NCBI RefSeq assembly: GCF_023806465.1
Contig: NZ_JAMSLS010000004.1
Span: forward strand, 12,498 to 76,497
Reading direction: 5' to 3'
DNA: 64,000 nt
Source of the DNA: Thermomicrobium sp. CFH 73360
GTDB taxonomy: Bacteria > Chloroflexota > Chloroflexia > Thermomicrobiales > Thermomicrobiaceae
Shown: piece by piece, positions 1 to 64,000 of the stretch
Layout: each line of letters starts with the position of its first letter
How positions within the stretch are numbered: the first letter of the stretch is position 1
Notes under the pieces: model-generated
The model's input: the letters and a program-made list of their open reading frames with translations, nothing else
Databases searched by the model: none
Told to the model about the DNA's origin: nothing
Made by a program: the position numbers and the translations under genes

Positions 1-81
1 CCGTGCGAACCCCTCCGAGACGACTTGAATCGTTCCTGCTTTCCCGAGATTGGGAACGTCGCGGAGCAGAATGACCTTCAT
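1..81 (-). CDS. rplI: 50S ribosomal protein L9, N-terminal part (runs off the window)
   Basis: The 27 visible codons read MKVILLRDVPNLGKAG followed by TIQVVSEGFAR. This matches the start of bacterial L9, which begins MKVI-L-DV--LGK-G and ends its first strand region with the G-[FY]-AR motif. L9 binds domain V of 23S rRNA at the base of the L1 stalk. The ATG at 81-79 is preceded by a GGGGAGAAGCG ribosome-binding site. The C-terminal domain lies outside the window, so integrity cannot be judged. A sigma-70-like promoter is proposed about 70 bases upstream. Confidence 0.88.
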   Translation of the reverse strand, partial: MKVILLRDVPNLGKAGTIQVVSEGFAR

Positions 82-150
82 CGCTTCTCCCCTGTGTCTC
101 GATTCCAATCACGTGGGTGTCCGTACACCCAGTGTATCACGTCGTCGTCA

Positions 151-180
151 ACTATACCGAGCGGCGCACGGTCATCGCAA
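151..180 (-). promoter_or_regulatory. Candidate sigma-70 promoter for rplI
   Basis: Read on the minus strand, TTGCGA (180-175) is followed after 18 bases by TATAGT (156-151). Transcription would begin near 144, leaving a leader of roughly 60 bases before the rplI ATG. The -35 and -10 matches are partial (four and five of six), so this is a motif-level call only. Confidence 0.4.
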
Positions 181-649
181 TTTTGACGCACCGGCACAGG
201 TACTGCCTCAGTACCGAACTGTGCTTTTCTGAACGCGAAGGGCGGCTCCATGCGAGGGGTTGCGGCGAGGGTGATTGTCGGTGCAGGAAAAGGGCGTTCT
301 GGTACAGAGAGTGTATGCAGACCGGCAATTGTCTCAACGGCGTGGATCAGCTCCCTCATCGGTCGGAACGGCGAGCGTCGCTCCTACCGGTGCTGGTGTG
401 CAATGGTGGAGTTACCGTCGAGATTTCGTTTTTTCACCTTCTTTTTCCTACAACAGCGCGCGTGGCGAGTGAGAACCGGGACAGAGGGGCACGATCAACT
501 CAGACAAGCAGTGTGTAGGCAGATCGGCTGACCGCGGTTTGGAATCCGATGAGTTGACAGGTGTAGGAGGGACTGGTAGGATGGGCGACCACAGGTTACA
601 AAGGGCGGTGCGGCGGCGTTCGGAAAGGAGGAGAGTCATCGCGAGCACG
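181..649. other. Intergenic stretch, no gene recognised
   Basis: About 470 bases separate the rplI promoter region from the DUF4258-like reading frame. Several open frames cross it on both strands, but none has a convincing ribosome-binding site, a recognisable protein motif or a natural start. No terminator-like hairpin with a T-tract or long repeat is evident. An AGGAGG-like stretch at 626-631 lies 18 bases before the ATG at 650, which is too far for a typical start. Confidence 0.4.
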
Positions 650-950
650 ATGCTTCGACTCACTGAGCACGCCCAGCGGCGGTGTGCTGAACGTGCGATT
701 CGCCGTGAATACCTGGAATTTGCCGTGACACACGGGCGCTTCTATCAAGGCCCGGGCTGCTTCGTAGTATTTTTTCGGTAGACACGAGGTCGCTAGGTAT
801 CGCCGTTTAGGAAGTTGGGTCGAGCATCTTCATGGACTCGTGATTGTCCTGGACCGCGATGGAACTCGGGTCCTCACCTCGTTCAAGAACCGGCGAGGAC
901 CGCGACGCGCCGGACGAAAGCGAGACTCGCTGCTCGACGAGGCTGCCTGA
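650..950 (+). pseudogene. DUF4258-like small protein gene with a frame break in a T6 run
   Basis: The first frame, from ATG 650, gives MLRLTEHAQRRCAERAIRRE and continues to a stop at 779-781. The opening pattern (hydrophobic, then HAxxRxxERxI) is that of the DUF4258 family of small proteins often linked to toxin-like or prophage-like genes. If the frame shifts by one base in the run of six T at 770-775, reading continues as FFGRHEVARYRRLGSWVEHL, then a valine-rich strand (GLVIVLDRDGTRVLTSF), to TGA 948-950. That makes about 99 residues and completes the family's expected C-terminal beta strands. The split could be a decayed gene, a sequencing error in a homopolymer, or slippage expression. 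Function is unknown. It converges on rlmB. Confidence 0.5.
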
Positions 951-986
951 TTCGATCGCCTTGAGGATGGGAAGCTGCACCGCCCT

Positions 987-1760
987 TTACCCTGTGCGTC
1001 TTTCTTCGCCGGACAATAGCCGTCGCACGACCTCGTACAGAGCGATCGAGCCTGCGACTGCTGCATTGAGCGAAGTGATACGTCCGAACATCGGAATGAC
1101 GACTTGGACATCTGCCCGACGGACGAGAATCGGCGAAAGCCCACGTCCTTCTGAACCGACCAAGAGCACGAGCGGCGTTGGAAGGGGTGCGACAAAGAGT
1201 GACTGCGCGGCTGCACCGGGCTCCAGGGCGATGATCCAGTAGCCTCGTTCGCGGAGTTCATCGACGGTGCGAGCCAGATTCGTGACCAGGGCAATTTGAA
1301 GGTGCTCAACGGCGCCCGCAGAGGCGTTGACAACTGCAGGTGTTATACCCGCTGCTCGCCGTTCCGGCAGTACTACGCCGCGCACTCCAACAGCCTCTGC
1401 AGTTCGGAGCAGTGTTGCGACGTTCTGTGGGTCCTCTAAATGATCGAGCACAAGCACGATACTCTCTGGGGAGGGATCAGCGAGGGCATTGAGGTCGACA
1501 TATGGATAAGGGCTCGTCTCGAGGACAACACCTTGGTGATTGACGGAACCGACCATCCGATCTAATTGGTCACGTGGGACAATGCTGACCGGAAGTCTGC
1601 TTTCGCGTGCGGCTTGAATGATCGCTGCCACACGGGCATGTTCTTCAATCCCTGCAGCCGCATAGAGGCGTCGATGACGGCGCCGACCGCGCAGTGCTTC
1701 GCTGACAGCATTGCGTCCGTAGAGATACTCGCTGATTCGACCACGCTGCAGCGACCTCAT
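987..1760 (-). CDS. rlmB: 23S rRNA 2'-O-ribose methyltransferase, RlmB/TrmH (SpoU) family
   Basis: This protein uses S-adenosylmethionine to methylate a ribose 2'-hydroxyl, in RlmB normally G2251 of 23S rRNA. An N-terminal substrate-binding domain starts with a YGRNAVSEAL motif (residues about 15-24), typical of RlmB. The C-terminal SPOUT knot shows LDHLEDPQNVATLLRTAEA (motif 1), LLVGSEGRGLS (motif 2) and IPMFGRITSLNAAVAGSIALYE (motif 3, as I-P-M-----SLN-AVA). The length of 257 residues is normal. The start is taken at ATG 1760, which overlaps the cysS stop as ATGA and suggests translational coupling; a GTG six bases upstream is also open. The cysS-rlmB pairing is common in bacteria. A tRNA-modifying TrmH relative cannot be fully excluded. 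Confidence 0.88.
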   Translation of the reverse strand: MRSLQRGRISEYLYGRNAVSEALRGRRRHRRLYAAAGIEEHARVAAIIQAARESRLPVSIVPRDQLDRMVGSVNHQGVVLETSPYPYVDLNALADPSPESIVLVLDHLEDPQNVATLLRTAEAVGVRGVVLPERRAAGITPAVVNASAGAVEHLQIALVTNLARTVDELRERGYWIIALEPGAAAQSLFVAPLPTPLVLLVGSEGRGLSPILVRRADVQVVIPMFGRITSLNAAVAGSIALYEVVRRLLSGEERRTG

Positions 1761-3154
1761 GCCCACCGCCAGGTGGTACCGGATGGCGTATCCTCGACGA
1801 TGACACCGAGGTCACCCAATCGTCCGCGAATGAGGTCAGCTAACTCCCAGTTCCGTTCGGCACGGAGACGTGCACGAACTTCGAGGAGGAGTTCAATGAA
1901 CGGTTCAGCGGCGCGTTGCTCCGTTCCTCCCTCATCGAAGCGAAAGCCGAGAACCGTTGTCAGTTCAAGCAACGTGGCCTGTGCATACCGAAGAGCAGCG
2001 GCTGGCTCCCCCGCGGCCCGCGCACGATTAATCGCTCGAGCGAGCTCGAAGAGGCGTGCTAAGGCTACCGGGGTATTGAAGTCATCATCCATCGCCTCGC
2101 GGAAGCTGTGGCGGGTGCTGTCGGCGAGTGCTGCCAGGTCGTGTTCGGGCCGAGGAGGAACGGTATCGATCTCTGCGCCGCGTACGGCTTGACGGAGACG
2201 ATCAAAACCGCGCGACGCAGCCGCAAAAGCTTCCTCCGTGAAGGTGAGAGGACTTCGGTAGTGCGAACTCAGTACGAGGAGGCGGAAAGGTCCAGCTCCG
2301 TTGCGTTCCAGCAGCTCGCGGATCGTGATGAGATTGCCAATCGATTTGCTCATTTTCTCCCCACCGAGCTGCAGAAGACCGTTGTGCAGCCAGTAACGGA
2401 CAAACGGCTTTTTGCCGATGAAAGCCTCGGACTGTGCAATCTCGTTCTCGTGGTGGGGGAAGATCAGGTCGGCTCCACCGCCGTGGATATCAATTTGCTC
2501 TCCGAGGTGCCGATAGATCATTGCGCTGCACTCGATATGCCAACCAGGACGGCCGGGCCCCCAGGGGCTGTCCCAAGCTGGTTCCCCGGGTTTCGCAGCC
2601 TTCCAGAGGGCGAAGTCCATCGGGTGCTCCTTGCGGGGGTCAATCTCGACCCGTGCACCGGCCAGCATCTCGTCGAGCGTGCGATGCGAGAGCTTGCCGT
2701 ATTCTGGGAAGGATACGACGCGATAGTACACGTCACCGTCGATGACGTAGGCATGGCCTTTCGCGATCAATCCGCGAACCATCTCGATGATCGTGGGGAT
2801 TTCCTGCGTGGCACGAGGGTAGATCGTGGCGGGTTTAATGTTCAGCGCGGCGGTTTCGTCGAGCCACGCATCGATGAGCTGTTCGGCGAGTTCGTTGGGA
2901 GGAATACCAAGCGTAGCAGCACGCTGAATGATTTTGTCATCAACATCGGTGAAATTCATCGCGAAGGTGACTCGGTACCCCAAGTATTCCAGGTAACGGC
3001 GGATCATATCGAAAACGATAGCTGACATAGCATGCCCGATGTGGGCATCCGAGTAGACGGTGGGACCGCAGACATACATCCGAACGTGGCCTGGTTCGAG
3101 AGTTTCGAAGGGCTCCTTTTCGCGAGTGAGCGTATTTGTCACACGCAATCCCAT
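1757..3154 (-). CDS. cysS: Cysteinyl-tRNA synthetase
   Basis: This class I aminoacyl-tRNA synthetase charges tRNA-Cys. The HIGH signature is present as HIGHA in the context [14 protein letters not shown] (residues about 29-42), the KMSKS loop is exact ([11 protein letters not shown]), and zinc ligands are visible as the early Cys of CGPTVY, the Cys of HIECSAM and the His-Glu of PHHENE. The C-terminal half carries the helical DALR-type anticodon domain. The length of 465 residues is typical. The ATG at 3154 was preferred over a TTG one codon upstream because AGAGAGGA lies at good distance. It is separated from the fmdB-like gene by a strong terminator, so it probably has its own promoter. Confidence 0.96.
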
Positions 3155-3226
3155 CAAGGCTGTCCTCTCTCGCGTCCACCCGCTCTCTTCAGCTCATTCG
3201 AGGATACCCGAAGAGGCCGAAAGGAG

Positions 3227-3259
3227 AAAAAACGCGGGCGATTGGAACGTCGCCCGCGT
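3227..3259 (-). terminator. Rho-independent terminator after the fmdB-like gene
   Basis: On the minus strand a 10-base-pair perfect stem, ACGCGGGCGA paired with TCGCCCGCGT, has an 8-base loop and is followed by a T6 tract (3232-3227). It lies 17 bases past the fmdB-like stop and ends the polA-fmdB unit before cysS. Confidence 0.9.
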
Positions 3260-3275
3260 CCCACAGTGATCTCGC

Positions 3276-3521
3276 TCAGTCGTTCTTCGATGCGGACGAG
3301 GTCGTTTCAGACTTGGTCTCGCTCTTCCCGTTTGAGGAATTATTGCGCTTGTAATCAGTGATGTAGAAACCGGAACCCTTGAAGATGATTCCGGCCGGAT
3401 AGAGTAATCGCCGAACTAAATTCCCACATTCTGGACAAGACGCCACTGGTTCATCGGAGAAACGTTGCTTTATTTCAAATCGGTGGCCACAACTCGTGCA
3501 CTCATACTCGTAGATCGGCAT
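3276..3521 (-). CDS. FmdB-family zinc-ribbon protein
   Basis: This 81-residue protein opens with MPIYEYECTSCGHRFE, the signature of the FmdB (CxxC_CxxC_SSSS) putative regulatory family. It has two CxxC pairs (CTSC at 9-12, CPEC at 34-37) that would form one zinc ribbon. It then shows the family's conserved hydrophobic segment with GSGFYITDY, and ends in a serine/asparagine/lysine-rich tail. The tail is poorly conserved in the family and looks disordered. The precise function of FmdB proteins is not settled; a role in transcription or RNA metabolism has been suggested. The gene lies 76 bases downstream of polA on the same strand and is followed by a strong terminator. Confidence 0.85.
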   Translation of the reverse strand: MPIYEYECTSCGHRFEIKQRFSDEPVASCPECGNLVRRLLYPAGIIFKGSGFYITDYKRNNSSNGKSETKSETTSSASKND

Positions 3522-3597
3522 CGACCACCCCTCCTGTGCGAACCGTCGTCAATTATCCGGGCGGAATTGTAGTCGATCTTCTGAGGTTGAGCAAGTT

Positions 3598-6351
3598 CTA
3601 GTGGGAGAGTTTTACACGGATCGGCTCAAGGTCGGCCCAGTTTGGTCCGGCCTTCGCTTCCACCTCGAGCGGAACCGTCAAAGCGACGACACTACTCATC
3701 AAGGATGTGACGAGTTCAGCTACCGAAGTCAACTCCGATTCGGGAACTTCCAAAACGAGTTCGTCGTGTACTTGGAGGAGCATGCGGGCGCGGAAGTGGC
3801 GCTCGGCAAGCGCTCGGTGGACACGGATCATTGCCAACTTCATGATATCGGCAGCAGTGCCCTGCAACGGCATATTGACAGCCATCCGCTCGGCTGCCTG
3901 ACGGCGAGCGGGGTTGGAGGAATTGATCTCAGGAATGTAGCGGCGACGGCCGAAGAGCGTTTCAACGTAGCCCATTTCTGCCGCACGTCGCTTGGTCTCC
4001 TCAAGGTATCGTGCGACACCAGGAAAGCGGCGAAAGTAGGCATCGATGAACCGTTGGGCTTCTTGCCTACTCATGCCGGTATCGCGGGCGAGTCCATACG
4101 CCTGCATACCGTACATAATTCCGAAGTTGACCACCTTCGCGATGCGGCGCATCTCTGGCGTGACTGCATCGAGGGGGACACCGAAGACTTCAGATGCCGT
4201 GGCAGCGTGAATGTCCTTCCCTTCAGCGAAAGCGCGAAGAAGCGCAGGATCTTGGCTGAAATGGGCCATCAGCCGCAGCTCAATCTGCGAGTAATCAGCA
4301 GAGAGAAGGAGAATCGGCTCGTCGGCAATGCGGTAACCCGGACGATTGTCGGCAACAAACGCGCGGCGGACCGCAAGACCCAGTTCGCCACGGACAGGTA
4401 TGTTCTGAAGGTTCGGGTCGGAGGAACTCAGTCGCCCGGTTGCTGCGACTGTTTGATGAAAAATGGTGTGTACGCGTCCAGTTTCAGGATGCACTTGGCG
4501 TGGTAGCGCATCGACGTATGTGGACTTGAGTTTCAAGAGTTGGCGATACTCAAGGATTGCGTCGACGATCGGGTGGGCGTCGCGGAGGTTCTCCAAGACC
4601 TCCTGTGAAACGGAGTAGCCGGTCTTGGTCCGTTTCCCACGGGGAAGGCGAAGTTCCTCGAAGAGGATTTCGCTCAACTGTTGAGGCGAGTTGATATTAA
4701 AAGGATGACCAGCAAGGTTGTAAATGCGGCGTTCGAGCGTCCGGAGCTGACTATCCAGCTCAGTCGAAAGGCGCTGCAAATAGGAGACGTCGATTGCAAT
4801 ACCCGCACGCTCCATGTCAATGAGCACGTCAATGAGGGGAAGCTCAATATCACGAAAGAGGCGCATCTGGTTCTGTGCTTCGAGTTGCGGACGCAGGACA
4901 TCGACCAGCCGATAGGTCGCCTCGACATCAGCGCAAGCATACGCAGTGACACGGGCGATCTCGGCACGGTCCATTGTGAGCTGCTTCTTCCCGCGTCCAA
5001 TAAGTTCAGTGATGGCTTCCATCTCCCAACCGAGCTTGGTGAAGGCGAGTTCTTTGAGTCCCACTGCGTTCTCGCCGAGTAGGTACGCAGCGATCATCGT
5101 GTCAAAATCGATGCGTGGCCGGGGAAAGCCCGCTCGTTCCAGAACAAGGGCATCGTACTTGCCGTTGTGCGTGTACCGTTGCACGCGTTCTGTCTGGAAA
5201 AAGTGGGCGAGAGCGCGCGCGACTGCATCTCGTCGGAGTTGCACATCCCCGGTGGTATGGCCCAGCGGAATGTAGTAGCTCCGAACTGGACTCGTTGCAA
5301 TGGCGAGGCCCACGAGCTCGGCATACATTGGGTGCAAGGCAGTCGTCTCGACATCAAGTGCGAATGCGGGGGATTGTTCGAGTTCGCGAACGAGTTCCTC
5401 GAGCTCCTCCTCAGTGAGAATGGCGCGTCGCTGCGACGGAATCGGTTTGCTCAAAGTAACCGGTTTCCGCGGTTGGGGTAGGCGCGGCACAAGGCTGCGG
5501 AACTCCAACTCGCGAAAGAGGGCGAGCACCTCGTCACGGTCGAAATACCCGAACTGTGCCCGGTCAAGATCAAGTTCGACCTCCGCGTCTCGCACAATGC
5601 TGGCGAGCTGTCGGCTGGTCAACACGGTCTCTCGTGCCGTACGCAAGGCCTCGCGAATTCGGGGCGGATCGATCTCATCCAGCCGCTCTAACATCGCTTC
5701 AAGCGAGGGGAACTGTTGGATGAGCCGTGTCGCCGTTTTCTCGCCAATTCCTGGAACTCCGGGAATATTGTCAGAAGGATCCCCGACGAGAGCTTTGAAT
5801 TCCGGCAAGCGTTCCGGCGGGAAGCCGTAGCGGTCGAGCACGGCTTGACGATCGTAGACGCGATACTCGCCGAAGCGTTGACGACCTGGGAGGATGACCC
5901 GCACGTGGTCATCGACGAGCTGAAGCAGATCGGTGTCACCGGTGACTACCAAAACTTCAAGCTCACGCTCGATCGCTTGCTTTGCCAACGTTCCGATGAG
6001 ATCATCCGCCTCGTATCCCTCACGGACAACGATCGGAATCCGGAACGCAGCGAGGAGTTGGCGGATTCGCTCGAGCTGATGGCGGAGGTCATCGGGGGTT
6101 TCCGGTCGATGGGCCTTGTATTGCTCGTATAGCTCATGTCGAAAACTTTTCCCACTGTCGAAACAGACAATGACGTAGTCTGGTTCGAAATCGTTCAAAA
6201 CTTCGAGCAGCATGCTGGTAAAACCGAAAACAACGGCAGTCGGCTCACCACTGCTCGTGGCTAAGGTCGGAGGGAGGGCATGATAGGCACGATAAGCAAG
6301 ACCATGACCGTCGACCAAAACAAGACGCGGGCGAGTGGATCGGCTCGGCAT
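3598..6351 (-). CDS. polA: DNA polymerase I with an apparently intact proofreading domain
   Basis: The protein has 917 residues in three domains. The 5'-3' nuclease (about 1-290) carries the clustered Asp residues (DGHGLAYRAYH, CFDSGKSFRHELY, EADDLIG, GDTDLLQLV). The DnaQ-like 3'-5' exonuclease (about 310-490) keeps all ligands: D333 and E335 (ALDVETTAL), N397 and D400 (THNGKYDAL), Y471 and D475 (YACADVEATY). The polymerase (about 500-917) has motif A with D686 (SADYSQIELR), motif B (RRIAKVVNFGIMYG, with Phe at position 743) and motif C with H862-D863-E864 (VHDELVLEV). Unlike Taq polymerase, proofreading residues are conserved. Roles are Okazaki-fragment processing and repair. An AAGGAGAGG site precedes the ATG. 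Confidence 0.97.
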   Translation of the reverse strand: MPSRSTRPRLVLVDGHGLAYRAYHALPPTLATSSGEPTAVVFGFTSMLLEVLNDFEPDYVIVCFDSGKSFRHELYEQYKAHRPETPDDLRHQLERIRQLLAAFRIPIVVREGYEADDLIGTLAKQAIERELEVLVVTGDTDLLQLVDDHVRVILPGRQRFGEYRVYDRQAVLDRYGFPPERLPEFKALVGDPSDNIPGVPGIGEKTATRLIQQFPSLEAMLERLDEIDPPRIREALRTARETVLTSRQLASIVRDAEVELDLDRAQFGYFDRDEVLALFRELEFRSLVPRLPQPRKPVTLSKPIPSQRRAILTEEELEELVRELEQSPAFALDVETTALHPMYAELVGLAIATSPVRSYYIPLGHTTGDVQLRRDAVARALAHFFQTERVQRYTHNGKYDALVLERAGFPRPRIDFDTMIAAYLLGENAVGLKELAFTKLGWEMEAITELIGRGKKQLTMDRAEIARVTAYACADVEATYRLVDVLRPQLEAQNQMRLFRDIELPLIDVLIDMERAGIAIDVSYLQRLSTELDSQLRTLERRIYNLAGHPFNINSPQQLSEILFEELRLPRGKRTKTGYSVSQEVLENLRDAHPIVDAILEYRQLLKLKSTYVDALPRQVHPETGRVHTIFHQTVAATGRLSSSDPNLQNIPVRGELGLAVRRAFVADNRPGYRIADEPILLLSADYSQIELRLMAHFSQDPALLRAFAEGKDIHAATASEVFGVPLDAVTPEMRRIAKVVNFGIMYGMQAYGLARDTGMSRQEAQRFIDAYFRRFPGVARYLEETKRRAAEMGYVETLFGRRRYIPEINSSNPARRQAAERMAVNMPLQGTAADIMKLAMIRVHRALAERHFRARMLLQVHDELVLEVPESELTSVAELVTSLMSSVVALTVPLEVEAKAGPNWADLEPIRVKLSH

Positions 6352-6468
6352 AGCGTCCTCTCCTTATTGCGGCGATTATAGAACGGTAAGGTCGCGTTGT
6401 CTCAGAGAACTCTCAGGGAGGCTGGGTAGTCTCAAGGGTGGGGGTTGGCACATGGTCCAGCTGACAGT

Positions 6469-6477
6469 TGCTATAAT
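6469..6477 (+). promoter_or_regulatory. Extended -10 promoter of the MoxR operon
   Basis: TGCTATAAT at 6469-6477 combines a perfect TATAAT (6472-6477) with the TG of an extended -10 element. No good -35 lies at 16-18 bases; TTGGCA at 6445-6450 is 21 bases upstream. Transcription from here would leave a leader of about 110 bases before the ATG at 6593. It sits in the 240-base gap between divergent polA and moxR. Confidence 0.6.
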
Positions 6478-6592
6478 ACGCGTGCTTCCGTGGGCTGGCG
6501 GAGTGGGGCGCACGACATTTCGATGCACGGACAGTGGTTCCTACCGCTTCACAACCATCAGAGGCCTGACCGGACGTTAGGACGGGACAATC

Positions 6593-7603
6593 ATGACGAC
6601 GGTGCAAATGGTACAGATGTTTGCGGAGCGAATCGCGGAGAATGTCGAACGCGTGATCGTTGGGAAGAGCCGTGAAGTTCGGATGGTACTCGTCGCTCTG
6701 CTCTGCCGGGGCCACGTGCTGATTGAGGACGTCCCCGGGGTGGGCAAAACGGTACTCGCGAAGGCGATCGCGCGGAGTATCGGCTCAACATTCAAACGGA
6801 TTCAGTTCACGCCAGATCTCCTGCCATCGGATATCACAGGTGTGAATGTGTTCAACCAACAGACGGGACGCTTTGAATATCGCCCAGGGCCGGTCGTCGC
6901 GCACATCGTCTTGGCTGATGAGATCAACCGTGCCACGCCGAAGACTCAGTCGGCCTTGCTCGAGGCGATGGAAGAAGGACAGGTGACGGTGGATGGGGCG
7001 ACCCATCCGTTACCGGATCCCTTCGTCGTGTTGGCGACGGAGAATCCGATCGAGTATGAGGGCACTTTCCCCCTTCCCGAAGCGCAACTGGACCGCTTTT
7101 TGATTCGGATCTCCTTGGGATATCCAAGCCGACGTGGAGAAATCGAAATGTTGAGTCGCCAGCACTACGAGCACCCACTCGAGCGACTTGGGCAGGTTGC
7201 AACCCTCGACGAGCTGCGCGCTGCGCAGGAGCAGATTCGACACGTGTACGTGGACGATCTACTCAAGGAGTACATTGTCTCGCTTGTCGAGGCGACGCGG
7301 CGACACGAGGACGTCTACCTTGGGGCTGGTCCGCGAGGGTCACTCGCACTCTACAACGCCTCCCGCGCCTGGGCAGCAATGCAGGGGCGCGACTATGTTA
7401 TCCCTGACGATGTGAAGGAACTCGCTGAACCAACGCTTGCGCACCGCATCATTGTGAATCCAGCTGCCCGGATGCGGAACGTCGATGCCCGAGCGATCGT
7501 CCGTGAGGTGCTTGGTGTTGTGCCGGTTCCCGGCGCACGGCCGCTCGGCGGGGCTAGTGCTGAATCGACGACGCGCCGACGCTTACCGTTCGGTGGATCA
7601 TGA
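6593..7603 (+). CDS. MoxR-family AAA+ ATPase
   Basis: A 336-residue AAA+ ATPase. Walker A is [10 protein letters not shown] in [10 protein letters not shown] (about 45-55), Walker B with the family signature is [20 protein letters not shown] (about 107-126), and sensor and arginine-finger segments follow ([22 protein letters not shown]). Together with the winged C-terminal lid these define the MoxR subgroup, whose members act as chaperones that mature or activate partner proteins, commonly containing VWA or DUF58 domains. The stop overlaps the start of the DUF58 gene (ATGA), and a transglutaminase membrane protein follows. This three-gene arrangement is recurrent in bacteria and supports a shared envelope-related function. 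Confidence 0.93.
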
Positions 7604-8856
7604 TGGGTTGGATACGAGTCGCAGTACTCGCCGGTGTCATTGTCTTCCTGTCACAACTGAATCGGTGGGTTGTATTCGATAAGCTCTTCTTTGTTCTCCT
7701 CGGCCTGCTCGTCCTCGCCTTCGCCTGGAGTCGGGCAGCGCTTTCTGGTCTGGTTGTCACCCGGCGGACAGCGAGCGACCGCGCGCATGTGGGAGACCTC
7801 CTGATCGAGCAGGTTGAACTCGAGAACCGAAGCAGGTTCAACAAGTTGTGGGTTGAAGTCATCGATTATTCGGATCTCCCCGGGCATTGTTTAAGTCGCG
7901 TCGTCAGTCTTCCCGGACATACAGTGATTCGCTGGCGGGCCAAGACCTGGTGCACCCGTCGGGGGCGGTTCCGTCTCGGACCGATGGTTCTTCGTGCCAG
8001 CGACCCGTTCGGTCTCTTTGAGCGGCGCCTCGTGATACCGGCAACACACGAACTTGTGGTGTACCCTGCCCTAGTTGATTTGACGACTGTGCGTCTGCCC
8101 GCGGGTGAATTGCCGGGCGGTAATGCACTGCAGAAGCGAACTCCAAATGTCACACCAAACGTTGCGGGTGTCCGTCAATACCAACCGGGTGACAGCTTCA
8201 ATCGGATTGCGTGGAGCGTGTCGGCACGCACCGGACAGCTGATGGTCAAAGAGTTTGAACTCGATCCGAGTACAGATGTGTGGTTGGTGCTTGATGGAGA
8301 AGGCCGACATCATGTCCGTGGTGGTGAGCGCTTGGCGGACACTGCAGCAGCAAGCAAGCCAGAGGTCTTCCTAGACTCGACGGAAGAGTACGCGGTGACG
8401 ATCACTGCCTCGCTTGCACGCTATTTTCTCGATCAAAATCGCGCAGTTGGACTGATCGCGCAGGGAGCGACCCCGGTCGTGCTGCCCGCAGATCGTGGTG
8501 CACGACATCTCCTGAAGATTCTGGAATTTCTTGCCGTTTTCCGAGCTGATGGAACGACGTCGTTACAAGCGGTTCTTCTTGGTGAACAGGCACGATTTGG
8601 TCGCCAGAGTGCGCTTATTGTGGTCACGCCATCAACCGATGAAGCGTGGGTGCGGGCGCTTGCGGAGCTCATGGCTCGTTCGATTCGCAGCCTTGCGGTT
8701 GTTGTGGAGCCGAGTACGTTCGGCGGTGAGGCCAGTTCCTTGATCGTGGTGAGTGAACTGACAGCGCTCGGCGTCCCCTTCGTACTTGTCAAGAATGGGG
8801 ATGATCTTCGTCGTGTTTTGGCGATGCCCACAGGCCTGATGGCGCCGAGTCGCTAG
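7600..8856 (+). CDS. DUF58-domain membrane-anchored protein
   Basis: The 418-residue protein has two closely spaced hydrophobic N-terminal helices (about 3-20 and 27-48). A soluble part follows with the DUF58 signature: the [20 protein letters not shown] segment (about 188-207), then [19 protein letters not shown], which resembles the first strand and metal site of a VWA fold. DUF58 proteins are the usual partners of MoxR ATPases. The start ATG at 7600 overlaps the moxR stop, and the next gene begins nine bases after the stop behind AGGAGCGCACA, so the three are almost certainly one operon. The biochemical role is unknown. Confidence 0.88.
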
Positions 8857-8865
8857 GAGCGCACA

Positions 8866-11625
8866 ATGCTGCGAGTCCTTGGAAAACGCTTGACTCCGGA
8901 CGTTGGTTGGTTCGCCCTTGGTTCTCTCGTCGCGTTGAACCTTTTGGCGGGCTTTTCGACCTATCGGGCCGATTGGTCCGATGGGCTTATCGTTGCGGTA
9001 CGAGCGGTTCTCCTTGGCACCCTTGTCGCCTATGTGCTGGCGCGGCCGATCAAACTTCCGGATTGGGCTGCCCACCCCATGGCGCTCGTGCTCGGCGGGA
9101 TAGGCGTTCTGTGGCTCTTGCAGGGACTTTTAAGCGATCAGCTCGGGGGATGGCGAGAGAAGCTCGCATTTCTCTGGATACGGTGGGAACGCTGGTATCT
9201 CGCTATCCGTCAGGGAGAAAGGGCTGAAGATTTCTATCTCTTTTTACTCCTAATTGCAGTGACACACTTGGCGATTGGCTATATCGCAACGTGGCTCGTC
9301 GTTCGACACGACCACGCGTGGGTCAGCGTTCTTCTCCCAACGACAGTTGTCCTCATTAACGCAGGTTACTCACGGAATGTGTCAGTTCTCCTCGTTGCTC
9401 TGGCCGTGTTGCTGAGTCTCCTGATCGTGGGACGGGTCTCGTTTGCCCAGCGAATGCAGCGGTGGCGACGGGGTGGCTTGACTGTCGGTTCCGGGGTGGC
9501 GTGGGAGTCTTTGTGGGTCCTCTCGTGGCTCTCAGTGGCAGTGCTACTCTTTGGCTGGATCATCCCGTTCAGTACACACTCCAGTCGTGCTGCGGCTGCC
9601 CTCCAGCCGACGAATCGTCCGTGGATTGAGTTGCGGGATACCCTGGCGCAGTGGTTTCCGTCAGTGCGCGGCCCCGGGGGAGGACGAGGCGGAGTTGGCG
9701 GGTTTGCCACATTCGGCGACCGTTTCGATATTGGTGGCCCGCTTCGCCTGAGCGATGAGCCGGTGCTCTTGGCCGTCGCCAACAATGCTGCATACTTGAC
9801 CGTTCGTACCTATGACACCTATACCGGACGTGGATGGCGGTCGAGTGCGGTACCCGACAGTGCAACCAATACGGAGCAAGCACCATCCACTCCAGTTGAG
9901 AATTCTCCCAATACGGAGCCTGTGCCCTTGGTGGAGTTCGCCGATGATGAAGAGCTTCCCAAGGCCGACTCAGTTACGAAGGAGCGCGAGACCGTTCGCT
10001 ATCATGTCGAAGTGTTGCAGTCGCGTGGCGCTGCGTTGGCGTATACAGGTGATCCGATTTCCTTCAGTATCCCGGTGCGGGCACTGTATGGCTGGACCAA
10101 CAGCACGGAGTGGCAGACAGTCGATCTTGAGAGCACTGCACCGGAGCAAGTACCGCTCGAGCTGAGGCCGCTGGTCGAGCTCTTGCGCGACGTCGAATTC
10201 ACACCAGCCGAGGCGCGGTCGCCGCGCGAACCGACTCCGACGCCAGATCCGTATGCTGGGCGACCGTGGTTCTGGTGGTTTATGGCTGGTTCTCCTGTAC
10301 TTCCGCAGCTCGACACGCAAATTAGCCACCTTGCTGCTCGAGGCATCGAGGTGACATTCTGGTGGGAGACGACTGGTCAGGGAGGATTCCGGATTACTCG
10401 CCTGGCGTATCGTGGTCGTTTACCAGACTACGCTGACTTGGAAGCGGTCTATCCCGCAAATGGGATGAGTCGCGGCCTGGCGTACGATTTCGTCACCGCA
10501 GTGAGTCGTGCAACGCCAGAGCAGCTACGGGCAGCGGGCGAGGAGAGCGCTCAGTCATCCGACGGCGCTGATGTCGTGACGACACTTTATGGCGTCTATC
10601 CACGTGATGTGTATCAGCGCTACACGCAGCTCCCGGAGACTGTGACAGACCGCACGCGACAGCTCGCCGACGCGCTCGCGGCAGGAAAGTCGAATGCGTA
10701 CGATGTCGCCAGCACCATAGAAGCGTTCGTGCGTGAGCGCATCTCCTACAACGAGGCAGCACCCTACCCTGGTGGGGTTGACGCTGTTGATACAGTGCTC
10801 TTTGTGCGACCTGAGGGGTATTGCACCTTCTACGCCTCCGCAATGGCGGTCTTGTTGCGTGCGGTAGGAATACCGGCTCGCGTGGCGGTCGGATACTACC
10901 CTGCTGACTTCGATAGCGATTTGGGGGGCTTCCTGTATAGAGATCGTAATGCTCACGCCTGGGTCGAGGTGTTCTTCCCCGGATACGGCTGGATTTCATT
11001 CGAACCAACCGCCTCGCGGCCGCCGATACCCCGTGGTGCGATTCCGGGGCAAAGCGATCTCTTGCCGCTGGATTCGATTCTGGGCGCAAACCTCCCGACT
11101 GATGAGCGGTTTGGTCTGCGTCTTCCAGAGTTGGATCGACCAGAAGGAGCAGGTGCAGTAGGGAGTGCGGCGACTGCTTCGCCTGCGAGGCCGAGTTGGG
11201 CGAAGACGACGCTCATTGGATTTCTGGTGTTGCTCACCGGTGCGAGTGCGATTGCGACGGCATGGTGGCTGTGGGGTACCTGGAGAATATCTCCTGCTGC
11301 GCGTCTCTTTGTTCGTCTCCAGCGTTTGGCAAGAATCGCCGGTCTCCGACCAGCGCCGTCGCTGACACCGCTGGAATTTGCCTGGGAGGTCGGACGTCTC
11401 GTGCCGGGAACGCGTCGAGCTGCCGAAACTATTGCGCAGCTGTACGGTCGCGAACAGTATGGCCGACGCCCTGTGCGCGAGGAAGAGCTCCGTCTGGCAT
11501 GGCGGTTGTGGCGCGAGATTCTTCGTCCCCGGCTTTTACGAGCCGTGTTGCGTCTGCGCTTGCGGCAGGAAGCGGAGTTCATAGATGCCAGGTCGCTGCC
11601 TGGTCGTCGGCAGCGTGAACACTGA
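8866..11625 (+). CDS. TgpA-like transglutaminase-domain membrane protein
   Basis: The 919-residue protein starts with a membrane region of about six helices (up to about 235). A long extracytoplasmic part follows, with a transglutaminase-like domain (about 600-720), one further transmembrane helix near 780, and a DUF4129-type helical tail (LTPLEFAWEVGRLVP). The catalytic Cys is C653 (PEGYCTFYASAMAVLLR) and the His is H697 (RNAHAWVEVFFPGYGWISF). The residue that is normally Asp is Glu713 (SFEPTAS). Relatives include Pseudomonas TgpA, an essential periplasmic protein of uncertain substrate. It follows the MoxR and DUF58 genes, and its last 41 bases overlap the ribokinase-like gene. Confidence 0.9.
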   Translation: MLRVLGKRLTPDVGWFALGSLVALNLLAGFSTYRADWSDGLIVAVRAVLLGTLVAYVLARPIKLPDWAAHPMALVLGGIGVLWLLQGLLSDQLGGWREKLAFLWIRWERWYLAIRQGERAEDFYLFLLLIAVTHLAIGYIATWLVVRHDHAWVSVLLPTTVVLINAGYSRNVSVLLVALAVLLSLLIVGRVSFAQRMQRWRRGGLTVGSGVAWESLWVLSWLSVAVLLFGWIIPFSTHSSRAAAALQPTNRPWIELRDTLAQWFPSVRGPGGGRGGVGGFATFGDRFDIGGPLRLSDEPVLLAVANNAAYLTVRTYDTYTGRGWRSSAVPDSATNTEQAPSTPVENSPNTEPVPLVEFADDEELPKADSVTKERETVRYHVEVLQSRGAALAYTGDPISFSIPVRALYGWTNSTEWQTVDLESTAPEQVPLELRPLVELLRDVEFTPAEARSPREPTPTPDPYAGRPWFWWFMAGSPVLPQLDTQISHLAARGIEVTFWWETTGQGGFRITRLAYRGRLPDYADLEAVYPANGMSRGLAYDFVTAVSRATPEQLRAAGEESAQSSDGADVVTTLYGVYPRDVYQRYTQLPETVTDRTRQLADALAAGKSNAYDVASTIEAFVRERISYNEAAPYPGGVDAVDTVLFVRPEGYCTFYASAMAVLLRAVGIPARVAVGYYPADFDSDLGGFLYRDRNAHAWVEVFFPGYGWISFEPTASRPPIPRGAIPGQSDLLPLDSILGANLPTDERFGLRLPELDRPEGAGAVGSAATASPARPSWAKTTLIGFLVLLTGASAIATAWWLWGTWRISPAARLFVRLQRLARIAGLRPAPSLTPLEFAWEVGRLVPGTRRAAETIAQLYGREQYGRRPVREEELRLAWRLWREILRPRLLRAVLRLRLRQEAEFIDARSLPGRRQREH

Positions 11626-12520
11626 CATTCTGCTCATGGTGCCTCGCTTCGCTGAGCCTGGTGAAACCCTGCTAGCGACTGGGATGAGCGTGATCGGAGG
11701 CGGCAAGGGGGCCAACCAGGCGGTTGCTGCGGCTCGGCTGGGGGCACCTGTTCTGTTCATCGCTGCCATTGGGAACGATCCGTTCAGCGAGCAGCGCTAC
11801 TCCGAACTCGAGCGAGAAGGGATCGACCTTCGCTTCCTCGCACGTGTTGCCGGGCAAGGCGGGTTGGCGTTCATTGAGTGCAATGCCGAGGGTGAGAACC
11901 GTATCATTGTGGCCGCCGGAGCAAATGGAGCGCTTGAGGGCGAAGGTGTGCAACGAGCGATGCGGGAGCTGGAGCTCTGTTCAAAGGATGTGGTTCTCAC
12001 GCAGCTGGAAATTCCGCTCCCGGCAGTCGAGGCGGCGCTTTCTATCGCCCGGGAAACTGGGGCACGTTGCGTACTCAATGCGACCCCGTGGGCCGACGAT
12101 GCTGCGGATCTTCTGCGATTGTGCGATGTCCTGGTGGTGAATGCACTCGAGGCGCGCCAAGCCGCAGGCGTAGACCGCGAGGAGCCAATCGAACGAGTGG
12201 CTACTCGACTCGTAGAACATGTGCCTCTCGTAGTTGTGACGTTGGGTGGTGAGGGAGCTCTCCTCGTGACGAAGAGCGAGCGTCTCCGGTGTCGCGCCCC
12301 TCACGTACCTGTGGTCGACACAACTGCTGCAGGTGATGCCTTCACGGCGGCGCTCGCGGTTTCTCTCCTTGAGGGTGAATCCTGGGAGGGAACCATCGCA
12401 CGAGCGGTCTGGGCGGGGGCACTGACCGTACAGCGCCCGGGGGCGCAACCGTCTCTGCCGTTTCGCAGTGAACTCGAACAGACCATTGCTGCGTTTCCGT
12501 TGGTTACGAAACGGTGGTGA
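11585..12520 (+). CDS. rbsK: PfkB-family sugar kinase, ribokinase type
   Basis: The 311-residue protein has both PfkB signatures: GGGKGANQAVAAARLGAPV (about 39-57, sugar binding and lid) and DTTAAGDAFTAALAVSL (about 240-256), which holds the anion hole and the catalytic Asp of GAGD (here AAGD). The N-terminal VVGSVNTDILLMVPRFAEPG matches ribokinases (V-GS-N-D), so phosphorylation of ribose or a similar pentose by ATP is the best guess. Substrate identity in PfkB proteins is not certain from sequence. The start overlaps the preceding gene by 41 bases in another frame, so translation may be coupled. No ribose transporter is nearby. A long hairpin follows the stop. Confidence 0.82.
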   Translation: MPGRCLVVGSVNTDILLMVPRFAEPGETLLATGMSVIGGGKGANQAVAAARLGAPVLFIAAIGNDPFSEQRYSELEREGIDLRFLARVAGQGGLAFIECNAEGENRIIVAAGANGALEGEGVQRAMRELELCSKDVVLTQLEIPLPAVEAALSIARETGARCVLNATPWADDAADLLRLCDVLVVNALEARQAAGVDREEPIERVATRLVEHVPLVVVTLGGEGALLVTKSERLRCRAPHVPVVDTTAAGDAFTAALAVSLLEGESWEGTIARAVWAGALTVQRPGAQPSLPFRSELEQTIAAFPLVTKRW

Positions 12521-12532
12521 ACGAGAAAGCGT

Positions 12533-12564
12533 GGCCGCTTCCGGCATCATTTCCGGAAGCGGCC
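12533..12564. terminator. Hairpin between convergent rbsK and hppA
   Basis: A perfect 12-base-pair stem, GGCCGCTTCCGG with CCGGAAGCGGCC, closes an 8-base loop between the two converging stop codons. Neither side has a T-tract, so it may act as a bidirectional transcript-end or stabilising structure rather than a classical intrinsic terminator. Confidence 0.5.
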
Positions 12565-12585
12565 CAATGTCGGAATCTTGGTTCG

Positions 12586-14646
12586 TCAGCCCCAGCCAAA
12601 CGCCTTGACAATGAGCAGCGCAACGATGTTGACCACCTTGATCATGGGGTTAATAGCTGGTCCAGCTGTGTCTTTGTACGGATCACCGACCGTGTCCCCG
12701 GTAACGGCCGCTTGGTGAGCAAAGCTTCCTTTGCCGCCGTGGGCACCCGATTCAATGAACTTCTTCGCGTTATCCCAAGCGGCGCCACCCGTCGTCATAG
12801 AAATGGCTACGAAGAGGCCAGTCACAATAGAGCCGATCAGGAGCCCACCAAGAGCCTCCTTGCCGAGCATCGCAGCGATGACGATCGGGGTCAATACTGC
12901 GATGAGGACGGGGGCGAGCATCTGCCGAAGCGCTTCGCGCGTCACGATGTCCACGGCCCGCCCGTACTCTGGTCGGGCACGTCCCTCAAGCAGCCCCGGA
13001 ATTTCGCGGAACTGGCGACGGACCTCCTGAACGACGGCACCACCCGCCTTCCCGACCGCTTCCATGAGGAAGCTCGCGAAGAAGTACGGGAGGGCAGCGC
13101 CAATGAAAATCCCTATGACAACACGGGGATTGGACAGTTCGAAAACGAGTTGCTGAGAGAGTTCAAGGTAGTAGGATGCAAAGAGAACGAGTGCGGCCAA
13201 CCCAGCAGAACCAATCGCATAAGCCTTCGTCACCGCTTTGGTGGTATTGCCGACCGCGTCAAGCGGATCGGTGACGGACCGGACCTCATCAGGGAGCTCC
13301 GCCATCTCGGCAATACCGCCAGCGTTGTCGGTAATTGGCCCAAACGAGTCGACCGCGACAATCATGCCGGTCATCGAGAGCATCGCCATGGCGGCAACGG
13401 CGAGACCGTAGAGGCCGCTGTAAGCAGAAGTGGAGCTTGTCGTGAGGTTGTAGGCGACGTAAATCGCGAGAGCGATCAAGACGATCGGTGGGAAGGTTGC
13501 CTGCATCGAGACCGCCAAGCCGCTGATAATGTTGGTCGCATGCCCGGTCTCCGAGGCTGCGGCGATGCGTTTCACCGGACTGTACTTCTCTGAGGTGAAG
13601 TATTCAGTGAAAACGACCATACCAATGGTCACTACGAGTCCGACGAGTGCGCTGAGCCACAGCTTTGCGGTCGCCGTGAGTGTGAACGTCACTCCAAAAA
13701 GTGAGACAGGTCCTTCAGTAATAACTGGATTGTCGCCCATGAGCCAGGCGGTAACCGGGAAGAACAGGATGGCCGCGAGCAACATGGCAGCGATAACACC
13801 CTTGTAGAGGGCACGCATGATCGAGCGGCTCGCGTCAAGCCGTACGAAGAACGTTCCGATGATGGACGTAAGGATTGAGACAGCACCGAGCGCCAACGGA
13901 TAGACGATGGCAACCTCGGTTCCAAAGACCAGATGGCCAAGGAGCATGGCAGCGATAGCAGTCACCGCATAGGTCTCGAACAGGTCGGCGGCCATTCCGG
14001 CGCAGTCGCCAACATTGTCACCGACGTTGTCCGCGATAACGGCCGGATTACGGGGATCATCTTCAGGGATCCCGGCCTCAACTTTCCCAACCAGGTCGGC
14101 TCCGACATCGGCTGCCTTGGTGTAAATGCCACCGCCAATCCGCGCGAAGACTGAGATCAAGCTACCGCCGAATCCGAGGCCAACGAGGCCTGTGACGCTG
14201 CGCGTCACGAGATAGAAAGCGGTGACTGCGAGCAGACCCAGGCCCGCTACGAGGAGACCGGTGACAGCGCCGCCTCGAAAGGCCACTGCCAATGCACGCT
14301 CAAGCCCGCGCTTTGCAGCTTCAGCAGTGCGCACGTTGGCCCGGACAGCGATCGACATACCAATGAAGCCAGCCAGACCCGAGGCGATGGCACCGACGAG
14401 GAAGCCGATCGCAGTTGTCCAATCGACCGCGAGGCCAAGGATCAAAGCCACAACCACTGCCACGATAGCGACAAGGCTATACTGGCGCCGCATATAGGCT
14501 TGGGCGCCTTCCTGGATGGCGAGCGCAATAGCTTGCATACGCTCGTCGCCGCGTGGTTGTGCCAAGACCCAGCGGATTAAAGCGGCACCATAAAGAACCG
14601 CAAGAATTGCTGCACCGAGGGCGAGATACAGTGCAGTGTTCTCCAT
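12586..14646 (-). CDS. hppA: Membrane-bound proton-pumping pyrophosphatase, potassium-independent type
   Basis: This 686-residue, multi-helix protein couples hydrolysis of pyrophosphate to ion pumping. The substrate-binding signature D-x7-K-x-E is present as D180, K188 and E190 ([16 protein letters not shown]), followed by the Asp-rich [18 protein letters not shown] segment. The type-determining site reads GNTTKAVT, with Lys470 and Thr473. Potassium-dependent enzymes have Ala at the first position, so this is assigned to the K+-independent, H+-pumping class. The ion itself is inferred from the class. Start ATG 14646 has GAGGGAGGGG upstream. The gene lies downstream of the ctaCDEF operon, separated by a hairpin, and converges on rbsK. 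The enzyme would recover energy from pyrophosphate made in biosynthesis. Confidence 0.95.
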
Positions 14647-14757
14647 CGTCCTGTCACCCCTCCCTCACTCGTATCGTCGTCGCTCGTATACTGCGTCGCG
14701 CCTACAACGGACGAGATCGGATCAAGCGTAGTGGACAAGAACGCCCGCACACACGAT

Positions 14758-14790
14758 ACTCCGGCCAGATAGTGCCATCGTGGCCGGAGT
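14758..14790 (-). terminator. Hairpin downstream of ctaF
   Basis: A 10-base-pair perfect stem (ACTCCGGCCA with TGGCCGGAGT) and a 13-base loop lie 30 bases past the ctaF stop and before hppA. There is no T-tract, so termination strength is uncertain. Confidence 0.5.
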
Positions 14791-14819
14791 CTGACAAGGG
14801 ACTTGACATCGTGCAGTCG

Positions 14820-15137
14820 CTACGGGGTCAGTAGGGGCTGCCCGTAGATGTGGTAGATTGCTGCCATCGCAGCGAAGATGCTGATCGCGATGAGCATGCC
14901 CCATGCAAATATGCCTGTCAATATCCGATTATCAAACTTGAGGTGCATGTAATAGGCAACAACGAGCACGAACTTGACGGCGGCGAAGATCATGAGGATT
15001 GGGGCGGTAAGGACGCCGAGCGTCGACTCGAAAACGTATGTAAGCACCTCAAGAATAGTCGCGATAGTCAAGAGAATGAGGACTCGAACCCACGTCGCTG
15101 GCCCGGGTTGGGCGTGTGCAGTCGGGTGTTCGTGCAT
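14820..15137 (-). CDS. ctaF: Cytochrome c oxidase subunit IV (caa3 type)
   Basis: A 105-residue protein with three hydrophobic helices (about 18-38, 45-68 and 78-98), including YYMHLKFDNR between helices two and three. This matches the prokaryotic subunit IV (COX4_pro) family of caa3 oxidases. The start ATG 15137 has an AAAGGAG site; a longer open frame upstream would overlap the ctaE coding end and is not needed. It is the last gene of the ctaC-D-E-F order, which strongly supports the assignment despite low sequence conservation. It probably stabilises the oxidase core. Confidence 0.85.
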   Translation of the reverse strand: MHEHPTAHAQPGPATWVRVLILLTIATILEVLTYVFESTLGVLTAPILMIFAAVKFVLVVAYYMHLKFDNRILTGIFAWGMLIAISIFAAMAAIYHIYGQPLLTP

Positions 15138-15190
15138 CACCTGCTCCTTTCGCCGGTATGGTCGCCTCACCAAGCTGTAACGAGAACTAG

Positions 15191-15793
15191 CTAGTACGGC
15201 ATAAGGTACACAAGCATGAAGATGATAATCCACACGATGTCGACGAAGTGCCAGTAGAGTGTCGTGACGAAGAAACGCTCAACGTGGGCCGGTGTTAACT
15301 TTCCGAAAAGAGAGAGCAACCACTGAACCAAGAGCCAGACGATGCCGATGAACACGTGAGTACCGTGGAAGCCGGTCAGAACGAAGAACGTTGTGCCAAA
15401 GAGGTTGGATGTGAGGGTAAGACCCTCGTGATAGAACGTGGTGAACTCGTAATACTGTCCGCCGAGGAAGAGGGCGCCGAGGAGAATTGTTCCCAGTAGC
15501 CAACCGCGGAAGCCCCGCATGTCGGCCCGCTCAAGTGCTGTCAACGCCATGACGATCGCAAAGCTGGAGAGAAGCAGTACGGCTGCGGAGACCGACGTAT
15601 ACGGAATATCGAGTACTTCCCGGGGGTACGGTCCTTCAAAGTAGCGCCCGCGATAGGCGAAGTAGACCCAGATGAGCGACCCGAAGAACATGCAGTCGCT
15701 TGCAAGGAAGGTCCACATGAGCAACCGGTTATGGGAGATTCCGGTTACCGTGTGCTCTCCGGCCGGAAGTGTGTGGCCAGTTGCGTGGCTCAC
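15191..15793 (-). CDS. ctaE: Cytochrome c oxidase subunit III
   Basis: A 200-residue protein with five hydrophobic helices and classic subunit III motifs: LLMWTFLASDCMFFGSL near residue 24, GQYYEF in the middle, and FFVLTGFHGTHVFIG then YWHFVDIVWIIIF near the C-terminus. The GTG at 15793 (VSHATGHTL) is chosen because AAAGGGAGGGG lies just upstream; the upstream in-frame extension has no family similarity. The five-helix form without the first two helices is usual for caa3 enzymes. It lies between ctaD and ctaF. Confidence 0.93.
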   Translation of the reverse strand: MSHATGHTLPAGEHTVTGISHNRLLMWTFLASDCMFFGSLIWVYFAYRGRYFEGPYPREVLDIPYTSVSAAVLLLSSFAIVMALTALERADMRGFRGWLLGTILLGALFLGGQYYEFTTFYHEGLTLTSNLFGTTFFVLTGFHGTHVFIGIVWLLVQWLLSLFGKLTPAHVERFFVTTLYWHFVDIVWIIIFMLVYLMPY

Positions 15794-15895
15794 TCCGTAA
15801 CCCCTCCCTTTCTGCTCATGATATCCACCTCGTGTTACGAACCTTGTTGGGCAGGCAGGGTTCACCTCCCACCCCCGAAGACTCCTGTACTTGCA

Positions 15896-17818
15896 TCAGG
15901 CGACGTGTGCTTCTTCATGCTCGATCGCTGGCTCAAAGTGCCAACCGAGCAGGCCGAAGAAGACGACAAAAGTACCAAGGCCGACGATCGGGAAGCCGAG
16001 CGGCCCAAGTGTTTCGGTTCCGTACATGATCATCCCGGCCGCCATGGCCGTCAGACCCGCTGAGACAATAAGCGGCCACCAGGATGGCTTGGGCAGGTGC
16101 ACACCAGGTGGCAATGTACCGTGTCCGGGATTGTCGTGGTGTGGCTCGTGCACCTCACGGCGTTGCGTCGTGTCAGTCGCGGCTGGTGCGTGGTGGCCAT
16201 CGCCATACTTTTCGATCCAGTACGCATCGCGTCCACGAACCGTCGGAATGACCGCAAAGTTATAGACCGGTGGCGGCGAGGGGATCGTCCACTCCAATGT
16301 TCGGCCGTCCCAGGGATCGGCGGATGCCGTAGCTGGCTGGCGCAATGTCTTCACGACATTGATCAGGAGGAGAACCTGAGCCAAGCCCAAAATGAAGGCG
16401 CCGATCGTGATGACGAGATTCCACGTACCCCAGCCCGTTTCGGCGGAATAGGTGAAGTAGCGACGTGGCATTCCATCAAGCCCGACGAAGTGCATCGGGA
16501 AGAATGTGAGATTCGTACCGATGAAGGTCAGCCAGAAGTGCCACGTGCCGAGACGCTCGTCAAGAAGACGGCCGTACATCTTGGGGAACCAGTAATAGGT
16601 TCCAGCGAGCAAAGCACTCACGATCACGCCGAAGATGACATAGTGGAAGTGTGCCACAATGAAGTACGAGTCTTGCTGCTGGTAATCGAGTGGAACGGTC
16701 GCGTGCATAACGCCGGTGACCCCACCCATCATGAGCATCCAGACGGCGGCCGCGGCGAACTTCATTGGTGTCTTAAAGTCGAGGGAACCGCCCCACATGG
16801 TGGCGAGCCAGTTAAAGACCTTTACTCCTGTGGGGATCCCAATGAGCATTGTTGAAGCGGCGAAGAGGGCATTCGGCACCGGGCCCAGCCCGACGGTGAA
16901 CATGTGGTGCGCCCACACGAAGAAGCTGAGGAAGGCGATGGCAATTCCAGCGAAGATGACGAAGGGTGCACCGAAGAGGGGCTTACGCGAGAACGTCGGA
17001 AGCACCTCTGAGATAATCCCCATTGGCGGGAGGACAAGGATGTAGACCTCAGGGTGTCCGAAGATCCAGAAGAGATGCTGCCAGATAACCGGGTCGCCCC
17101 CGTGCAGCGGGTTGAAGAAGTTTGTATTGAAGTAGCGATCGAACATGATCATAAAGAGTCCAACAGTAAGGGAGGGGAAAGCGAGCAGAATGAGAATCGC
17201 AGTAATAAGGACCATCCAGACGTAAACCGGCATGCGCATGAGCGACATACCGGGTGCACGCATGTTCACGATGGTGACGAAGAAGTTGAGTGCACCCGCG
17301 ATCGAGCTGATACCCAAGACCTGCAGACCGAGGTCCCAGAAGTCAAGACCTGGTCCAGCCGAGTAGAGGCGGCTGCTGGAGAGGTTGGCATACCCGAACC
17401 AACCAGCGTCCGGGGCGTGTCCGAAGAGGAAACTCGACCACATCAGAAGGGAGCCAAAGAGGAAAGACCAATAAGAGAAGGCGTTAAGGCGAGGAAACGC
17501 AACGTCACGAGCTCCAATCATTAACGGGACAGCGATATTGAAAAAGGCTGCGTTGAGTGGCATCGCCACTGCGAAGATCATCATAGTACCGTGCATAGTC
17601 ATAACTTCGTTATAAGTCTTGGGACCGAGGAAGTGCATATCTGGCTGCGCGAGCTGAATACGCATGAGGAGCCCAAGAAAGCCTGCGAGCAACAGGTAGA
17701 CAATCGACGTCCAATAGTAGAGAATGCCGATCTTCTTGTGGTCAACCGTCGTGAGCCACTCGACAAGTGCCGAGCGCCGGTATTCTGCTTGTTCCAGTCG
17801 AATCGCCGCCTCCGCCAT
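15896..17818 (-). CDS. ctaD: Cytochrome c oxidase subunit I with C-terminal extension
   Basis: The 640-residue catalytic subunit holds heme a, heme a3 and CuB. Visible are VMTMHGTMMIF with a heme-a ligand His, FGHPEVYILVLPP with the CuB His, cross-linked Tyr and the D-channel Glu, FVWAHHMFTVG with the two further CuB His, and FIVAHFHYVIFG with the a3 and a ligands. The GHPEVY Glu places it in the A1-type family. After about residue 540 a linker rich in His leads to two extra hydrophobic helices and an acidic/His tail, a common extension in caa3 oxidases. Start ATG 17818 follows AGGAGGACTCTA. The gene is second in the cta operon. Confidence 0.97.
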   Translation of the reverse strand: MAEAAIRLEQAEYRRSALVEWLTTVDHKKIGILYYWTSIVYLLLAGFLGLLMRIQLAQPDMHFLGPKTYNEVMTMHGTMMIFAVAMPLNAAFFNIAVPLMIGARDVAFPRLNAFSYWSFLFGSLLMWSSFLFGHAPDAGWFGYANLSSSRLYSAGPGLDFWDLGLQVLGISSIAGALNFFVTIVNMRAPGMSLMRMPVYVWMVLITAILILLAFPSLTVGLFMIMFDRYFNTNFFNPLHGGDPVIWQHLFWIFGHPEVYILVLPPMGIISEVLPTFSRKPLFGAPFVIFAGIAIAFLSFFVWAHHMFTVGLGPVPNALFAASTMLIGIPTGVKVFNWLATMWGGSLDFKTPMKFAAAAVWMLMMGGVTGVMHATVPLDYQQQDSYFIVAHFHYVIFGVIVSALLAGTYYWFPKMYGRLLDERLGTWHFWLTFIGTNLTFFPMHFVGLDGMPRRYFTYSAETGWGTWNLVITIGAFILGLAQVLLLINVVKTLRQPATASADPWDGRTLEWTIPSPPPVYNFAVIPTVRGRDAYWIEKYGDGHHAPAATDTTQRREVHEPHHDNPGHGTLPPGVHLPKPSWWPLIVSAGLTAMAAGMIMYGTETLGPLGFPIVGLGTFVVFFGLLGWHFEPAIEHEEAHVA

Positions 17819-17931
17819 TAGAGTCCTCCTGCACCATGTCGGTTATGAGCTCGCCGACTGCGGTTAAGTGTACTACTGGACTTATCCATTGGCTGCCGCT
17901 CCTCTCTAACAACAACACTGATGCGTGATAC

Positions 17932-19029
17932 TTACTGTTGGGACCGCAGGTACTCAACGATGGCATTCACTTGCTCGTCGGTCAGTAACTGGTTCTGTTG
18001 CGCGCGGATCTTCCACCACTTTTCTGCCATGATCGAGTACGGCTTGACCTGTTCCGAGTTGGCAATCCACTGATGGAGATTCTCCACGGTGTTCGGGAGG
18101 AATGCGGCGAGCGTCTGCCGTTCAGCAAAGTAGGCAAGGTTCGGGCCAACCATGAGAGTCTTGTTGATCGGCGTAGATGGATCGTACGTCGGGTTCACGC
18201 TGTGGCAGCCAGCGCATCCAGCTGGGCCCTCAAAGAGTTCCTTTCCGGTGGCGGCGAGTGTCCCTGGAGCCGGGTCCGGAGCTGGCTGGCGGTGCTTTTG
18301 CACCCAGGCATCGAACTCTTGCTGTGTCTGTACAACGACACGGAACTGCATGTGCGCGTGCTGTGCGCCGCAGAGTTCTGCGCACTGCCCGTAAAAGACT
18401 CCTGCTTCTTCCGGAGTGAAGACCATCGTATTCTCACGTCCAGGCACCGCATCGACTTTGCCCGCCAGACGAGGCGGCCAGAACGAATGGATGACATCCT
18501 GCGACGTAATCGTGAGAACGACAGGGCGATCTACTACAAGATGCAAGTCTCCCGCGGTCACTATGCCGTATTCGGGATAGCGGAACTCCCACCACCACTG
18601 ATGGCCGATCACCTGCACCCGTAGTGCGTTAGTGTCAGCTCCGGGATCGCGGTTCAGTTGGAAAATGAGGCGAGTAGAAGGAATCGCAATGAGGGCCAAG
18701 ATAACTGCTGGGATGAGTGTCCAGGCGATTTCGAGGCGTGGGTGACCGTGTACCTGGGGTGGAATGCGAGTGTCCCCCGGCTTCCGACGGAATCGGACAA
18801 TGTTGACCAGAAGCCAGCCGGTTACGAGAATGAAAACGGCCACGGTCAACCACCAGACTGGCACCATGAAAAGGTCCCATATAAGGCGCGCCTGGTCACC
18901 AGCTGGATCCGACGTCGAGGCGATTTTACCGCCGATGACGCCGCAGCCGCTGGTGAGCCACGCGAGCCCGGCGAGCGGAAGGACAAAGATCCACCGTCGC
19001 CGGCCACCAATCGGACGCAAGTCCTTCAC
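17932..19029 (-). CDS. ctaC: Cytochrome c oxidase subunit II fused to cytochrome c (caa3)
   Basis: The protein receives electrons from a c-type carrier and passes them to subunit I. With the GTG start at 19029 it is 365 residues. It begins with a lipoprotein-type signal (lipobox LTSGC, Cys about 29), then has two transmembrane helices (about 51-80 and 100-122). The cupredoxin domain carries the CuA site (H181, C216, C220, H224, M227; QCAELCGAQHAHM). A C-terminal cytochrome c domain carries CAGCH (about 272-276), with M293 or M334 as possible axial ligand. An ATG nine codons upstream is an alternative start, but GGGGAAGGGG before the GTG favours the shorter form. It is the first gene of ctaCDEF. 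Confidence 0.95.
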   Translation of the reverse strand: MKDLRPIGGRRRWIFVLPLAGLAWLTSGCGVIGGKIASTSDPAGDQARLIWDLFMVPVWWLTVAVFILVTGWLLVNIVRFRRKPGDTRIPPQVHGHPRLEIAWTLIPAVILALIAIPSTRLIFQLNRDPGADTNALRVQVIGHQWWWEFRYPEYGIVTAGDLHLVVDRPVVLTITSQDVIHSFWPPRLAGKVDAVPGRENTMVFTPEEAGVFYGQCAELCGAQHAHMQFRVVVQTQQEFDAWVQKHRQPAPDPAPGTLAATGKELFEGPAGCAGCHSVNPTYDPSTPINKTLMVGPNLAYFAERQTLAAFLPNTVENLHQWIANSEQVKPYSIMAEKWWKIRAQQNQLLTDEQVNAIVEYLRSQQ

Positions 19030-19095
19030 TCGTTCCGCCCCTTCCCCGCAGCACATCGCACGACACCCCGGCCCGAGGGCCGACAGCTCTCGAGT

Positions 19096-19124
19096 ATTCT
19101 ACTCACCTTAGTGAAACATGTCAC
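19096..19124 (-). promoter_or_regulatory. Candidate proximal promoter of ctaCDEF
   Basis: On the minus strand GTGACA (19124-19119) is followed by a 17-base spacer and TAGAAT (19101-19096). Transcription would start near 19088, about 60 bases before the GTG of ctaC. Confidence 0.5.
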
Positions 19125-19161
19125 GAGCACTGGCGACCCATGCGGCATGTCGTTATCCGAC

Positions 19162-19190
19162 ATAATAGCACCAGTTGCCGCCCGCTTCAA
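19162..19190 (-). promoter_or_regulatory. Candidate distal promoter of ctaCDEF
   Basis: On the minus strand TTGAAG (19190-19185) is followed by exactly 17 bases and TATTAT (19167-19162). It lies 66 bases upstream of the proximal candidate, so the oxidase operon may have tandem promoters. Confidence 0.5.
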
Positions 19191-19238
19191 TGATCATGCG
19201 CTGGATGGTACCGGTTCCACGGAAAGGCGTCAAGAGGC

Positions 19239-19267
19239 TTGTTCACTGCTGATCAGCTGATTACACT
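19239..19267 (+). promoter_or_regulatory. Candidate promoter of acs
   Basis: TTGTTC (19239-19244), a 17-base spacer and TACACT (19262-19267) point toward acs, whose ATG is 64 bases downstream of the -10. Both elements match the sigma-70 consensus only partly. Confidence 0.35.
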
Positions 19268-19330
19268 AAAGAGTAAACCCAGCGAGCAGCACGGTGGCTC
19301 CTTGGAGCGGCTCGAAGAAGGGAGGCGCAA

Positions 19331-21319
19331 ATGCCGGACGAAGTTGGGATGAGGGCAGCTGGAGCCATCGAGGGTTTGTTAGTTGAGACGCGGCGTTTCC
19401 CTCCGCCTGCGGAGTTTGTTGCCCAGGCCAATATGCGGGATCCGAGCGTGTATGAACGTGCTCGTCGCGATCCTGAAGGGTTCTGGGCTTCGATCGCTCG
19501 AGAGCTCCAATGGGACGAGCCTTGGCACACCGTCATGGAGTGGAATCCGCCGTGGGTCAAATGGTTTGTCGGCGGTCGTCTCAATGCCTCGGTCAACTGC
19601 GTGGATCGGCATGTAGCAGCGGGCCGACGAACCAAGGCGGCAATTATTTGGGAAGGTGAGCCAGGCGACGAACGTGTTCTAACCTATCAAGATCTCTACC
19701 GCGAGGTGAATCGGGTCGCCTTGGCGCTGCGGCAGCTGGGTATAGAGAAGGGTGATCGGGTTGCGATTTACCTCCCGATGATCCCAGAACTGCCGGTTGT
19801 GATGTTGGCATGTGCTCGCATCGGTGCCCCACATTCGGTTGTCTTCGGTGGATTCAGTGCGGAGGCGCTTGCCGATCGGATTAATGACTGCCAGGCGAAG
19901 CTCTTGATCACGGCCGACGGTGGTTATCGTCGTGGACGGGTGGTGCCGCTTAAGGAAACAGCCGACCGTGCTCTCGAGCGCTGCCCCTCGATCGAAAAAG
20001 TGCTCGTGGTCCGTCGCATCGGCGAATCGCAGCCAGTCTCGATGCAGCCTGGGCGTGATCTTTGGTGGCATGAAGTGTTGGCTGGCGTGCGAGAACGCTA
20101 CTGTCCTCCCGAGTCCGTCGACAGCGAACATCCGCTCTACATCTTGTACACCTCAGGCACCACAGGGAAGCCCAAGGGCCAACTCCATACGACCGGCGGT
20201 TACCTCACGGGTGTCTACATTACGACAAAGTGGATCTTTGATATCAAGGATGACGACATTTACTGGTGCACGGCCGACATTGGGTGGGTCACCGGCCATA
20301 GCTACATTGTTTACGGCCCGCTCGCAAACGGTGCGACGGTCGTGATGTACGAGGGGTCTCCCGATTGGCCGGAAAAGGATCGCTTCTGGGATATCGTCGA
20401 GCGACGGCACGTGACTATTCTTTACACCTCGCCGACTGCAATCCGGCAGTTCATGCGCTGGGGGCCGGAGTATCCGGCACGCCACGATCTCTCCAGTCTG
20501 CGCTTGCTGGGGACGGTCGGTGAGCCGATCAACCCCGAGGCCTGGATGTGGTACCACGAACACATCGGCGGTGGGCGCTGCCCAATCGTCGATACCTGGT
20601 GGCAGACCGAGACGGGGATGATCTTGATCACGCCGCTACCTGGACTGACGACGACGAAGCCTGGCTCCGCGACGTTGCCATTCCCTGGTATCGAACCCGA
20701 TATCCTTGACGATGCCGGGAATCCAGTGCCAACAGGGCAGGGTGGGTATTTGGTAATCCGCCGCCCGTGGCCGGCGATTTCCCGCACACTCTGGGGTGAT
20801 CCCGAGCGCTACGTGAACACCTACTTCTCGAAGTACGGGCCGTCGATCTACGTCACTGGAGACGGAGCGAAGCGCGACGAGGACGGGTATTACTGGATCC
20901 TTGGGCGTGTTGACGATGTCCTCAATGTCGCTGGTCATCGCCTGGGGACGATGGAGTTGGAGAGTGCCCTTGTCGCGCACCCGGCTGTCGCTGAGGCGGC
21001 AGTGATCGGTGTGAGTCATGAGATTAAAGGCCAGGTTCCTGTCGCCTTCGTGAGCGTGCGTGCGGGGTACACCCCGAGTGACGAGCTCGCTGCAGAGCTG
21101 CGACGCCATGTTGCCGAGACGATCGGTGCAATTGCCCGACCAGAGCGCGTGATCTTCGTGGCGGACCTACCGAAGACGCGAAGTGCGAAGATCATGCGGC
21201 GACTCTTGCGTGACATCGCCGAGGGGCGTGTGCTCGGTGACACCACAACGCTGACTGACCCAACGGTGGTTGAGGAGATCAAGCGGACGTGGATTGCCGA
21301 GCACGGCGAGCAAGCGTAG
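19331..21319 (+). CDS. acs: Acetyl-CoA synthetase, AMP-forming
   Basis: A 662-residue adenylate-forming enzyme that makes acetyl-CoA from acetate, ATP and CoA through acetyl-AMP. The N-terminal ACAS_N region is followed by the P-loop-like [20 protein letters not shown] (about 273-292), the WWQTETGMI motif of acetate-type enzymes (about 425-433), [20 protein letters not shown] (A8 hinge), and the C-terminal [15 protein letters not shown] with the catalytic and acetylation-target Lys. The tryptophan of WWQTETG is the residue that restricts the pocket to short acids such as acetate. GAAGGGAGG lies upstream of the ATG. A hairpin terminator follows, then a thiolase gene, consistent with use or recycling of acetate and acetyl-CoA. 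Confidence 0.95.
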
Positions 21320-21344
21320 GGACCTGACCAGGATGAGAAAATTG

Positions 21345-21380
21345 GCGGCGGGGTCGTTCGACCCTGCCGCTCTCGTTTTC
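21345..21380 (+). terminator. Terminator between acs and the thiolase gene
   Basis: GCGGCGGGGTC pairs with GACCCTGCCGC (11 pairs, one G-U) around a GTTC tetraloop, followed by TCTCGTTTTC. The T-tract is short, so some read-through into the thiolase gene is possible. Confidence 0.65.
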
Positions 21381-21403
21381 GCTCGCGGGAAGCGAGGTGG
21401 AAG

Positions 21404-22591
21404 ATGCCGACCCCAGTGATCGTCAGTGCAGTGCGAACACCGATTGGGCGGTTTGGCGGAGGATTGAAAGACGTTCCTGCTTGGCGACTTGGAGCAATCG
21501 TCATCGCTGAGGCGGTGCGTCGTGCGGTGCTCGAACCATCAGCCGTCGACGAAGTGCTCATGGGGAATGTGTTACAAGCTGGGCAGGGAATGAACCCGGC
21601 TCGGCGAGCAGCAATCACGGCTGGACTGCCGGATGCAGTCCCCGCAATGACCATCAACATGGTCTGCGGTTCTGGGCTCCGTGCGGTCGCCATGGCAGCT
21701 CAAGCGATCGCACTTGGTGAAGCAGAAGTGGTGGTTGCGGGTGGCATAGAGAGTATGTCACAAGCGCCGTATCTCCTCACTGGAGCCCGCTTCGGCTATC
21801 GGCTTGGGCACGGAACGCTTTATGACTCGATGCTCGCTGACGGCCTCACGGATGCCTTTCACGACTGCCACATGGGGATCACCGCAGAGAACATCGCGCG
21901 GGAATATGGTATCGGTCGTGAGGAGCAGGATCGCTTTGCGCTCGAAAGCCAGCGGCGCGCTGCTCGTGCGTGGGAGGCTGGAGCTTTTGCTGAGGAAGTG
22001 GTTCCGGTCGAGGTGGAAAGCAAGCAGGGAATCGAGCGGATCGAACGCGACGAACACCTCCGACCCGATACAACGCTTGAGACACTGGCCCGGTTGCGGC
22101 CAGCATTCGATCCCGAGGGTACTGTAACAGCAGGCAATGCCTCGGGAATCAATGATGGTGCAGCGGCACTTGTTGTGATGTCGGAAGAGCGCGCACGCAG
22201 GAGTGGTCTCCAGCCGCTTGCCATTATTCGTTCCTGGGCGTGGGCGGGGGTACCTCCTCGAGTCATGGGACTCGGCCCCATCCCGGCCCTGCGCCGTGCA
22301 CTGGCTCAACTGGATCTTCGCGTTCGTGATTTGGATCTGTACGAGATCAACGAAGCGTTCGCGGTGCAGGTGCTTGCTGTGCAACGAGAGCTTGGACTCG
22401 ATCCAGCGAAGTTAAACATCCATGGTGGTGCGATCGCGCTGGGTCACCCAATCGGGGCGAGTGGCGCACGGATTCTCGTCACGCTCGTGCATGCCCTCCG
22501 CCGCACGGGTGGTCGTTTTGGTGCAGCAGCACTCTGTATTGGCGGTGGAATGGGAATTGCAATGATCGTGGAACGGCCGACCACTGGTTAG
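21404..22591 (+). CDS. Thiolase family protein, acetyl-CoA C-acetyltransferase
   Basis: The 395-residue protein has all thiolase catalytic elements: the acyl-accepting Cys in [11 protein letters not shown] (about residue 88), the NEAFAVQ motif with Asn-Glu, the His of [18 protein letters not shown] (about 350), and the second Cys in [11 protein letters not shown] near the C-terminus. The GHPIGASG form is typical of biosynthetic acetoacetyl-CoA thiolases, but degradative 3-ketoacyl-CoA thiolases share it, so direction is not fixed by sequence. GAGGTGG lies before the ATG. The gene follows acs and ends one base before the convergent recF stop, so acetyl-CoA metabolism is the likely theme. Confidence 0.9.
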
Positions 22592-22592
22592 A

Positions 22593-23810
22593 TCAGGCGT
22601 CGTGTTCATCTGGGGCGAGCTCTTCGAAAGTCATCGTACCATCGACGAGACGGACAAGCGGCAATGAGTCAATCGTTGGATGTCGGAGGGTGGATGGCTC
22701 GGCTGCAGTGAGAACCTTTTGCGCTGGCAGCGTTGCGAGAACAGCCAGTAGTCGGTTGCGATGCTCGCCATCGAGTTCTGAGAGTGCGTCATCGAGCAGG
22801 AGGACGGGCCAGTCCTCGGTGGCTCGATAGATGGCGGCGATCTCGGCAAGTTTCGCAGCGATCACAGCGAGTCGTTGGATGCCACGCGAGCCGACGGCGG
22901 CGAGCAGCTCTCCATCGAGCATCCATTGGACATCATCCCGGTGCGGGCCGAAGATTGTATTGCCGCGTCGGAGTTCGTCATTCCGACTACGTGCCAGAAC
23001 CTGCCGATAGCGCAGGCTGACTGATGCCTGTGCCTCGGCAAGCGGGAGCTGCGACAGTTCGTCGGCGATCGGGTCGGGTAGTGAAATCGTAGAAACGTAT
23101 CGCGTTGTCAAGGTGAGCGTTCGAGCGCTGAGACGGGCGAAGCTCTCGGTGAGATCGTTCGACCAACCAAGGAGGAAGCGGATGCGGGCGACAATGAGAT
23201 AGGTTCCGTAGGTGACAAGTTGATCATCCCAGAACGCGAGCTGTTCCTCAATGGTATGGTCATCGTGCCCGCTCAGTTGCTTGAGCAGGCTGTTGCGTTG
23301 CTCGAGGATCCGTGTGTACTGCGCCAACGCGCGGAGGTACGTGGAGTCGATTGTTGACAGCACGATGTCTAAGAAACGTCGGCGTACCTGAGGACTACCG
23401 GTGATGAGTTCAATGTCCTCTGGCGAGAAAAGAACAACGCGGAATGTGCCAACAAAATCCATTGCTCGAACTGGGCGGCCGTCACGGCGATAGCGCTTAC
23501 TGACAGTAGAGTTGGTTGCATCGAAGAGAAGCGCAATCTCCAATGTATGGCGTCCCGTTCGCGTCTCTATTTGACCGGCGATCCGTGCATACGGCGGAAC
23601 GCCGAGGTCTTGACCGCTCGCGCGGTGGATCAGATACCGGTCCGAGGGCGTTCGAAACGACTTGGTGGTTGCCAAGAGATAGAGTGCCTCGACGAGGCTT
23701 GTTTTTCCGGAGCCGTTTGCCCCAACAACTCGGAGACCAGCTGGAACCCACGCGAGCTCCAGATGCCGGAAGCAACGGAACTCTTCCAGCTCCAGCTTCG
23801 TCAAGAGCAT
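22593..23810 (-). CDS. recF: DNA replication and repair protein RecF
   Basis: A 405-residue SMC-like ATPase that helps load RecA at single-strand gaps. Walker A is GANGSGKTSLVEALYL (about 33-48, in a context typical of RecF), the signature region and Walker B are near the C-terminus (LLLDDALSELDGEHRNRLL, about 342-360), and FGPHRDDVQWMLDG matches the conserved RecF GPHRDD motif. It lies 73 bases downstream of dnaN on the same strand, the classic dnaN-recF order. The 3' end is one base from the converging thiolase gene. Confidence 0.95.
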   Translation of the reverse strand: MLLTKLELEEFRCFRHLELAWVPAGLRVVGANGSGKTSLVEALYLLATTKSFRTPSDRYLIHRASGQDLGVPPYARIAGQIETRTGRHTLEIALLFDATNSTVSKRYRRDGRPVRAMDFVGTFRVVLFSPEDIELITGSPQVRRRFLDIVLSTIDSTYLRALAQYTRILEQRNSLLKQLSGHDDHTIEEQLAFWDDQLVTYGTYLIVARIRFLLGWSNDLTESFARLSARTLTLTTRYVSTISLPDPIADELSQLPLAEAQASVSLRYRQVLARSRNDELRRGNTIFGPHRDDVQWMLDGELLAAVGSRGIQRLAVIAAKLAEIAAIYRATEDWPVLLLDDALSELDGEHRNRLLAVLATLPAQKVLTAAEPSTLRHPTIDSLPLVRLVDGTMTFEELAPDEHDA

Positions 23811-23883
23811 GACCGTGAACCTCGCCGGTGTCGTCGTGTGCGAGTCGCAACAAAGAATTGGGTTTCCACCAACGATGCAGCCG

Positions 23884-25026
23884 TCACGCAGTACCGATGA
23901 CCATCGGCATAACGACGTGGACGAACGAATCGTCGCCTACCGGCCGGAAGACCCCTGCGGCGTTGGGTGAGGTCATCTCGATGGCGATCTCCGTTGCTTT
24001 GGCCACGGACAGCACGTCGGTCAGATAGCGCCCGTTGAACGCGATGGTCGCTTCCGGGCCATCGACCCGGGCGGGTAGCACGTCCTCGGTATCTCCGGCA
24101 TCGGCCGCTTGAGCGGAGACAACCATCGATCCGGGATCGAGTTCAGAATCTCCGGGAAGGAACTGAAGCTTGACGACCTCATTGTTTGACTGGGCGAAGA
24201 TCTTCGCCCGGCGGGCAGCAGCGAGGAACGCCTCTCGATCCACGGTCACACGTGTCCGCCACTGTTTGGGGATGATCTGCCGGAATTCAGGGAAGCTGCC
24301 GTCGATTAAGCGGGAGAGGAACTCGAGCCGTCCGCTCCGGGCGAGGACCTGGCTCCGGTTTGGGGTCACAAGGAGGTGAACCGTCTCTTCTCCATCTGCC
24401 ACAACTCGCGCCAGTTCACCAAGTGCCTTCGCTGGGACGATGATGGCGAGATCGGTCGCTGCTGGTTGAGGGAGTGAAAGCGTTCGCACAGAGAGACGGA
24501 AGCCATCGGCCGCAGCCAGTGTCAGCTCCTGTCCCCGAAATTCGAGAAGAACACCGGCCAGTACTGGGCGACTGTCGTCGGTCGCTGCTGCGAAGACCAC
24601 TTGACCAATTGCCTCACGGAGTACCTCGGTACTCACTGCGGCGGTAGGTGGCTGGTCGCCAATTCGTGCAATGGTCGGAAAGTCCTCGGCCGGAATGCCA
24701 GGGATGCGCGCCTTGGATGTGCCACATGTAACACGCAGATCGGTATTGCCCGGAGAGACCGTGAGGGTTACTTCTTGTCGCGGCAGGCTGCCAATAAAGT
24801 CACTGAAGACGTCGGCCCGCACACTCAGTTGCCCAGGTTCCAGCACATCAGCGGGGAGCGTGACACTGAGGGCGATCTCGAGATTGGTGGCTGTCACTCG
24901 CAGAGCTCCCTCATCGGCGACGAGGAGAACATTGCTCAGCACTGGTAGTGTCGACCGGCGGGCGACAGCACGAGAGACCTGATGCAACGCTCGTTCGAGT
25001 TCGGCCTGCTGGCACCTCAACTGCAC
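23884..25026 (-). CDS. dnaN: DNA polymerase III beta subunit (sliding clamp)
   Basis: The clamp tethers DNA polymerase III to DNA. Three repeated clamp domains are recognisable: the N-terminal LERALHQVSRAVARRSTLPVL, the middle segment (FAAATDDSRPVLAGVLLEF), and the C-terminal FNGRYLTDVLSV with the terminal HVVMPMVIG that contributes the hydrophobic binding pocket (usual form MPM-L). The GTG at 25026 is preferred, giving 380 residues, because GGGGAGGAGC precedes it. A 14-residue upstream extension to ATG 25068 has no family match and would run into the -10 element. An extended -10 promoter sits just upstream. dnaA is not adjacent. Confidence 0.95.
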   Translation of the reverse strand: MQLRCQQAELERALHQVSRAVARRSTLPVLSNVLLVADEGALRVTATNLEIALSVTLPADVLEPGQLSVRADVFSDFIGSLPRQEVTLTVSPGNTDLRVTCGTSKARIPGIPAEDFPTIARIGDQPPTAAVSTEVLREAIGQVVFAAATDDSRPVLAGVLLEFRGQELTLAAADGFRLSVRTLSLPQPAATDLAIIVPAKALGELARVVADGEETVHLLVTPNRSQVLARSGRLEFLSRLIDGSFPEFRQIIPKQWRTRVTVDREAFLAAARRAKIFAQSNNEVVKLQFLPGDSELDPGSMVVSAQAADAGDTEDVLPARVDGPEATIAFNGRYLTDVLSVAKATEIAIEMTSPNAAGVFRPVGDDSFVHVVMPMVIGTA

Positions 25027-25067
25027 GGAAAGCTCCTCCCCGGGTGTTCGTACACCAGTCGCGGCCA

Positions 25068-25076
25068 ATTATAACA
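25068..25076 (-). promoter_or_regulatory. Extended -10 promoter of dnaN-recF
   Basis: On the minus strand TGTTATAAT (25076-25068) combines a perfect TATAAT with an upstream TG. The best -35 match at 16-17 bases is weak. The start point would be near 25061, giving a leader of about 35 bases before the GTG. Confidence 0.6.
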
Positions 25077-25310
25077 GGGCGCTGGGCGTTTCCAGAGCAA
25101 GGGTCCGCAGAATCCCTCTTTCTTTCTCGTAGCTTTGCTCGTCTTGGTATCGCTCGAGTTGTACTCCGCGCATGGAAGACGACGTCCACAAGGAGCGTAT
25201 TTGTGTTGAGCAGAAGACCATGGATTCGTTCGCTCACGTGCGATCGTTCGTTTGCCAGCGTGGCGACACCGGTGCGTTGCCCACAGCGCGGACCAAGGAC
25301 GGCGCGGTAT

Positions 25311-25339
25311 TTGACACCGGCATCTTGTGGGTGTAACAT
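25311..25339 (+). promoter_or_regulatory. Strong -35 promoter of the annealing-protein-like gene
   Basis: A perfect TTGACA (25311-25316), a 17-base spacer and TAACAT (25334-25339) lie 37 bases upstream of the ATG at 25377. It points away from the dnaN promoter in a shared 350-base intergenic region. Confidence 0.6.
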
Positions 25340-25376
25340 TAGCACAGATGTTCGTGTTTCTGGAGAGGATCGCGGT

Positions 25377-25973
25377 ATGGCCAGCGAACGGACCGAACGA
25401 CAAGGATTCGACCCCTCGAAGTTCTTGACGAAAGTCAACGGCAATGACTACCTTGAGGTCAAGTGGCGATTGTTGTGGTTCCGAACAGACCACCCCGACG
25501 GAGAAATTGAGACGGAACTTGTGGAGCATCGTGACGGCGTTGCCGTTTTCCGAGCCCGGGTCAAGGTGCCGGGCGGCGGTTCGGCCACGGGCTGGGGTAG
25601 TGAGTCGGCTGAGGATTTTACAGATTATTTGGAGAAAGCCGAGACGAAGGCGCTGGGTCGAGCTCTGGCGGCATTGGGGTATGGCACGCAGTTCTGCCCC
25701 GACTTCGAGTTTGGTGCGGTGGAGCAGCGTGTCGTTGACGCGCCAGTCGATGCCGCGCGCTTGAGTGGACGCCGAGCACTCGGTGGACGAGCTACTCCTC
25801 GGCAGCTCGAGTATCTGCGCGATATGGCGCGGCGCCTTGGTATGACGGAAGAGGAACTTGAGGCGCAGGCTCGCGAACAGTTCGGGGCGGGACTCGAGGA
25901 GCTCGCGCGGCAAGATGCCTCGGCGCTCATTGAAACGCTGCGTCAGCGCCGGAGTGCTCACGAAGCAGCCTAA
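25377..25973 (+). CDS. Hypothetical protein, possibly an ssDNA-annealing (Rad52/ERF-like) protein
   Basis: With the ATG at 25377 (GGAGAGG upstream) the protein has 198 residues. It opens with FDPSKFLTKVNGNDYLEVKW. A beta-rich part follows, then the segment DYLEKAETKALGRALAALGYG (about 85-105). A helix ending in ET-A-GRAL---GYGT is the pattern shared by Rad52, ERF and related phage annealing proteins, and is the only basis for the functional suggestion. After a basic linker, residues about 140-198 form charged helices (ATPRQLEYLRDMARRLGMTE), a motif seen at the end of several phage recombination proteins. It is divergent from dnaN, which fits a DNA-maintenance role. Function is unproven. Confidence 0.5.
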   Translation: MASERTERQGFDPSKFLTKVNGNDYLEVKWRLLWFRTDHPDGEIETELVEHRDGVAVFRARVKVPGGGSATGWGSESAEDFTDYLEKAETKALGRALAALGYGTQFCPDFEFGAVEQRVVDAPVDAARLSGRRALGGRATPRQLEYLRDMARRLGMTEEELEAQAREQFGAGLEELARQDASALIETLRQRRSAHEAA

Positions 25974-26020
25974 GTGACGACGCAGACTACTTGCAGAAAT
26001 GGCTGGCTCGTGCTTCGTTA

Positions 26021-26047
26021 CCCCTGGGCCACGTGGCCCAGGGGTTT
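26021..26047 (+). terminator. 24-base palindromic terminator
   Basis: CCCCTGGGCCAC is followed directly by its reverse complement GTGGCCCAGGGG and then TTT. It lies 47 bases after the annealing-protein-like gene and ends 29 bases before the aminotransferase ATG. Confidence 0.65.
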
Positions 26048-26075
26048 CCGTTCCGAGTGGGGGATCGGATGTAAC

Positions 26076-27263
26076 ATGTATGACCTCGCGTCCGTTCGCG
26101 CCCAGCTTCCAACATTGAGATCGTTCACATACCTGAATACAGGGACGCTCGGGATCATGGCGGAGCCGGTTCTCGCGCGGTACCGCGAAGCAGTAGAGCG
26201 CGCACAACGCTTCGGTCATCTGGTCCTGGAGGAGTTTCAAGAGGCGAGCGAGCGTGTGCGTGTAGAGTTCGCCGAACTCCTCGGTGTGCGCAGCGAGGAG
26301 CTCGCATTCACGGGGAACACGACCGACGGTATCGCGCTTGTGCTGGCGAGTTTTCCCTTTGCAGCTGGTGACCGCATCTTGACGAGCGATCAGGAGCATC
26401 CAGCCGTGCTCCTGCCACTGACTTTAGCCTGCCGGCGTCGCGGCGTCGTTCTCGAGCAGTTTCGAGTGAGCACCGAGAAGGAAGAGACACGAGAAGCGTT
26501 TGCCGCAGCGCTCGTGCGCACTCGTCCGCGTCTTGTCGTTGTCAGCCATGTTTCCTGCGAGACAGGTGTACGGTTGCCGATCGAAGACATGACGCGGTTG
26601 GCACATGCAGAGGGAGCGCGTGTCCTGCTCGATACGGCGCAGTCAATCGGACAGTTTCCAGTGAATCTCGCAACCCTGGGAGTCGACTTCGCGGCGGGGA
26701 ACGGGCACAAATGGCTCCATGGCCCGCAGGGGACGGGTTTTCTGTACGTCAGACAGGACAACCTTGATCTTCTTGAGCCACCTCTGGTCGGCGACGGTTC
26801 GGTGGTTACTCCGTTTGACCGTCACTCGTTCCAATTCGACGGGACGAACTGGTCCTTCCGGGGTGATGCTCGTCGGTTTGAGTATGGCACACGTGACGTG
26901 GCGCGTGTCATAGGGCTGGGGGCTGCCATTGAGTATCTTGGGAGCCTGGGTTGGGAGGCCATTGCACGGCACCAACTGCGGCTGGTCGCTTGGCTTCGGG
27001 AGCGTCTCCAACACCATCCTGCCATTTGCTGGTATTCGGCGACTCGCGCAGAGGACGGTTCTGGACTTGTGACACTCGGAGTCACCGGCTGGGATGGCGA
27101 GCGCTTGAGTCGTGTGCTTTGGGAAGCGTATCGAATCGTGCAAAGACGGGTGCAGGTTCCCAATGGCGTGCGAGTGTCCTGTGCTTACTTCACCTCAGAG
27201 GATGATCTGGACAGACTTGTTGCGGCGCTCGAGGAGCTGGCTGGGTATCACCAGTTATCATAA
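26076..27263 (+). CDS. Class V aminotransferase-fold PLP enzyme
   Basis: A 395-residue fold-type I PLP protein. The cofactor Lys is in AGNGHKWLHGPQGTGFLYV (about 210), preceded by the phosphate- and ring-contacting motifs FTGNTTDGIALVL and LLDTAQSIGQFPV (Asp-x-Ala-Gln). The overall pattern and the absence of a cysteine desulfurase active loop are closest to isopenicillin-N-epimerase-like and related lyases or desulfurase-like enzymes of unknown substrate. The ATG at 26076 (MYDLASVRAQLP) is chosen, because the upstream extension contains the terminator palindrome. The end overlaps the convergent queA end by six bases. The substrate cannot be predicted. Confidence 0.82.
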   Translation: MYDLASVRAQLPTLRSFTYLNTGTLGIMAEPVLARYREAVERAQRFGHLVLEEFQEASERVRVEFAELLGVRSEELAFTGNTTDGIALVLASFPFAAGDRILTSDQEHPAVLLPLTLACRRRGVVLEQFRVSTEKEETREAFAAALVRTRPRLVVVSHVSCETGVRLPIEDMTRLAHAEGARVLLDTAQSIGQFPVNLATLGVDFAAGNGHKWLHGPQGTGFLYVRQDNLDLLEPPLVGDGSVVTPFDRHSFQFDGTNWSFRGDARRFEYGTRDVARVIGLGAAIEYLGSLGWEAIARHQLRLVAWLRERLQHHPAICWYSATRAEDGSGLVTLGVTGWDGERLSRVLWEAYRIVQRRVQVPNGVRVSCAYFTSEDDLDRLVAALEELAGYHQLS

Positions 27264-28325
27264 GATGAGCATCGCATCGCCGAAGCTATAGAAACGGTAG
27301 CGCTGTCGAATGGCTTCACGGTAAGCCTCGAGGATGAATTCGCGGCCCGCAAAGCTCGCAACGAGGAGGATCAGCGTGCTCCGGGGCAGATGGAAATTCG
27401 TGATCAGCGCGTTGACGACGCGCCAGCGATAGCCGGGATAGATGTACAAGTCAGTCCATCCGGTAAGCTCGCTGACTGCCCCCTGATCAAGTGATTCCGC
27501 GATCGATTCCAACGTGCGAGCGGCGGTGGTGCCGACCGCAACGACGCGGCGGCCGGTTCGGCGTGCTTCTTGAATGAGTGCAACTGTTTCGGCCGGGACG
27601 CGGTACCATTCAGCGTGCATCTTGTGCTGACGAACGTCCTCGACCTCGATCGGCTTAAAAGTTCCGATGCCAACGTGCAGAGTAAGTGGCGCGACAGTGA
27701 TTCCGCGTTGGCGCAATTCAGCGAGTAGGCGATCGGTGAAATGAAGACCAGCAGTCGGAGCTGCAACCGAGCCTGGATGCATCGCATAGACCGTCTGATA
27801 GCGTTCCGGATCGCGGAGTGGGGCACGAATATATGGAGGAAGCGGCACATGCCCGAAACGTTCAAGGTGCTCGGCAACTGCTGGGCTGAGTTCCACCACA
27901 ACCTGTCCTCTTGCCCTTTGCTCCAGGATCCGGAGTGGTTGCGGATCGAAGGATTCTTCATGCGGTAAAACGAGGATAATTTCTCCTGGTCGCAGCTTGC
28001 GTGCGGGACGGCCCAGCGCGAGCCAGAGTGTCGTTCCTTCCAGCGGCTGGACGAGAAGGATTTCCACTTTTCCTCCGGTCCGCCGTTGAGCCAGGAGTCG
28101 AGCGGGAAGAACTCGCGAGTCATTGACTACTAAGAGGTCACCGGGATCGAGTAGCGAGGGGAGTTCACGAAAGATTCGATGCTCAAGAGTCCGCGTCGCA
28201 CGTCGGAGAACCATGAGCCGCGCGGCATCGCGTGGCTCGATCGGTTCCTGCGCGATCAGTTCTTCAGGAAGTTCGTAATCGAACTCGTGGAGTGAGAGTG
28301 AAATCTCCTCAGGCATCGGGCTCAA
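27258..28325 (-). CDS. queA: S-adenosylmethionine:tRNA ribosyltransferase-isomerase
   Basis: QueA transfers and isomerises the ribosyl part of S-adenosylmethionine onto preQ1 in tRNA, making epoxyqueuosine. The 355-residue protein has the family N-terminus ([14 protein letters not shown]), [32 protein letters not shown] (the highly conserved AAPTAGLHF), TLHVGIGTF and [13 protein letters not shown]. The start may be TTG 28325, with GGGAG six bases upstream, or ATG 28316. Both overlap the end of ruvB, so the two genes are co-transcribed. queA next to ruvB is a common bacterial arrangement and suggests that queA shares the SOS-responsive promoter. Confidence 0.95.
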
Positions 28326-29376
28326 CGAAGTCTCCCTCGTTCAGTCCCTGCAGTGGCACCTGGAGAATGGCTTGTTCGGCGGGATAGGGCACGCCGAGGT
28401 GTTCGTAGGCGCGCCGCGTCGCCACCCGCCCCCGTGCGGTTCGCTGGAGGAAGCCGAGTTGAATGAGATACGGTTCGTAGACGCTTTCGATCGTATCTGG
28501 TTCCTCACTCGTTGCCGCTGCGAGCGTTTGGATGCCAACCGGCCCGCCATCGAACTTTTCGACGATCGTTCTCAAAAGCAGCCGATCGACATCGTCGAGT
28601 CCGAGTTCATCAATCGCCATGCGGTCCAGCGCCAGTCGAGCGAGTTCGGCCGTGATGGTTCCATCGCTCATTACTTGCGCATAGTCGCGAACGCGCTTGA
28701 GGAGGCGGATCGCAATGCGTGGTGTGCCTCGCCCTCGTCGGGCGATTTCAGCTGCTCCGTCCGGTGTGATGGGTACATGGAGGATGCGTGCTGCTCGCTC
28801 GACGATCGCACGCAGGGCCGGGAGATCATAAAAATCAAGGCGATACGTCGCGCCAAACCGGTCGCGAAGCGGTGAGGTCAGCAACGCCAAGCGGGTGGTG
28901 GCGCCGACAAGGGTGAACGGCGGGAGAGCGAGGCGGACGCTGCGAGCGGCCGGGCCCTTTCCAATCACCAAGTCGACTGCGAAGTCTTCCATCGCCGGAT
29001 ACAGCACTTCCTCGACGAGACGATTCAGGCGGTGGATTTCGTCGATAAACAACACGTCTCCCGGACGGAGGTTCGTCAAGATGGAAACGAGATCACCCGG
29101 ACGCTCGATCGCTGGACCACTGGTGATACGGAGATTCACGCCCATTTCCGCGGCAATGATGCCAGCGAGAGTCGTCTTCCCGAGACCCGGTGGACCATAG
29201 AAGAGTAAGTGGTCGAGCGGCTCACCGCGCTCCTGCGCGGCGCGGATCGCGATCGTGAGACTTTCCTTTACGCGATCTTGGCCGATGTACTCGGCCAAAC
29301 GCCGCGGTCGCAGCGTCTCCTCAAGATGCTGCTCACTCGCGTTCGGTCGCGGTGAAACGATCCGCGGCTCGCTCAT
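28309..29376 (-). CDS. ruvB: Holliday junction branch-migration ATPase RuvB
   Basis: RuvB is the hexameric AAA+ motor that drives branch migration with RuvA. In the 355-residue protein Walker A is [21 protein letters not shown] (about 58-75), Walker B is [11 protein letters not shown], sensor 1 is [19 protein letters not shown] with the arginine finger, and the C-terminal winged helix ends with [13 protein letters not shown]. The ATG at 29376 has GAGGTGGG upstream; a longer open frame would run through the SOS box and is rejected. ruvA and ruvC are not adjacent. A consensus SOS box lies 36 bases upstream, so LexA control is likely. Confidence 0.96.
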
Positions 29377-29398
29377 CGTACCCACCTCATTCGGACAG

Positions 29399-29427
29399 AG
29401 TATACCATAGTGCGAACACGTGTTCGC
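29399..29427 (-). promoter_or_regulatory. SOS (LexA) box overlapping the ruvB promoter
   Basis: CGAACACGTGTTCG at 29413-29426 fits the Gram-positive-type LexA consensus CGAACRNRYGTTYG at every position and extends to a 16-base perfect palindrome (29412-29427). On the minus strand a TATACT -10 lies at 29404-29399. At a 17-base spacer the -35 position falls inside the palindrome, so bound LexA would block RNA polymerase. The box sits directly after the stop of the trm112 gene. Confidence 0.8.
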
Positions 29428-29428
29428 A

Positions 29429-29629
29429 TCACCGACCGGGTTCGGGTGGCGGTTCTGCTTCGTCGACGAGCAAGATCGGAATACCGTCCTCGATTCGGTA
29501 ACGGCGACCACAGCCAGTGCAGATCAAACGATCGCCATGGAGTTCCAAGCTGGCATGGCACGCCGGACAGGCGAGGATCTCGAGGAATTCAGGATCGATG
29601 AGTGGTTGCTGCTCACCCATGGAGACCAT
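29429..29629 (-). CDS. Trm112-family zinc-binding protein
   Basis: A 66-residue protein with the Trm112/YcaR pattern: LLEIL-type opening ([19 protein letters not shown]), a CPAC pair (about 21-24), then [18 protein letters not shown] (about 37-54), in which the YRI-DGIP-LL ending is diagnostic. The two Cys pairs should form a zinc site. In eukaryotes Trm112 activates methyltransferases; bacterial single-domain members are much less understood. AAAGGAG precedes the ATG. It lies between the TPR gene and ruvB on the same strand. Confidence 0.85.
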
Positions 29630-29736
29630 TCGACTCCTTTCTGGCGACGATCTTACCAGTCTTATGGACTAGGCAGGGCGGATAAACGCTCGCGAGCGAG
29701 TCGTGCGTATGAATGGTCGCCGGCGGCGGCTTTCTC

Positions 29737-30213
29737 CTACCACGCACGGGCAGTCTCGTAGTCAGGAGGAGTACTTTGTTCTGCTGCCTGGCCGAGCAAG
29801 AACAGAATTTGTGGATGGTTCGGAGCGAGGGCGAGTGCAGCGTGGGGTTGAGCGATTGCATCTGCGGTATATCCATCAGCGAGAAGTGCCTGGGCGAAAC
29901 TCAGCCGGGCAGTAACATCGGCAGGTGCAGCTGCCACGACGCGTTGGAAGAGTGGTATGGCCTCCGAAAGGCGAGCAGTGTGAGCGTAGAGGTCAGCGAG
30001 GGCGAGGAGCGCCGTGCGGTCGTCTGGAGAGGCGGTGAGTGTCGCCTGGAGCTCCGCTTCAAGTGGAATGCGTCTCGGGACAGCTTCCACCGTGTTGCTC
30101 TCAGCGCCTGACCGGACGCAAGTGCGGCTGAACACAGTTGCGATGCCGGCGACGAGCAGGCTGAGAAGGAGTAGTGGGCTCCACCACCAAGAGATCCTCG
30201 TGCGGTTTCTCAT
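29737..30213 (-). CDS. Membrane-anchored TPR protein, C-terminus cut by an in-frame amber codon
   Basis: The 158-residue frame starts at ATG 30213 (AAGGGAG upstream). It has an N-terminal membrane anchor (about 10-28), then two to three tetratricopeptide-type repeats (ALADLYAHTARLSEAIPLFQRVV; RLSFAQALLADGYTADAI; ILFLLGQAAEQ). It resembles CcmH/NrfG-like TPR domains, though no cytochrome-maturation gene is nearby. The TAG at 29739-29737 follows ...ETARAW. In the same frame the sequence continues as EKAAAGDHSYARLARERLSA to TAA 29664-29662. Replacing TAG by TGG would give AWWEKAAAG, a natural TPR ending. The stop therefore looks like a point mutation or a sequencing error. Confidence 0.65.
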   Translation of the reverse strand: MRNRTRISWWWSPLLLLSLLVAGIATVFSRTCVRSGAESNTVEAVPRRIPLEAELQATLTASPDDRTALLALADLYAHTARLSEAIPLFQRVVAAAPADVTARLSFAQALLADGYTADAIAQPHAALALAPNHPQILFLLGQAAEQSTPPDYETARAW

Positions 30214-30226
30214 ATCTCCCTTGAAG

Positions 30227-30250
30227 AAAAACCCCGGTCTTTGACCGGGG
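30227..30250 (-). terminator. Terminator after tRNA-His
   Basis: On the minus strand CCCCGGTC pairs with GACCGGGG around an AAA loop, followed by a T5 tract (30231-30227). It closes the tRNA-Leu / rnpB / tRNA-His unit and lies only 13 bases before the ATG of the TPR gene, so the TPR ribosome-binding site begins right at its end. Confidence 0.9.
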
Positions 30251-30256
30251 AGTGGG

Positions 30257-30330
30257 GGTGCCTCACGGGGCTCGAACCCGTAACCACTGGATCCACAGTC
30301 CAGCGCTCTGCCAATTGAGCTAGAGGCACC
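30257..30330 (-). tRNA. tRNA-His (anticodon GUG)
   Basis: The cloverleaf folds fully. The acceptor is GTGCCTC with GAGGCAC, the D-stem GCTC/GAGC, and the anticodon stem CTGGA/TCCAG with loop CTGTGGA (GTG). The T-arm contains TTCGAGC. A G precedes position 1 (30330) and faces C73 (30257), giving the extra G(-1) that identifies tRNA-His. CCA is not encoded. Confidence 0.96.
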
Positions 30331-30349
30331 ACAAGAAAAATGGAGAGAT

Positions 30350-30711
30350 GAGCGATGCCGGGCGAGTAAGCCGAGTTCTGTTCTTGACGGTCATCTCTCT
30401 CGCCCGTGGATCACCACGGACGGTCGCTTCGTCACCTCCGCGACTGCTCTCAACCTCGGGCCTCGGCGAGCAACCTCGTAACGGCCCGTTCGGAGATTGC
30501 TGCGGGGAGGATTGCCCTTTTCACCCCGGGCCGAACCCGGTCATCGTCTCTGTTGCTCTCACGTCGACGATTGATCGACGTGCCGATCTGGACTGTCAGC
30601 GGCGCCGGTCACCGCTGCCCTGGTTTGACACCAGGCACCCCGCTCTCTGCAGCTCGGACTTTCCTCTGGCGTCTTGCTGGACGCCAGCGACCGCCCTGCC
30701 CGACATCGCTC
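30350..30711 (-). ncRNA. rnpB: RNase P RNA, type A-like
   Basis: The 362-base RNA is bounded by a 14-base-pair P1 helix (GAGCGATGTCGGGC at 30711-30698 with GCCCGGCATCGCTC at 30363-30350, one G-U). Near the 5' side is the universal AGAGGAAAGTCCGAGCT (P3-P4 region), in the middle AGCAACAGAGACGATGACCGG, and near the 3' end ACAGAACTCGGCTTAC, which closes P4 and P2. This is the catalytic RNA that removes 5' leaders from tRNA precursors. It lies between tRNA-Leu and tRNA-His on the same strand with no terminator hairpin between, so all three are probably one transcript. Confidence 0.95.
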
Positions 30712-30712
30712 G

Positions 30713-30734
30713 CGGTGATGGTCACCCATCACCG
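30713..30734 (-). other. GNRA-loop hairpin between tRNA-Leu and rnpB
   Basis: On the minus strand a 9-base-pair perfect stem (CGGTGATGG with CCATCACCG) is capped by GTGA, a GNRA tetraloop in RNA. It occupies almost the whole spacer between the tRNA-Leu 3' end and P1 of RNase P RNA, and has no T-tract. It could guide 3' processing of the tRNA or 5' processing of rnpB. Confidence 0.6.
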
Positions 30735-30743
30735 GACCGGCGG

Positions 30744-30827
<84 letters not shown>

Positions 30828-30832
30828 CCGTA

Positions 30833-30850
30833 CGAGTCCACGTGGACTCG
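30833..30850 (-). promoter_or_regulatory. 18-base perfect palindrome in the tRNA-Leu leader
   Basis: CGAGTCCACGTGGACTCG is its own reverse complement and fills the space between the predicted start of transcription (about 30852) and tRNA-Leu. It could be an operator covering the start site, or a 5' leader hairpin of the precursor. Confidence 0.5.
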
Positions 30851-30858
30851 CACTGCCT

Positions 30859-30888
30859 AGTATACCAATGCTGCGGACCGCTCGACAA
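30859..30888 (-). promoter_or_regulatory. Promoter of the tRNA-Leu / rnpB / tRNA-His unit
   Basis: On the minus strand TTGTCG (30888-30883), an 18-base spacer and TATACT (30864-30859) precede tRNA-Leu by 31 bases. The following GC-rich GGC start region is typical of stable-RNA promoters. Confidence 0.65.
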
Positions 30889-30994
30889 GGTATCAGCCAC
30901 ACGTGGGACGACCTGGGTTACCGTGCTTGCAGTATGATTCGGCGAGGCACGTTTTTGGAGTCGTACCTCCGACCGGCTTCTCAGGGTATGGCAC

Positions 30995-32722
30995 TCAGTC
31001 AGCAATCCGCCGCTCTTCTTCATAGTAGTCGACTCGGCGGGCCGTGAGAATGGCCTGGATTTCCTGAAGGCTCATACCGAAGCGATGAAGCGTGTGGCGC
31101 ACCAATTCGAGGCCTGCCTCAAAGCTTGGATGGACCACCTCACTGGCGCCTGCGTCGATCAGGCGTGTCACGAAGTTTCGGCGATCAGCGCGAGCGATAA
31201 TATCCAGAGTCGGATTCAGCGCGCGTGCTAAGCGCACTGCTGTTTCCGCGGCGAAGGCGTCTGGTACAGCGACCACGAAGACACGAGCCGTTGGGATCCC
31301 AGCTGCCAGGAGTACTTGCTCATTCGCCACGTCACCATACACCACGGTCAATCCCTCATGACGAAGTTCTCGCACCAATACTGGGTCACGATCAATCACC
31401 ACGAAACGAAACCGTCGGCGCTGGAGAACCCGTCCCACCTCCCGACCAGCTCGTCCATATCCGGCAATGACCACATGCCCGCGGAGTTTGGCTCGCTGGG
31501 GGTGGGACTCTTCTCTCTCGTCTTCCATGCGCGGTGCCGTCCCCAAGCGCTCAAGCGGGGCAGCAAGTAGCCGACCGAGCGGTCTTGACGCGCTCAGGAG
31601 AAGCGAGTTCAAGAGAAGGGAGGCAATCGCAGCCCCGATTAAGGCATTGTAAACCGTTTCGTCGATCACACCGCCGCGGAGTGCAACGAGACCGAGAACG
31701 AAGGAGAACTCACCAATCTGTCCAAGAAAAATGCCCGAGCGTACTGCAACGTCTGCCGGAAAGCCGACGAATCGGACGACAACCGCGGTGATCGTGGTTT
31801 TTAGGAGAGTTACGGTCAACAATATCGTGAGTGTCAGCGGCCACGCATCCAGAAGGCCACCAAGGTCGGTAAGAAGTCCGAGTCCAGCAAAGAACATAAC
31901 CCCAAACACGTCACGGAGTGGAAGAATTCCCCCGAGCGCTTGGTAGGAAAATTCCGATTCTGAAATCACGACTCCCGCAAGAAAAGCTCCCAGCGCGAGT
32001 GAGAGGCCTAGTCGCTCGCTGCCGATTGCGGTGCCAAATGCAAGGAGCACAACGGTCAAGAGAAAGAGCTCGCGACTCCCGCGCCGAGCAACATGGAAGA
32101 GGAGCCAAGGTACGACCCGTACGCCAAGGATTGTGATCACGAGCAAGGCGATCAGCGCGTTCGCAACTGCCACGACGAGACCGCGACCTACCTCTGCGAT
32201 GCTTGATCCAGTCAGCGCTGGTAAGAGTGCGACCAAGGGCACCACGGCGACATCCTGTGAGAGTGCGATCGCAACGGTTGGGCGAGCTGCTGGTTGTGCC
32301 AGCGTGCCGCGGTGCTCCATCAGCGTCAGTGCCACAATCGAGCTGGACATTGCTGACGCGAACGCGAGCACAAAGCATGTGGCCAGGGGCAGGCCAGTTG
32401 CAACATAAATGACAAAGGCCGTGACGGCTGTCAGCAGAATCTGTGGGAAGCCGGCGCGAACCACAAGGCGACGCATTTCAACAAGTTCCCGGAAGGAAAA
32501 TTGCACGCCGAGCGCGAACATAAGAAAGGTAACGCCAAAATCAGCGAAGGCCTGAATAATTTCCGTATCAACTGACCAGCGATCGACAATGCGACCGGCT
32601 GCAAGACCGGCAATGAGGAAGCCAACCACGACCGGTTGGCGGAGTTGCGCGGCCGCCAGACCAAATCCGATTGCCGCGGCTGACACGATAAGAAACAGCA
32701 GAGAGATCGTTTCTCTTTCCAC
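30995..32722 (-). CDS. CPA2-family cation:proton antiporter with RCK/TrkA-N domain (Kef/YbaL-like)
   Basis: The first about 390 residues hold some 12 hydrophobic helices, with the CPA2 features VGFLIAGLAAG, FADFGVTFLMFALGVQFSF and the SMSSSIVALTLM-type ion-site region. A cytoplasmic NAD(H)-binding RCK_N domain follows, starting with HVVIAGYGRAGREVG (GxGxxG) and including VYGDVANEQVLLAAG and EVVHPSFEAG. No separate RCK_C ligand domain is evident. Such proteins export K+ or Na+ in exchange for H+; substrate is not fixed by sequence. GTG 32722 (VERETISLLF) is favoured, giving 575 residues, because the upstream extension lacks family character. It is divergent from alaS. Confidence 0.9.
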   Translation of the reverse strand: MERETISLLFLIVSAAAIGFGLAAAQLRQPVVVGFLIAGLAAGRIVDRWSVDTEIIQAFADFGVTFLMFALGVQFSFRELVEMRRLVVRAGFPQILLTAVTAFVIYVATGLPLATCFVLAFASAMSSSIVALTLMEHRGTLAQPAARPTVAIALSQDVAVVPLVALLPALTGSSIAEVGRGLVVAVANALIALLVITILGVRVVPWLLFHVARRGSRELFLLTVVLLAFGTAIGSERLGLSLALGAFLAGVVISESEFSYQALGGILPLRDVFGVMFFAGLGLLTDLGGLLDAWPLTLTILLTVTLLKTTITAVVVRFVGFPADVAVRSGIFLGQIGEFSFVLGLVALRGGVIDETVYNALIGAAIASLLLNSLLLSASRPLGRLLAAPLERLGTAPRMEDEREESHPQRAKLRGHVVIAGYGRAGREVGRVLQRRRFRFVVIDRDPVLVRELRHEGLTVVYGDVANEQVLLAAGIPTARVFVVAVPDAFAAETAVRLARALNPTLDIIARADRRNFVTRLIDAGASEVVHPSFEAGLELVRHTLHRFGMSLQEIQAILTARRVDYYEEERRIAD

Positions 32723-32848
32723 CCTCTCGACCGCCTCACACGTTCGCGTGCGACATTCCAGGACATACCGCGTCAACGGTACACGGTCTTGTGCTCCGCG
32801 TGGAGGAGAACCGCTGGGTGGCCAGTCTCGGAAGAGCGTGAGGTGCAA

Positions 32849-33103
32849 CGCCTCCAGAGACCCAGGTGACTTCGCTGTCGGGTAGGGCCCAACCGTGACA
32901 CGTACTTGCAGTCGCTGAGGCTCGCTAAGAACCGTGGAACCAAGCGATGAAACGAAAAGTCCTACTGACGGCTCGGAGGAGCAACGAAGACTCAGCCTGT
33001 AGTGGGTACCGTCTACTGATCAACTCGCTAACCTCCTGACGAGCGCAGTCGGTTCGCCTTCGTCCTTGAGACAGGGTTGGCAGTGTCCGATGTGTCGCCA
33101 TCC
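32849..33103. other. Intergenic stretch between antiporter and alaS promoter
   Basis: About 255 bases with no supported gene. A 30-codon frame beginning MKRKVLLTARRSNED (32947-33039, plus) has no ribosome-binding site. GC-rich segments such as GGCTCGGAGG...GACTCAGCC could pair, but I could not fold a known riboswitch or T-box from them. Confidence 0.4.
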
Positions 33104-33132
33104 TTGACGGGCTGGACTGTACGGACTATCAT
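33104..33132 (+). promoter_or_regulatory. Promoter of alaS
   Basis: TTGACG (33104-33109), exactly 17 bases, then TATCAT (33127-33132). Transcription would begin near 33139, leaving a leader of about 120 bases before the alaS ATG. Confidence 0.6.
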
Positions 33133-33133
33133 T

Positions 33134-33145
33134 GTGTACGTACAC
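33134..33145 (+). promoter_or_regulatory. Palindrome over the alaS transcription start, possible operator
   Basis: GTGTACGTACAC is a 12-base perfect palindrome beginning two bases after the -10 element and spanning the predicted start point. Its position suits a repressor site. No regulator can be named. Confidence 0.4.
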
Positions 33146-33261
33146 TCTCCGAATGGAGGCGGGCGCTGCTCTCCGGTAGAATCGGGTTGCTCGAGCGAGC
33201 ATCGGGGCAAGGACGACAGAATCGGCTTACAGGGAGCCGCAGGGTAGGGAGTTCGATCGAG

Positions 33262-35901
33262 ATGAAGAGCAGCGAAATCCGCCGGGCGTTCATCGAATTC
33301 TTTGCCGAGCGCGGACACGTACAAGTTCCGAGCTCGTCGCTGATCCCTACTGATCCGACGGTGCTACTGACCACCGCCGGTATGCAACAGATGGTGCCGT
33401 ACTTCTTGGGCCTGGAGCGTCCCCCTCATACCCGGTTGACGTCGATCCAGAAGTGTTTCCGGACCGTCGACATCGATGAAGTTGGCGACGAGAGTCATCT
33501 CACTTTCTTCGAGATGCTGGGAAACTTTTCTATCGGGGACTACTTCAAAGCGGAAGCGATTAGCTGGGCTTGGGAGTTCCTCACGAAGTGGCTCGGGGTA
33601 CCAGCTGAGCGGTGGTATCCGACCGTCCATCCGGAAGACGACTTCTCGTATCGATACTGGCGTGACGAGATCGGCGTGCCAGAGGAGCGGATCTTCAAGC
33701 TTGAGGATAACTGGTGGGGGCCGGTTGGTGCGACCGGGCCCAACGGCCCCGATTCGGAGATTCATTACGACCGGGGACCGGAGCATGGCTGCGGAAAGCC
33801 AACTTGTGGTCCAGGATGTGACTGCGGGCGTTTTTTGGAAACCTGGAATCTCGTGTTCATGGAGTTCTATAAGGAACTCGACGAAACACAACGCCCGCTT
33901 CCACGGAAGAACATTGACACGGGGATGGGGTTGGAGCGGATCTCGCTCATTCTGCAGGGGGTCGGTTCGGTGTTTGAGACCGACCTCTTCTACCCGATCT
34001 TGACCCAAGCAGCGACGATCGCTGGTGTCCGATACAAGGAAGATGCACGAATTGACCGATCGTTGCGGGTCATCGCTGATCACGCGCGGGGGGTGACGTT
34101 CCTCGTTGGAGATGGAGTTTTTCCGAGTAACGAGGGACGCGGATACGTGCTGCGGCGCGTCCTGCGCCGAGCGGTTCGCCATGGGCGCCTCCTTGGGATC
34201 GAGCGCCCCTTCCTTGGTCAATTGGCCGACGTCGTTATCGAGCTGTTCTCCCCGTACTATCCGAATCTCGTCGAACAGCGAGAGCGTATTCACCGGGTGA
34301 TTGACCACGAGGAGGAGCACTTCCAGCGAACTCTTGCGACGGGCCTGGCTCGCTTTGAAGCACTGGTGGATCAACTCCAGCGCTCAGGGGAGCGAATCAT
34401 CCCGGGTGACGAGGCCTTCCGTTTGTACGACACCTACGGCTTCCCGCTTGAGTTAACGGAGGAATTAGCCCGGGAGGCAGGCTTGGCGGTCGACCGTGTA
34501 GGGTTCGAGCGAGCGCTCGAACGCCAGCGAGAGCTGAGCCGGGCGAGCGTGGGACGCTTCGCGGATACCCAGCGGCAGCGTGCTGATCTCTACGCGCGCT
34601 TCTCAGAGCGGCCAACGGAGTTTCTGGGGTATGAGCAGCTTCAGGCCGAAGCGACGGTCGTCGGCATTCTCGGAATTGACCAGACACGTGAGGAAGCAGA
34701 GGCGGGGGACCAGGTCGAGATTGTCCTTGATCGGACCCCGTTCTACGGCGAGGCAGGAGGACAGGTCGGTGATACCGGCGAGCTTCGGACCGATACCGGC
34801 GTTTTCGTTGTCGAGGATACCCAACGCCCAACTCCTGAGTTGATTGTGCACCGAGGGCAGGTGCGAGAAGGTTATCTCCGCGTTGGTCAGCGAGTCGTCG
34901 CACTGGTCGATGCAGAGCGGCGAGCGGCGATCCGGCGAAATCACACCGCTACGCATCTGCTTCACGCGGCGCTGCGCCGCGTCCTTGGGGAGCATGCACT
35001 GCAAGCAGGATCACTTGTTGCTCCCGACCGACTGCGCTTCGACTTTGCACACCATGAGGCCGTGCAGCCGGTCCAGCTCCGCACCATTGAGGAACTTGTC
35101 AATGAACAGATCGTGCGGAACTTGCCGGTGGAGGTGCGCTACCAACCACTACGAGAGGCACTCTCAGAAGGGGCAATTGCGCTCTTCGGTGAAAAGTACG
35201 GCGAGATTGTCCGTGTGGTGTCAATCGACGCTTTCAGCAAGGAACTCTGCGGAGGAACCCATGTGAGCCGCACCGGTGAAATCGGGTATTTCCTCATTTC
35301 AGATGAGACGAGCGTGGCAAGCGGTATACGCCGCATCGAAGCGCTCACCGGGCCGGCTGCAGTGCGTGCTGCGCGGCAGATTGTCAATGTGGCGTCCCAG
35401 ACCGCACAGCTGCTTCATGTTCCGGTCGAGCGTCTTCCGGAGCAGGTCGAGCGTCTGCAGCAGCAACTTCGCGACCAAGAACGGGAGATAGCACGGTTGT
35501 CTGCGGATCTGGCTCTGGAGCGGGCTGCCCCGCTCGTCGAGCATGCCCATCGGGTCGATGGTTTTCGCGTCGTGAGTGCTCGGATTGAGGTGCCTTCGCT
35601 CGATGTACTGCGCCGCTTGGGCGACCGGTTGCGCGAGCGTATCGGATCCGGTGTGATCATCCTCGGTACTGCGATCGAAAACCGACCAACCATTTTGGCG
35701 ATGGCGACACGTGACGCGGTGCAGCGTGGTGTCCATGCAGGGCGCGTCGTACAGGTTGTTGCTCCGCTTCTGGGCGGTCGAGGCGGAGGTCGCGCTGATA
35801 TGGCACAAGGCGGAGGAGCTGACGCGTCACGCCTCGATGAAGCACTTGCAGCGGCTCGTGCTGAGGTCGAGCGACAGCTCCGCGGTGAGGCGGCAAGCTG
35901 A
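33262..35901 (+). CDS. alaS: Alanyl-tRNA synthetase
   Basis: A class II synthetase of 879 residues. The aminoacylation domain starts at MKSSEIRRAFIEFFAERGH and contains motif 2-type HLTFFEMLGNFSIGDYFK and motif 3-type GMGLERI. The editing domain carries HTATHLLHAALRRVLG (HxxxH) and the distal CGGTHVSRTGEIG zinc/editing motif. A coiled-coil segment (VERLPEQVERLQQQLRDQER) is followed by the C-terminal C-Ala domain, whose Gly-rich GGRGGGRADMAQGGG is typical. An unusual Cys-rich insert, CGKPTCGPGCDCGRF (about 200-214), is normal for many bacterial AlaRS. ATG 33262 follows AGGGAG; the longer frame is rejected. Confidence 0.97.
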   Translation: MKSSEIRRAFIEFFAERGHVQVPSSSLIPTDPTVLLTTAGMQQMVPYFLGLERPPHTRLTSIQKCFRTVDIDEVGDESHLTFFEMLGNFSIGDYFKAEAISWAWEFLTKWLGVPAERWYPTVHPEDDFSYRYWRDEIGVPEERIFKLEDNWWGPVGATGPNGPDSEIHYDRGPEHGCGKPTCGPGCDCGRFLETWNLVFMEFYKELDETQRPLPRKNIDTGMGLERISLILQGVGSVFETDLFYPILTQAATIAGVRYKEDARIDRSLRVIADHARGVTFLVGDGVFPSNEGRGYVLRRVLRRAVRHGRLLGIERPFLGQLADVVIELFSPYYPNLVEQRERIHRVIDHEEEHFQRTLATGLARFEALVDQLQRSGERIIPGDEAFRLYDTYGFPLELTEELAREAGLAVDRVGFERALERQRELSRASVGRFADTQRQRADLYARFSERPTEFLGYEQLQAEATVVGILGIDQTREEAEAGDQVEIVLDRTPFYGEAGGQVGDTGELRTDTGVFVVEDTQRPTPELIVHRGQVREGYLRVGQRVVALVDAERRAAIRRNHTATHLLHAALRRVLGEHALQAGSLVAPDRLRFDFAHHEAVQPVQLRTIEELVNEQIVRNLPVEVRYQPLREALSEGAIALFGEKYGEIVRVVSIDAFSKELCGGTHVSRTGEIGYFLISDETSVASGIRRIEALTGPAAVRAARQIVNVASQTAQLLHVPVERLPEQVERLQQQLRDQEREIARLSADLALERAAPLVEHAHRVDGFRVVSARIEVPSLDVLRRLGDRLRERIGSGVIILGTAIENRPTILAMATRDAVQRGVHAGRVVQVVAPLLGGRGGGRADMAQGGGADASRLDEALAAARAEVERQLRGEAAS

Positions 35902-35966
35902 CGGAGGCTCCCCAGCGGCCCGTCGCTCGCCGCACCTCAAAAAGCAGGTTTAGCTTTGGAGGGAAA

Positions 35967-37409
35967 ATGGTGTGGCGAGCGACGAGTGGAGCGGGTGGGG
36001 AGCAGGTGGAGCAGATGCGTCGGGAGCGTGCGCCCGCGGCTGTGGACGGGTCCCTGGAATCCATGCCGGGTAAAGCGACGCGGCATTTCGACCAGACGGC
36101 TGACCTTGCGACGTACGCGCCGACTTTGCACGCGGTTCGTGGGCCACAGCAACTCCTGCGGCGGCTCGCATCGCCGCGAGCGCAGGGAGAGCAGCACCTG
36201 CATGGATTCACGGAGGAACTCCGTACCTCGACTTACGTCGACGTTCGCCTTTCTCGACGGCGCAGACCACAATTGAACGGTTCAAGACGCGCATTTTGGC
36301 TGGTGGTGGCGACCAGTCTCATTCTTGCGGGAATCGCCGTGCTTGCCGGTGCTGTGATTGCGTTGCCCTCGGCAACGATCCGAATTGCGCCGGTTGTCGA
36401 AGAGCGCAGCTTGGTGCTCACCTACGGGATTATCGCTGGAGACGCCGTTGATTGGGTCGCGCCGACCCGGGTTGTTCGTGTTGTCGTGCAAGCGGAGGCA
36501 GAATTGCCAGCGAGCGGCGAAAAGCAAGTGCCGGAGGGATTCGCGAGTGGCAAGGTGCGTGCCGTCAATGCAACGATCGAATCGGTGCGAATACCAGCTG
36601 GCACTGAACTCGTAGGAACAAATGGCATACGCTATCGAATTACGACGGATGTCACGGTTCCGGCAGCCGATCCATTCGGCAGTCAAGCCTTCGGGGTGGC
36701 TGATCTCCCGGTCGTCGCGACTACTCCGGGTCCTGACGGGAACGCTGCTGCAGGAGTTGTGAGTGGTCAGCTGGGGACAGGACTGCTCTATCGCAATGTT
36801 GAGCCGATCAGCGGTGGAACGATGCGCACCGTGCACTTCGTGACAGAGGAGGATCTCGCCCGCCTGCGCGCAGCGGTCGAGCAATCACTCGTCCGTCAAG
36901 GGTCCGAGGAGCTGCACGCTGCATTGCAAGAGGGAGAGGTGCTCGTCGATGAAACGATCCAAAGCGCCCCACCGGTAGTGGAATTTTCCCATCAAGTCAA
37001 CGCAGAGACCGAACGCGTTTCGGCACGTGGGAGTTTGAGGGTGAGTGCCTTCGCCTACAATCCGGCGACTGTCCACCAAGCAGCGCAAGAAGAGGCAGCG
37101 CGACGGCTAGCGCAGGCGACGAGCCCAGATGAGGTGATTCTCGGGAACACGTTGACGTTTGGCGAACCGGAGTCACTCGGATTGAATCGCTGGCGTGTAA
37201 GGGCCGCCGCGAAGATACAGATTGTCCCCTCTGAGCGCGAGCTCGAGATTGTGCGGAACGAACTTGCTGGGAAGAGTGTTGAAGATGCGATTGCGCGAGT
37301 ACGAGCGATACCGGGGGTCGCTGCGGTGAGTATCGAACTCCGACCGTCTTGGTGGCCGAGTCGCATGCCGGATCGCTCGTCGCGGATTTCGGTGGTGTTT
37401 GGTGAATGA
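35967..37409 (+). CDS. Baseplate J/gp47-like protein with one membrane helix, function unknown
   Basis: The 480-residue protein has a basic cytoplasmic N-terminal part (1-105, low complexity), one membrane helix (about 108-132, WLVVATSLILAGIAVLAGAV), and an extracytoplasmic beta-rich domain. The core segment GKVRAVNATIESVRIPAGTEL, later VSGQLGTGLLYRNVEPISGG, follows the pattern of baseplate J proteins (G-v-a-N-----v-iPaGT ... GN---G----i------v-N--p--GG). No phage gene surrounds it, so it is probably a cell-envelope protein using this fold. It lies between alaS and ruvX and overlaps ruvX by a few bases. TGGAGGG precedes the ATG. Confidence 0.65.
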   Translation: MVWRATSGAGGEQVEQMRRERAPAAVDGSLESMPGKATRHFDQTADLATYAPTLHAVRGPQQLLRRLASPRAQGEQHLHGFTEELRTSTYVDVRLSRRRRPQLNGSRRAFWLVVATSLILAGIAVLAGAVIALPSATIRIAPVVEERSLVLTYGIIAGDAVDWVAPTRVVRVVVQAEAELPASGEKQVPEGFASGKVRAVNATIESVRIPAGTELVGTNGIRYRITTDVTVPAADPFGSQAFGVADLPVVATTPGPDGNAAAGVVSGQLGTGLLYRNVEPISGGTMRTVHFVTEEDLARLRAAVEQSLVRQGSEELHAALQEGEVLVDETIQSAPPVVEFSHQVNAETERVSARGSLRVSAFAYNPATVHQAAQEEAARRLAQATSPDEVILGNTLTFGEPESLGLNRWRVRAAAKIQIVPSERELEIVRNELAGKSVEDAIARVRAIPGVAAVSIELRPSWWPSRMPDRSSRISVVFGE

Positions 37410-37881
37410 AGCAGGTAGCCGTCCAGGCCGCGCGCTTGGACTCGACATTGGTGGACGACGCGTTGGCGTCGCGATCAGCGATGAATTGGGTCTCATCGCC
37501 AGCCCATTGATGACAATTGACTTAGACCGTGAGGGTGTAGAGGGACTGGTTGCCATCATTAAGCGATATACTCCGTCGGTGATCGTGGTCGGTTTACCGG
37601 TGACGATGCGCGGGCAGGAGGGAACGCAGGCTGCGGAGACACGCCGGTTCGTGGAATCACTCCGGCCACATGTCCAGTGCCCGATTGTGTTCTGGGATGA
37701 GCGTCTGACGAGTTCAGCAGCCGAACGTCTTCTGACCGAAGCGGGAGTACGCCGCGGTCGGCGGCGGCAGCTGGTGGATGCGGTCGCAGCAGCATTACTG
37801 CTGCAAAGTTATCTCGACGCACAGCGGGCAGGGCACCCGCCACGGAAGCAGTCGCGGCGAAGGATGGACAACGAACCTTGA
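37402..37881 (+). CDS. ruvX: RuvX/YqgF family putative nuclease
   Basis: A 159-residue RNase H-like protein. It shows the family's LGLDIGGRRVGVAISDELG opening (catalytic Asp in LDIG), VVGLPVTMRGQEG in the middle and FWDERLTSSAAERLL (catalytic Glu/Asp of DERLTS) followed by VDAVAAALLLQSYLD (final Asp). Family members process the 5' end of pre-16S rRNA and have been suggested to act on Holliday junctions. Start codons available are TTG 37399 and GTG 37402; both overlap the end of the preceding gene. The basic C-terminal tail (PPRKQSRRRMDNEP) is not conserved. It is likely co-transcribed with the gene before. Confidence 0.9.
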   Translation: MNEAGSRPGRALGLDIGGRRVGVAISDELGLIASPLMTIDLDREGVEGLVAIIKRYTPSVIVVGLPVTMRGQEGTQAAETRRFVESLRPHVQCPIVFWDERLTSSAAERLLTEAGVRRGRRRQLVDAVAAALLLQSYLDAQRAGHPPRKQSRRRMDNEP

Positions 37882-38279
37882 CACCCTTGGATCTCTGCTC
37901 TGGCTCCGTAGTAAGGTTCAACAGCGTAATCGAGCCTAAACCGACATTACGGTCGAATAGGTTTCATGGTCGATCTCTATCCTTGGAGTATTGCCCCTGG
38001 GAGCTACTGCGAACCTGAGTTGATCAGTCATTGCGGTGCAGTTGCGTGTGCTCAAGCGGATCGCTGCCCAAGGGGGACGCTATCGTGGATCACAAGCGAG
38101 CTCTTGAGCACCAGTGTTCACCTGGGCAGTAGGAGGAACTGCGATCGTTTTGCCTCGTTATCGCGGAACGTGGTGCTCGCCGGGGACGAGGGCGAAGAAG
38201 ATGGATGAAAGCACCACTCTTTCGCTATCTCGGGTGATCGTGTAACCGGAGATCTTCCTTAGAATTTAAGGAGAATTAG
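37882..38279. other. Intergenic stretch between ruvX and darA
   Basis: About 400 bases with no convincing gene. A TCCTTA...TAAGGA inverted repeat lies around 38256-38272, just ahead of the GC palindrome, but it has no T-tract. Possible transcript ends for ruvX were sought and not clearly found. Confidence 0.4.
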
Positions 38280-38293
38280 GGACCGCGCGGTCC
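38280..38293 (+). promoter_or_regulatory. GGACCGCGCGGTCC palindrome upstream of the darA promoter
   Basis: A 14-base perfect palindrome lies 26 bases upstream of the -35 hexamer of darA. The position fits an activator or repressor site, but no binding protein can be assigned. Confidence 0.35.
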
Positions 38294-38319
38294 GCGACAA
38301 GGCGAGAGGGGTTCCCTGA

Positions 38320-38348
38320 TTGAAACTGGGGAGCGTGCTCGTTATACT
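38320..38348 (+). promoter_or_regulatory. Promoter of darA
   Basis: TTGAAA (38320-38325), exactly 17 bases, then TATACT (38343-38348). The start point near 38355 leaves a short leader of about 35 bases before ATG 38390. Confidence 0.7.
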
Positions 38349-38389
38349 GCCGTCGACTATGTGATACGGGAAGAAGGCCGGTAAGCAGA

Positions 38390-38677
38390 ATGAAGCTGAT
38401 CATTGCGGTGGTTCAGAACGAAGACGCGGATGCTATTCTTGAGGGACTGTTGGAGCGTCAGTTCCGCGCCACCCGCTTGGCAAGCACTGGCGGTTTTCTG
38501 CGGCGGGGAAATACGACGCTGCTTATCGGTGTTGAGGATGCGGATGTTGACGCCGTCATGGAGGTCATTCGTGCGCATGCCCGGACCCGGGCCCGGCAAG
38601 AATCCCCTGCGGGTCAGGTGCAGAGTGCGGCTGCGACCGTGTTCGTGATTCCTCTCGAGGATTACCAGCGTTTGTAA
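38390..38677 (+). CDS. darA: PII-like cyclic-di-AMP receptor (DarA/PstA family)
   Basis: The 95-residue protein begins MKLIIAVVQNEDADAILEGL, followed by RATRLASTGGFLRRGNTTLLIGVED. The T-R-L-A-S-T-GGFLR-GN-T-L-IG pattern is diagnostic of the DUF970 (YaaQ, DarA, PstA) family, small trimeric PII-like proteins that bind cyclic-di-AMP. Known members have no enzymatic role and signal through unknown partners. The gene is a single unit with its own promoter and has no thymidylate kinase or holB neighbour, unlike the Bacillus arrangement. The nearby Kef-like antiporter is of interest because cyclic-di-AMP often controls potassium transport, but linkage is inference. Confidence 0.9.
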   Translation: MKLIIAVVQNEDADAILEGLLERQFRATRLASTGGFLRRGNTTLLIGVEDADVDAVMEVIRAHARTRARQESPAGQVQSAAATVFVIPLEDYQRL

Positions 38678-38688
38678 TCCCGCACAGC

Positions 38689-39024
38689 TCACCGGAACTG
38701 TGTCCAGCGGCGGGTGTAGGTGCCCCGTCTGATCCGTTGTGTTGCTCGCCGCATTGCGAGAAGCGTCAGCGCCGCAAGGACGAACCCCGCAACAAAGAGG
38801 AGTTCAACCGGTAGATCTCCTGTTTGCCAAGCGACGAAGCGGGCGGACAGCAGCCCAAGGAGTGTCGGATAGAGGAGGAGGCCGCAGAGTGCGAAGATTG
38901 CACTCTCGATGACAGCGAGTCGGTTGTCAGCCCCGGTCAACCGGCTCACAAGGAAGGGCGCAAACGTCCCTCCTGGAAGCCAAAGGAGAAAGGCTCTGAG
39001 CAACTCCGCTGTTGCCGCATCCAT
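38689..39024 (-). CDS. Small membrane protein, function unknown
   Basis: The 111-residue frame has three hydrophobic segments (about 8-28, 39-59 and 72-91), an arginine-rich C-terminus (RRATQRIRRGTYTRRW) and positive charges predicted on one side of the membrane. This membrane-protein-like composition is the main reason for accepting it. The ribosome-binding site is weak (AAGGAG 14 bases before the ATG), and no family is recognised. It is convergent with darA, 11 bases apart. Confidence 0.55.
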   Translation of the reverse strand: MDAATAELLRAFLLWLPGGTFAPFLVSRLTGADNRLAVIESAIFALCGLLLYPTLLGLLSARFVAWQTGDLPVELLFVAGFVLAALTLLAMRRATQRIRRGTYTRRWTQFR

Positions 39025-39344
39025 GGTTTGGTGTCCAGCTCCTTGACTTGCGTTCTCGAGAGATGCGGATGCTCCTCGAATAATGTGACTCGCATGGCCA
39101 AAGCGACCGCGCTCGCGTAAGGTCCTGGTTAATCAGGATACAAATCCCACGCGCGGAATGCGACGCCGCAAAGATCCAGCTTTCCAAGACATGGACACGC
39201 CGGAGAACCGCGTTTGTGATGGAGAGGAACAACCAAGACCGGCTTGCGCAACGGGGCAGGTGATCTTCACGCCACCCTTTGTCCCAGGCGGCCCGATACG
39301 GTGCGGTGTGGGGTGATAAGACAGACGGATTGGGAATGAGAGTG
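39025..39344. other. Intergenic stretch before the folD hairpin
   Basis: About 320 bases hold no open frame with a start site and no tRNA or other RNA I can recognise. The only strong structure is the hairpin at its right end. Confidence 0.4.
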
Positions 39345-39371
39345 CCGAGACTCGACGAAGGCGAGTCTCGG
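39345..39371 (-). terminator. Hairpin downstream of folD
   Basis: A perfect 10-base-pair stem (CCGAGACTCG with CGAGTCTCGG) with a 7-base loop lies 32 bases past the folD stop. No T-tract follows on the minus strand. Confidence 0.55.
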
Positions 39372-39402
39372 TATTACTTGGGTGGAGTGCCAGTGGCCCG
39401 AG

Positions 39403-40257
39403 TCAGAATAACTGTTCTTCTGGCCAGAGACCAGCAAGGCGAAGGAGATTACAGGCCAAGACAGCTGTGGTCACTGGGCCCGTCCCTCCAGGCACGGGGG
39501 TGAGCGCACTCGCGACCTCGGCGACTGCCGGGTCGACATCGCCGACCAAGCGCCCGTCGATAACGCTCACGCCAAAGTCAACAACGACGGCGCCTGGCTT
39601 CACCATATCGGCAGTGACGAGACCGGGGCGTCCAGCCGCAGCGAAAAGGAGGTCGGCTTGCCGCGTGAATCTCGCGAGATCAAGGGTACGAGTGTGGCAG
39701 ATCGTGACCGTCGCATCTGCCATGAGGAGCAAGAGTGCCAGCGGACGTCCAACAATGGGGCTCCGACCGATCACGACGGCGTGGCGACCCGTTACAGTGA
39801 TCCCGTAGTGCCGAAGTAGGAGCATCCCTCCAAGCGGCGTGCTTGGCGCGATAGTGGGGGTTCCGAGGGCAAGCCGTCCTTGTTGCTCGTAGGACACCCC
39901 ATCGACGTCCTTGGCTGGAGGCATCGCTTCCGAGAGCGTGCTTCTGGAAATGCGCGGTGGCAGTGGTTGGAGGGCGAGGATACCCGTGACGCTCGTGTCC
40001 GAGTCGAGTTGCTTGAGCAATCGGAGGAAATCGGATTCCTCCAGCTGATCCTCCAGTGCAAAAGCACGCACCTCGAGGAGAAGATTGGAGAATTGCTTGC
40101 GTATAGCACGAGCGTAGGCCTGTGCGGAAGGGTCGCGTGGAACAAGAAGTGCCAGCGTCGGGCGGGGAGCATCAAGCGGCAAATTTTGGAGGATGGAACG
40201 GATCCGGGCATGCAGTTGCTCGACAACGGGTGTGCCGGTCAGCAGTTGGGCAGGCAT
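39403..40257 (-). CDS. folD: FolD-type methylene-THF dehydrogenase lacking the usual catalytic Lys
   Basis: The 284-residue protein has the FolD fold: substrate half (1-140) with PPAKDVDGVSYEQQGRLALG, NADP-binding half (about 145-270) with VVIGRSPIVGRPLALLL, and the final LTPVPGGTGPVTTAVLACN. FolD normally oxidises methylene-THF and hydrolyses methenyl-THF. The hydrolysis-critical motif is usually YxxxKxK (E. coli Y50, K54, K56). Here it reads Y48-ARA-I52-R-K54, so Ile sits at the essential Lys position. The next element, usually GILVQLPLP, reads GILALQPLP, shifting the conserved Gln. Cyclohydrolase activity is therefore doubtful. GAGGAGG precedes the ATG. The upstream gene encodes an FchA-like protein. 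Confidence 0.85.
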   Translation of the reverse strand: MPAQLLTGTPVVEQLHARIRSILQNLPLDAPRPTLALLVPRDPSAQAYARAIRKQFSNLLLEVRAFALEDQLEESDFLRLLKQLDSDTSVTGILALQPLPPRISRSTLSEAMPPAKDVDGVSYEQQGRLALGTPTIAPSTPLGGMLLLRHYGITVTGRHAVVIGRSPIVGRPLALLLLMADATVTICHTRTLDLARFTRQADLLFAAAGRPGLVTADMVKPGAVVVDFGVSVIDGRLVGDVDPAVAEVASALTPVPGGTGPVTTAVLACNLLRLAGLWPEEQLF

Positions 40258-40351
40258 AAGGGCCTCCTCGCATTTCTACTCGTCTCACACCAATGGAGGT
40301 GGTTCATTCCACAGCTCTCGCTCATTGGAGTTGGTCAAGAGAGCGGGCACT

Positions 40352-40924
40352 TTAACGAGTTGACTCTTGGAGAATAGCTGCTCGCCGCTCAATCTCCTGT
40401 TCTAATTCCGCTGCGCGTGGTGCGGTGAGCAAGGGCAAATTCGCGCGGGCCATTGCGAGTGCGGCTTGGATGCCTGAGCGGCACAGTGCTCGTGCTGCCT
40501 CAAGATCTGATGCGGCAAAGGCAGGGACCGCCGGTGCGAGGCGTGCGAGCATCTCCAGGAGCTCGAGGCCGAGGTCAGCTGTCCCAAGAGGGACGAGTGT
40601 AGCGTGCTCGATAACCGGCTGAGATTCGGAGCTCGCCGCGTCTGAACGCAGCGTCGAAAGCAACTCGTGCAACGCGGCACGATCGAGGTCGGCTCGGGCA
40701 AGCGCACGTTCTGCGATCGAACCAAAAACGTGAGCCATCTCTTGTTCTAGTCCATTGTCGAGAGAGCGACGGACCGCACGCCGTACCAGGTCTGCGAGTG
40801 CCGCAGCCTGGGCCAGGGCAACGCACGCCGCCACGCCTCCGCCACAGCGATAGCGCGGGCGACGCATGCGGTCGATGAGCTCCTGTACGCTCCAGCTCGC
40901 GATTCGATCGTCGACTTCGAGCAT
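40352..40924 (-). CDS. fchA: FchA/formiminotransferase-cyclodeaminase family protein
   Basis: A 190-residue, mostly helical protein. It opens with ASWSVQELIDRMRRPRYRCGGGVAACVALAQAAALADLV, where the family has V-----L----P-PGGGS-AA--GA-GA-L--MV; the GGGVAA loop is the recognisable signature. Members are methenyl-THF cyclohydrolase (FchA of acetogens and relatives) or formimino-THF cyclodeaminase. ATG 40924 has GGAGGAG upstream, so the six-base GTG extension is not used. The gene is 94 bases upstream of folD on the same strand. Because that FolD seems to lack its cyclohydrolase Lys, a cyclohydrolase role is the favoured inference. The match is weaker than for folD. Confidence 0.7.
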   Translation of the reverse strand: MLEVDDRIASWSVQELIDRMRRPRYRCGGGVAACVALAQAAALADLVRRAVRRSLDNGLEQEMAHVFGSIAERALARADLDRAALHELLSTLRSDAASSESQPVIEHATLVPLGTADLGLELLEMLARLAPAVPAFAASDLEAARALCRSGIQAALAMARANLPLLTAPRAAELEQEIERRAAILQESTR

Positions 40925-41101
40925 CCTCACGCTCCTCCCAGGTGTCGGTGGCCAACGACCGTTCGCTTGACCGCAGCGAGTATAGCGATGAAGTTTGTGT
41001 CGATTCGGTGTCGCTTCACTGTTACTTCAGCAGGTTGCTTTCCAGCGCTCCACCCTGGTTGTGCCTCATGGGCACGGACATGTGGACAAGGTGGAAAGGG
41101 G

Positions 41102-41130
41102 TTGACGAGGAGGCACGGCTACGCTAGGAT
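41102..41130 (+). promoter_or_regulatory. Promoter of the XRE-family gene
   Basis: TTGACG (41102-41107), exactly 17 bases, then TAGGAT (41125-41130). ATG 41195 is 65 bases downstream. Confidence 0.5.
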
Positions 41131-41194
41131 GGAAGTGTCTGAGAGGCATTGTTCGCTGGCAGCGAATTCGCTCGGAGCAGAAAGGTGGGGTGCG

Positions 41195-41674
41195 ATGGCA
41201 ACCGAACCGGTGACGTTCTTTGGGCAGCTGCTGAAGCGGTACCGGGAGGCGGCACGGCTCTCACAGAGCCGCCTCGCGCAACGCGCGGGCTTCGATCATA
41301 GCTACGTCTCGCGCTTGGAGAGCGGGCGTCGTGCTCCGACACGAGAAGCGATCGTGCGGTTGGCGGAGGCGCTCGAACTCTCGCCGGCTGATCGTGACTC
41401 TCTCCTCGCTGCTGCTGGTTTTCTTCCTGAGCAAGCGGAGCATCTGTTCGGGCACGAACCCGTTTTGAGCGAGGTGGTGGAACTGCTGCAGCGTCAGGAC
41501 GTGCCCGACGCGATACGGGAAGATCTTCGCCAGTTGCTTGCGCTGGTCGTGCGGCAGGTCAAGAGAGCGTTGGTTGGGATTGGATCTGACCAGGACGTGT
41601 CGAGTGGGTATCCGAGCGATACGGGGTGGGGCACCCGGTGGTCGGGGCAGACTGCGCCAGGTGGTGCCTGGTAA
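41195..41674 (+). CDS. XRE-family helix-turn-helix regulator
   Basis: The 159-residue protein has an N-terminal HTH_3 domain (about 9-64): FGQLLKRYREAARLSQSRLAQRAGFDHSYVSRLESGRRAP. It shows the classical scaffold helix, turn, recognition helix and the ES-G-R-P end of Cro/CI-type regulators. Residues 65-115 form acidic helices, and the last 35 residues are Ser/Gly/Trp-rich and probably disordered. No ligand or protease domain is visible. The ATG has GGTGGGG upstream; a longer frame to 40967 is rejected. It lies directly ahead of dnaE on the same strand, but regulation of dnaE is unproven. Confidence 0.85.
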   Translation: MATEPVTFFGQLLKRYREAARLSQSRLAQRAGFDHSYVSRLESGRRAPTREAIVRLAEALELSPADRDSLLAAAGFLPEQAEHLFGHEPVLSEVVELLQRQDVPDAIREDLRQLLALVVRQVKRALVGIGSDQDVSSGYPSDTGWGTRWSGQTAPGGAW

Positions 41675-41739
41675 CAGAAGCGGATCGGGCGTAAGAGAAC
41701 GAGTCTGTTCCCTGTCGGGTACCCTTGATGGTAGACAAG

Positions 41740-41757
41740 GACCGTCCGGGGACGGTC
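41740..41757 (+). other. Hairpin between the XRE gene and dnaE
   Basis: GACCGTCC and GGACGGTC flank two G bases, so a 7-8-base-pair stem can form. It lies inside the longest possible dnaE frame and upstream of the preferred dnaE start. There is no T-tract. Confidence 0.45.
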
Positions 41758-41814
41758 TCGGCGGCGGTGATCGGCGAGACGAGTACCGGCAAGAGAGTCA
41801 GGCGAGGGGGGCGC

Positions 41815-44800
41815 GTGTCACGGCCGTTCGTGCATCTTCACCTCCATACAGAGTTTTCGTTGCTTGACGGATTGGGACGAATTCCGGAGTACGTCGCGCG
41901 TGCACGCAAATTTGGTATGGAACACATTGCTATTTCTGATCACGGCGTACTCTACGGGATCATTGATTGGTACAAGGCAGCTAAGGCCGAGGGGCTTCAC
42001 CCGATCATTGGGATGGAGGCCTATTTCGCTCCACGCACGGTGCAAGATCGTGATAAGACGATCTACCACCTGTTGCTTCTCGCGGAAAACGAACGAGGAT
42101 ACAAGAACCTTTTGAAATTGGCAACGCGCGCGAGCCTGGAGGGCTTCTATTACAAGCCGCGGATTGATCTGGCGATGCTTGCCGATCATGCAGAGGGGTT
42201 GATCGTCACCTCCGCCTGTCTGGGAGGGCCGCTGGCACAGAATCTTCTCGCCGGCGACTGGGACGCGGCACGAGACTGGGCCTATCGGTTACGCGACCTA
42301 TTTGGAACTGACCGGTTCTTTGTTGAGCTACAGGATCACGGATTGCCAGAGCAGCGCCGCGTTAACGCCGAACTTGTCAAGTTGGCTCGCGAACTTGAGC
42401 TTCCCCTCGTCGTGACGAATGATGTGCATTACCTGGACCGAGAAGATGCGGCTATTCAGGATCTGCTTATCTGCATTCAGACGAACTCGACGCTGAGCGA
42501 TCCGAAGCGGATGCGTGTGCAATCGGATCAGCTCTACTTCAAGAGCGCTGAGGAGATGTGGCAACTTTTTGGTGGAGAAGTTCCGGAAGCGCTCTGGAAT
42601 ACCGTCCGCATTGCGGAACGCTGCCAAGTTGAACTTGAGTTTGGGCGCCTCCATCTTCCGGATCCGGGTATTCCTGATGGGATGACAGCGGACGAATATC
42701 TCGCGGGACTCTGCTGGGAAGGAATCCGGCAGCGATACCCGGTCGTGACCGATGAGATTCAGCGGCGTCTCGAGTATGAACTGGATGTCATCCGGCAAAC
42801 AGGGTTCTCAAGTTACATGCTTATTGTCCGTGACTTCGCGGAGTTTGCCAAGGAGCGCGGTATCCTCTATGGGGTTCGTGGCAGTGCTGCAGCGAGCATT
42901 GTCCTGTATGCACTCGGCATCACCGATGTCGATCCGCTCGCCAATCGTCTGGTGTTTGAGCGGTTCCTCAATCCGGAGCGGCGAGAGATGCCGGACATCG
43001 ATATGGACTTTGCCGATGATCGGCGCCACGAGGTGATCGAGTATGTTGCCCGGAAGTACGGACCTGAGCATGTCGCGCAGATCATCACCTTTGGGACGAT
43101 GGGGGCGAAGGCGGCAATCCGCGACGTTGGACGTGCGATGGGTTGGCCACATGCCGAGGTCGATCGGATTGCTCGCCTCATCCCGAATGGGGTCAATATG
43201 ACCCTCGACCGGGCACTGCAGGAGAACCCCGAACTCCGGCAACTCTACGAGAGCGACCCACGGTCGCGGGAACTGATCGACAACGCTCGCAAGTTAGAAG
43301 GAATCGCGCGCCATGCTGGGACGCATGCGGCAGGCGTCGTTATCTCGGCGTCGCCACTCGTTGAGCATGTGCCGTTACAGCGACCGGCTCGTGCGGAGGA
43401 AGGGGCACTACCGACGACCCAGTTTCCGATGGAGACCGTTGCGGAGATTGGTCTCCTGAAGATGGATTTTCTCGGCCTGGCGAATCTGACGATCCTGGCA
43501 GACGCGGTCGAGCTGATTCGCCAGACGCAGGGGATCAACATCGATCTGAAACGGATTCCCATGGACGATCCCCAAACGTTCCAGCTGCTCAGTGAAGGGC
43601 AGACGTTCGGTGTCTTCCAGCTGGAAAGTGCCGGAATGCGGCGCTACATCCGAGAATTGCGCCCAGCGTCAGTGGCCGAGCTTGCAGCGATGATCGCGCT
43701 CTATCGTCCCGGCCCGATGCAACATATCCCCACATACTGCCGGGCGAAGCATGGTTTGGAGCCAATCCAGTATCCGCATCCGGACCTTGCGGAAATTTTG
43801 GACGAGACCTACGGGGTGATTGTTTATCAAGATCAAGTGCTGCTGATCGCGCGCAAGTTCGCCGGCTACACGCTTGGTGAAGCCGACATCATGCGGAAGG
43901 CGATGGGGAAGAAGATCCCCGAGAAGATGCGTGCCGAGCGTGAGCGCTTTATCGCTGGAGCGAAGGCGAATGGATACAGCGAAGCGGATGCTGAGCGGAT
44001 CTTTAACCTGATTGAGCCCTTTGCTGGGTACGCCTTCAATAAGGCGCATGCTACCTGTTATGCGGTCGTCTCCTATCAGACAGCGTATTTGAAGGCGAAT
44101 TACCCAGTGGAGTACATGACGGCCGTCTTGCGGAACGCTCCCAGTCATCCGTCTGGCACGGTGAAGCGAATTGCCGCAGCACTTGCAGAGTGTCAGAAAC
44201 TGGGGATCCCGGTTCTTCAGCCAGACATCAACAAGAGTGAAGCGACCTTCACCGTTGAGACCATGGCAGATGGACGCCGAGGAATCCGGTTTGGGCTTGC
44301 CATGGTGAAGCATGTGGGTGAGGCAGCAATCGAGGCCATCTTGGCCGCCCGAGCGCAGCAGCCCGAGAGACGATTCCAGAGCTTTGAGCACTTCTGTGAA
44401 ACTGTTGACTGGTCGGTGGTGAATCGGCGAGCAGTCGAAAGCCTGATCAAGTGTGGCGCTCTTGATTGTCTTGGTGACCGAAAAATTTTGCTCACGCAGC
44501 TGGACGGCGCCATCCAAGCTGCTCAGGCGCGGCAGAAGGCGCTCAAGCGTGGACAAATGGATCTGTTCTCGGTGGTTGGGGCGGAGCAGCTCGCACCGCT
44601 GCAGTTCGCGCGACCTGATGTTGAGCCACCGGACATTCCCCAGCGGACGCTCTTGGGATGGGAACGGGAACTCCTGGGGGTCTACTTGAGTGCCCACCCC
44701 TTGGATGAGTTTCTGCCGCTTGTCCGCGAGCGGGGGATCGTGCAGATTGCAGAACTCGACGAAGAATCGGTTGGGCAAACTGTGGAACTGCTGGTGCTCG

Positions 44801-45315
44801 TAAGCAGTTTTCGAAAACTCCCGACGCGCACCGGGCGGATCATGGCAGTTCTGCAGGTCGAGGATCGATCCGGCACAATCGAGGTCGTTGTATTCCCTGA
44901 TTTGTTCGAGGCGCATCGCGACCTGATTTCAGACGAAGCTGTCCTAGCGATCCAAGCGAAGGTGGAGGAACGGAACGACGAGCTCCAATTGGTTGCTCAG
45001 GCTATCCAGGATCCCCGCGAGTTCTTCCGGACCATCAGCAGCCCGACACGGATTGTCCATCTGCGATTTCCTGTAAGTACCAATGCGGACCAGGATATCG
45101 CGCGGATGCACGAGTTGCGCGAGCTTTTGGCTCAGTTCCCAGGCGAAGATGAGCTGCGGATTCATCTTCCAGTGGGACATCGTGAGGTCGTCCTGGTGAC
45201 GCGGCTCCGTGTCGATTGGTGCGAAGATTTTGTGCGGGTCCTCGAGTCTGCGTTAGGCCAGGGCGCGGTTTGGATCGAGGAGACGATTGGGAATCGATGG
45301 CGCGATGCGGCGTGA
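41815..45315 (+). CDS. dnaE: DNA polymerase III alpha subunit
   Basis: The main replicative polymerase. The PHP domain begins FVHLHLHTEFSLLDGLGRI, in the form common to DnaE1. The C-family polymerase active site is PDIDMDFADDRRHEVIEYV (catalytic Asp-x-Asp), with GVRGSAAASIVLYALGITDVDP before it and HAGTHAAGVVIS after it. IYRPGPM-type segments (ALYRPGPMQHIP), the HhH and the OB-fold (GRIMAVLQVEDRSGTIEVVVFPDLF) follow. GTG 41815 is preferred (VSRPFVHLHL; GAGGGGGG upstream), giving 1166 residues; ATG 41728 would add 29 poorly conserved residues across a hairpin. The stop lies eight bases from the convergent Mur ligase gene. Confidence 0.95.
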   Translation: MSRPFVHLHLHTEFSLLDGLGRIPEYVARARKFGMEHIAISDHGVLYGIIDWYKAAKAEGLHPIIGMEAYFAPRTVQDRDKTIYHLLLLAENERGYKNLLKLATRASLEGFYYKPRIDLAMLADHAEGLIVTSACLGGPLAQNLLAGDWDAARDWAYRLRDLFGTDRFFVELQDHGLPEQRRVNAELVKLARELELPLVVTNDVHYLDREDAAIQDLLICIQTNSTLSDPKRMRVQSDQLYFKSAEEMWQLFGGEVPEALWNTVRIAERCQVELEFGRLHLPDPGIPDGMTADEYLAGLCWEGIRQRYPVVTDEIQRRLEYELDVIRQTGFSSYMLIVRDFAEFAKERGILYGVRGSAAASIVLYALGITDVDPLANRLVFERFLNPERREMPDIDMDFADDRRHEVIEYVARKYGPEHVAQIITFGTMGAKAAIRDVGRAMGWPHAEVDRIARLIPNGVNMTLDRALQENPELRQLYESDPRSRELIDNARKLEGIARHAGTHAAGVVISASPLVEHVPLQRPARAEEGALPTTQFPMETVAEIGLLKMDFLGLANLTILADAVELIRQTQGINIDLKRIPMDDPQTFQLLSEGQTFGVFQLESAGMRRYIRELRPASVAELAAMIALYRPGPMQHIPTYCRAKHGLEPIQYPHPDLAEILDETYGVIVYQDQVLLIARKFAGYTLGEADIMRKAMGKKIPEKMRAERERFIAGAKANGYSEADAERIFNLIEPFAGYAFNKAHATCYAVVSYQTAYLKANYPVEYMTAVLRNAPSHPSGTVKRIAAALAECQKLGIPVLQPDINKSEATFTVETMADGRRGIRFGLAMVKHVGEAAIEAILAARAQQPERRFQSFEHFCETVDWSVVNRRAVESLIKCGALDCLGDRKILLTQLDGAIQAAQARQKALKRGQMDLFSVVGAEQLAPLQFARPDVEPPDIPQRTLLGWERELLGVYLSAHPLDEFLPLVRERGIVQIAELDEESVGQTVELLVLVSSFRKLPTRTGRIMAVLQVEDRSGTIEVVVFPDLFEAHRDLISDEAVLAIQAKVEERNDELQLVAQAIQDPREFFRTISSPTRIVHLRFPVSTNADQDIARMHELRELLAQFPGEDELRIHLPVGHREVVLVTRLRVDWCEDFVRVLESALGQGAVWIEETIGNRWRDAA

Positions 45316-45323
45316 TCTCTGTG

Positions 45324-46640
45324 TTAAGCGATCTCGAATTCGATCCGCTCAAGTGTCGTAATTGCGTCCAGGGCATTGTCTGCGAGGATCAGGCAGAGAT
45401 CACCGCTGCGCGAGAGACTGAGCGCGTAGCGAAGCGCGTGGGACAGGCTTTGTTGCAGGGCAACGACAGGCGGCATCGGGTTCTGAACGATTCCCTCGCG
45501 AAGCGCATGCAGGCGGTCCTCAGATGCCGCGCCATAAACGATGATGAGGCCACGAATCTTCCCGAGGATTCGACCTACCTCGTGCAACTCCTGAGTGGTG
45601 AGCCAGGGAAAGTCATGGACGATCACGAACGTGTTCCGGGGATTCCTCTGGCGAATACCCCGAATGAGCGGACGCAGCATCCAAGGGTAGCGTGCGCTGT
45701 CGATGAGTACGTCTCGTCCCTGCAACGGAAAGAGGTTGCAGGCCCCTGGTAAGACAGCCGGGTTTGGGAGAAAGGTACGCGCGACCGCACGGATAGTCGT
45801 GAGGGGGACGCCGAGTGCGAGCGCCAGCGCAGCGGCGCACATGACGTTCTGAATCTGGAATGTCAGCGTACCACCCAAGGTGCAGGGTGCATCGCGAGCA
45901 TCCAGAAGCTGAATTTCCGGACCGTTGTCCCATTCCTGGGAATCTACAGGCCGGGCTTCTCCATGGTTTTCAGCTGTGTTGGCTGCAACCAATACCGTGC
46001 TCTTTTCGCTCCGAAGCAAACTCTGAGAAGCTGTACGAGCACCGATCTCCCACAGCGCGCGATTCGCGACAATGGCCCCCTCTTGGCACCAGATGGCCGG
46101 GGCACCAGTCTCGCGACAACGGCGGATCGCCGGGTTTTCTGGATGAAGGCCAAAGAGGACGATTCGGGCATCGGAGCGCTCTGCGAGTTCGAGGACTGCA
46201 GGGTCGTCAGCATTCAGGACGAGGGTGCCCATGGGATGTACTGCTCGAGCCACAATCTCGTGTGCGCGCGCGGCATAGCGCGTCTCCAACGCAAAGAGAC
46301 AACTGTCGTCGTTGCCACAGAGTGTAGTGATCGCCGCATATCCGTAGCTGGCCTCAGGCAGTCCGACCGAGGCGACGACCGGTGCCTCCAGTTCCTGAAT
46401 CGCAAGATCGAGCTCACCCGCCACGAGGGCGCGCACGATTGCTGTCCATGGGTGGAGTTCTCCTTCGAGTAGGTGGCCGTTCATGAATACGCCACTCGTG
46501 CACCATAGACCAGTGGCGAGTTGGCGTGCCCGTGCCATTTGGTAGAGCAGCCAGGCGACCGTCGACTTGCCACGTGTCCCCGTAATGGCAACGAGGGGGA
46601 GCGGACTACGATTGTGATTTAGCTTCCCTGTGTCCTTCAT
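45324..46640 (-). CDS. Mur ligase family protein of unknown specificity
   Basis: A 438-residue protein with the Mur ligase ATP site near the N-terminus (VAITGTRGKSTVAWLLYQMA, about 16-35). The TGTRGKS form is seen in poly-gamma-glutamate synthase PgsB/CapB rather than in MurC-F (GTNGKT). The central domain has TLVLNADDPAVLELAER. The C-terminal part (about 290-438) includes VLPGACNLFPLQGRDVLIDSAR and ILADNALDAI, like the third domain of cyanophycin synthetase or MurT relatives. It could ligate an amino acid or amide to an acidic acceptor, but the substrate is unknown. No glutamine amidotransferase (GatD) partner is adjacent. It ends the glmS-tatD-rdgB-ligase run. Confidence 0.75.
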   Translation of the reverse strand: MKDTGKLNHNRSPLPLVAITGTRGKSTVAWLLYQMARARQLATGLWCTSGVFMNGHLLEGELHPWTAIVRALVAGELDLAIQELEAPVVASVGLPEASYGYAAITTLCGNDDSCLFALETRYAARAHEIVARAVHPMGTLVLNADDPAVLELAERSDARIVLFGLHPENPAIRRCRETGAPAIWCQEGAIVANRALWEIGARTASQSLLRSEKSTVLVAANTAENHGEARPVDSQEWDNGPEIQLLDARDAPCTLGGTLTFQIQNVMCAAALALALGVPLTTIRAVARTFLPNPAVLPGACNLFPLQGRDVLIDSARYPWMLRPLIRGIRQRNPRNTFVIVHDFPWLTTQELHEVGRILGKIRGLIIVYGAASEDRLHALREGIVQNPMPPVVALQQSLSHALRYALSLSRSGDLCLILADNALDAITTLERIEFEIA

Positions 46641-46658
46641 CGTGGGCCCCGTAGATCG

Positions 46659-47297
46659 TCATGACCTACTTTCATCGCTTCTTGACGATTTCTCGATTGA
46701 GCAACTGAACCAGTCCTGTAGGACAAGAAGTGCTCGTTGCAGCGCTTGAGCTCGGTGGCTCCTTTGGTTTTTTTCTTCGGCAGACATTTCGGCGAAGGTG
46801 TGCTCGGAGCCGAGGGGCTGGAAGATCGGATCGTATCCGAAGCCGGATTCCCCCCTTGGCTCCTCAATGATGCGACCTTCGACGACCCCCTCAGCGAGTG
46901 CTTCCCGGCCGTCTGGTGCCACCAATGCAATGACAGCGCGAAAGCGGGCGGTACGTCGTTCCAGCGGGACTCCACGCAGCTCCTTCAAGAGCCGTTGGAT
47001 GTTGTCCCGATCAGTAGCTCCTTCGCCGGCATAGTGCGCTGAATGGACTCCCGGCCGGCCGCCGAGTGCATCGACCTCCAGGCCGGAGTCGTCAGCCAGA
47101 GCAACGAGTCCACTGGATTGTGCAGCTGCCCGAGCTTTGATAAGCGCGTTTTCGGCGAATGTGTCAGCCGTCTCGGGTGGCAGTTTAATACCGAGTTCCC
47201 CAGCGGTGACGGCCTCGAAGCACGAGGGTAGCAGGGCCCGTAACTCACGAATTTTCCCAGGATTTGCAGTCGCGACCACGATGCGGTAAATCGTCAT
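46659..47297 (-). CDS. rdgB: XTP/dITP diphosphatase (RdgB/HAM1)
   Basis: This house-cleaning enzyme hydrolyses non-canonical purine triphosphates such as dITP and XTP. Conserved elements are VVATANPGKIRELRALL (about 7-23, the T/S-x-N-x-x-K motif), ETADTFAENALIKARAAA, ALADDSGLEVDALGGRPGVHSA, and near the end GESGFGYDPIFQP with AEMSAEEKNQRSHRAQAL. The length of 212 residues is normal, with a short polar tail. The ATG overlaps the tatD stop (ATGA). Linked purine-related function with glmS and tatD neighbours is coincidental operon content. Confidence 0.94.
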   Translation of the reverse strand: MTIYRIVVATANPGKIRELRALLPSCFEAVTAGELGIKLPPETADTFAENALIKARAAAQSSGLVALADDSGLEVDALGGRPGVHSAHYAGEGATDRDNIQRLLKELRGVPLERRTARFRAVIALVAPDGREALAEGVVEGRIIEEPRGESGFGYDPIFQPLGSEHTFAEMSAEEKNQRSHRAQALQRALLVLQDWFSCSIEKSSRSDESRS

Positions 47298-48148
47298 TTG
47301 TGGTTCTCCTCACTCCTGGCTTCGGACGCTTTTGCCGTCTTCCCGTCAGCGTCCTGAGGGTACCCTGGAAGCGTAAGTCGAAACAGGTCCTGCGCATTCT
47401 GAGTGGTTTGTGCGGCAACGTTTTCTTCGCTCTCGTCGCGTTCTGCGGCGACGGTTGATAAGACGTAACGCAGAAAGGCTGGTTCATTCCGCTGACCACG
47501 GTGCGGAACCGGCGCGAGGTAGGGCGAATCGGTTTCGAGTAAGAGTCGTTCGCTGGGTATGTCACGGACTGCTTGCCTGAGAGCGCGTGCGTTGCGAAAG
47601 GTCACGATACCACCGATACCAAGGTGGAATCCCAGAGCCACGAAGGCGTGCGCCAATTCTGGCCCACCGGTGAAACAATGCATGACGCCACTGTGCGGCG
47701 GTTCGGAGACTTCTAGCAGCATGAGAAGTTCTTGTTCTGCCTCACGTTGGTGCAGGATAACAGGAAGGTCCAGCTCTCGCGCCAGATCGAGTTGGCGACG
47801 GAAGACGCTCTGCTGTATCTGAGGATCAACGCTCTTCCAATAATAATCCAGACCGATTTCACCAATCGCACGGACGAGTGGGTGCCTCGCGAGTAGGCGT
47901 AGGCGCTGCTCCGTACGATTGTCGAACTGATCTGCTTCGTTCGGGTGAACGCCGAGTGCCACGACCATTCCAGGAGTCGCTTCGGCGAGGGCGAGTGCGC
48001 GTTCCCAATACGGGGGCGAAAAACCGATGAGGACGAAGCCTTGAATGCCAACGGCACGGGCGCGCTCGAGTACGGCTGCCCGGTCGTCGTCGAAAACGGG
48101 GAGGTCGAGGTGACAGTGCGTATCGACCAGGAGCACGCTGCACCTCAC
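47294..48148 (-). CDS. tatD: TatD-family metal-dependent hydrolase
   Basis: A 284-residue TIM-barrel amidohydrolase. Metal ligands are visible as HCHLD (about 11-15), AIGEIGLDYYW (Glu), ILHQREAEQEL (His), GVMHCFTGGPE (His) and LLLETDSPYLAP (final Asp). Family members have deoxyribonuclease activity in several bacteria; here specificity is unknown. The start codon is GTG 48148, which overlaps the glmS stop. The C-terminal extension rich in Ala, Lys and Glu is low in conservation. Confidence 0.93.
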   Translation of the reverse strand: MRCSVLLVDTHCHLDLPVFDDDRAAVLERARAVGIQGFVLIGFSPPYWERALALAEATPGMVVALGVHPNEADQFDNRTEQRLRLLARHPLVRAIGEIGLDYYWKSVDPQIQQSVFRRQLDLARELDLPVILHQREAEQELLMLLEVSEPPHSGVMHCFTGGPELAHAFVALGFHLGIGGIVTFRNARALRQAVRDIPSERLLLETDSPYLAPVPHRGQRNEPAFLRYVLSTVAAERDESEENVAAQTTQNAQDLFRLTLPGYPQDADGKTAKASEARSEENHK

Positions 48149-49959
48149 TTGACGGTGACGCTTTTCGCGAGATTGCGTGGCTTGTCCGGATCAAGGCCAC
48201 GTCGCACAGCGAGTTCGTAGGCGAGGAGTTGTGCTGGGACAATTGCGACGAGGGGGGAGGCATCGCCGACATCGGCGATTGGGATGTGAACGTGAAATGC
48301 TTCGTCGGGTTCCGGCGAAATACCGACGACCCAGCCGCCGCGGCTACGGACTTCCATCGCGCCCGAAAGGATATCCGGTCTCGTCTCATCCAGTGGTGAG
48401 AAAACGAGGCAAGGGCTCCCGTCCTGGATCAGGGCGATGACACCGTGCTTCAGCTCACCACCAGCAAAGCCTTCGGCGTGAATATACGTCACTTCTTTAA
48501 TTTTCAGTGCGGCCTCTAAGGCTGTTGGGTACGAGAGGCCGCGCCCGATCACATAACAGTGTTCGGCATTGACCAGCTGCTCAGCAACTGCCCGGATACG
48601 ATCCAAGGTTGCCGGAGCAAATGCGAGCTCCATACCGTCGATGGCACGCCAGAGCACGTCGATACCAACATGGTCGCTTCCATTGAGGATATGGGCAACG
48701 AGAAGGAGGATCGCCAACTTCGCGGTATATGCCTTGGTAGAGAGCACGCTTTGTTCAGGGCCAGCCGAGAGTGGGACGGTGAAGTCAGCAATCCGGGCAA
48801 CTGTGGAACCGGTGACGTTGACCAGCGCAGCTACTGTTGCGCCGCGCCGCTTGGCTGCTTGAACGGCCTCGATAACGTCAACGGTTTCTCCGCTTTGGGT
48901 AAGCGCAATGACGAGCGATCGGTCGGTGAGGAAATGCTCCTGGTACTTGAACTCGGAAGCAATCACTGCGTTGACGTGGCGGCGAGCGATGCGGGAGAAG
49001 AGATAACTTCCACACAGTGCTGCATACCCGGCCGTGCCGCAGCCGACGAGGAAGGTTCCATATGAGTGCCGGATCAATTCGGCGAGCTGACGGGCACCAT
49101 CAAGTCGTTCGCGTAGGATCCGCTCGATGACATGCGGTTGCTCATGGATCTCCTTAATCAGGTAGTGTGGGAACCCACCCAATGACGTATCAGCGGATCG
49201 AAGCGTGAGCGGTTCCCACTGCGGTTGACGCAATTCCCCGGTGCACCGATCGAACAAGCGCGGTCCTTGTGGGGAAAGCAGTGCGACTTCGTCGTCGCGC
49301 AGGTAATAGATCTGTTCAGCGTGGCCGACGAGTGCCACGGCGTCCGACGAGACAAAGACCCCCTCCGTGCCAATGCCGAGGACAAGCGGCGAGGTGGATT
49401 TGACCGCGACAAGTTGGCGAGACGGAAGATGCAAGACGATAAAAGCATTTAATCCTCGAATTTGGGCGAAAGCCTGGCGAACAGCTTCTACCAAGAGACC
49501 TGGTGATCCGCTGAACGTACTCTCACTCACTCTGCGAGCACGCTGCAGTGAATCTTCTAAGAGGTGTGCGAAGATTTCACTGTCGGTGCTACTGCGAAAG
49601 TGATGACCGGCCTGTTCAAGCGCTTCGCGGAGCGGTCGGTAGTTCTCGATAATGCCGTTGTGAACGATCGCCAGCGTTGCCCTGCAATCAAGATGTGGAT
49701 GTGCATTGTCGTCTGTGACCCCGCCATGGGTAGCCCAGCGTGTATGACCGAGTGCAATCGGTGAGGTCGGCAGTGGTGGTAGTGTTTGCGGGAGACGACC
49801 TGCCTGCTTCAAGACTGCGAGACGTTCGCCAACTGGTTCAGACGTCGCGTAGGCGATGCCCCAAGAGTCGTACCCGCGGTACTCCAGGGTGCGCAACGCG
49901 TCGACTACCAGCGCTACTGGTAGTTCGCGAGTCGAGACGAAGCCAAAGATCCCACACAT
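48145..49959 (-). CDS. glmS: Glutamine--fructose-6-phosphate aminotransferase
   Basis: The first enzyme of UDP-GlcNAc synthesis, making glucosamine-6-phosphate. The N-terminal glutaminase domain starts with Cys after Met (MCGIFGFVSTREL) and holds GHTRWATHGGVTDDNAHPHLDC and HNGIIENYRPLREAL. Two SIS domains follow (FLVGCGTAGYAALCG, ITQSGETVDVIEA and later VIGRGLSYPTALEAALKIKE), and the end is the expected LRGLDPDKPRNLAKSVTVK motif. Residue 605-610 lengths are typical. GAGGGAGG precedes the ATG. No glmS ribozyme was recognised in the 520-base upstream region. Confidence 0.96.
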   Translation of the reverse strand: MCGIFGFVSTRELPVALVVDALRTLEYRGYDSWGIAYATSEPVGERLAVLKQAGRLPQTLPPLPTSPIALGHTRWATHGGVTDDNAHPHLDCRATLAIVHNGIIENYRPLREALEQAGHHFRSSTDSEIFAHLLEDSLQRARRVSESTFSGSPGLLVEAVRQAFAQIRGLNAFIVLHLPSRQLVAVKSTSPLVLGIGTEGVFVSSDAVALVGHAEQIYYLRDDEVALLSPQGPRLFDRCTGELRQPQWEPLTLRSADTSLGGFPHYLIKEIHEQPHVIERILRERLDGARQLAELIRHSYGTFLVGCGTAGYAALCGSYLFSRIARRHVNAVIASEFKYQEHFLTDRSLVIALTQSGETVDVIEAVQAAKRRGATVAALVNVTGSTVARIADFTVPLSAGPEQSVLSTKAYTAKLAILLLVAHILNGSDHVGIDVLWRAIDGMELAFAPATLDRIRAVAEQLVNAEHCYVIGRGLSYPTALEAALKIKEVTYIHAEGFAGGELKHGVIALIQDGSPCLVFSPLDETRPDILSGAMEVRSRGGWVVGISPEPDEAFHVHIPIADVGDASPLVAIVPAQLLAYELAVRRGLDPDKPRNLAKSVTVK

Positions 49960-50358
49960 GCGCAGCGAGACCTCCCTCGGACGTGCGCCGAGAAAAGCGC
50001 AGCCAATAGCAGGCGGGTGCGGGTTCGATCACCGCATCCGCTCGACCGTCTTGTCATTCGTGAGGCGGATATGCTGTCGATGAGTGGTGTCTATGAGCGG
50101 GTGCACCTCGGTGAGCCTTTGTCCCGGCAGTCGCCCGCCGGTTTTGCTCTCACCGTGACGACCGTGCCAGCCGGGAGGCCATCCGCCGAATCTTTCGATC
50201 GAGCCTCCACCTCGTCGACTCGCTCCCTCCACCAGCGAGTCCAGGCGCTACTCCTCCGTACCGACACCCCGCTCATTCCGCCTCCCGAACGCGCTGACTG
50301 TACCATAGTGGAGTGGCGCGCTGCAAGCCGCACGAATCAGGCCTTCTGCGTGCCGCGG
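49960..50358. other. Divergent intergenic region, glmS and purB
   Basis: About 400 bases between two genes transcribed away from each other, without a supported gene. I looked for a glmS ribozyme, a purine riboswitch and a PurR-type palindrome and found nothing recognisable. Several overlapping frames are present but lack ribosome-binding sites. Confidence 0.45.
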
Positions 50359-50364
50359 TATACT
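50359..50364 (+). promoter_or_regulatory. -10 element of the purB operon
   Basis: TATACT lies 115 bases upstream of purB. The sequence at the -35 distance (ATCAGG) is poor, so the promoter may need an activator or the element may be fortuitous. Confidence 0.35.
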
Positions 50365-50479
50365 TTCGATCGGGCGAGTGGAAGCCCGTTACGGACGATA
50401 CGAAGACCGGACTGGGACCCTCATACTGTTTCACACCTCATGTTTGGGTGTTCCCGCGGTCGAACAGGGAAGCGAGAGG

Positions 50480-51805
50480 ATGATTCCACGATACACGCGA
50501 CCCGAGATGGGTCGCATTTGGAGTGAAGAACACAAGATCGAGCTGTGGCTGCGGGTCGAAATTGCGGTGGCAGAGGCGTGGGCCGAACAGGGTGTTGTTC
50601 CTCCAGAGATGCTGGAGCGCATCCGCGTCGCCCGCTGTGATTTGGCCCGCATGCGGGAGATTGAGGCGGAAGTTGATCACGACGTCATCGCCTTCATTCG
50701 GGCGACAGTTGAGTCGATTGGGGAAGAGGCAGGGCGCTACTTCCACCTCGGGTTGACCAGTTCCGACGTGATCGACACTGCACTGGCCCTGCAATTGGTC
50801 GAAGCGAGCGATCTGTTGTTAAGAGATTTAGACCAGCTTATCGCGGTCGTCGGTGAGCAGGCTGTTCGGCATCGCCGGACCGTGATGATCGGGCGGACGC
50901 ACGGCGTCCATGCCGAGCCGATTACCTTCGGATTCAAGCTCGCCGGATGGTATGCCGAGCTGCAACGACAGCGCGAGCGGTTGCAGCGTGCGCGTGAGGA
51001 AGTGCGCGTTGGAAAGATTTCCGGTGCAGTGGGCACACATGCACACGTTCCACCCGAGGTCGAGGAGGCAGTACTCGCCCGACTCGGGCTTCGCGTCGAT
51101 CCTGTATCGACGCAGGTTGTAGGGCGGGATCGGCACGCGGCATTCGTGGCAACGCTCGCGGGGATCGGGGCGACACTGGATCGGTTTGCAACGGAGATTC
51201 GTCACCTCCAGCGGACTGAAGTGCGGGAGCTCGAGGAGCCGTTTGATCCGAGCAACATGGGCTCTTCAGCCATGCCGCACAAGCGGAACCCGCACGAGAG
51301 CGAGCGGATGACTGGTCTGGCCCGGTTGTTGCGCAGTTACGTGCATGCGGCGTTCGAAAATGTTGTGCTGTGGCACGAGCGGGATATCAGTCATAGCTCG
51401 GTCGAGCGGGTAATTCTGCCGGACGCCTGTATCGTGCTCGATTTTCTGCTGGCCTCGATGACCCATCTCGTACGTGATTGGGTTGTGTATCCAGAGCGAA
51501 TGCAGAGGAATGTGGATGCGACGCACGGTGCGATCTTCTCGCAGCGTGCGATGCTCGCACTTGTCCAGGCTGGGATGGATCGGCAGCGCGCATATCGCCT
51601 CGTGCAGCGGTTGGCACGCGAAGCATGGGAGCGCGAGATTTCTCTCCGGGAACTTCTTCTGGCTGATGCCGAGGTGCAAGCGCTCCTTTCCCCGGCGCGC
51701 GTCGAGGAAATCTTCAACTTGGAGCCATACCTCCGATATGTTGACGTGGCGTTCCAGCGAGTTGGGTTGCCAGTAGAGCACAAGGTGGGGGCAAAGACAG
51801 CGTGA
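50480..51805 (+). CDS. purB: Adenylosuccinate lyase
   Basis: A 441-residue member of the fumarase/aspartase superfamily that removes fumarate from SAICAR and from adenylosuccinate. Signatures are MIGRTHGVHAEPITFG (catalytic His region, about 139-154), the serine-loop GSSAMPHKRNPHESERM (the SS-MP-K-NP motif, about 262-278), and THGAIFSQRAMLAL. ATG 50480 (MIPRYTRPEMGRIW) is the family start; an upstream in-frame extension is rejected. It is the first gene of the purB-C-S-Q-L-F run, and its stop overlaps the purC start. Confidence 0.96.
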   Translation: MIPRYTRPEMGRIWSEEHKIELWLRVEIAVAEAWAEQGVVPPEMLERIRVARCDLARMREIEAEVDHDVIAFIRATVESIGEEAGRYFHLGLTSSDVIDTALALQLVEASDLLLRDLDQLIAVVGEQAVRHRRTVMIGRTHGVHAEPITFGFKLAGWYAELQRQRERLQRAREEVRVGKISGAVGTHAHVPPEVEEAVLARLGLRVDPVSTQVVGRDRHAAFVATLAGIGATLDRFATEIRHLQRTEVRELEEPFDPSNMGSSAMPHKRNPHESERMTGLARLLRSYVHAAFENVVLWHERDISHSSVERVILPDACIVLDFLLASMTHLVRDWVVYPERMQRNVDATHGAIFSQRAMLALVQAGMDRQRAYRLVQRLAREAWEREISLRELLLADAEVQALLSPARVEEIFNLEPYLRYVDVAFQRVGLPVEHKVGAKTA

Positions 51806-52710
51806 TGGAGATGCCGGTCGTTTTGAACGTCGAGCTCCCAGGCATCCCGCTTTTCCGCCGGGGTAAGGTGCGCGAACTGTTCGATCTGGGCGATACGTTG
51901 TTGCTGGTCGCAACTGATCGTCTTTCTGCGTTTGACGTTGTGCTCCCAAATGGAATTCCCGGAAAAGGGATCGTGCTGACACAGCTCTCGGCGTTCTGGT
52001 TCGAATGGTTCGCTGAACGTGTTCCCTCTCATTACCTGACGACCGAACTACCGGAACAGTTTTCGGCGTATCGTGGGATTCTCCAGGGCCGTTCGATGTT
52101 GGTCCGCAAGGCGGAGCGGATACCGGTTGAATGCGTGGCGCGCGGGTATCTTGCTGGCTCGGCGTGGGCGGAGTACCGAACCAGCGGGATGGTTGCTGGT
52201 GTTCGTTTGCCGTGTGGGCTGCGGGAAAGCGAGCGGTTGCCTGAGCCGCTGTTTACTCCGGCAGTCAAATCGGACACGGGTCACGATGAGAACATCACGT
52301 TCGATGAGCTAGTGAAGCGGGTTGGGGAGGAACTTGCAGAGCGACTGAGGGAGCGAACTCTGGAGATTTACGTTGCGGCCGAGCGGTATGCGCGAGAGCG
52401 CGGTGTGATCATTGCTGACACCAAGCTCGAATTCGGCTGGATCGGCGGTGAGCTTGCTGTCATTGACGAACTCTTGACCCCGGACAGCTCGCGCTTCTGG
52501 GATGTGGAACAGTACGAGCCGGGTCGCCCACAACCATCGTTCGATAAACAGTTTGTGCGTGACTGGCTCCTGGCGAGCGGCTGGAACAAGCAACCTCCTG
52601 CGCCAGCCTTGCCGCCCGACGTAGTGGAAAAGACAGCGGAAAAGTATCGTGAGGCATATCGACGACTTACAGGACGACCGGTACCCTATCTCGACGTACG
52701 GGAACGATGA
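51805..52710 (+). CDS. purC: Phosphoribosylaminoimidazole-succinocarboxamide synthase
   Basis: SAICAR synthase of about 300 residues. It starts VPLFRRGKVRELFDLGDTLLLVATDRLSAFD, matching G-K-R-(L/I)-(Y/F)-D...DR-SA-D, followed by CVARGYLAGSAWAEYR, KSDTGHDENITF and the final DELLTPDSSRFW with KQFVRDWL. The KSDTGHDENI motif (ATP/metal) is normal. The ATG shares one base with the purB stop, and a GTG one codon upstream is also open. It works directly before PurB in the pathway. Confidence 0.96.
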   Translation: MEMPVVLNVELPGIPLFRRGKVRELFDLGDTLLLVATDRLSAFDVVLPNGIPGKGIVLTQLSAFWFEWFAERVPSHYLTTELPEQFSAYRGILQGRSMLVRKAERIPVECVARGYLAGSAWAEYRTSGMVAGVRLPCGLRESERLPEPLFTPAVKSDTGHDENITFDELVKRVGEELAERLRERTLEIYVAAERYARERGVIIADTKLEFGWIGGELAVIDELLTPDSSRFWDVEQYEPGRPQPSFDKQFVRDWLLASGWNKQPPAPALPPDVVEKTAEKYREAYRRLTGRPVPYLDVRER

Positions 52711-52720
52711 GGGGGATGTG

Positions 52721-52984
52721 GTGAACGAGACGGCGCGCTGGCGAGCCGAGGTCTTTGTGTCGTTGCGACCAGGCGTCAATGACCCTCAGGGGCTGGCGGT
52801 TCGTGATGGATTGCGCAGACTTGGCTACGAGGAAGTCGAAGACGTTCGCGTGGGCCGGTACGTCCAAGTCTGGCTGCGAGCACCAGATGTTGAGACTGCG
52901 GAGCGGTGTGTGGCGGCGATGTGCGAGCAGCTCCTTGCGAACCCAGTCGTTGAACACTATCGCTTCAGTATTGAGCCGGCCTAG
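52721..52984 (+). CDS. purS: FGAM synthase subunit PurS
   Basis: The 87-residue protein has the PurS pattern: W-AEVFVSLRPGVNDPQGLAV (residues about 7-27), the middle EDVRVGRYVQVWL and EQLLANPVVEHYRFSIE at the end. PurS forms a complex with PurQ and PurL and passes ammonia between them. GTG 52721 is preferred (GAGGGGG upstream), 11 bases after purC. Presence of separate purS, purQ and purL shows the three-protein FGAM synthase. Confidence 0.93.
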   Translation: MNETARWRAEVFVSLRPGVNDPQGLAVRDGLRRLGYEEVEDVRVGRYVQVWLRAPDVETAERCVAAMCEQLLANPVVEHYRFSIEPA

Positions 52985-53005
52985 TCGCACGGAGGGGGCA
53001 GCGGG

Positions 53006-53722
53006 ATGCGCTTTGGCATCGTAACATTTCCCGGAAGCAACGGTGACCATGATGCGCTTATGGCTGTGCGACTGGGGCTCGGGCAGCCGGCGGAGCTGGT
53101 GTGGCATACCGAGACTGATCTTTCAAACTATGATTGCATTGTTATTCCCGGAGGCTTCTCTTACGGTGACTACTTGCGGGCCGGAGCGATCGCACGCTTT
53201 GCGCCGGTCATGCAAGCGGTCGCGCGCGAAGCGGAAGCTGGTAAGCCGGTGCTTGGGATTTGCAACGGATTCCAGATTCTGACTGAGGCGCATCTCCTAC
53301 CGGGAGCACTGTTGCGCAATGCCTCACTGGAATTCGTCTGCGACTGGGTATGGGTCCGCGTGGAGCAGACGCGCACCCCCTGGACGACTCAGCTTGCGCC
53401 AGGAACACTCCTGCGTCTCCCGATTGCACATGGGGAAGGACGGTACTACGTCGACGAGAAAACGCTCGCGGAACTTGAGCGGGCGGGACAGATCGTCTTT
53501 CGCTATGTCGATGCAAAGGGAAACGCTACGCCCGAGGCGAATCCGAACGGCTCAGTTGCCAATATCGCAGGAGTATGCAATGTTCGCGGGAACGTGGTAG
53601 GACTGATGCCACATCCGGAGCGAGCATTCGACCGCTTGATTGGTGGCGACGATGGCCTACAGATCCTCGCTTCGGTCTTGGCGGTAGGACTCGAGGTTGT
53701 GCGGGGGCGAGGAGGCCACTGA
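53006..53722 (+). CDS. purQ: FGAM synthase glutaminase subunit PurQ
   Basis: A 238-residue class I glutamine amidotransferase. The nucleophile Cys is in VLGICNGFQILTEA (about residue 87), the catalytic His-Glu in LMPHPERAFD (about 208), and the N-terminus FGIVTFPGSNGDHD is typical of PurQ. It releases ammonia from glutamine for PurL. GGAGGGGGC precedes the ATG. It lies between purS and purL. Confidence 0.96.
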   Translation: MRFGIVTFPGSNGDHDALMAVRLGLGQPAELVWHTETDLSNYDCIVIPGGFSYGDYLRAGAIARFAPVMQAVAREAEAGKPVLGICNGFQILTEAHLLPGALLRNASLEFVCDWVWVRVEQTRTPWTTQLAPGTLLRLPIAHGEGRYYVDEKTLAELERAGQIVFRYVDAKGNATPEANPNGSVANIAGVCNVRGNVVGLMPHPERAFDRLIGGDDGLQILASVLAVGLEVVRGRGGH

Positions 53723-53742
53723 CAGGAGGTCAGTAGGAAACG

Positions 53743-55941
53743 ATGCCTGTTACACCGGAACTGTTGCGCGAAGTTGCCTTGACCGAGGACGAGTACCGAC
53801 GAGCTGTCGAGTTACTCGGACGAGAGCCGAACCTCGTCGAGCTCGGTATGATCGGCGCACTCTGGAGCGAGCACTGTGGCTACAAGCACTCTCGCCCGCT
53901 TTTGCGGCGGCTCCCGACCAGTGGGCCGCAGGTTGTGCAAGGACCGGGGGAGAATGCAGGCGCGGTGGATCTTGGCGATGGTCTCGTGGTGGTTCTGAAG
54001 ATTGAGTCCCATAACCATCCGAGCGCGGTAGAACCCTTCCAAGGGGCCGCTACGGGGGTTGGCGGCATTGTTCGGGACATTTTCGCGATGGGGGCCAGGC
54101 CGATCGCATTGGCTGATTCTCTCCGTTTCGGCCCACTCGAGGAATCACGACAGCAGTATCTGTACCACGGGGTCGTAGGGGGAATCGGCTGGTACGGGAA
54201 CTGTTTGGGCATCCCAACCGTCGCCGGGGACGTCTTTTTTCTGCCGGAATACCGTCAGAATCCTCTTGTGAACGCGATGTGCGTGGGAATCGCTGAACGC
54301 AGTGCGCTTGTACGGGCACGGGCATCTGGTCCGGGGAATCTGGTTGTCTTGGTTGGGGCGGATACTGGACGAGACGGCATTCACGGCGCGACATTCGCCT
54401 CGGTTGAAGATCCCGAGCGTTCACACCGGGGCGTCGTGCAGGTAGGAAATCCGTTTCTGGAAAAGCTTCTGCTTGAGGCGTGCCTGGAAGTGTTGCAGAC
54501 CGGGGCTGTCGTGGCGATGCAGGATCTGGGGGCCGCCGGTCTCACGAGCGCGAGTGCCGAGCTTGCAGCGCGTGGTGGTACTGGCATCGAGCTGGACGTC
54601 GCGGCAGTTCCGCGGCGTGAGACTGGGATGACGCCGTACGAGGTGATGCTCTCGGAAAGCCAAGAGCGGATGCTCCTGGTGGTCCGGCCTGAGGGGCTGG
54701 AGCGGGTGTTGGAGATCTTCCGACACTGGGAACTGCCTGCAGTGGTGATCGGGCGCGTGACCGACGGCGGCATGCTTCGTGTATTGGACGCAGGCAGCCT
54801 GGTGGCTGAACTTCCGGTGCGTCTGTTGACGGAGGCCTGTCCAACCTATATCCGCGAGGCGATTGAATCGGAGGCCATTCGCGCGCGTCGAGCGTTCGAT
54901 CTAGAGACAGTACCGGATCTTTCTGCCAACGACGTGCTACGGGCACTGCTTACTTTGCTCCACTCACCCAATATCGCTTCCCGTCGCCCAATCTACCGAA
55001 CGTACGACCATACGATCCTGACGAATACCGTGCTACTGCCCGGTCAGGGAGACGCGGCGGTGTTGCGCGTGAAAGGGCATCGTTTCGGGATTGCGCTCAA
55101 AACCGATTGCAACCCACGCTATTGCCTGCTCGAGCCGCGGCTTGGTGCACAGCATGCTGTCGCGGAAGCAACACGCAACGTCAGTTGCGTCGGTGCTGAA
55201 CCGCTTGCCATCACGGATTGCCTAAATTTCGGCAATCCGGAACGCCCGGAGGTGTATTACGAGCTCGTGCAGGCGATTGAGGGTATGGCTGAGGCGTGTA
55301 CTGTCCTCGGGGTACCGGTGGTGAGCGGGAACGTGAGCCTGTACAACGAGACGGAGGGCCGCTCTATCCCACCGACGCCGGTTGTTGGGGTTGTGGGGAA
55401 GCTGAACGATGTCCGTCGGCATGTCGGCCTGGGCTTCACTGGAGAGGGGAAGGTCTTCCTGTTGGGACCACAGAATGCGACACTGGGGGCGAGTGAGTAT
55501 CTTGCTCAACTCCATGGAATCGTTGCCGGCGCGCCACCAGAGCTGGATTTGGAGCTCGAGCGGCGTGTTCAGGCGCTGGTTCGAGAGGCGATCCAACGCG
55601 GGATCGCGCTCGCGGCGCACGACTGCAGCGAGGGTGGTCTCGTAGTGGCACTGGCCGAAAGCTGCATCGTAGGCGGGATCGGAGGCAGATTCAGGGTGGA
55701 CGAGCTCGTCGCGGTAAACGGACGGCTCGACCGGACGCTCTTTGGGGAGGCAGGGTCGCGGATCATTGTCCAAGTTGCTCCTAGTGCGGAAGGTGCGGTA
55801 CTGACCTTGGCGCACGCCTATGGTGTGCCAATTTGTGAACTCGGGCATACCGGTGGTGACCGGTTCATCGTGGAAGGGATTGTGGACTGTCCCCTCGATG
55901 ATTTGGCAGCGATCTGGAGAGACGGACTGCGTGCAGAATGA
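53743..55941 (+). CDS. purL: FGAM synthase subunit PurL (small type)
   Basis: The 732-residue ATP-dependent synthase subunit converts FGAR to FGAM with ammonia from PurQ. It has the [13 protein letters not shown] segment (about 44-56), the [31 protein letters not shown] block with metal and ATP contacts (about 88-118), and two repeated AIR-synthase-like halves; the second has [15 protein letters not shown]. The length agrees with the small PurL that needs PurS and PurQ. GACAGGAGG precedes the ATG. The stop falls shortly before purF. Confidence 0.96.
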
Positions 55942-56011
55942 GGAGGAGCGTCCGTCCTCCTCCATGGTAGACTCCAGACGTGAAGGATGCTCGAGATCAG
56001 TGAGGTGCTGC

Positions 56012-57442
56012 GTGGGTGAGATCGGTGGTCCACGCGAAGCCTGTGGAGTGTTCGGTGTCTTCGCACTGGGCGAAGATGTGGCTCGGCTAACCTTTTTTGG
56101 TTTGTATGCGTTGCAGCATCGCGGGCAGGAAAGTGCTGGTATCGCGACGAGCGATGGGCGTTCACTCTCCATCCATCGCCGGATGGGTTTGGTCAGTAGC
56201 GCCTTTACCGAGGATGACCTGCGGCGCCTGCCTGGACACATCGCGATCGGGCACACCCGTTACTCGACGACGGGAAGTAGTGTCCCGGTGAACGCGGGTC
56301 CGTTCTTGGTGAAACAAGGGGATGAGGCAATTGCCGTCTCACACAACGGCAATCTTGTCAACGGCGATGAACTCCGGCAGGAGCTCTTGGCAGCCGGGGT
56401 GCAGCTGGAAAGCTCCACGGACACCGAAGCACTGGCATGGGTGATCTTGCGATCTCCTGGTCGTGATTGGGTGGAGCGAATCCGGAATGCGATGAGTCGG
56501 ATGGTTGGGGCTTACAGCCTCGCTCTTTTGACCCGCGAATCTTTGATCGCGGTGCGTGATCCGCTGGGGATTCGGCCACTTTGTCTTGGACGACTCGATG
56601 GAGGGTGGGTGGTTGCCTCGGAGACCTGCGCACTCGCGACTATTGGGGCGGAGTTCGTGCGGGAGATCGAGCCGGGCGAGATAGTAGTCATTGACGAGCG
56701 AGGGGTCTCATCTCATCCCGACCCTGCAACACAAGCTGAGCAAGCGATGTGCGTTTTCGAATTCATCTACTTCGCACGGCCGGACAGCGCGATCATGGGT
56801 CAGCGTCTGCATGTCGTCCGCCAGCGCATGGGGGCGGAGCTGTGGCGGGAGCATCCTGCGGATGCGGACCTCGTTGTTCCGCTCCCCGATTCAGCGGTTC
56901 CGGCGGCGATTGGGTATTCGCTAGCTTCTGATATCCCCTATGCGGAGGCCCTCATCAAGAACCGGTATATTGGGCGTACGTTTATCCAGCCGGATCAGCG
57001 GCTCCGCGAACAGGGCGTAAAGCTCAAGTTCAACGCGTTACCGGAGGTCCTGGAAGGCAAGCGCGTCGTCTTGATCGACGATACGATTGTGCGAGGGACA
57101 ACGAGCCGACCGATTGTGGAGCTGCTCCGGCAGAACGGTGCACGCGAGGTGCATATGCGTGTGCACTCTCCACCCATTCGCTGGCCATGCTACCTCGGAG
57201 TAGACATGGCGACACGGGACGAACTCATTGCCGCGCACCTCTCAGTAGAAGAGATCGGACGGGCGATCGGTGCCGACTCGATCGGCTACTTGTCCCTGGA
57301 CGGGCTCTTCCGCGCAATTGGCCTCCCGCGCGAGCGATTCTGCGCTGCCTGCCTCACCGGGCACTACCCGGTACCTGTTCCTCCTGAACGCCTGTTGCGA
57401 CGGCGAAACCGGACGCAAGAGCTCGCTGGAGCACGGTCGTAA
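56012..57442 (+). CDS. purF: Amidophosphoribosyltransferase
   Basis: PurF commits PRPP and glutamine to purine synthesis. With GTG 56012 the protein has 476 residues and starts with the short propeptide VGEIGGPREA, then Cys (ACGVFGVF) which becomes the N-terminal nucleophile. LQHRGQESAGIAT and GHTRYSTTGSS belong to the glutaminase domain. The PRPP loop is [16 protein letters not shown]. The Cys set of Fe-S-type PurF is present: QAMCVFEFIYFARPDS, IRWPCYLGVDMA and RERFCAACLTGHYP with CxxC. This indicates a 4Fe-4S enzyme of the Bacillus type. A longer frame to 55820 overlaps purL and is rejected; GAGGTG sits just before the GTG. Confidence 0.93.
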   Translation: MGEIGGPREACGVFGVFALGEDVARLTFFGLYALQHRGQESAGIATSDGRSLSIHRRMGLVSSAFTEDDLRRLPGHIAIGHTRYSTTGSSVPVNAGPFLVKQGDEAIAVSHNGNLVNGDELRQELLAAGVQLESSTDTEALAWVILRSPGRDWVERIRNAMSRMVGAYSLALLTRESLIAVRDPLGIRPLCLGRLDGGWVVASETCALATIGAEFVREIEPGEIVVIDERGVSSHPDPATQAEQAMCVFEFIYFARPDSAIMGQRLHVVRQRMGAELWREHPADADLVVPLPDSAVPAAIGYSLASDIPYAEALIKNRYIGRTFIQPDQRLREQGVKLKFNALPEVLEGKRVVLIDDTIVRGTTSRPIVELLRQNGAREVHMRVHSPPIRWPCYLGVDMATRDELIAAHLSVEEIGRAIGADSIGYLSLDGLFRAIGLPRERFCAACLTGHYPVPVPPERLLRRRNRTQELAGARS

Positions 57443-57542
57443 CAATTCGGGGCCTACACGCGCGTGGGAGAGGCTTGACCCGGCTCGCGTGAGACCCATA
57501 CACTCGGCGCAGTGGTCGCGACGCGAAGGGAGTTGTGGGCCG

Positions 57543-58679
57543 GTGGCTCCGAAGGTTACCCCTCTGATCGAGCAGCACCGAGCGCTCGGTGCGCGATTTA
57601 TCGAGTTCGCTGGTTGGCTGATGCCGGTGCAATACGAGGGGATCGTGGCGGAGCACCTCGCGGTACGGAGTCGAGCTGGTTTATTCGATCTGGGACACAT
57701 GGGACAGCTGGCGGTGCGCGGTCGTGATGCACTCCCGTTTCTCCAGTTTGTTACCCCGAACGACGTCGGCTCCTTAAAACCGGGACGTGCTCAATACTCG
57801 ATGCTCCTCTACCCGAATGGCGGCGTGGTCGACGACATCATGATCTATTTGCGCCCAGATCGCGAGGAGTATCTGGTAGTTGTCAACGCCGCGAATACCG
57901 ACAAGGACTTTCAGTGGCTGCTCGAGCGGCGTGCCGATCATCCTGAGTGGGTTGTCGAACTCGAGGATATTTCGGCCACAACGGGTATGTTAGCGATCCA
58001 AGGCCCGCGTGCTGAACGGATTTTGCAGCGTGTCACGGAGGGTGACCTGTCGACTATCCGTCCGTTCGACACTGTTCAAACGACGGTCACTGGTGTACCG
58101 ACGCTGGTTGCGCGAACTGGGTACACCGGTGAGGACGGCTTTGAGCTGTATTTCCCGATCGAAGCGACCGTGAGATTGTGGGATCGTCTACTTGAGATTG
58201 GCCGAGCAGATGGCCTGGTTCCGGTCGGCTTAGGAGCTCGTGACACGCTTCGGTTGGAGGCGTGCCTGCCGCTGTACGGAAACGAACTCTCACCCGAGAT
58301 TACACCACTTGAGGCACAACTCGGCTGGGTCGTTAAGTTCCACAAGGGGTCCTTTATCGGACGCGAGGCGCTGGAGAGGCAGCTGCAAGAAGGCGTTCCG
58401 CGAAAGCTGGTCGGGTTCGAGCTTGTCGAACGCAGCGGTATTCCGCGGCACGGGTATGAGGTTCAGCTCGCGGGCAGACGAATTGGGACGGTTACGAGTG
58501 GCACAAGTTCGCCCTCACTTGGAAAGGCGATCGGTTTAGCACTGATTGAAAGTTCTGCTGCAGGGATCGGCCGCGAGTTTGATGTGGTCATCCGGGGTAA
58601 GCCGGTGCGTGCGCGTCAGGTAAAGACTCCGTTCTATCGCCGTCCACGGCAGAGGATAGGCGAAGGCATTGAGTCCTAA
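57543..58679 (+). CDS. gcvT: Glycine cleavage system aminomethyltransferase (T-protein)
   Basis: The T-protein transfers the methylene group from the lipoyl arm to THF. The 378-residue protein shows FAGWLMPVQYEGIVAEHLAVR (about 23-43), FDLGHMGQL, YTGEDGFELYFP, LGARDTLRLEACLPLYGNE and a C-terminal barrel with VTSGTSSPSLGKAIGLALI. The Asp needed for THF chemistry is in GARDTLRLEA. GTG 57543 (VAPKVTPLIEQH) is preferred, with AAGGGAG upstream; a longer frame overlaps purF. It starts a gcvT-gcvH-gcvPA run 100 bases after purF. Confidence 0.94.
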   Translation: MAPKVTPLIEQHRALGARFIEFAGWLMPVQYEGIVAEHLAVRSRAGLFDLGHMGQLAVRGRDALPFLQFVTPNDVGSLKPGRAQYSMLLYPNGGVVDDIMIYLRPDREEYLVVVNAANTDKDFQWLLERRADHPEWVVELEDISATTGMLAIQGPRAERILQRVTEGDLSTIRPFDTVQTTVTGVPTLVARTGYTGEDGFELYFPIEATVRLWDRLLEIGRADGLVPVGLGARDTLRLEACLPLYGNELSPEITPLEAQLGWVVKFHKGSFIGREALERQLQEGVPRKLVGFELVERSGIPRHGYEVQLAGRRIGTVTSGTSSPSLGKAIGLALIESSAAGIGREFDVVIRGKPVRARQVKTPFYRRPRQRIGEGIES

Positions 58680-58694
58680 GGAAAGGGGTAATCA

Positions 58695-59093
58695 ATGGCG
58701 GACGTACGTGATGGTCTCTGTTACACGCGAACACACGAGTGGGTGCGTGTCGAAGGGGATATTGCGGTAGTCGGGGTTACCGACTTTGCGCAAGCGGAAC
58801 TGGGAGACATCACCTATCTTGAGTTGCCGGAGCCAGGAACGACAGTCAAGCAGGGCGATTCGATGGGAGTGATCGAATCGGTGAAAGCGGCGTCCGATAT
58901 CTATGCACCGGTCTCCGGCGAGGTGGTCGAAGCGAACAACGCAGTGGTCAACACACCAGAACTCGTCAACAAAAGCCCGTATGATGATGCATGGCTGGTC
59001 AAGATCAGGATGAGCACGCCAGATGAGCTCAAGCAACTGATGGACGCCGAGGAGTACCGGAAGTATCTCGCGGAGACCGCGGCGACGGCATGA
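58695..59093 (+). CDS. gcvH: Glycine cleavage system H-protein
   Basis: The 132-residue lipoyl carrier protein moves the aminomethyl group between P, T and L proteins. The lipoylated Lys is K64 in GVIESVKAASDIYAP, the classic ESVKA motif. The N-terminus (YTRTHEWVRVEGDIAVVGVTDFAQAELGDI) and the EVVEANNAVVNTPELVN stretch match the family. AAGGAAAGGGG precedes the ATG. It lies 15 bases after gcvT. Confidence 0.97.
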   Translation: MADVRDGLCYTRTHEWVRVEGDIAVVGVTDFAQAELGDITYLELPEPGTTVKQGDSMGVIESVKAASDIYAPVSGEVVEANNAVVNTPELVNKSPYDDAWLVKIRMSTPDELKQLMDAEEYRKYLAETAATA

Positions 59094-59123
59094 TCAGTGC
59101 TGATCGGTGAGGAGGGCCGGGGG

Positions 59124-60470
59124 ATGGTTTTCTCGCCGCACACTCCCGAAGACCGGGCAATGATGCTGCAGGCAATCGGGGTGGACCGGATCGAGCAACT
59201 GTTCGAGGGTATTCCTGCCTCTTACCGTTTCCCAGAGCTCCGATTGCCGCCGCCGGTGGCAGAGGCGGACATCTTTCGGGAACTCCTGGAGCTCTCTCTT
59301 CGGAATTGGTCGACCGTGGCAACACCAACATTCCTCGGTGCGGGTTCCTATAACCACTACGTTCCGGCGGTCGTCCACCAGATTTTGTGGCGAGGGGAGT
59401 TTTATACCGCCTATACGCCGTATCAACCCGAAGTCTCACAAGGGACGCTGCAGTCGATCTATGAGTTCCAGTCACTGGTGTGCCTTCTCACCGGAATGGA
59501 TGTCGCCAACGCGTCCATGTACGACGGGGCCACTGCACTTGCCGAGGGGGCCCTACTCTGTGTTTCTCCGTCTCGGGGACGAACGGCAATTGTGGTGGCG
59601 GGGACGGTGCACCCGTATTATCGAGGTGTTCTCAGGACGTACACCCGAGGGTTACCGGTCGAAGTTCGGGAGGTTCCTATCCCGGATTCGCTTCGGACAG
59701 CGCCACAGGACCTGGAACGTTTCGTAGACGAATCGACTGCCTGTGTCGTCGTACAATATCCGAATTTTTATGGCCGGATTGAGGATCTCGCGGCACTTGC
59801 CGAGACAGCCCATGCAGTCGGGGCACGGTTCGTCGTGTCAACCTATCCGATCGCGTTGGGGTTGTTGCGGCCTCCTGGCGAACTCGGTGCCGATGTCGTG
59901 ACTGGTGAGGGGCAATGCCTGGGGATTCCGCAATCGTTCGGCGGGCCAGGACTTGGACTGCTCGCGGCGCGCATGGAGCTCGTGCGACATCTTCCCGGTC
60001 GGCTCATTGGAGCCACTGTCGATCGTGAAGGCAAACGCGGCTTTGTGATGGTGTTGCAGACCCGGGAGCAGCACATTCGCCGCGAGAAGGCGACTTCGAA
60101 TATCTGCACGAACCAGGGACTGATGGCACTTGCTGCCACGGTTTATCTTTCGGCGCTCGGAAGGCGGGGACTACAGAAAATTGCTGAGCTGTGCTACCAC
60201 AAGGCGCATTATCTCGCGCAGCGGATCGCCGAGTTGCCCGGTTGGTCGCTAGTCGGTGAAGGGGCCTTCTTCAACGAATTTGTCGTGCGTTGTCCCCAAG
60301 ATCCGCGTGCGATTAACGAATTTCTGTTGCAGCGAGGTATCATTGGTGGGCTCGCGGTCGGTGAGTTGGTTCCGCAACAAGATGATCTCATGCTCTTGTG
60401 TGCGACGGAACTCACGACCAAGGAACACATCGATCGTCTCGTGGAAGCCCTGCGAGACTTGACCCTGTGA
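59124..60470 (+). CDS. gcvPA: Glycine decarboxylase P-protein, subunit 1
   Basis: In split P-proteins, GcvPA (about 450 residues) lacks the PLP-binding Lys and forms a dimer with GcvPB, which holds it. The 448-residue sequence has SYNHYVPAVVHQILWRGEFYTAYTPYQPE (about 72-100), EVSQGTLQSIYEFQ, GMDVANASMYDGATALAEGA, YPNFYGRIEDL and TSNICTNQGLMALAATVYLS, as in the family. ATG 59124 has GGAGGGCC upstream; a TTG 27 bases earlier is less likely. gcvPB is not in the following position, and a strong terminator ends the run here. Confidence 0.94.
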   Translation: MVFSPHTPEDRAMMLQAIGVDRIEQLFEGIPASYRFPELRLPPPVAEADIFRELLELSLRNWSTVATPTFLGAGSYNHYVPAVVHQILWRGEFYTAYTPYQPEVSQGTLQSIYEFQSLVCLLTGMDVANASMYDGATALAEGALLCVSPSRGRTAIVVAGTVHPYYRGVLRTYTRGLPVEVREVPIPDSLRTAPQDLERFVDESTACVVVQYPNFYGRIEDLAALAETAHAVGARFVVSTYPIALGLLRPPGELGADVVTGEGQCLGIPQSFGGPGLGLLAARMELVRHLPGRLIGATVDREGKRGFVMVLQTREQHIRREKATSNICTNQGLMALAATVYLSALGRRGLQKIAELCYHKAHYLAQRIAELPGWSLVGEGAFFNEFVVRCPQDPRAINEFLLQRGIIGGLAVGELVPQQDDLMLLCATELTTKEHIDRLVEALRDLTL

Positions 60471-60503
60471 GTCGGCACGGAACCCACTGCTGGGGCACAA
60501 TGG

Positions 60504-60536
60504 AACCCGGATGCAGGTGAGGTGCATCCGGGTTTT
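60504..60536 (+). terminator. Terminator after gcvPA
   Basis: A 12-base-pair perfect stem (AACCCGGATGCA with TGCATCCGGGTT) has a 7-base loop and a T4 tract (60533-60536). It separates the gcv genes from der, whose ATG is 22 bases further on. Confidence 0.85.
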
Positions 60537-60557
60537 GCGTGCAGGAGAAAGTTTCCA

Positions 60558-61934
60558 ATGGCACTTCCCCAGGTCGCAATTGTCGGTCGTCCAAATGTCG
60601 GCAAATCAACGCTGTTCAACCGGCTGCTGCGGCAGCGGCGAGCCGTCGTTGAAGAGGTGCCCGGCACGACGCGTGATCGCATCTACGGTGTTGTTGATTG
60701 GAACGGACTCCGTTTCGGGCTCTTCGATACCGGCGGCTTGTTGACCGATGAAGAGATCGCTCGTTCGAGCGAGCGTGAGCTCCTTGAGGCGACCAAGGCC
60801 CAGGCAGAGATGGCGGTCAGGGAGGCAGACGTCATCGTTTTCGTCGTTGATGCTGCTGCTGGCCCAACAGCAGGCGATTGGGAAGTGGCTGAGTTCCTTC
60901 GCCGTACAGACAAACCGATCGTCCTGGCCGCGAACAAAGCCGAATCACGCGAGCGTGAGCTCAACGCTTTACAGTTCTATGAATTCGGCCTTGGGGAGCC
61001 CATCCCAATTTCGGCGCTGCATGGGAAGGGGATTCCTGATCTCCTTGAGGCCATTGCCGAGCGATTGCCCCGTAGAGAAGCGGTGGAGACACTCGAGCCC
61101 GAAGCGCCGAAAATCGCTCTTGTTGGACGACCGAACGTTGGGAAATCGGCGCTCCTGAATGCGATCCTCGGTCAGCCGCGACAGATCGTGTCGCCTATCC
61201 CAGGAACCACGCGGGATACGGTTGACACGGAGCTCGTGTGGAAAGGTCAACCAATTGTCTTGATCGACACTGCTGGTATTCGGAGACCAGGTCGCATTGA
61301 ACGTGGTATCGAGCGCTACAGCGTCTTACGTGCGGAGCGAGCGATCGAGCGAGCTGACGTCGCGGTTCTCGTGCTTGACGCAACAGAACCTTTTACGCAC
61401 CAGGATCAAGCGATCGCGGGACGGGTGATCGACGCGAAAAAGGGGATCGTCGTTGCGGTCAATAAGTGGGATCTGTTCGAGCAGATGGAGGGTGCGCGGG
61501 AAGCGTTCGAGGAGGATGCGCATGCGGTCTTCCACTTTATGCCCTGGGCACCGCTAGTCTTTGTTTCTGCACTTACCGGGAAGAATGTGGAGCAGGTCGT
61601 CGATTTAGCACTTGTTGTTGTGGCAGAGCGATCGCGGCGGATTCCCACTGCCGAACTGAATCAACTCCTCCGTGAAGCCATAGCGCATCATCCGCCACCG
61701 ACGAAGCCTGGTAAGTGGGTCAAGTTCTACTATGTGACACAGGCGGCAGTGAATCCACCAACGTTTGTGTTCTTCTGCAATCGCCCGCAGCTGGTGCATT
61801 TCTCCTACAAGCGGTATCTAGAGAACCGCATTCGGGAGCGGTATGGCTTCCTTGGGACGCCGATTGAGTTGGTGTTTCGCGCGCGCGAGCGGTCAGCGCC
61901 AGCATGGAAACGGGGCGAATCGAGTCGCCAGTAG
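60558..61934 (+). CDS. der: GTPase Der (EngA)
   Basis: An essential 50S-assembly GTPase with two G domains in tandem. G1 motifs are GRPNVGKSTLFNRLL (about 10-24) and GRPNVGKSALLNAIL (about 188-202), G3 motifs DTGG and DTAG, and G4 motifs NKAE and NKWD. The C-terminal KH-like domain (about 370-458) includes PGKWVKFYYVTQAAVNPPTFVFFCN. ATG 60558 has AGGAGAAAG upstream. It follows a terminator closely, so it probably has its own promoter. The 458-residue length is normal. Confidence 0.97.
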   Translation: MALPQVAIVGRPNVGKSTLFNRLLRQRRAVVEEVPGTTRDRIYGVVDWNGLRFGLFDTGGLLTDEEIARSSERELLEATKAQAEMAVREADVIVFVVDAAAGPTAGDWEVAEFLRRTDKPIVLAANKAESRERELNALQFYEFGLGEPIPISALHGKGIPDLLEAIAERLPRREAVETLEPEAPKIALVGRPNVGKSALLNAILGQPRQIVSPIPGTTRDTVDTELVWKGQPIVLIDTAGIRRPGRIERGIERYSVLRAERAIERADVAVLVLDATEPFTHQDQAIAGRVIDAKKGIVVAVNKWDLFEQMEGAREAFEEDAHAVFHFMPWAPLVFVSALTGKNVEQVVDLALVVVAERSRRIPTAELNQLLREAIAHHPPPTKPGKWVKFYYVTQAAVNPPTFVFFCNRPQLVHFSYKRYLENRIRERYGFLGTPIELVFRARERSAPAWKRGESSRQ

Positions 61935-61973
61935 ATGGTTTGGTCGAAGGATCGGGAAGGGGAAGCAACCGGA

Positions 61974-63254
61974 ATGGACAGGCATCTCTGGGATTGGGAC
62001 CCGGATGTCGCAGAAGCAATCGCCTGTGAGGAGCGTCGGCAGAGTCGAACCATTGAGCTGATTGCGTCCGAAAACTTTGCGAGCCCAGCTGTACTGGCTG
62101 CTGTTGGATCGGTTCTCACGAACAAATATGCCGAGGGGTATCCCGGGCGGCGGTACTACGGTGGTTGCGAATGCGTCGATCGGGTTGAGGAGCTGGCGAT
62201 CGCGCGGGCGAAGCAGCTCTTCGGGGCCGAGCACGTGAACGTCCAACCACACTCAGGGGCGCAGGCCAATATGGCCGCGATGTTCGCAGTGCTTCGTCCC
62301 GGTGATCGGATACTTGGGATGAGTCTGCAGCATGGGGGACACCTTTCGCACGGGGCGAAGGTGAACGTTTCTGGGCAGTGGTTTGATGCGTACTTTTACG
62401 GGGTGAATCCCGAGACCGAGCGGATCGACTACGATGCCGTGTGGCGGATTGCCCAGGAAGTGAAGCCACGACTGATTATAGCTGGGGCGAGTGCGTACCC
62501 ACGGATTATCGATTTTGCACGTTTCCGCGAGATTGCGGACGACGTCGGCGCGGTCTTGGTGGCGGATATCGCCCATATCGCCGGGATGGTGGCGGTTGGA
62601 ATGCATCCGACCCCAGTGGGGGCTGCCCAGGTGGTGACAACGACGACGCACAAGACGCTACGCGGACCCCGCGGAGGCATGATTCTGTGTGATGCAGATT
62701 GGGCAGAGGCGATCGACAAGGCGGTTTTCCCCGGAACGCAGGGTGGGCCATTGATGCATGTGATCGCAGGAAAGGCTGTCGCGTTCGGAGAAGCGCTGAA
62801 ACCGTCTTTTCGGGTCTACATCACGCGCGTCCTCGAGAACGCTCAGGTCCTGGCAGAGACGCTCCAGAAGGAGGGGTTGCGACTCGTTTCTGGAGGGACG
62901 GACAATCATCTGCTACTCGTTGATTTGCGGCCTTTGGGGATCAGCGGCCGTAAGGCGGAACGAGCTCTGGACGAGGTGGGGATCACCGTGAATAAGAACG
63001 CGATTCCCAACGACCCGAAGCCGCCGACGCAAACGAGTGGTATCCGCATTGGGACGCCGGCAATGACCACGCGTGGCTTTGGTCCGGAGGAGATGCGCTT
63101 GACCGGTCAGCTGATCGCGCAGGTGCTTCGAGCTCCAGACGATGTTGAGGTGAAGGAGCGTGTTCGAGCACAGGTCGCGGAGCTCGTGGCGCATTTTCCG
63201 GTCCCAGGCGTTACGATAGAGGTGATATCAGCAATTGATGAAGCCGGCCGTTGA
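61974..63254 (+). CDS. glyA: Serine hydroxymethyltransferase
   Basis: The PLP enzyme interconverts serine and glycine while loading THF with a one-carbon unit. The 426-residue protein has [47 protein letters not shown], the PLP-Lys motif [19 protein letters not shown] (about 222-240) and [30 protein letters not shown] 61974 has GGGAAGGGGAAG upstream; an ATG at 61935 directly after the der stop is a weaker alternative. It lies next to der and downstream of the gcv genes, matching their shared glycine/one-carbon theme. Confidence 0.96.
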
Positions 63255-63280
63255 GGAACCGGCCGTGACTGAGAGTGACG

Positions 63281-64000
63281 ATGACCTTTGAGCGAGCACT
63301 CATCGCGGTCATGACGGCGGGCGTTGCGGCGGTCGTGAGTGCCGCGCTGATACCGCGTGTCATTCACGTCGCTCAGCGCTTTGATCTCCTGGCCTATCCA
63401 ACCGAAGCGCGGTGGGTGCATACGAAGCCGATACCCCGAATCGGGGGGGTGGCGATTTTTATCGGATTTCTGAGCGGACTTGCCTTAACGTTCGTGCTCC
63501 CGGTAGAACGCTTCCCGATCGAGATCGAACGAATTCTCCTCCTGGTGTTCGGTGCAACGCTGATTCTCGCTGCACACCTCTACGACGATCTCCTTGGGCT
63601 TTCCCCACTTGCCAAGCTTGCTTGGCAACTCGCAGGTGCTGCCGTCGCAATCCTTCCGCGCTTGCGCGGACCAGAGCATGGTTTGGTGATCGAACAGTTC
63701 AATAGTCCCTTTGGCGGTGTCGTCGTGCTACCGCTTGCCATTGCGATTCCATTCACGGTTTTTTGGATTGTGGGCATGATGAACACTGTCAACTTTCTGG
63801 ATGGGCTGGACGGTTTGGCAGGGTCTGTGACAGTTATCGCTGCACTCGTCATGTTCGTGCATACCTTTTTCCGTCCCGCTGGGAACCCACAGTTCACGAT
63901 CTCGCTTCTCGCGGCGTCATTAGCCGGTAGTGTTTTGGGATTCCTTCTCTTCAACTGGCATCCGGCACGGATTATGATGGGTGACTCTGGTGCCATGCTC
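63281..64000 (+). CDS. Undecaprenyl-phosphate GlcNAc-1-phosphate transferase family (WecA/TagO-like), partial
   Basis: The frame from ATG 63281 runs open to the window edge (240 codons seen). It has several hydrophobic helices and the MraY/WecA/TagO signatures: HTKPIPRIGGVAIFIGF, AHLYDDLLGLSPLAKL (the paired Asp of the DD motif), MMNTVNFLDGLDGLAGS and the C-terminal RIMMGDSGAML. These enzymes attach a sugar-1-phosphate to a lipid carrier as the first step of wall polymer or O-antigen synthesis. Exact sugar specificity cannot be read from the sequence. It follows glyA by 26 bases. Confidence 0.85.
   Translation, partial: MTFERALIAVMTAGVAAVVSAALIPRVIHVAQRFDLLAYPTEARWVHTKPIPRIGGVAIFIGFLSGLALTFVLPVERFPIEIERILLLVFGATLILAAHLYDDLLGLSPLAKLAWQLAGAAVAILPRLRGPEHGLVIEQFNSPFGGVVVLPLAIAIPFTVFWIVGMMNTVNFLDGLDGLAGSVTVIAALVMFVHTFFRPAGNPQFTISLLAASLAGSVLGFLLFNWHPARIMMGDSGAML

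Follow-up and report, generated by a model that had tools for sequence, protein, structure and literature searches.

The FolD protein encoded in the window, the whole stretch of 64,000 nucleotides that was analyzed, very probably serves as a methylene-THF dehydrogenase only, and the methenyl-THF cyclohydrolase step is predicted, from conserved residues and structure models, to be carried out by the FchA protein encoded next to it. The two genes share a strand, with the fchA-like gene 94 bp upstream of folD:

39403..40257, minus strand: folD, 284 aa, a methylene-THF dehydrogenase predicted to lack cyclohydrolase activity, matching PF00763 and PF02882
40352..40930, minus strand: fchA-like gene, a predicted methenyl-THF cyclohydrolase, 192 aa from a GTG start or 190 aa from the ATG at 40924

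In the proposed division of labor, FolD would use NAD(P) to oxidize 5,10-methylene-THF to 5,10-methenyl-THF or to catalyze the reverse reaction, and with Ile/Leu in place of the Lys/Gln pair, it would be unable to open the methenyl ring. FchA would hydrolyze methenyl-THF to 10-formyl-THF or, in the reverse direction, close the ring. The two activities, the co-transcription of fchA and folD, and the cofactor are the parts of this explanation that we infer. A separate fchA gene is present and no other FolD was found in the genome, as expected of the Clostridium perfringens type, in which a monofunctional FolD is paired with a separate FchA.

Membership of the window protein in the FolD family is clear, as the conserved Tyr, the substrate Asp, and the GRSxxVGxP and PGGxGPxT motifs are all present. 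Both Pfam domains score above their cut-offs (PF00763, 62 bits; PF02882, 184 bits), the top PDB sequence match is the Thermus FolD 6v6y (E = 2.4e-63), and confidence is high along the entire AlphaFold model (mean pLDDT 95.8). The dN/dS of folD relative to the same-genus genome G015 is ~0.11, indicating purifying selection. The best score against the NCBIfam bifunctional-FolD model was 269.9 bits, below the cut-off of 411, these models being narrow and weak evidence. PF00763 was matched once in the genome, which indicates a single FolD, and residues missing from this protein are therefore not supplied by a second copy. Three codons are central to the argument:

40102..40104, minus strand: Ile52 codon, at the catalytic Lys position (human K56, E. 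coli and P. aeruginosa K54)
39970..39972, minus strand: Leu96 codon, at the position of the Gln that holds the catalytic Lys (human Q100, E. coli Q98)
39901..39903, minus strand: Asp119 codon, the substrate-binding Asp (human D125, E. coli D121), kept, and invariant in the FolD alignment

The alignment also shows that the NADP motif GRSxIVGRP is kept. For the cyclohydrolase step of FolD, the Lys has been proposed as the general acid/base; the Gln keeps this Lys in position, and the pterin is held by the Asp (PMC3338484). The exact role of the Lys is treated with more caution in a simulation study of MTHFD2 (PMC9173628). The alignment with solved FolDs is ungapped across the active-site helix and matches Y48 to the conserved Tyr and I52 to the Lys (Y46 and K50 in the Thermus FolD), which bears out the claim of an earlier note on this DNA that Ile occupies the essential Lys position. 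Every same-family relative read also has Ile there, so Ile52 is not a chance occurrence. The same note had described the conserved Gln as displaced. The Gln is indeed absent, but its column is occupied by Leu96, i.e., it has been substituted. Gln97 lies one residue past Leu96, and many FolDs of the order have Met at this position, so the neighboring Gln is not conserved, and the displaced-Gln reading was rejected. The pair that marks a bifunctional FolD, the YxxxK catalytic Lys with its partner Gln, is therefore replaced by Ile52 and Leu96. The FolD could still be bifunctional if another residue, such as Lys54 of YxxxKxK or Gln97, took the place of the lost Lys and Gln, given that Lys54 is present at a position where K or R is common in the family and that Gln97 adjoins the lost Gln position. 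However, an equivalent of Lys54 is found alongside the catalytic Lys in normal FolDs (KDK in Thermus), implying that Lys54 is not a new replacement, the frequent Met at position 97 in the order speaks against Gln97, and both catalytic residues are kept by FolDs outside the class in genomes that lack FchA, so that continued bifunctionality is extremely improbable.

The assignment of the upstream gene to the cyclodeaminase/FchA family, made initially from the sequence of the window, holds: the protein matches PF04961 (FTCD_C) with 60.6 bits (E = 2.1e-16) against a cut-off of 24.5. This family was matched once in the genome, indicating a single FchA. With ~60 bits, compared with about 200 in much of the class, the protein is one of the most divergent in the set, yet it is intact. 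In an alignment with 48 relatives, the invariant columns are all kept (G30, G31, G32, D83, A110, D142, and N164), and the principal conserved positions are encoded as follows:

40835..40843, minus strand: Gly30-Gly31-Gly32 of FchA, invariant in the family
40682..40684, minus strand: Asp83 of FchA, invariant
40505..40510, minus strand: Ser141-Asp142 of FchA, Ser141 nearly invariant and Asp142 invariant
40439..40441, minus strand: Asn164 of FchA, invariant

The structure model of FchA (pLDDT 95.5) has the all-helical fold of the FchA/FTCD_C family, with a TM score of 0.85 to T. maritima 1o5h and of 0.78 to 0.82 to the M. extorquens methenyl-THF cyclohydrolase 7vg4, and the dN/dS of fchA relative to G015 is ~0.17, indicating purifying selection here as well. 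Both the Pfam family and 1o5h carry cyclodeaminase names, and fused FTCD proteins occur elsewhere in the class, which could mean that the FchA-like protein acts in histidine or purine breakdown as a formimino-THF cyclodeaminase and is encoded beside folD only incidentally. However, the formiminotransferase N-domain (PF07837, FTCD_N), present in 22 of 150 class genomes, was found neither in this genome nor in the 60 other genomes of the order that were searched, and therefore there is no known substrate supply for such a role. The gene order with folD, and often with fhs, is also conserved, and in genomes of the phylum outside the class in which a fused FTCD is the sole FTCD_C protein, the FolD Lys is kept in 15 of 15 cases. 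A cyclodeaminase role for FchA is unlikely, and we assign a very low probability to the account in which it is combined with incidental adjacency.

In all 18 same-family genomes in which FolD was found, fchA adjoins folD. In several genera, fhs follows folD to give the order fchA-folD-fhs (e.g., G026, 1444583-1447812), and the three genes are clustered in relatives from the same family and the same order, including G026, G041, G029, G053, G055, and G051. In the window's genome, fhs is located elsewhere on the same contig (218718-220355). With an Fhs of its own, this genome does not strictly require FchA for making 10-formyl-THF, and FchA would be needed for interconversion of the folate forms rather than strictly for supply. 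The presence of Fhs and the score of just 60 bits for FchA would also fit with FchA being a degenerate or structural leftover, with Fhs making 10-formyl-THF from formate and methenyl-THF being hydrolyzed non-enzymatically. This is highly improbable, however, in light of the fully retained invariant residues, the confident fold, and the dN/dS of ~0.17, and it is also at odds with the distribution of Fhs. FchA is present in 77 of the 80 good-quality class genomes in which only a broken FolD was read, and no Fhs was found in 34 of these 77, including one of this genus (G049); barring missed genes, FchA is therefore the only known source of 10-formyl-THF in those 34. As for the surroundings of the unit, a hydrophobic ORF of 111 aa with no Pfam match lies downstream of folD on the same strand (38689-39024, minus strand) and may share the folD transcript, and on the opposite strand, also downstream of the unit, is a gene for a cyclic-di-AMP receptor (PF06153, PII-like; 38390-38677, plus strand).

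The distribution of these genes across the class is consistent with the assignment of the cyclohydrolase step to FchA. The 150 class genomes yielded FolD in 131 cases and FTCD_C in 136, and the catalytic Lys is absent from 130 of the 131 FolDs read, its position being taken mostly by Ile and then by Leu. The co-occurrence of the Ile variant with fchA-like genes among relatives, which had been set as a test of the proposal, is therefore nearly complete (130/131 FolDs, 136/150 genomes). The sole class FolD with the Lys, encoded on a 3.7 kb contig of G071 as a second copy, is possibly foreign. The Gln is lost too in 48 of the 51 FolDs of the window's order and is kept in most of the remaining class, and the pairs encountered in the class combine Ile or Leu at the Lys position with Gln, Leu, His, or Phe at the Gln position. 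FchA was not detected in the genomes of eight class FolDs with Ile, possibly as a result of incomplete assemblies. Within one family of the class (f8), three FolDs (L202, L204, and L205) have Ile/Leu together with a change of the substrate Asp to Glu (KDVEG), and in two genomes of that family (G013 and G017), a fused FTCD is the only source of FTCD_C.

A wider set of 343 FolDs comprised the class, the rest of the phylum, Bacillota (centered on Anaerotruncus), and ~50 diverse bacteria, with fchA counted as adjacent when within 1.2 kb of folD on the same strand; a scan of the contigs of named genomes with the window FolD returned only distant FolDs of other phyla, which were used as the outgroup. 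In this set, the Lys/Gln pair is broken in all 112 FolDs adjacent to fchA, and both residues are kept in 109 of the 112 FolDs from FchA-less genomes outside the class, a nearly complete co-occurrence that supports the earlier note's proposal of a split of the dehydrogenase and cyclohydrolase steps between FolD and FchA. Two of the three exceptions are first copies of tandem folD pairs, and the genome of the third has another, unread FolD. Where FchA is unlinked, both residues are still kept in 13 Bacillota and 8 phylum FolDs, and this, along with the retention of the Lys beside fused FTCD proteins, indicates that an adjacent stand-alone FchA is the telling sign. The broken pairs of the Bacillota take the forms Ala+Phe, Met+Met, and Lys+Glu. 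At eight Bacillota loci (L417, L412, L415, L416, L418, L419, L420, and L421), the FolD Lys is kept, the Gln is changed to Glu (GIMVELPLP-like), and fchA lies directly downstream, which is a different way of breaking the pair. Three further FolDs (L067, L078, and L394), from Veillonellales, Dialister, and one more member of the Bacillota, have Met at both the Lys and Gln positions, in genomes with FchA.

On a FolD tree built with the Lys and Gln columns masked, the altered FolDs are essentially one old group, with 93 of 95 falling inside a clade of 94, and the Lys/Gln state changes three times. An independent-pairs test found only two to three changes, too few to reach significance. The pattern is therefore a strong association rather than a series of independent events.

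FchA-less relatives in the same phylum present another arrangement, in which folD is duplicated in tandem (~15 genomes: family f52 and G362; L426-L440, L301, and L276). The first copy has Lys changed to Ile with GRSNIVGKP intact, and the second keeps the Lys and Gln, with GRS replaced by NVD, SAD, NTD, NMD, or NAD and a second GR motif changed as well. At one of these loci (L434, 2580-3485, in G497), the first copy is broken by a TAG stop in this assembly. The residues suggest that the tandem copies split the two steps between them, with a cofactor switch in the second copy being a possible alternative, and such duplicates with reciprocal losses may be more novel than the FolD/FchA split. We lean toward the broader view that an intact FolD Lys/Gln pair and an adjacent FchA are mutually exclusive: an old FolD subfamily, spanning much of the phylum and Bacillota, would have ceded cyclohydrolysis to FchA and lost the pair in various ways (Ile/Leu, Ala/Phe, Met/Met, or Lys/Glu), and the FchA-less relatives would have reached the same division through tandem FolD duplication, one copy without the Lys and the other without the NAD(P) motif.

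The split of the two steps has implications for annotation, as FolD is by default annotated as bifunctional, a name that is probably wrong for the entire class here, and a monofunctional FolD would be predictable from two residues and the neighboring gene. It is also relevant to metabolic models, to antifolate work in which FolD is regarded as a single target, and to the question of why a two-step enzyme is split, and the relatives surveyed here constitute a ready natural set for testing the roles of the Lys and Gln.

This genome is not special in having a split between FolD and FchA, which is already known from other bacteria. The aspects that may be new are how widely the split occurs in this phylum and the two-residue rule; no paper tying the FolD Lys/Gln state to FchA was found in the open-access literature, the scope of our search, which is no proof of absence. 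The FolD of C. perfringens is reportedly monofunctional. It is established that some bacteria carry out the second step with a separate FchA, according to the passage of PMC7219735 that cites Aluri et al. 2016 on C. perfringens (doi 10.1099/mic.0.000209), and as described there, that system resembles the present one in pairing a FolD-family dehydrogenase with a cyclohydrolase step on a separate FchA. The residue route probably differs, as the Bacillota FolDs read beside fchA mostly have Lys with Gln changed to Glu, or Ala+Phe. MtdA of Methylobacterium extorquens belongs to a different dehydrogenase family than FolD. That system likewise has a separate dehydrogenase and FchA, with 7vg4 at a TM score of about 0.8 to the window FchA, whereas the partner of FchA here is a true FolD. 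MtdA/FchA pairs and FchA-MtdA fusions are known (PMC12844395), and fhs-fchA-folD clusters occur in acetate-oxidizing bacteria (PMC3584212). The bifunctional FolDs of E. coli, P. aeruginosa, and Thermus share the fold, the substrate Asp, and the NADP motif with the window FolD but have the catalytic Lys and Gln where the latter has Ile and Leu. Saccharomyces cerevisiae MTD1 (1edz) is an NAD-dependent fungal enzyme, very distant from the window FolD (E = 7e-9), for which we know of no FchA partner. Going by the references given in PMC11064299, MTD1 is a monofunctional dehydrogenase of the FolD family, and to that extent it is like the window FolD as read here.
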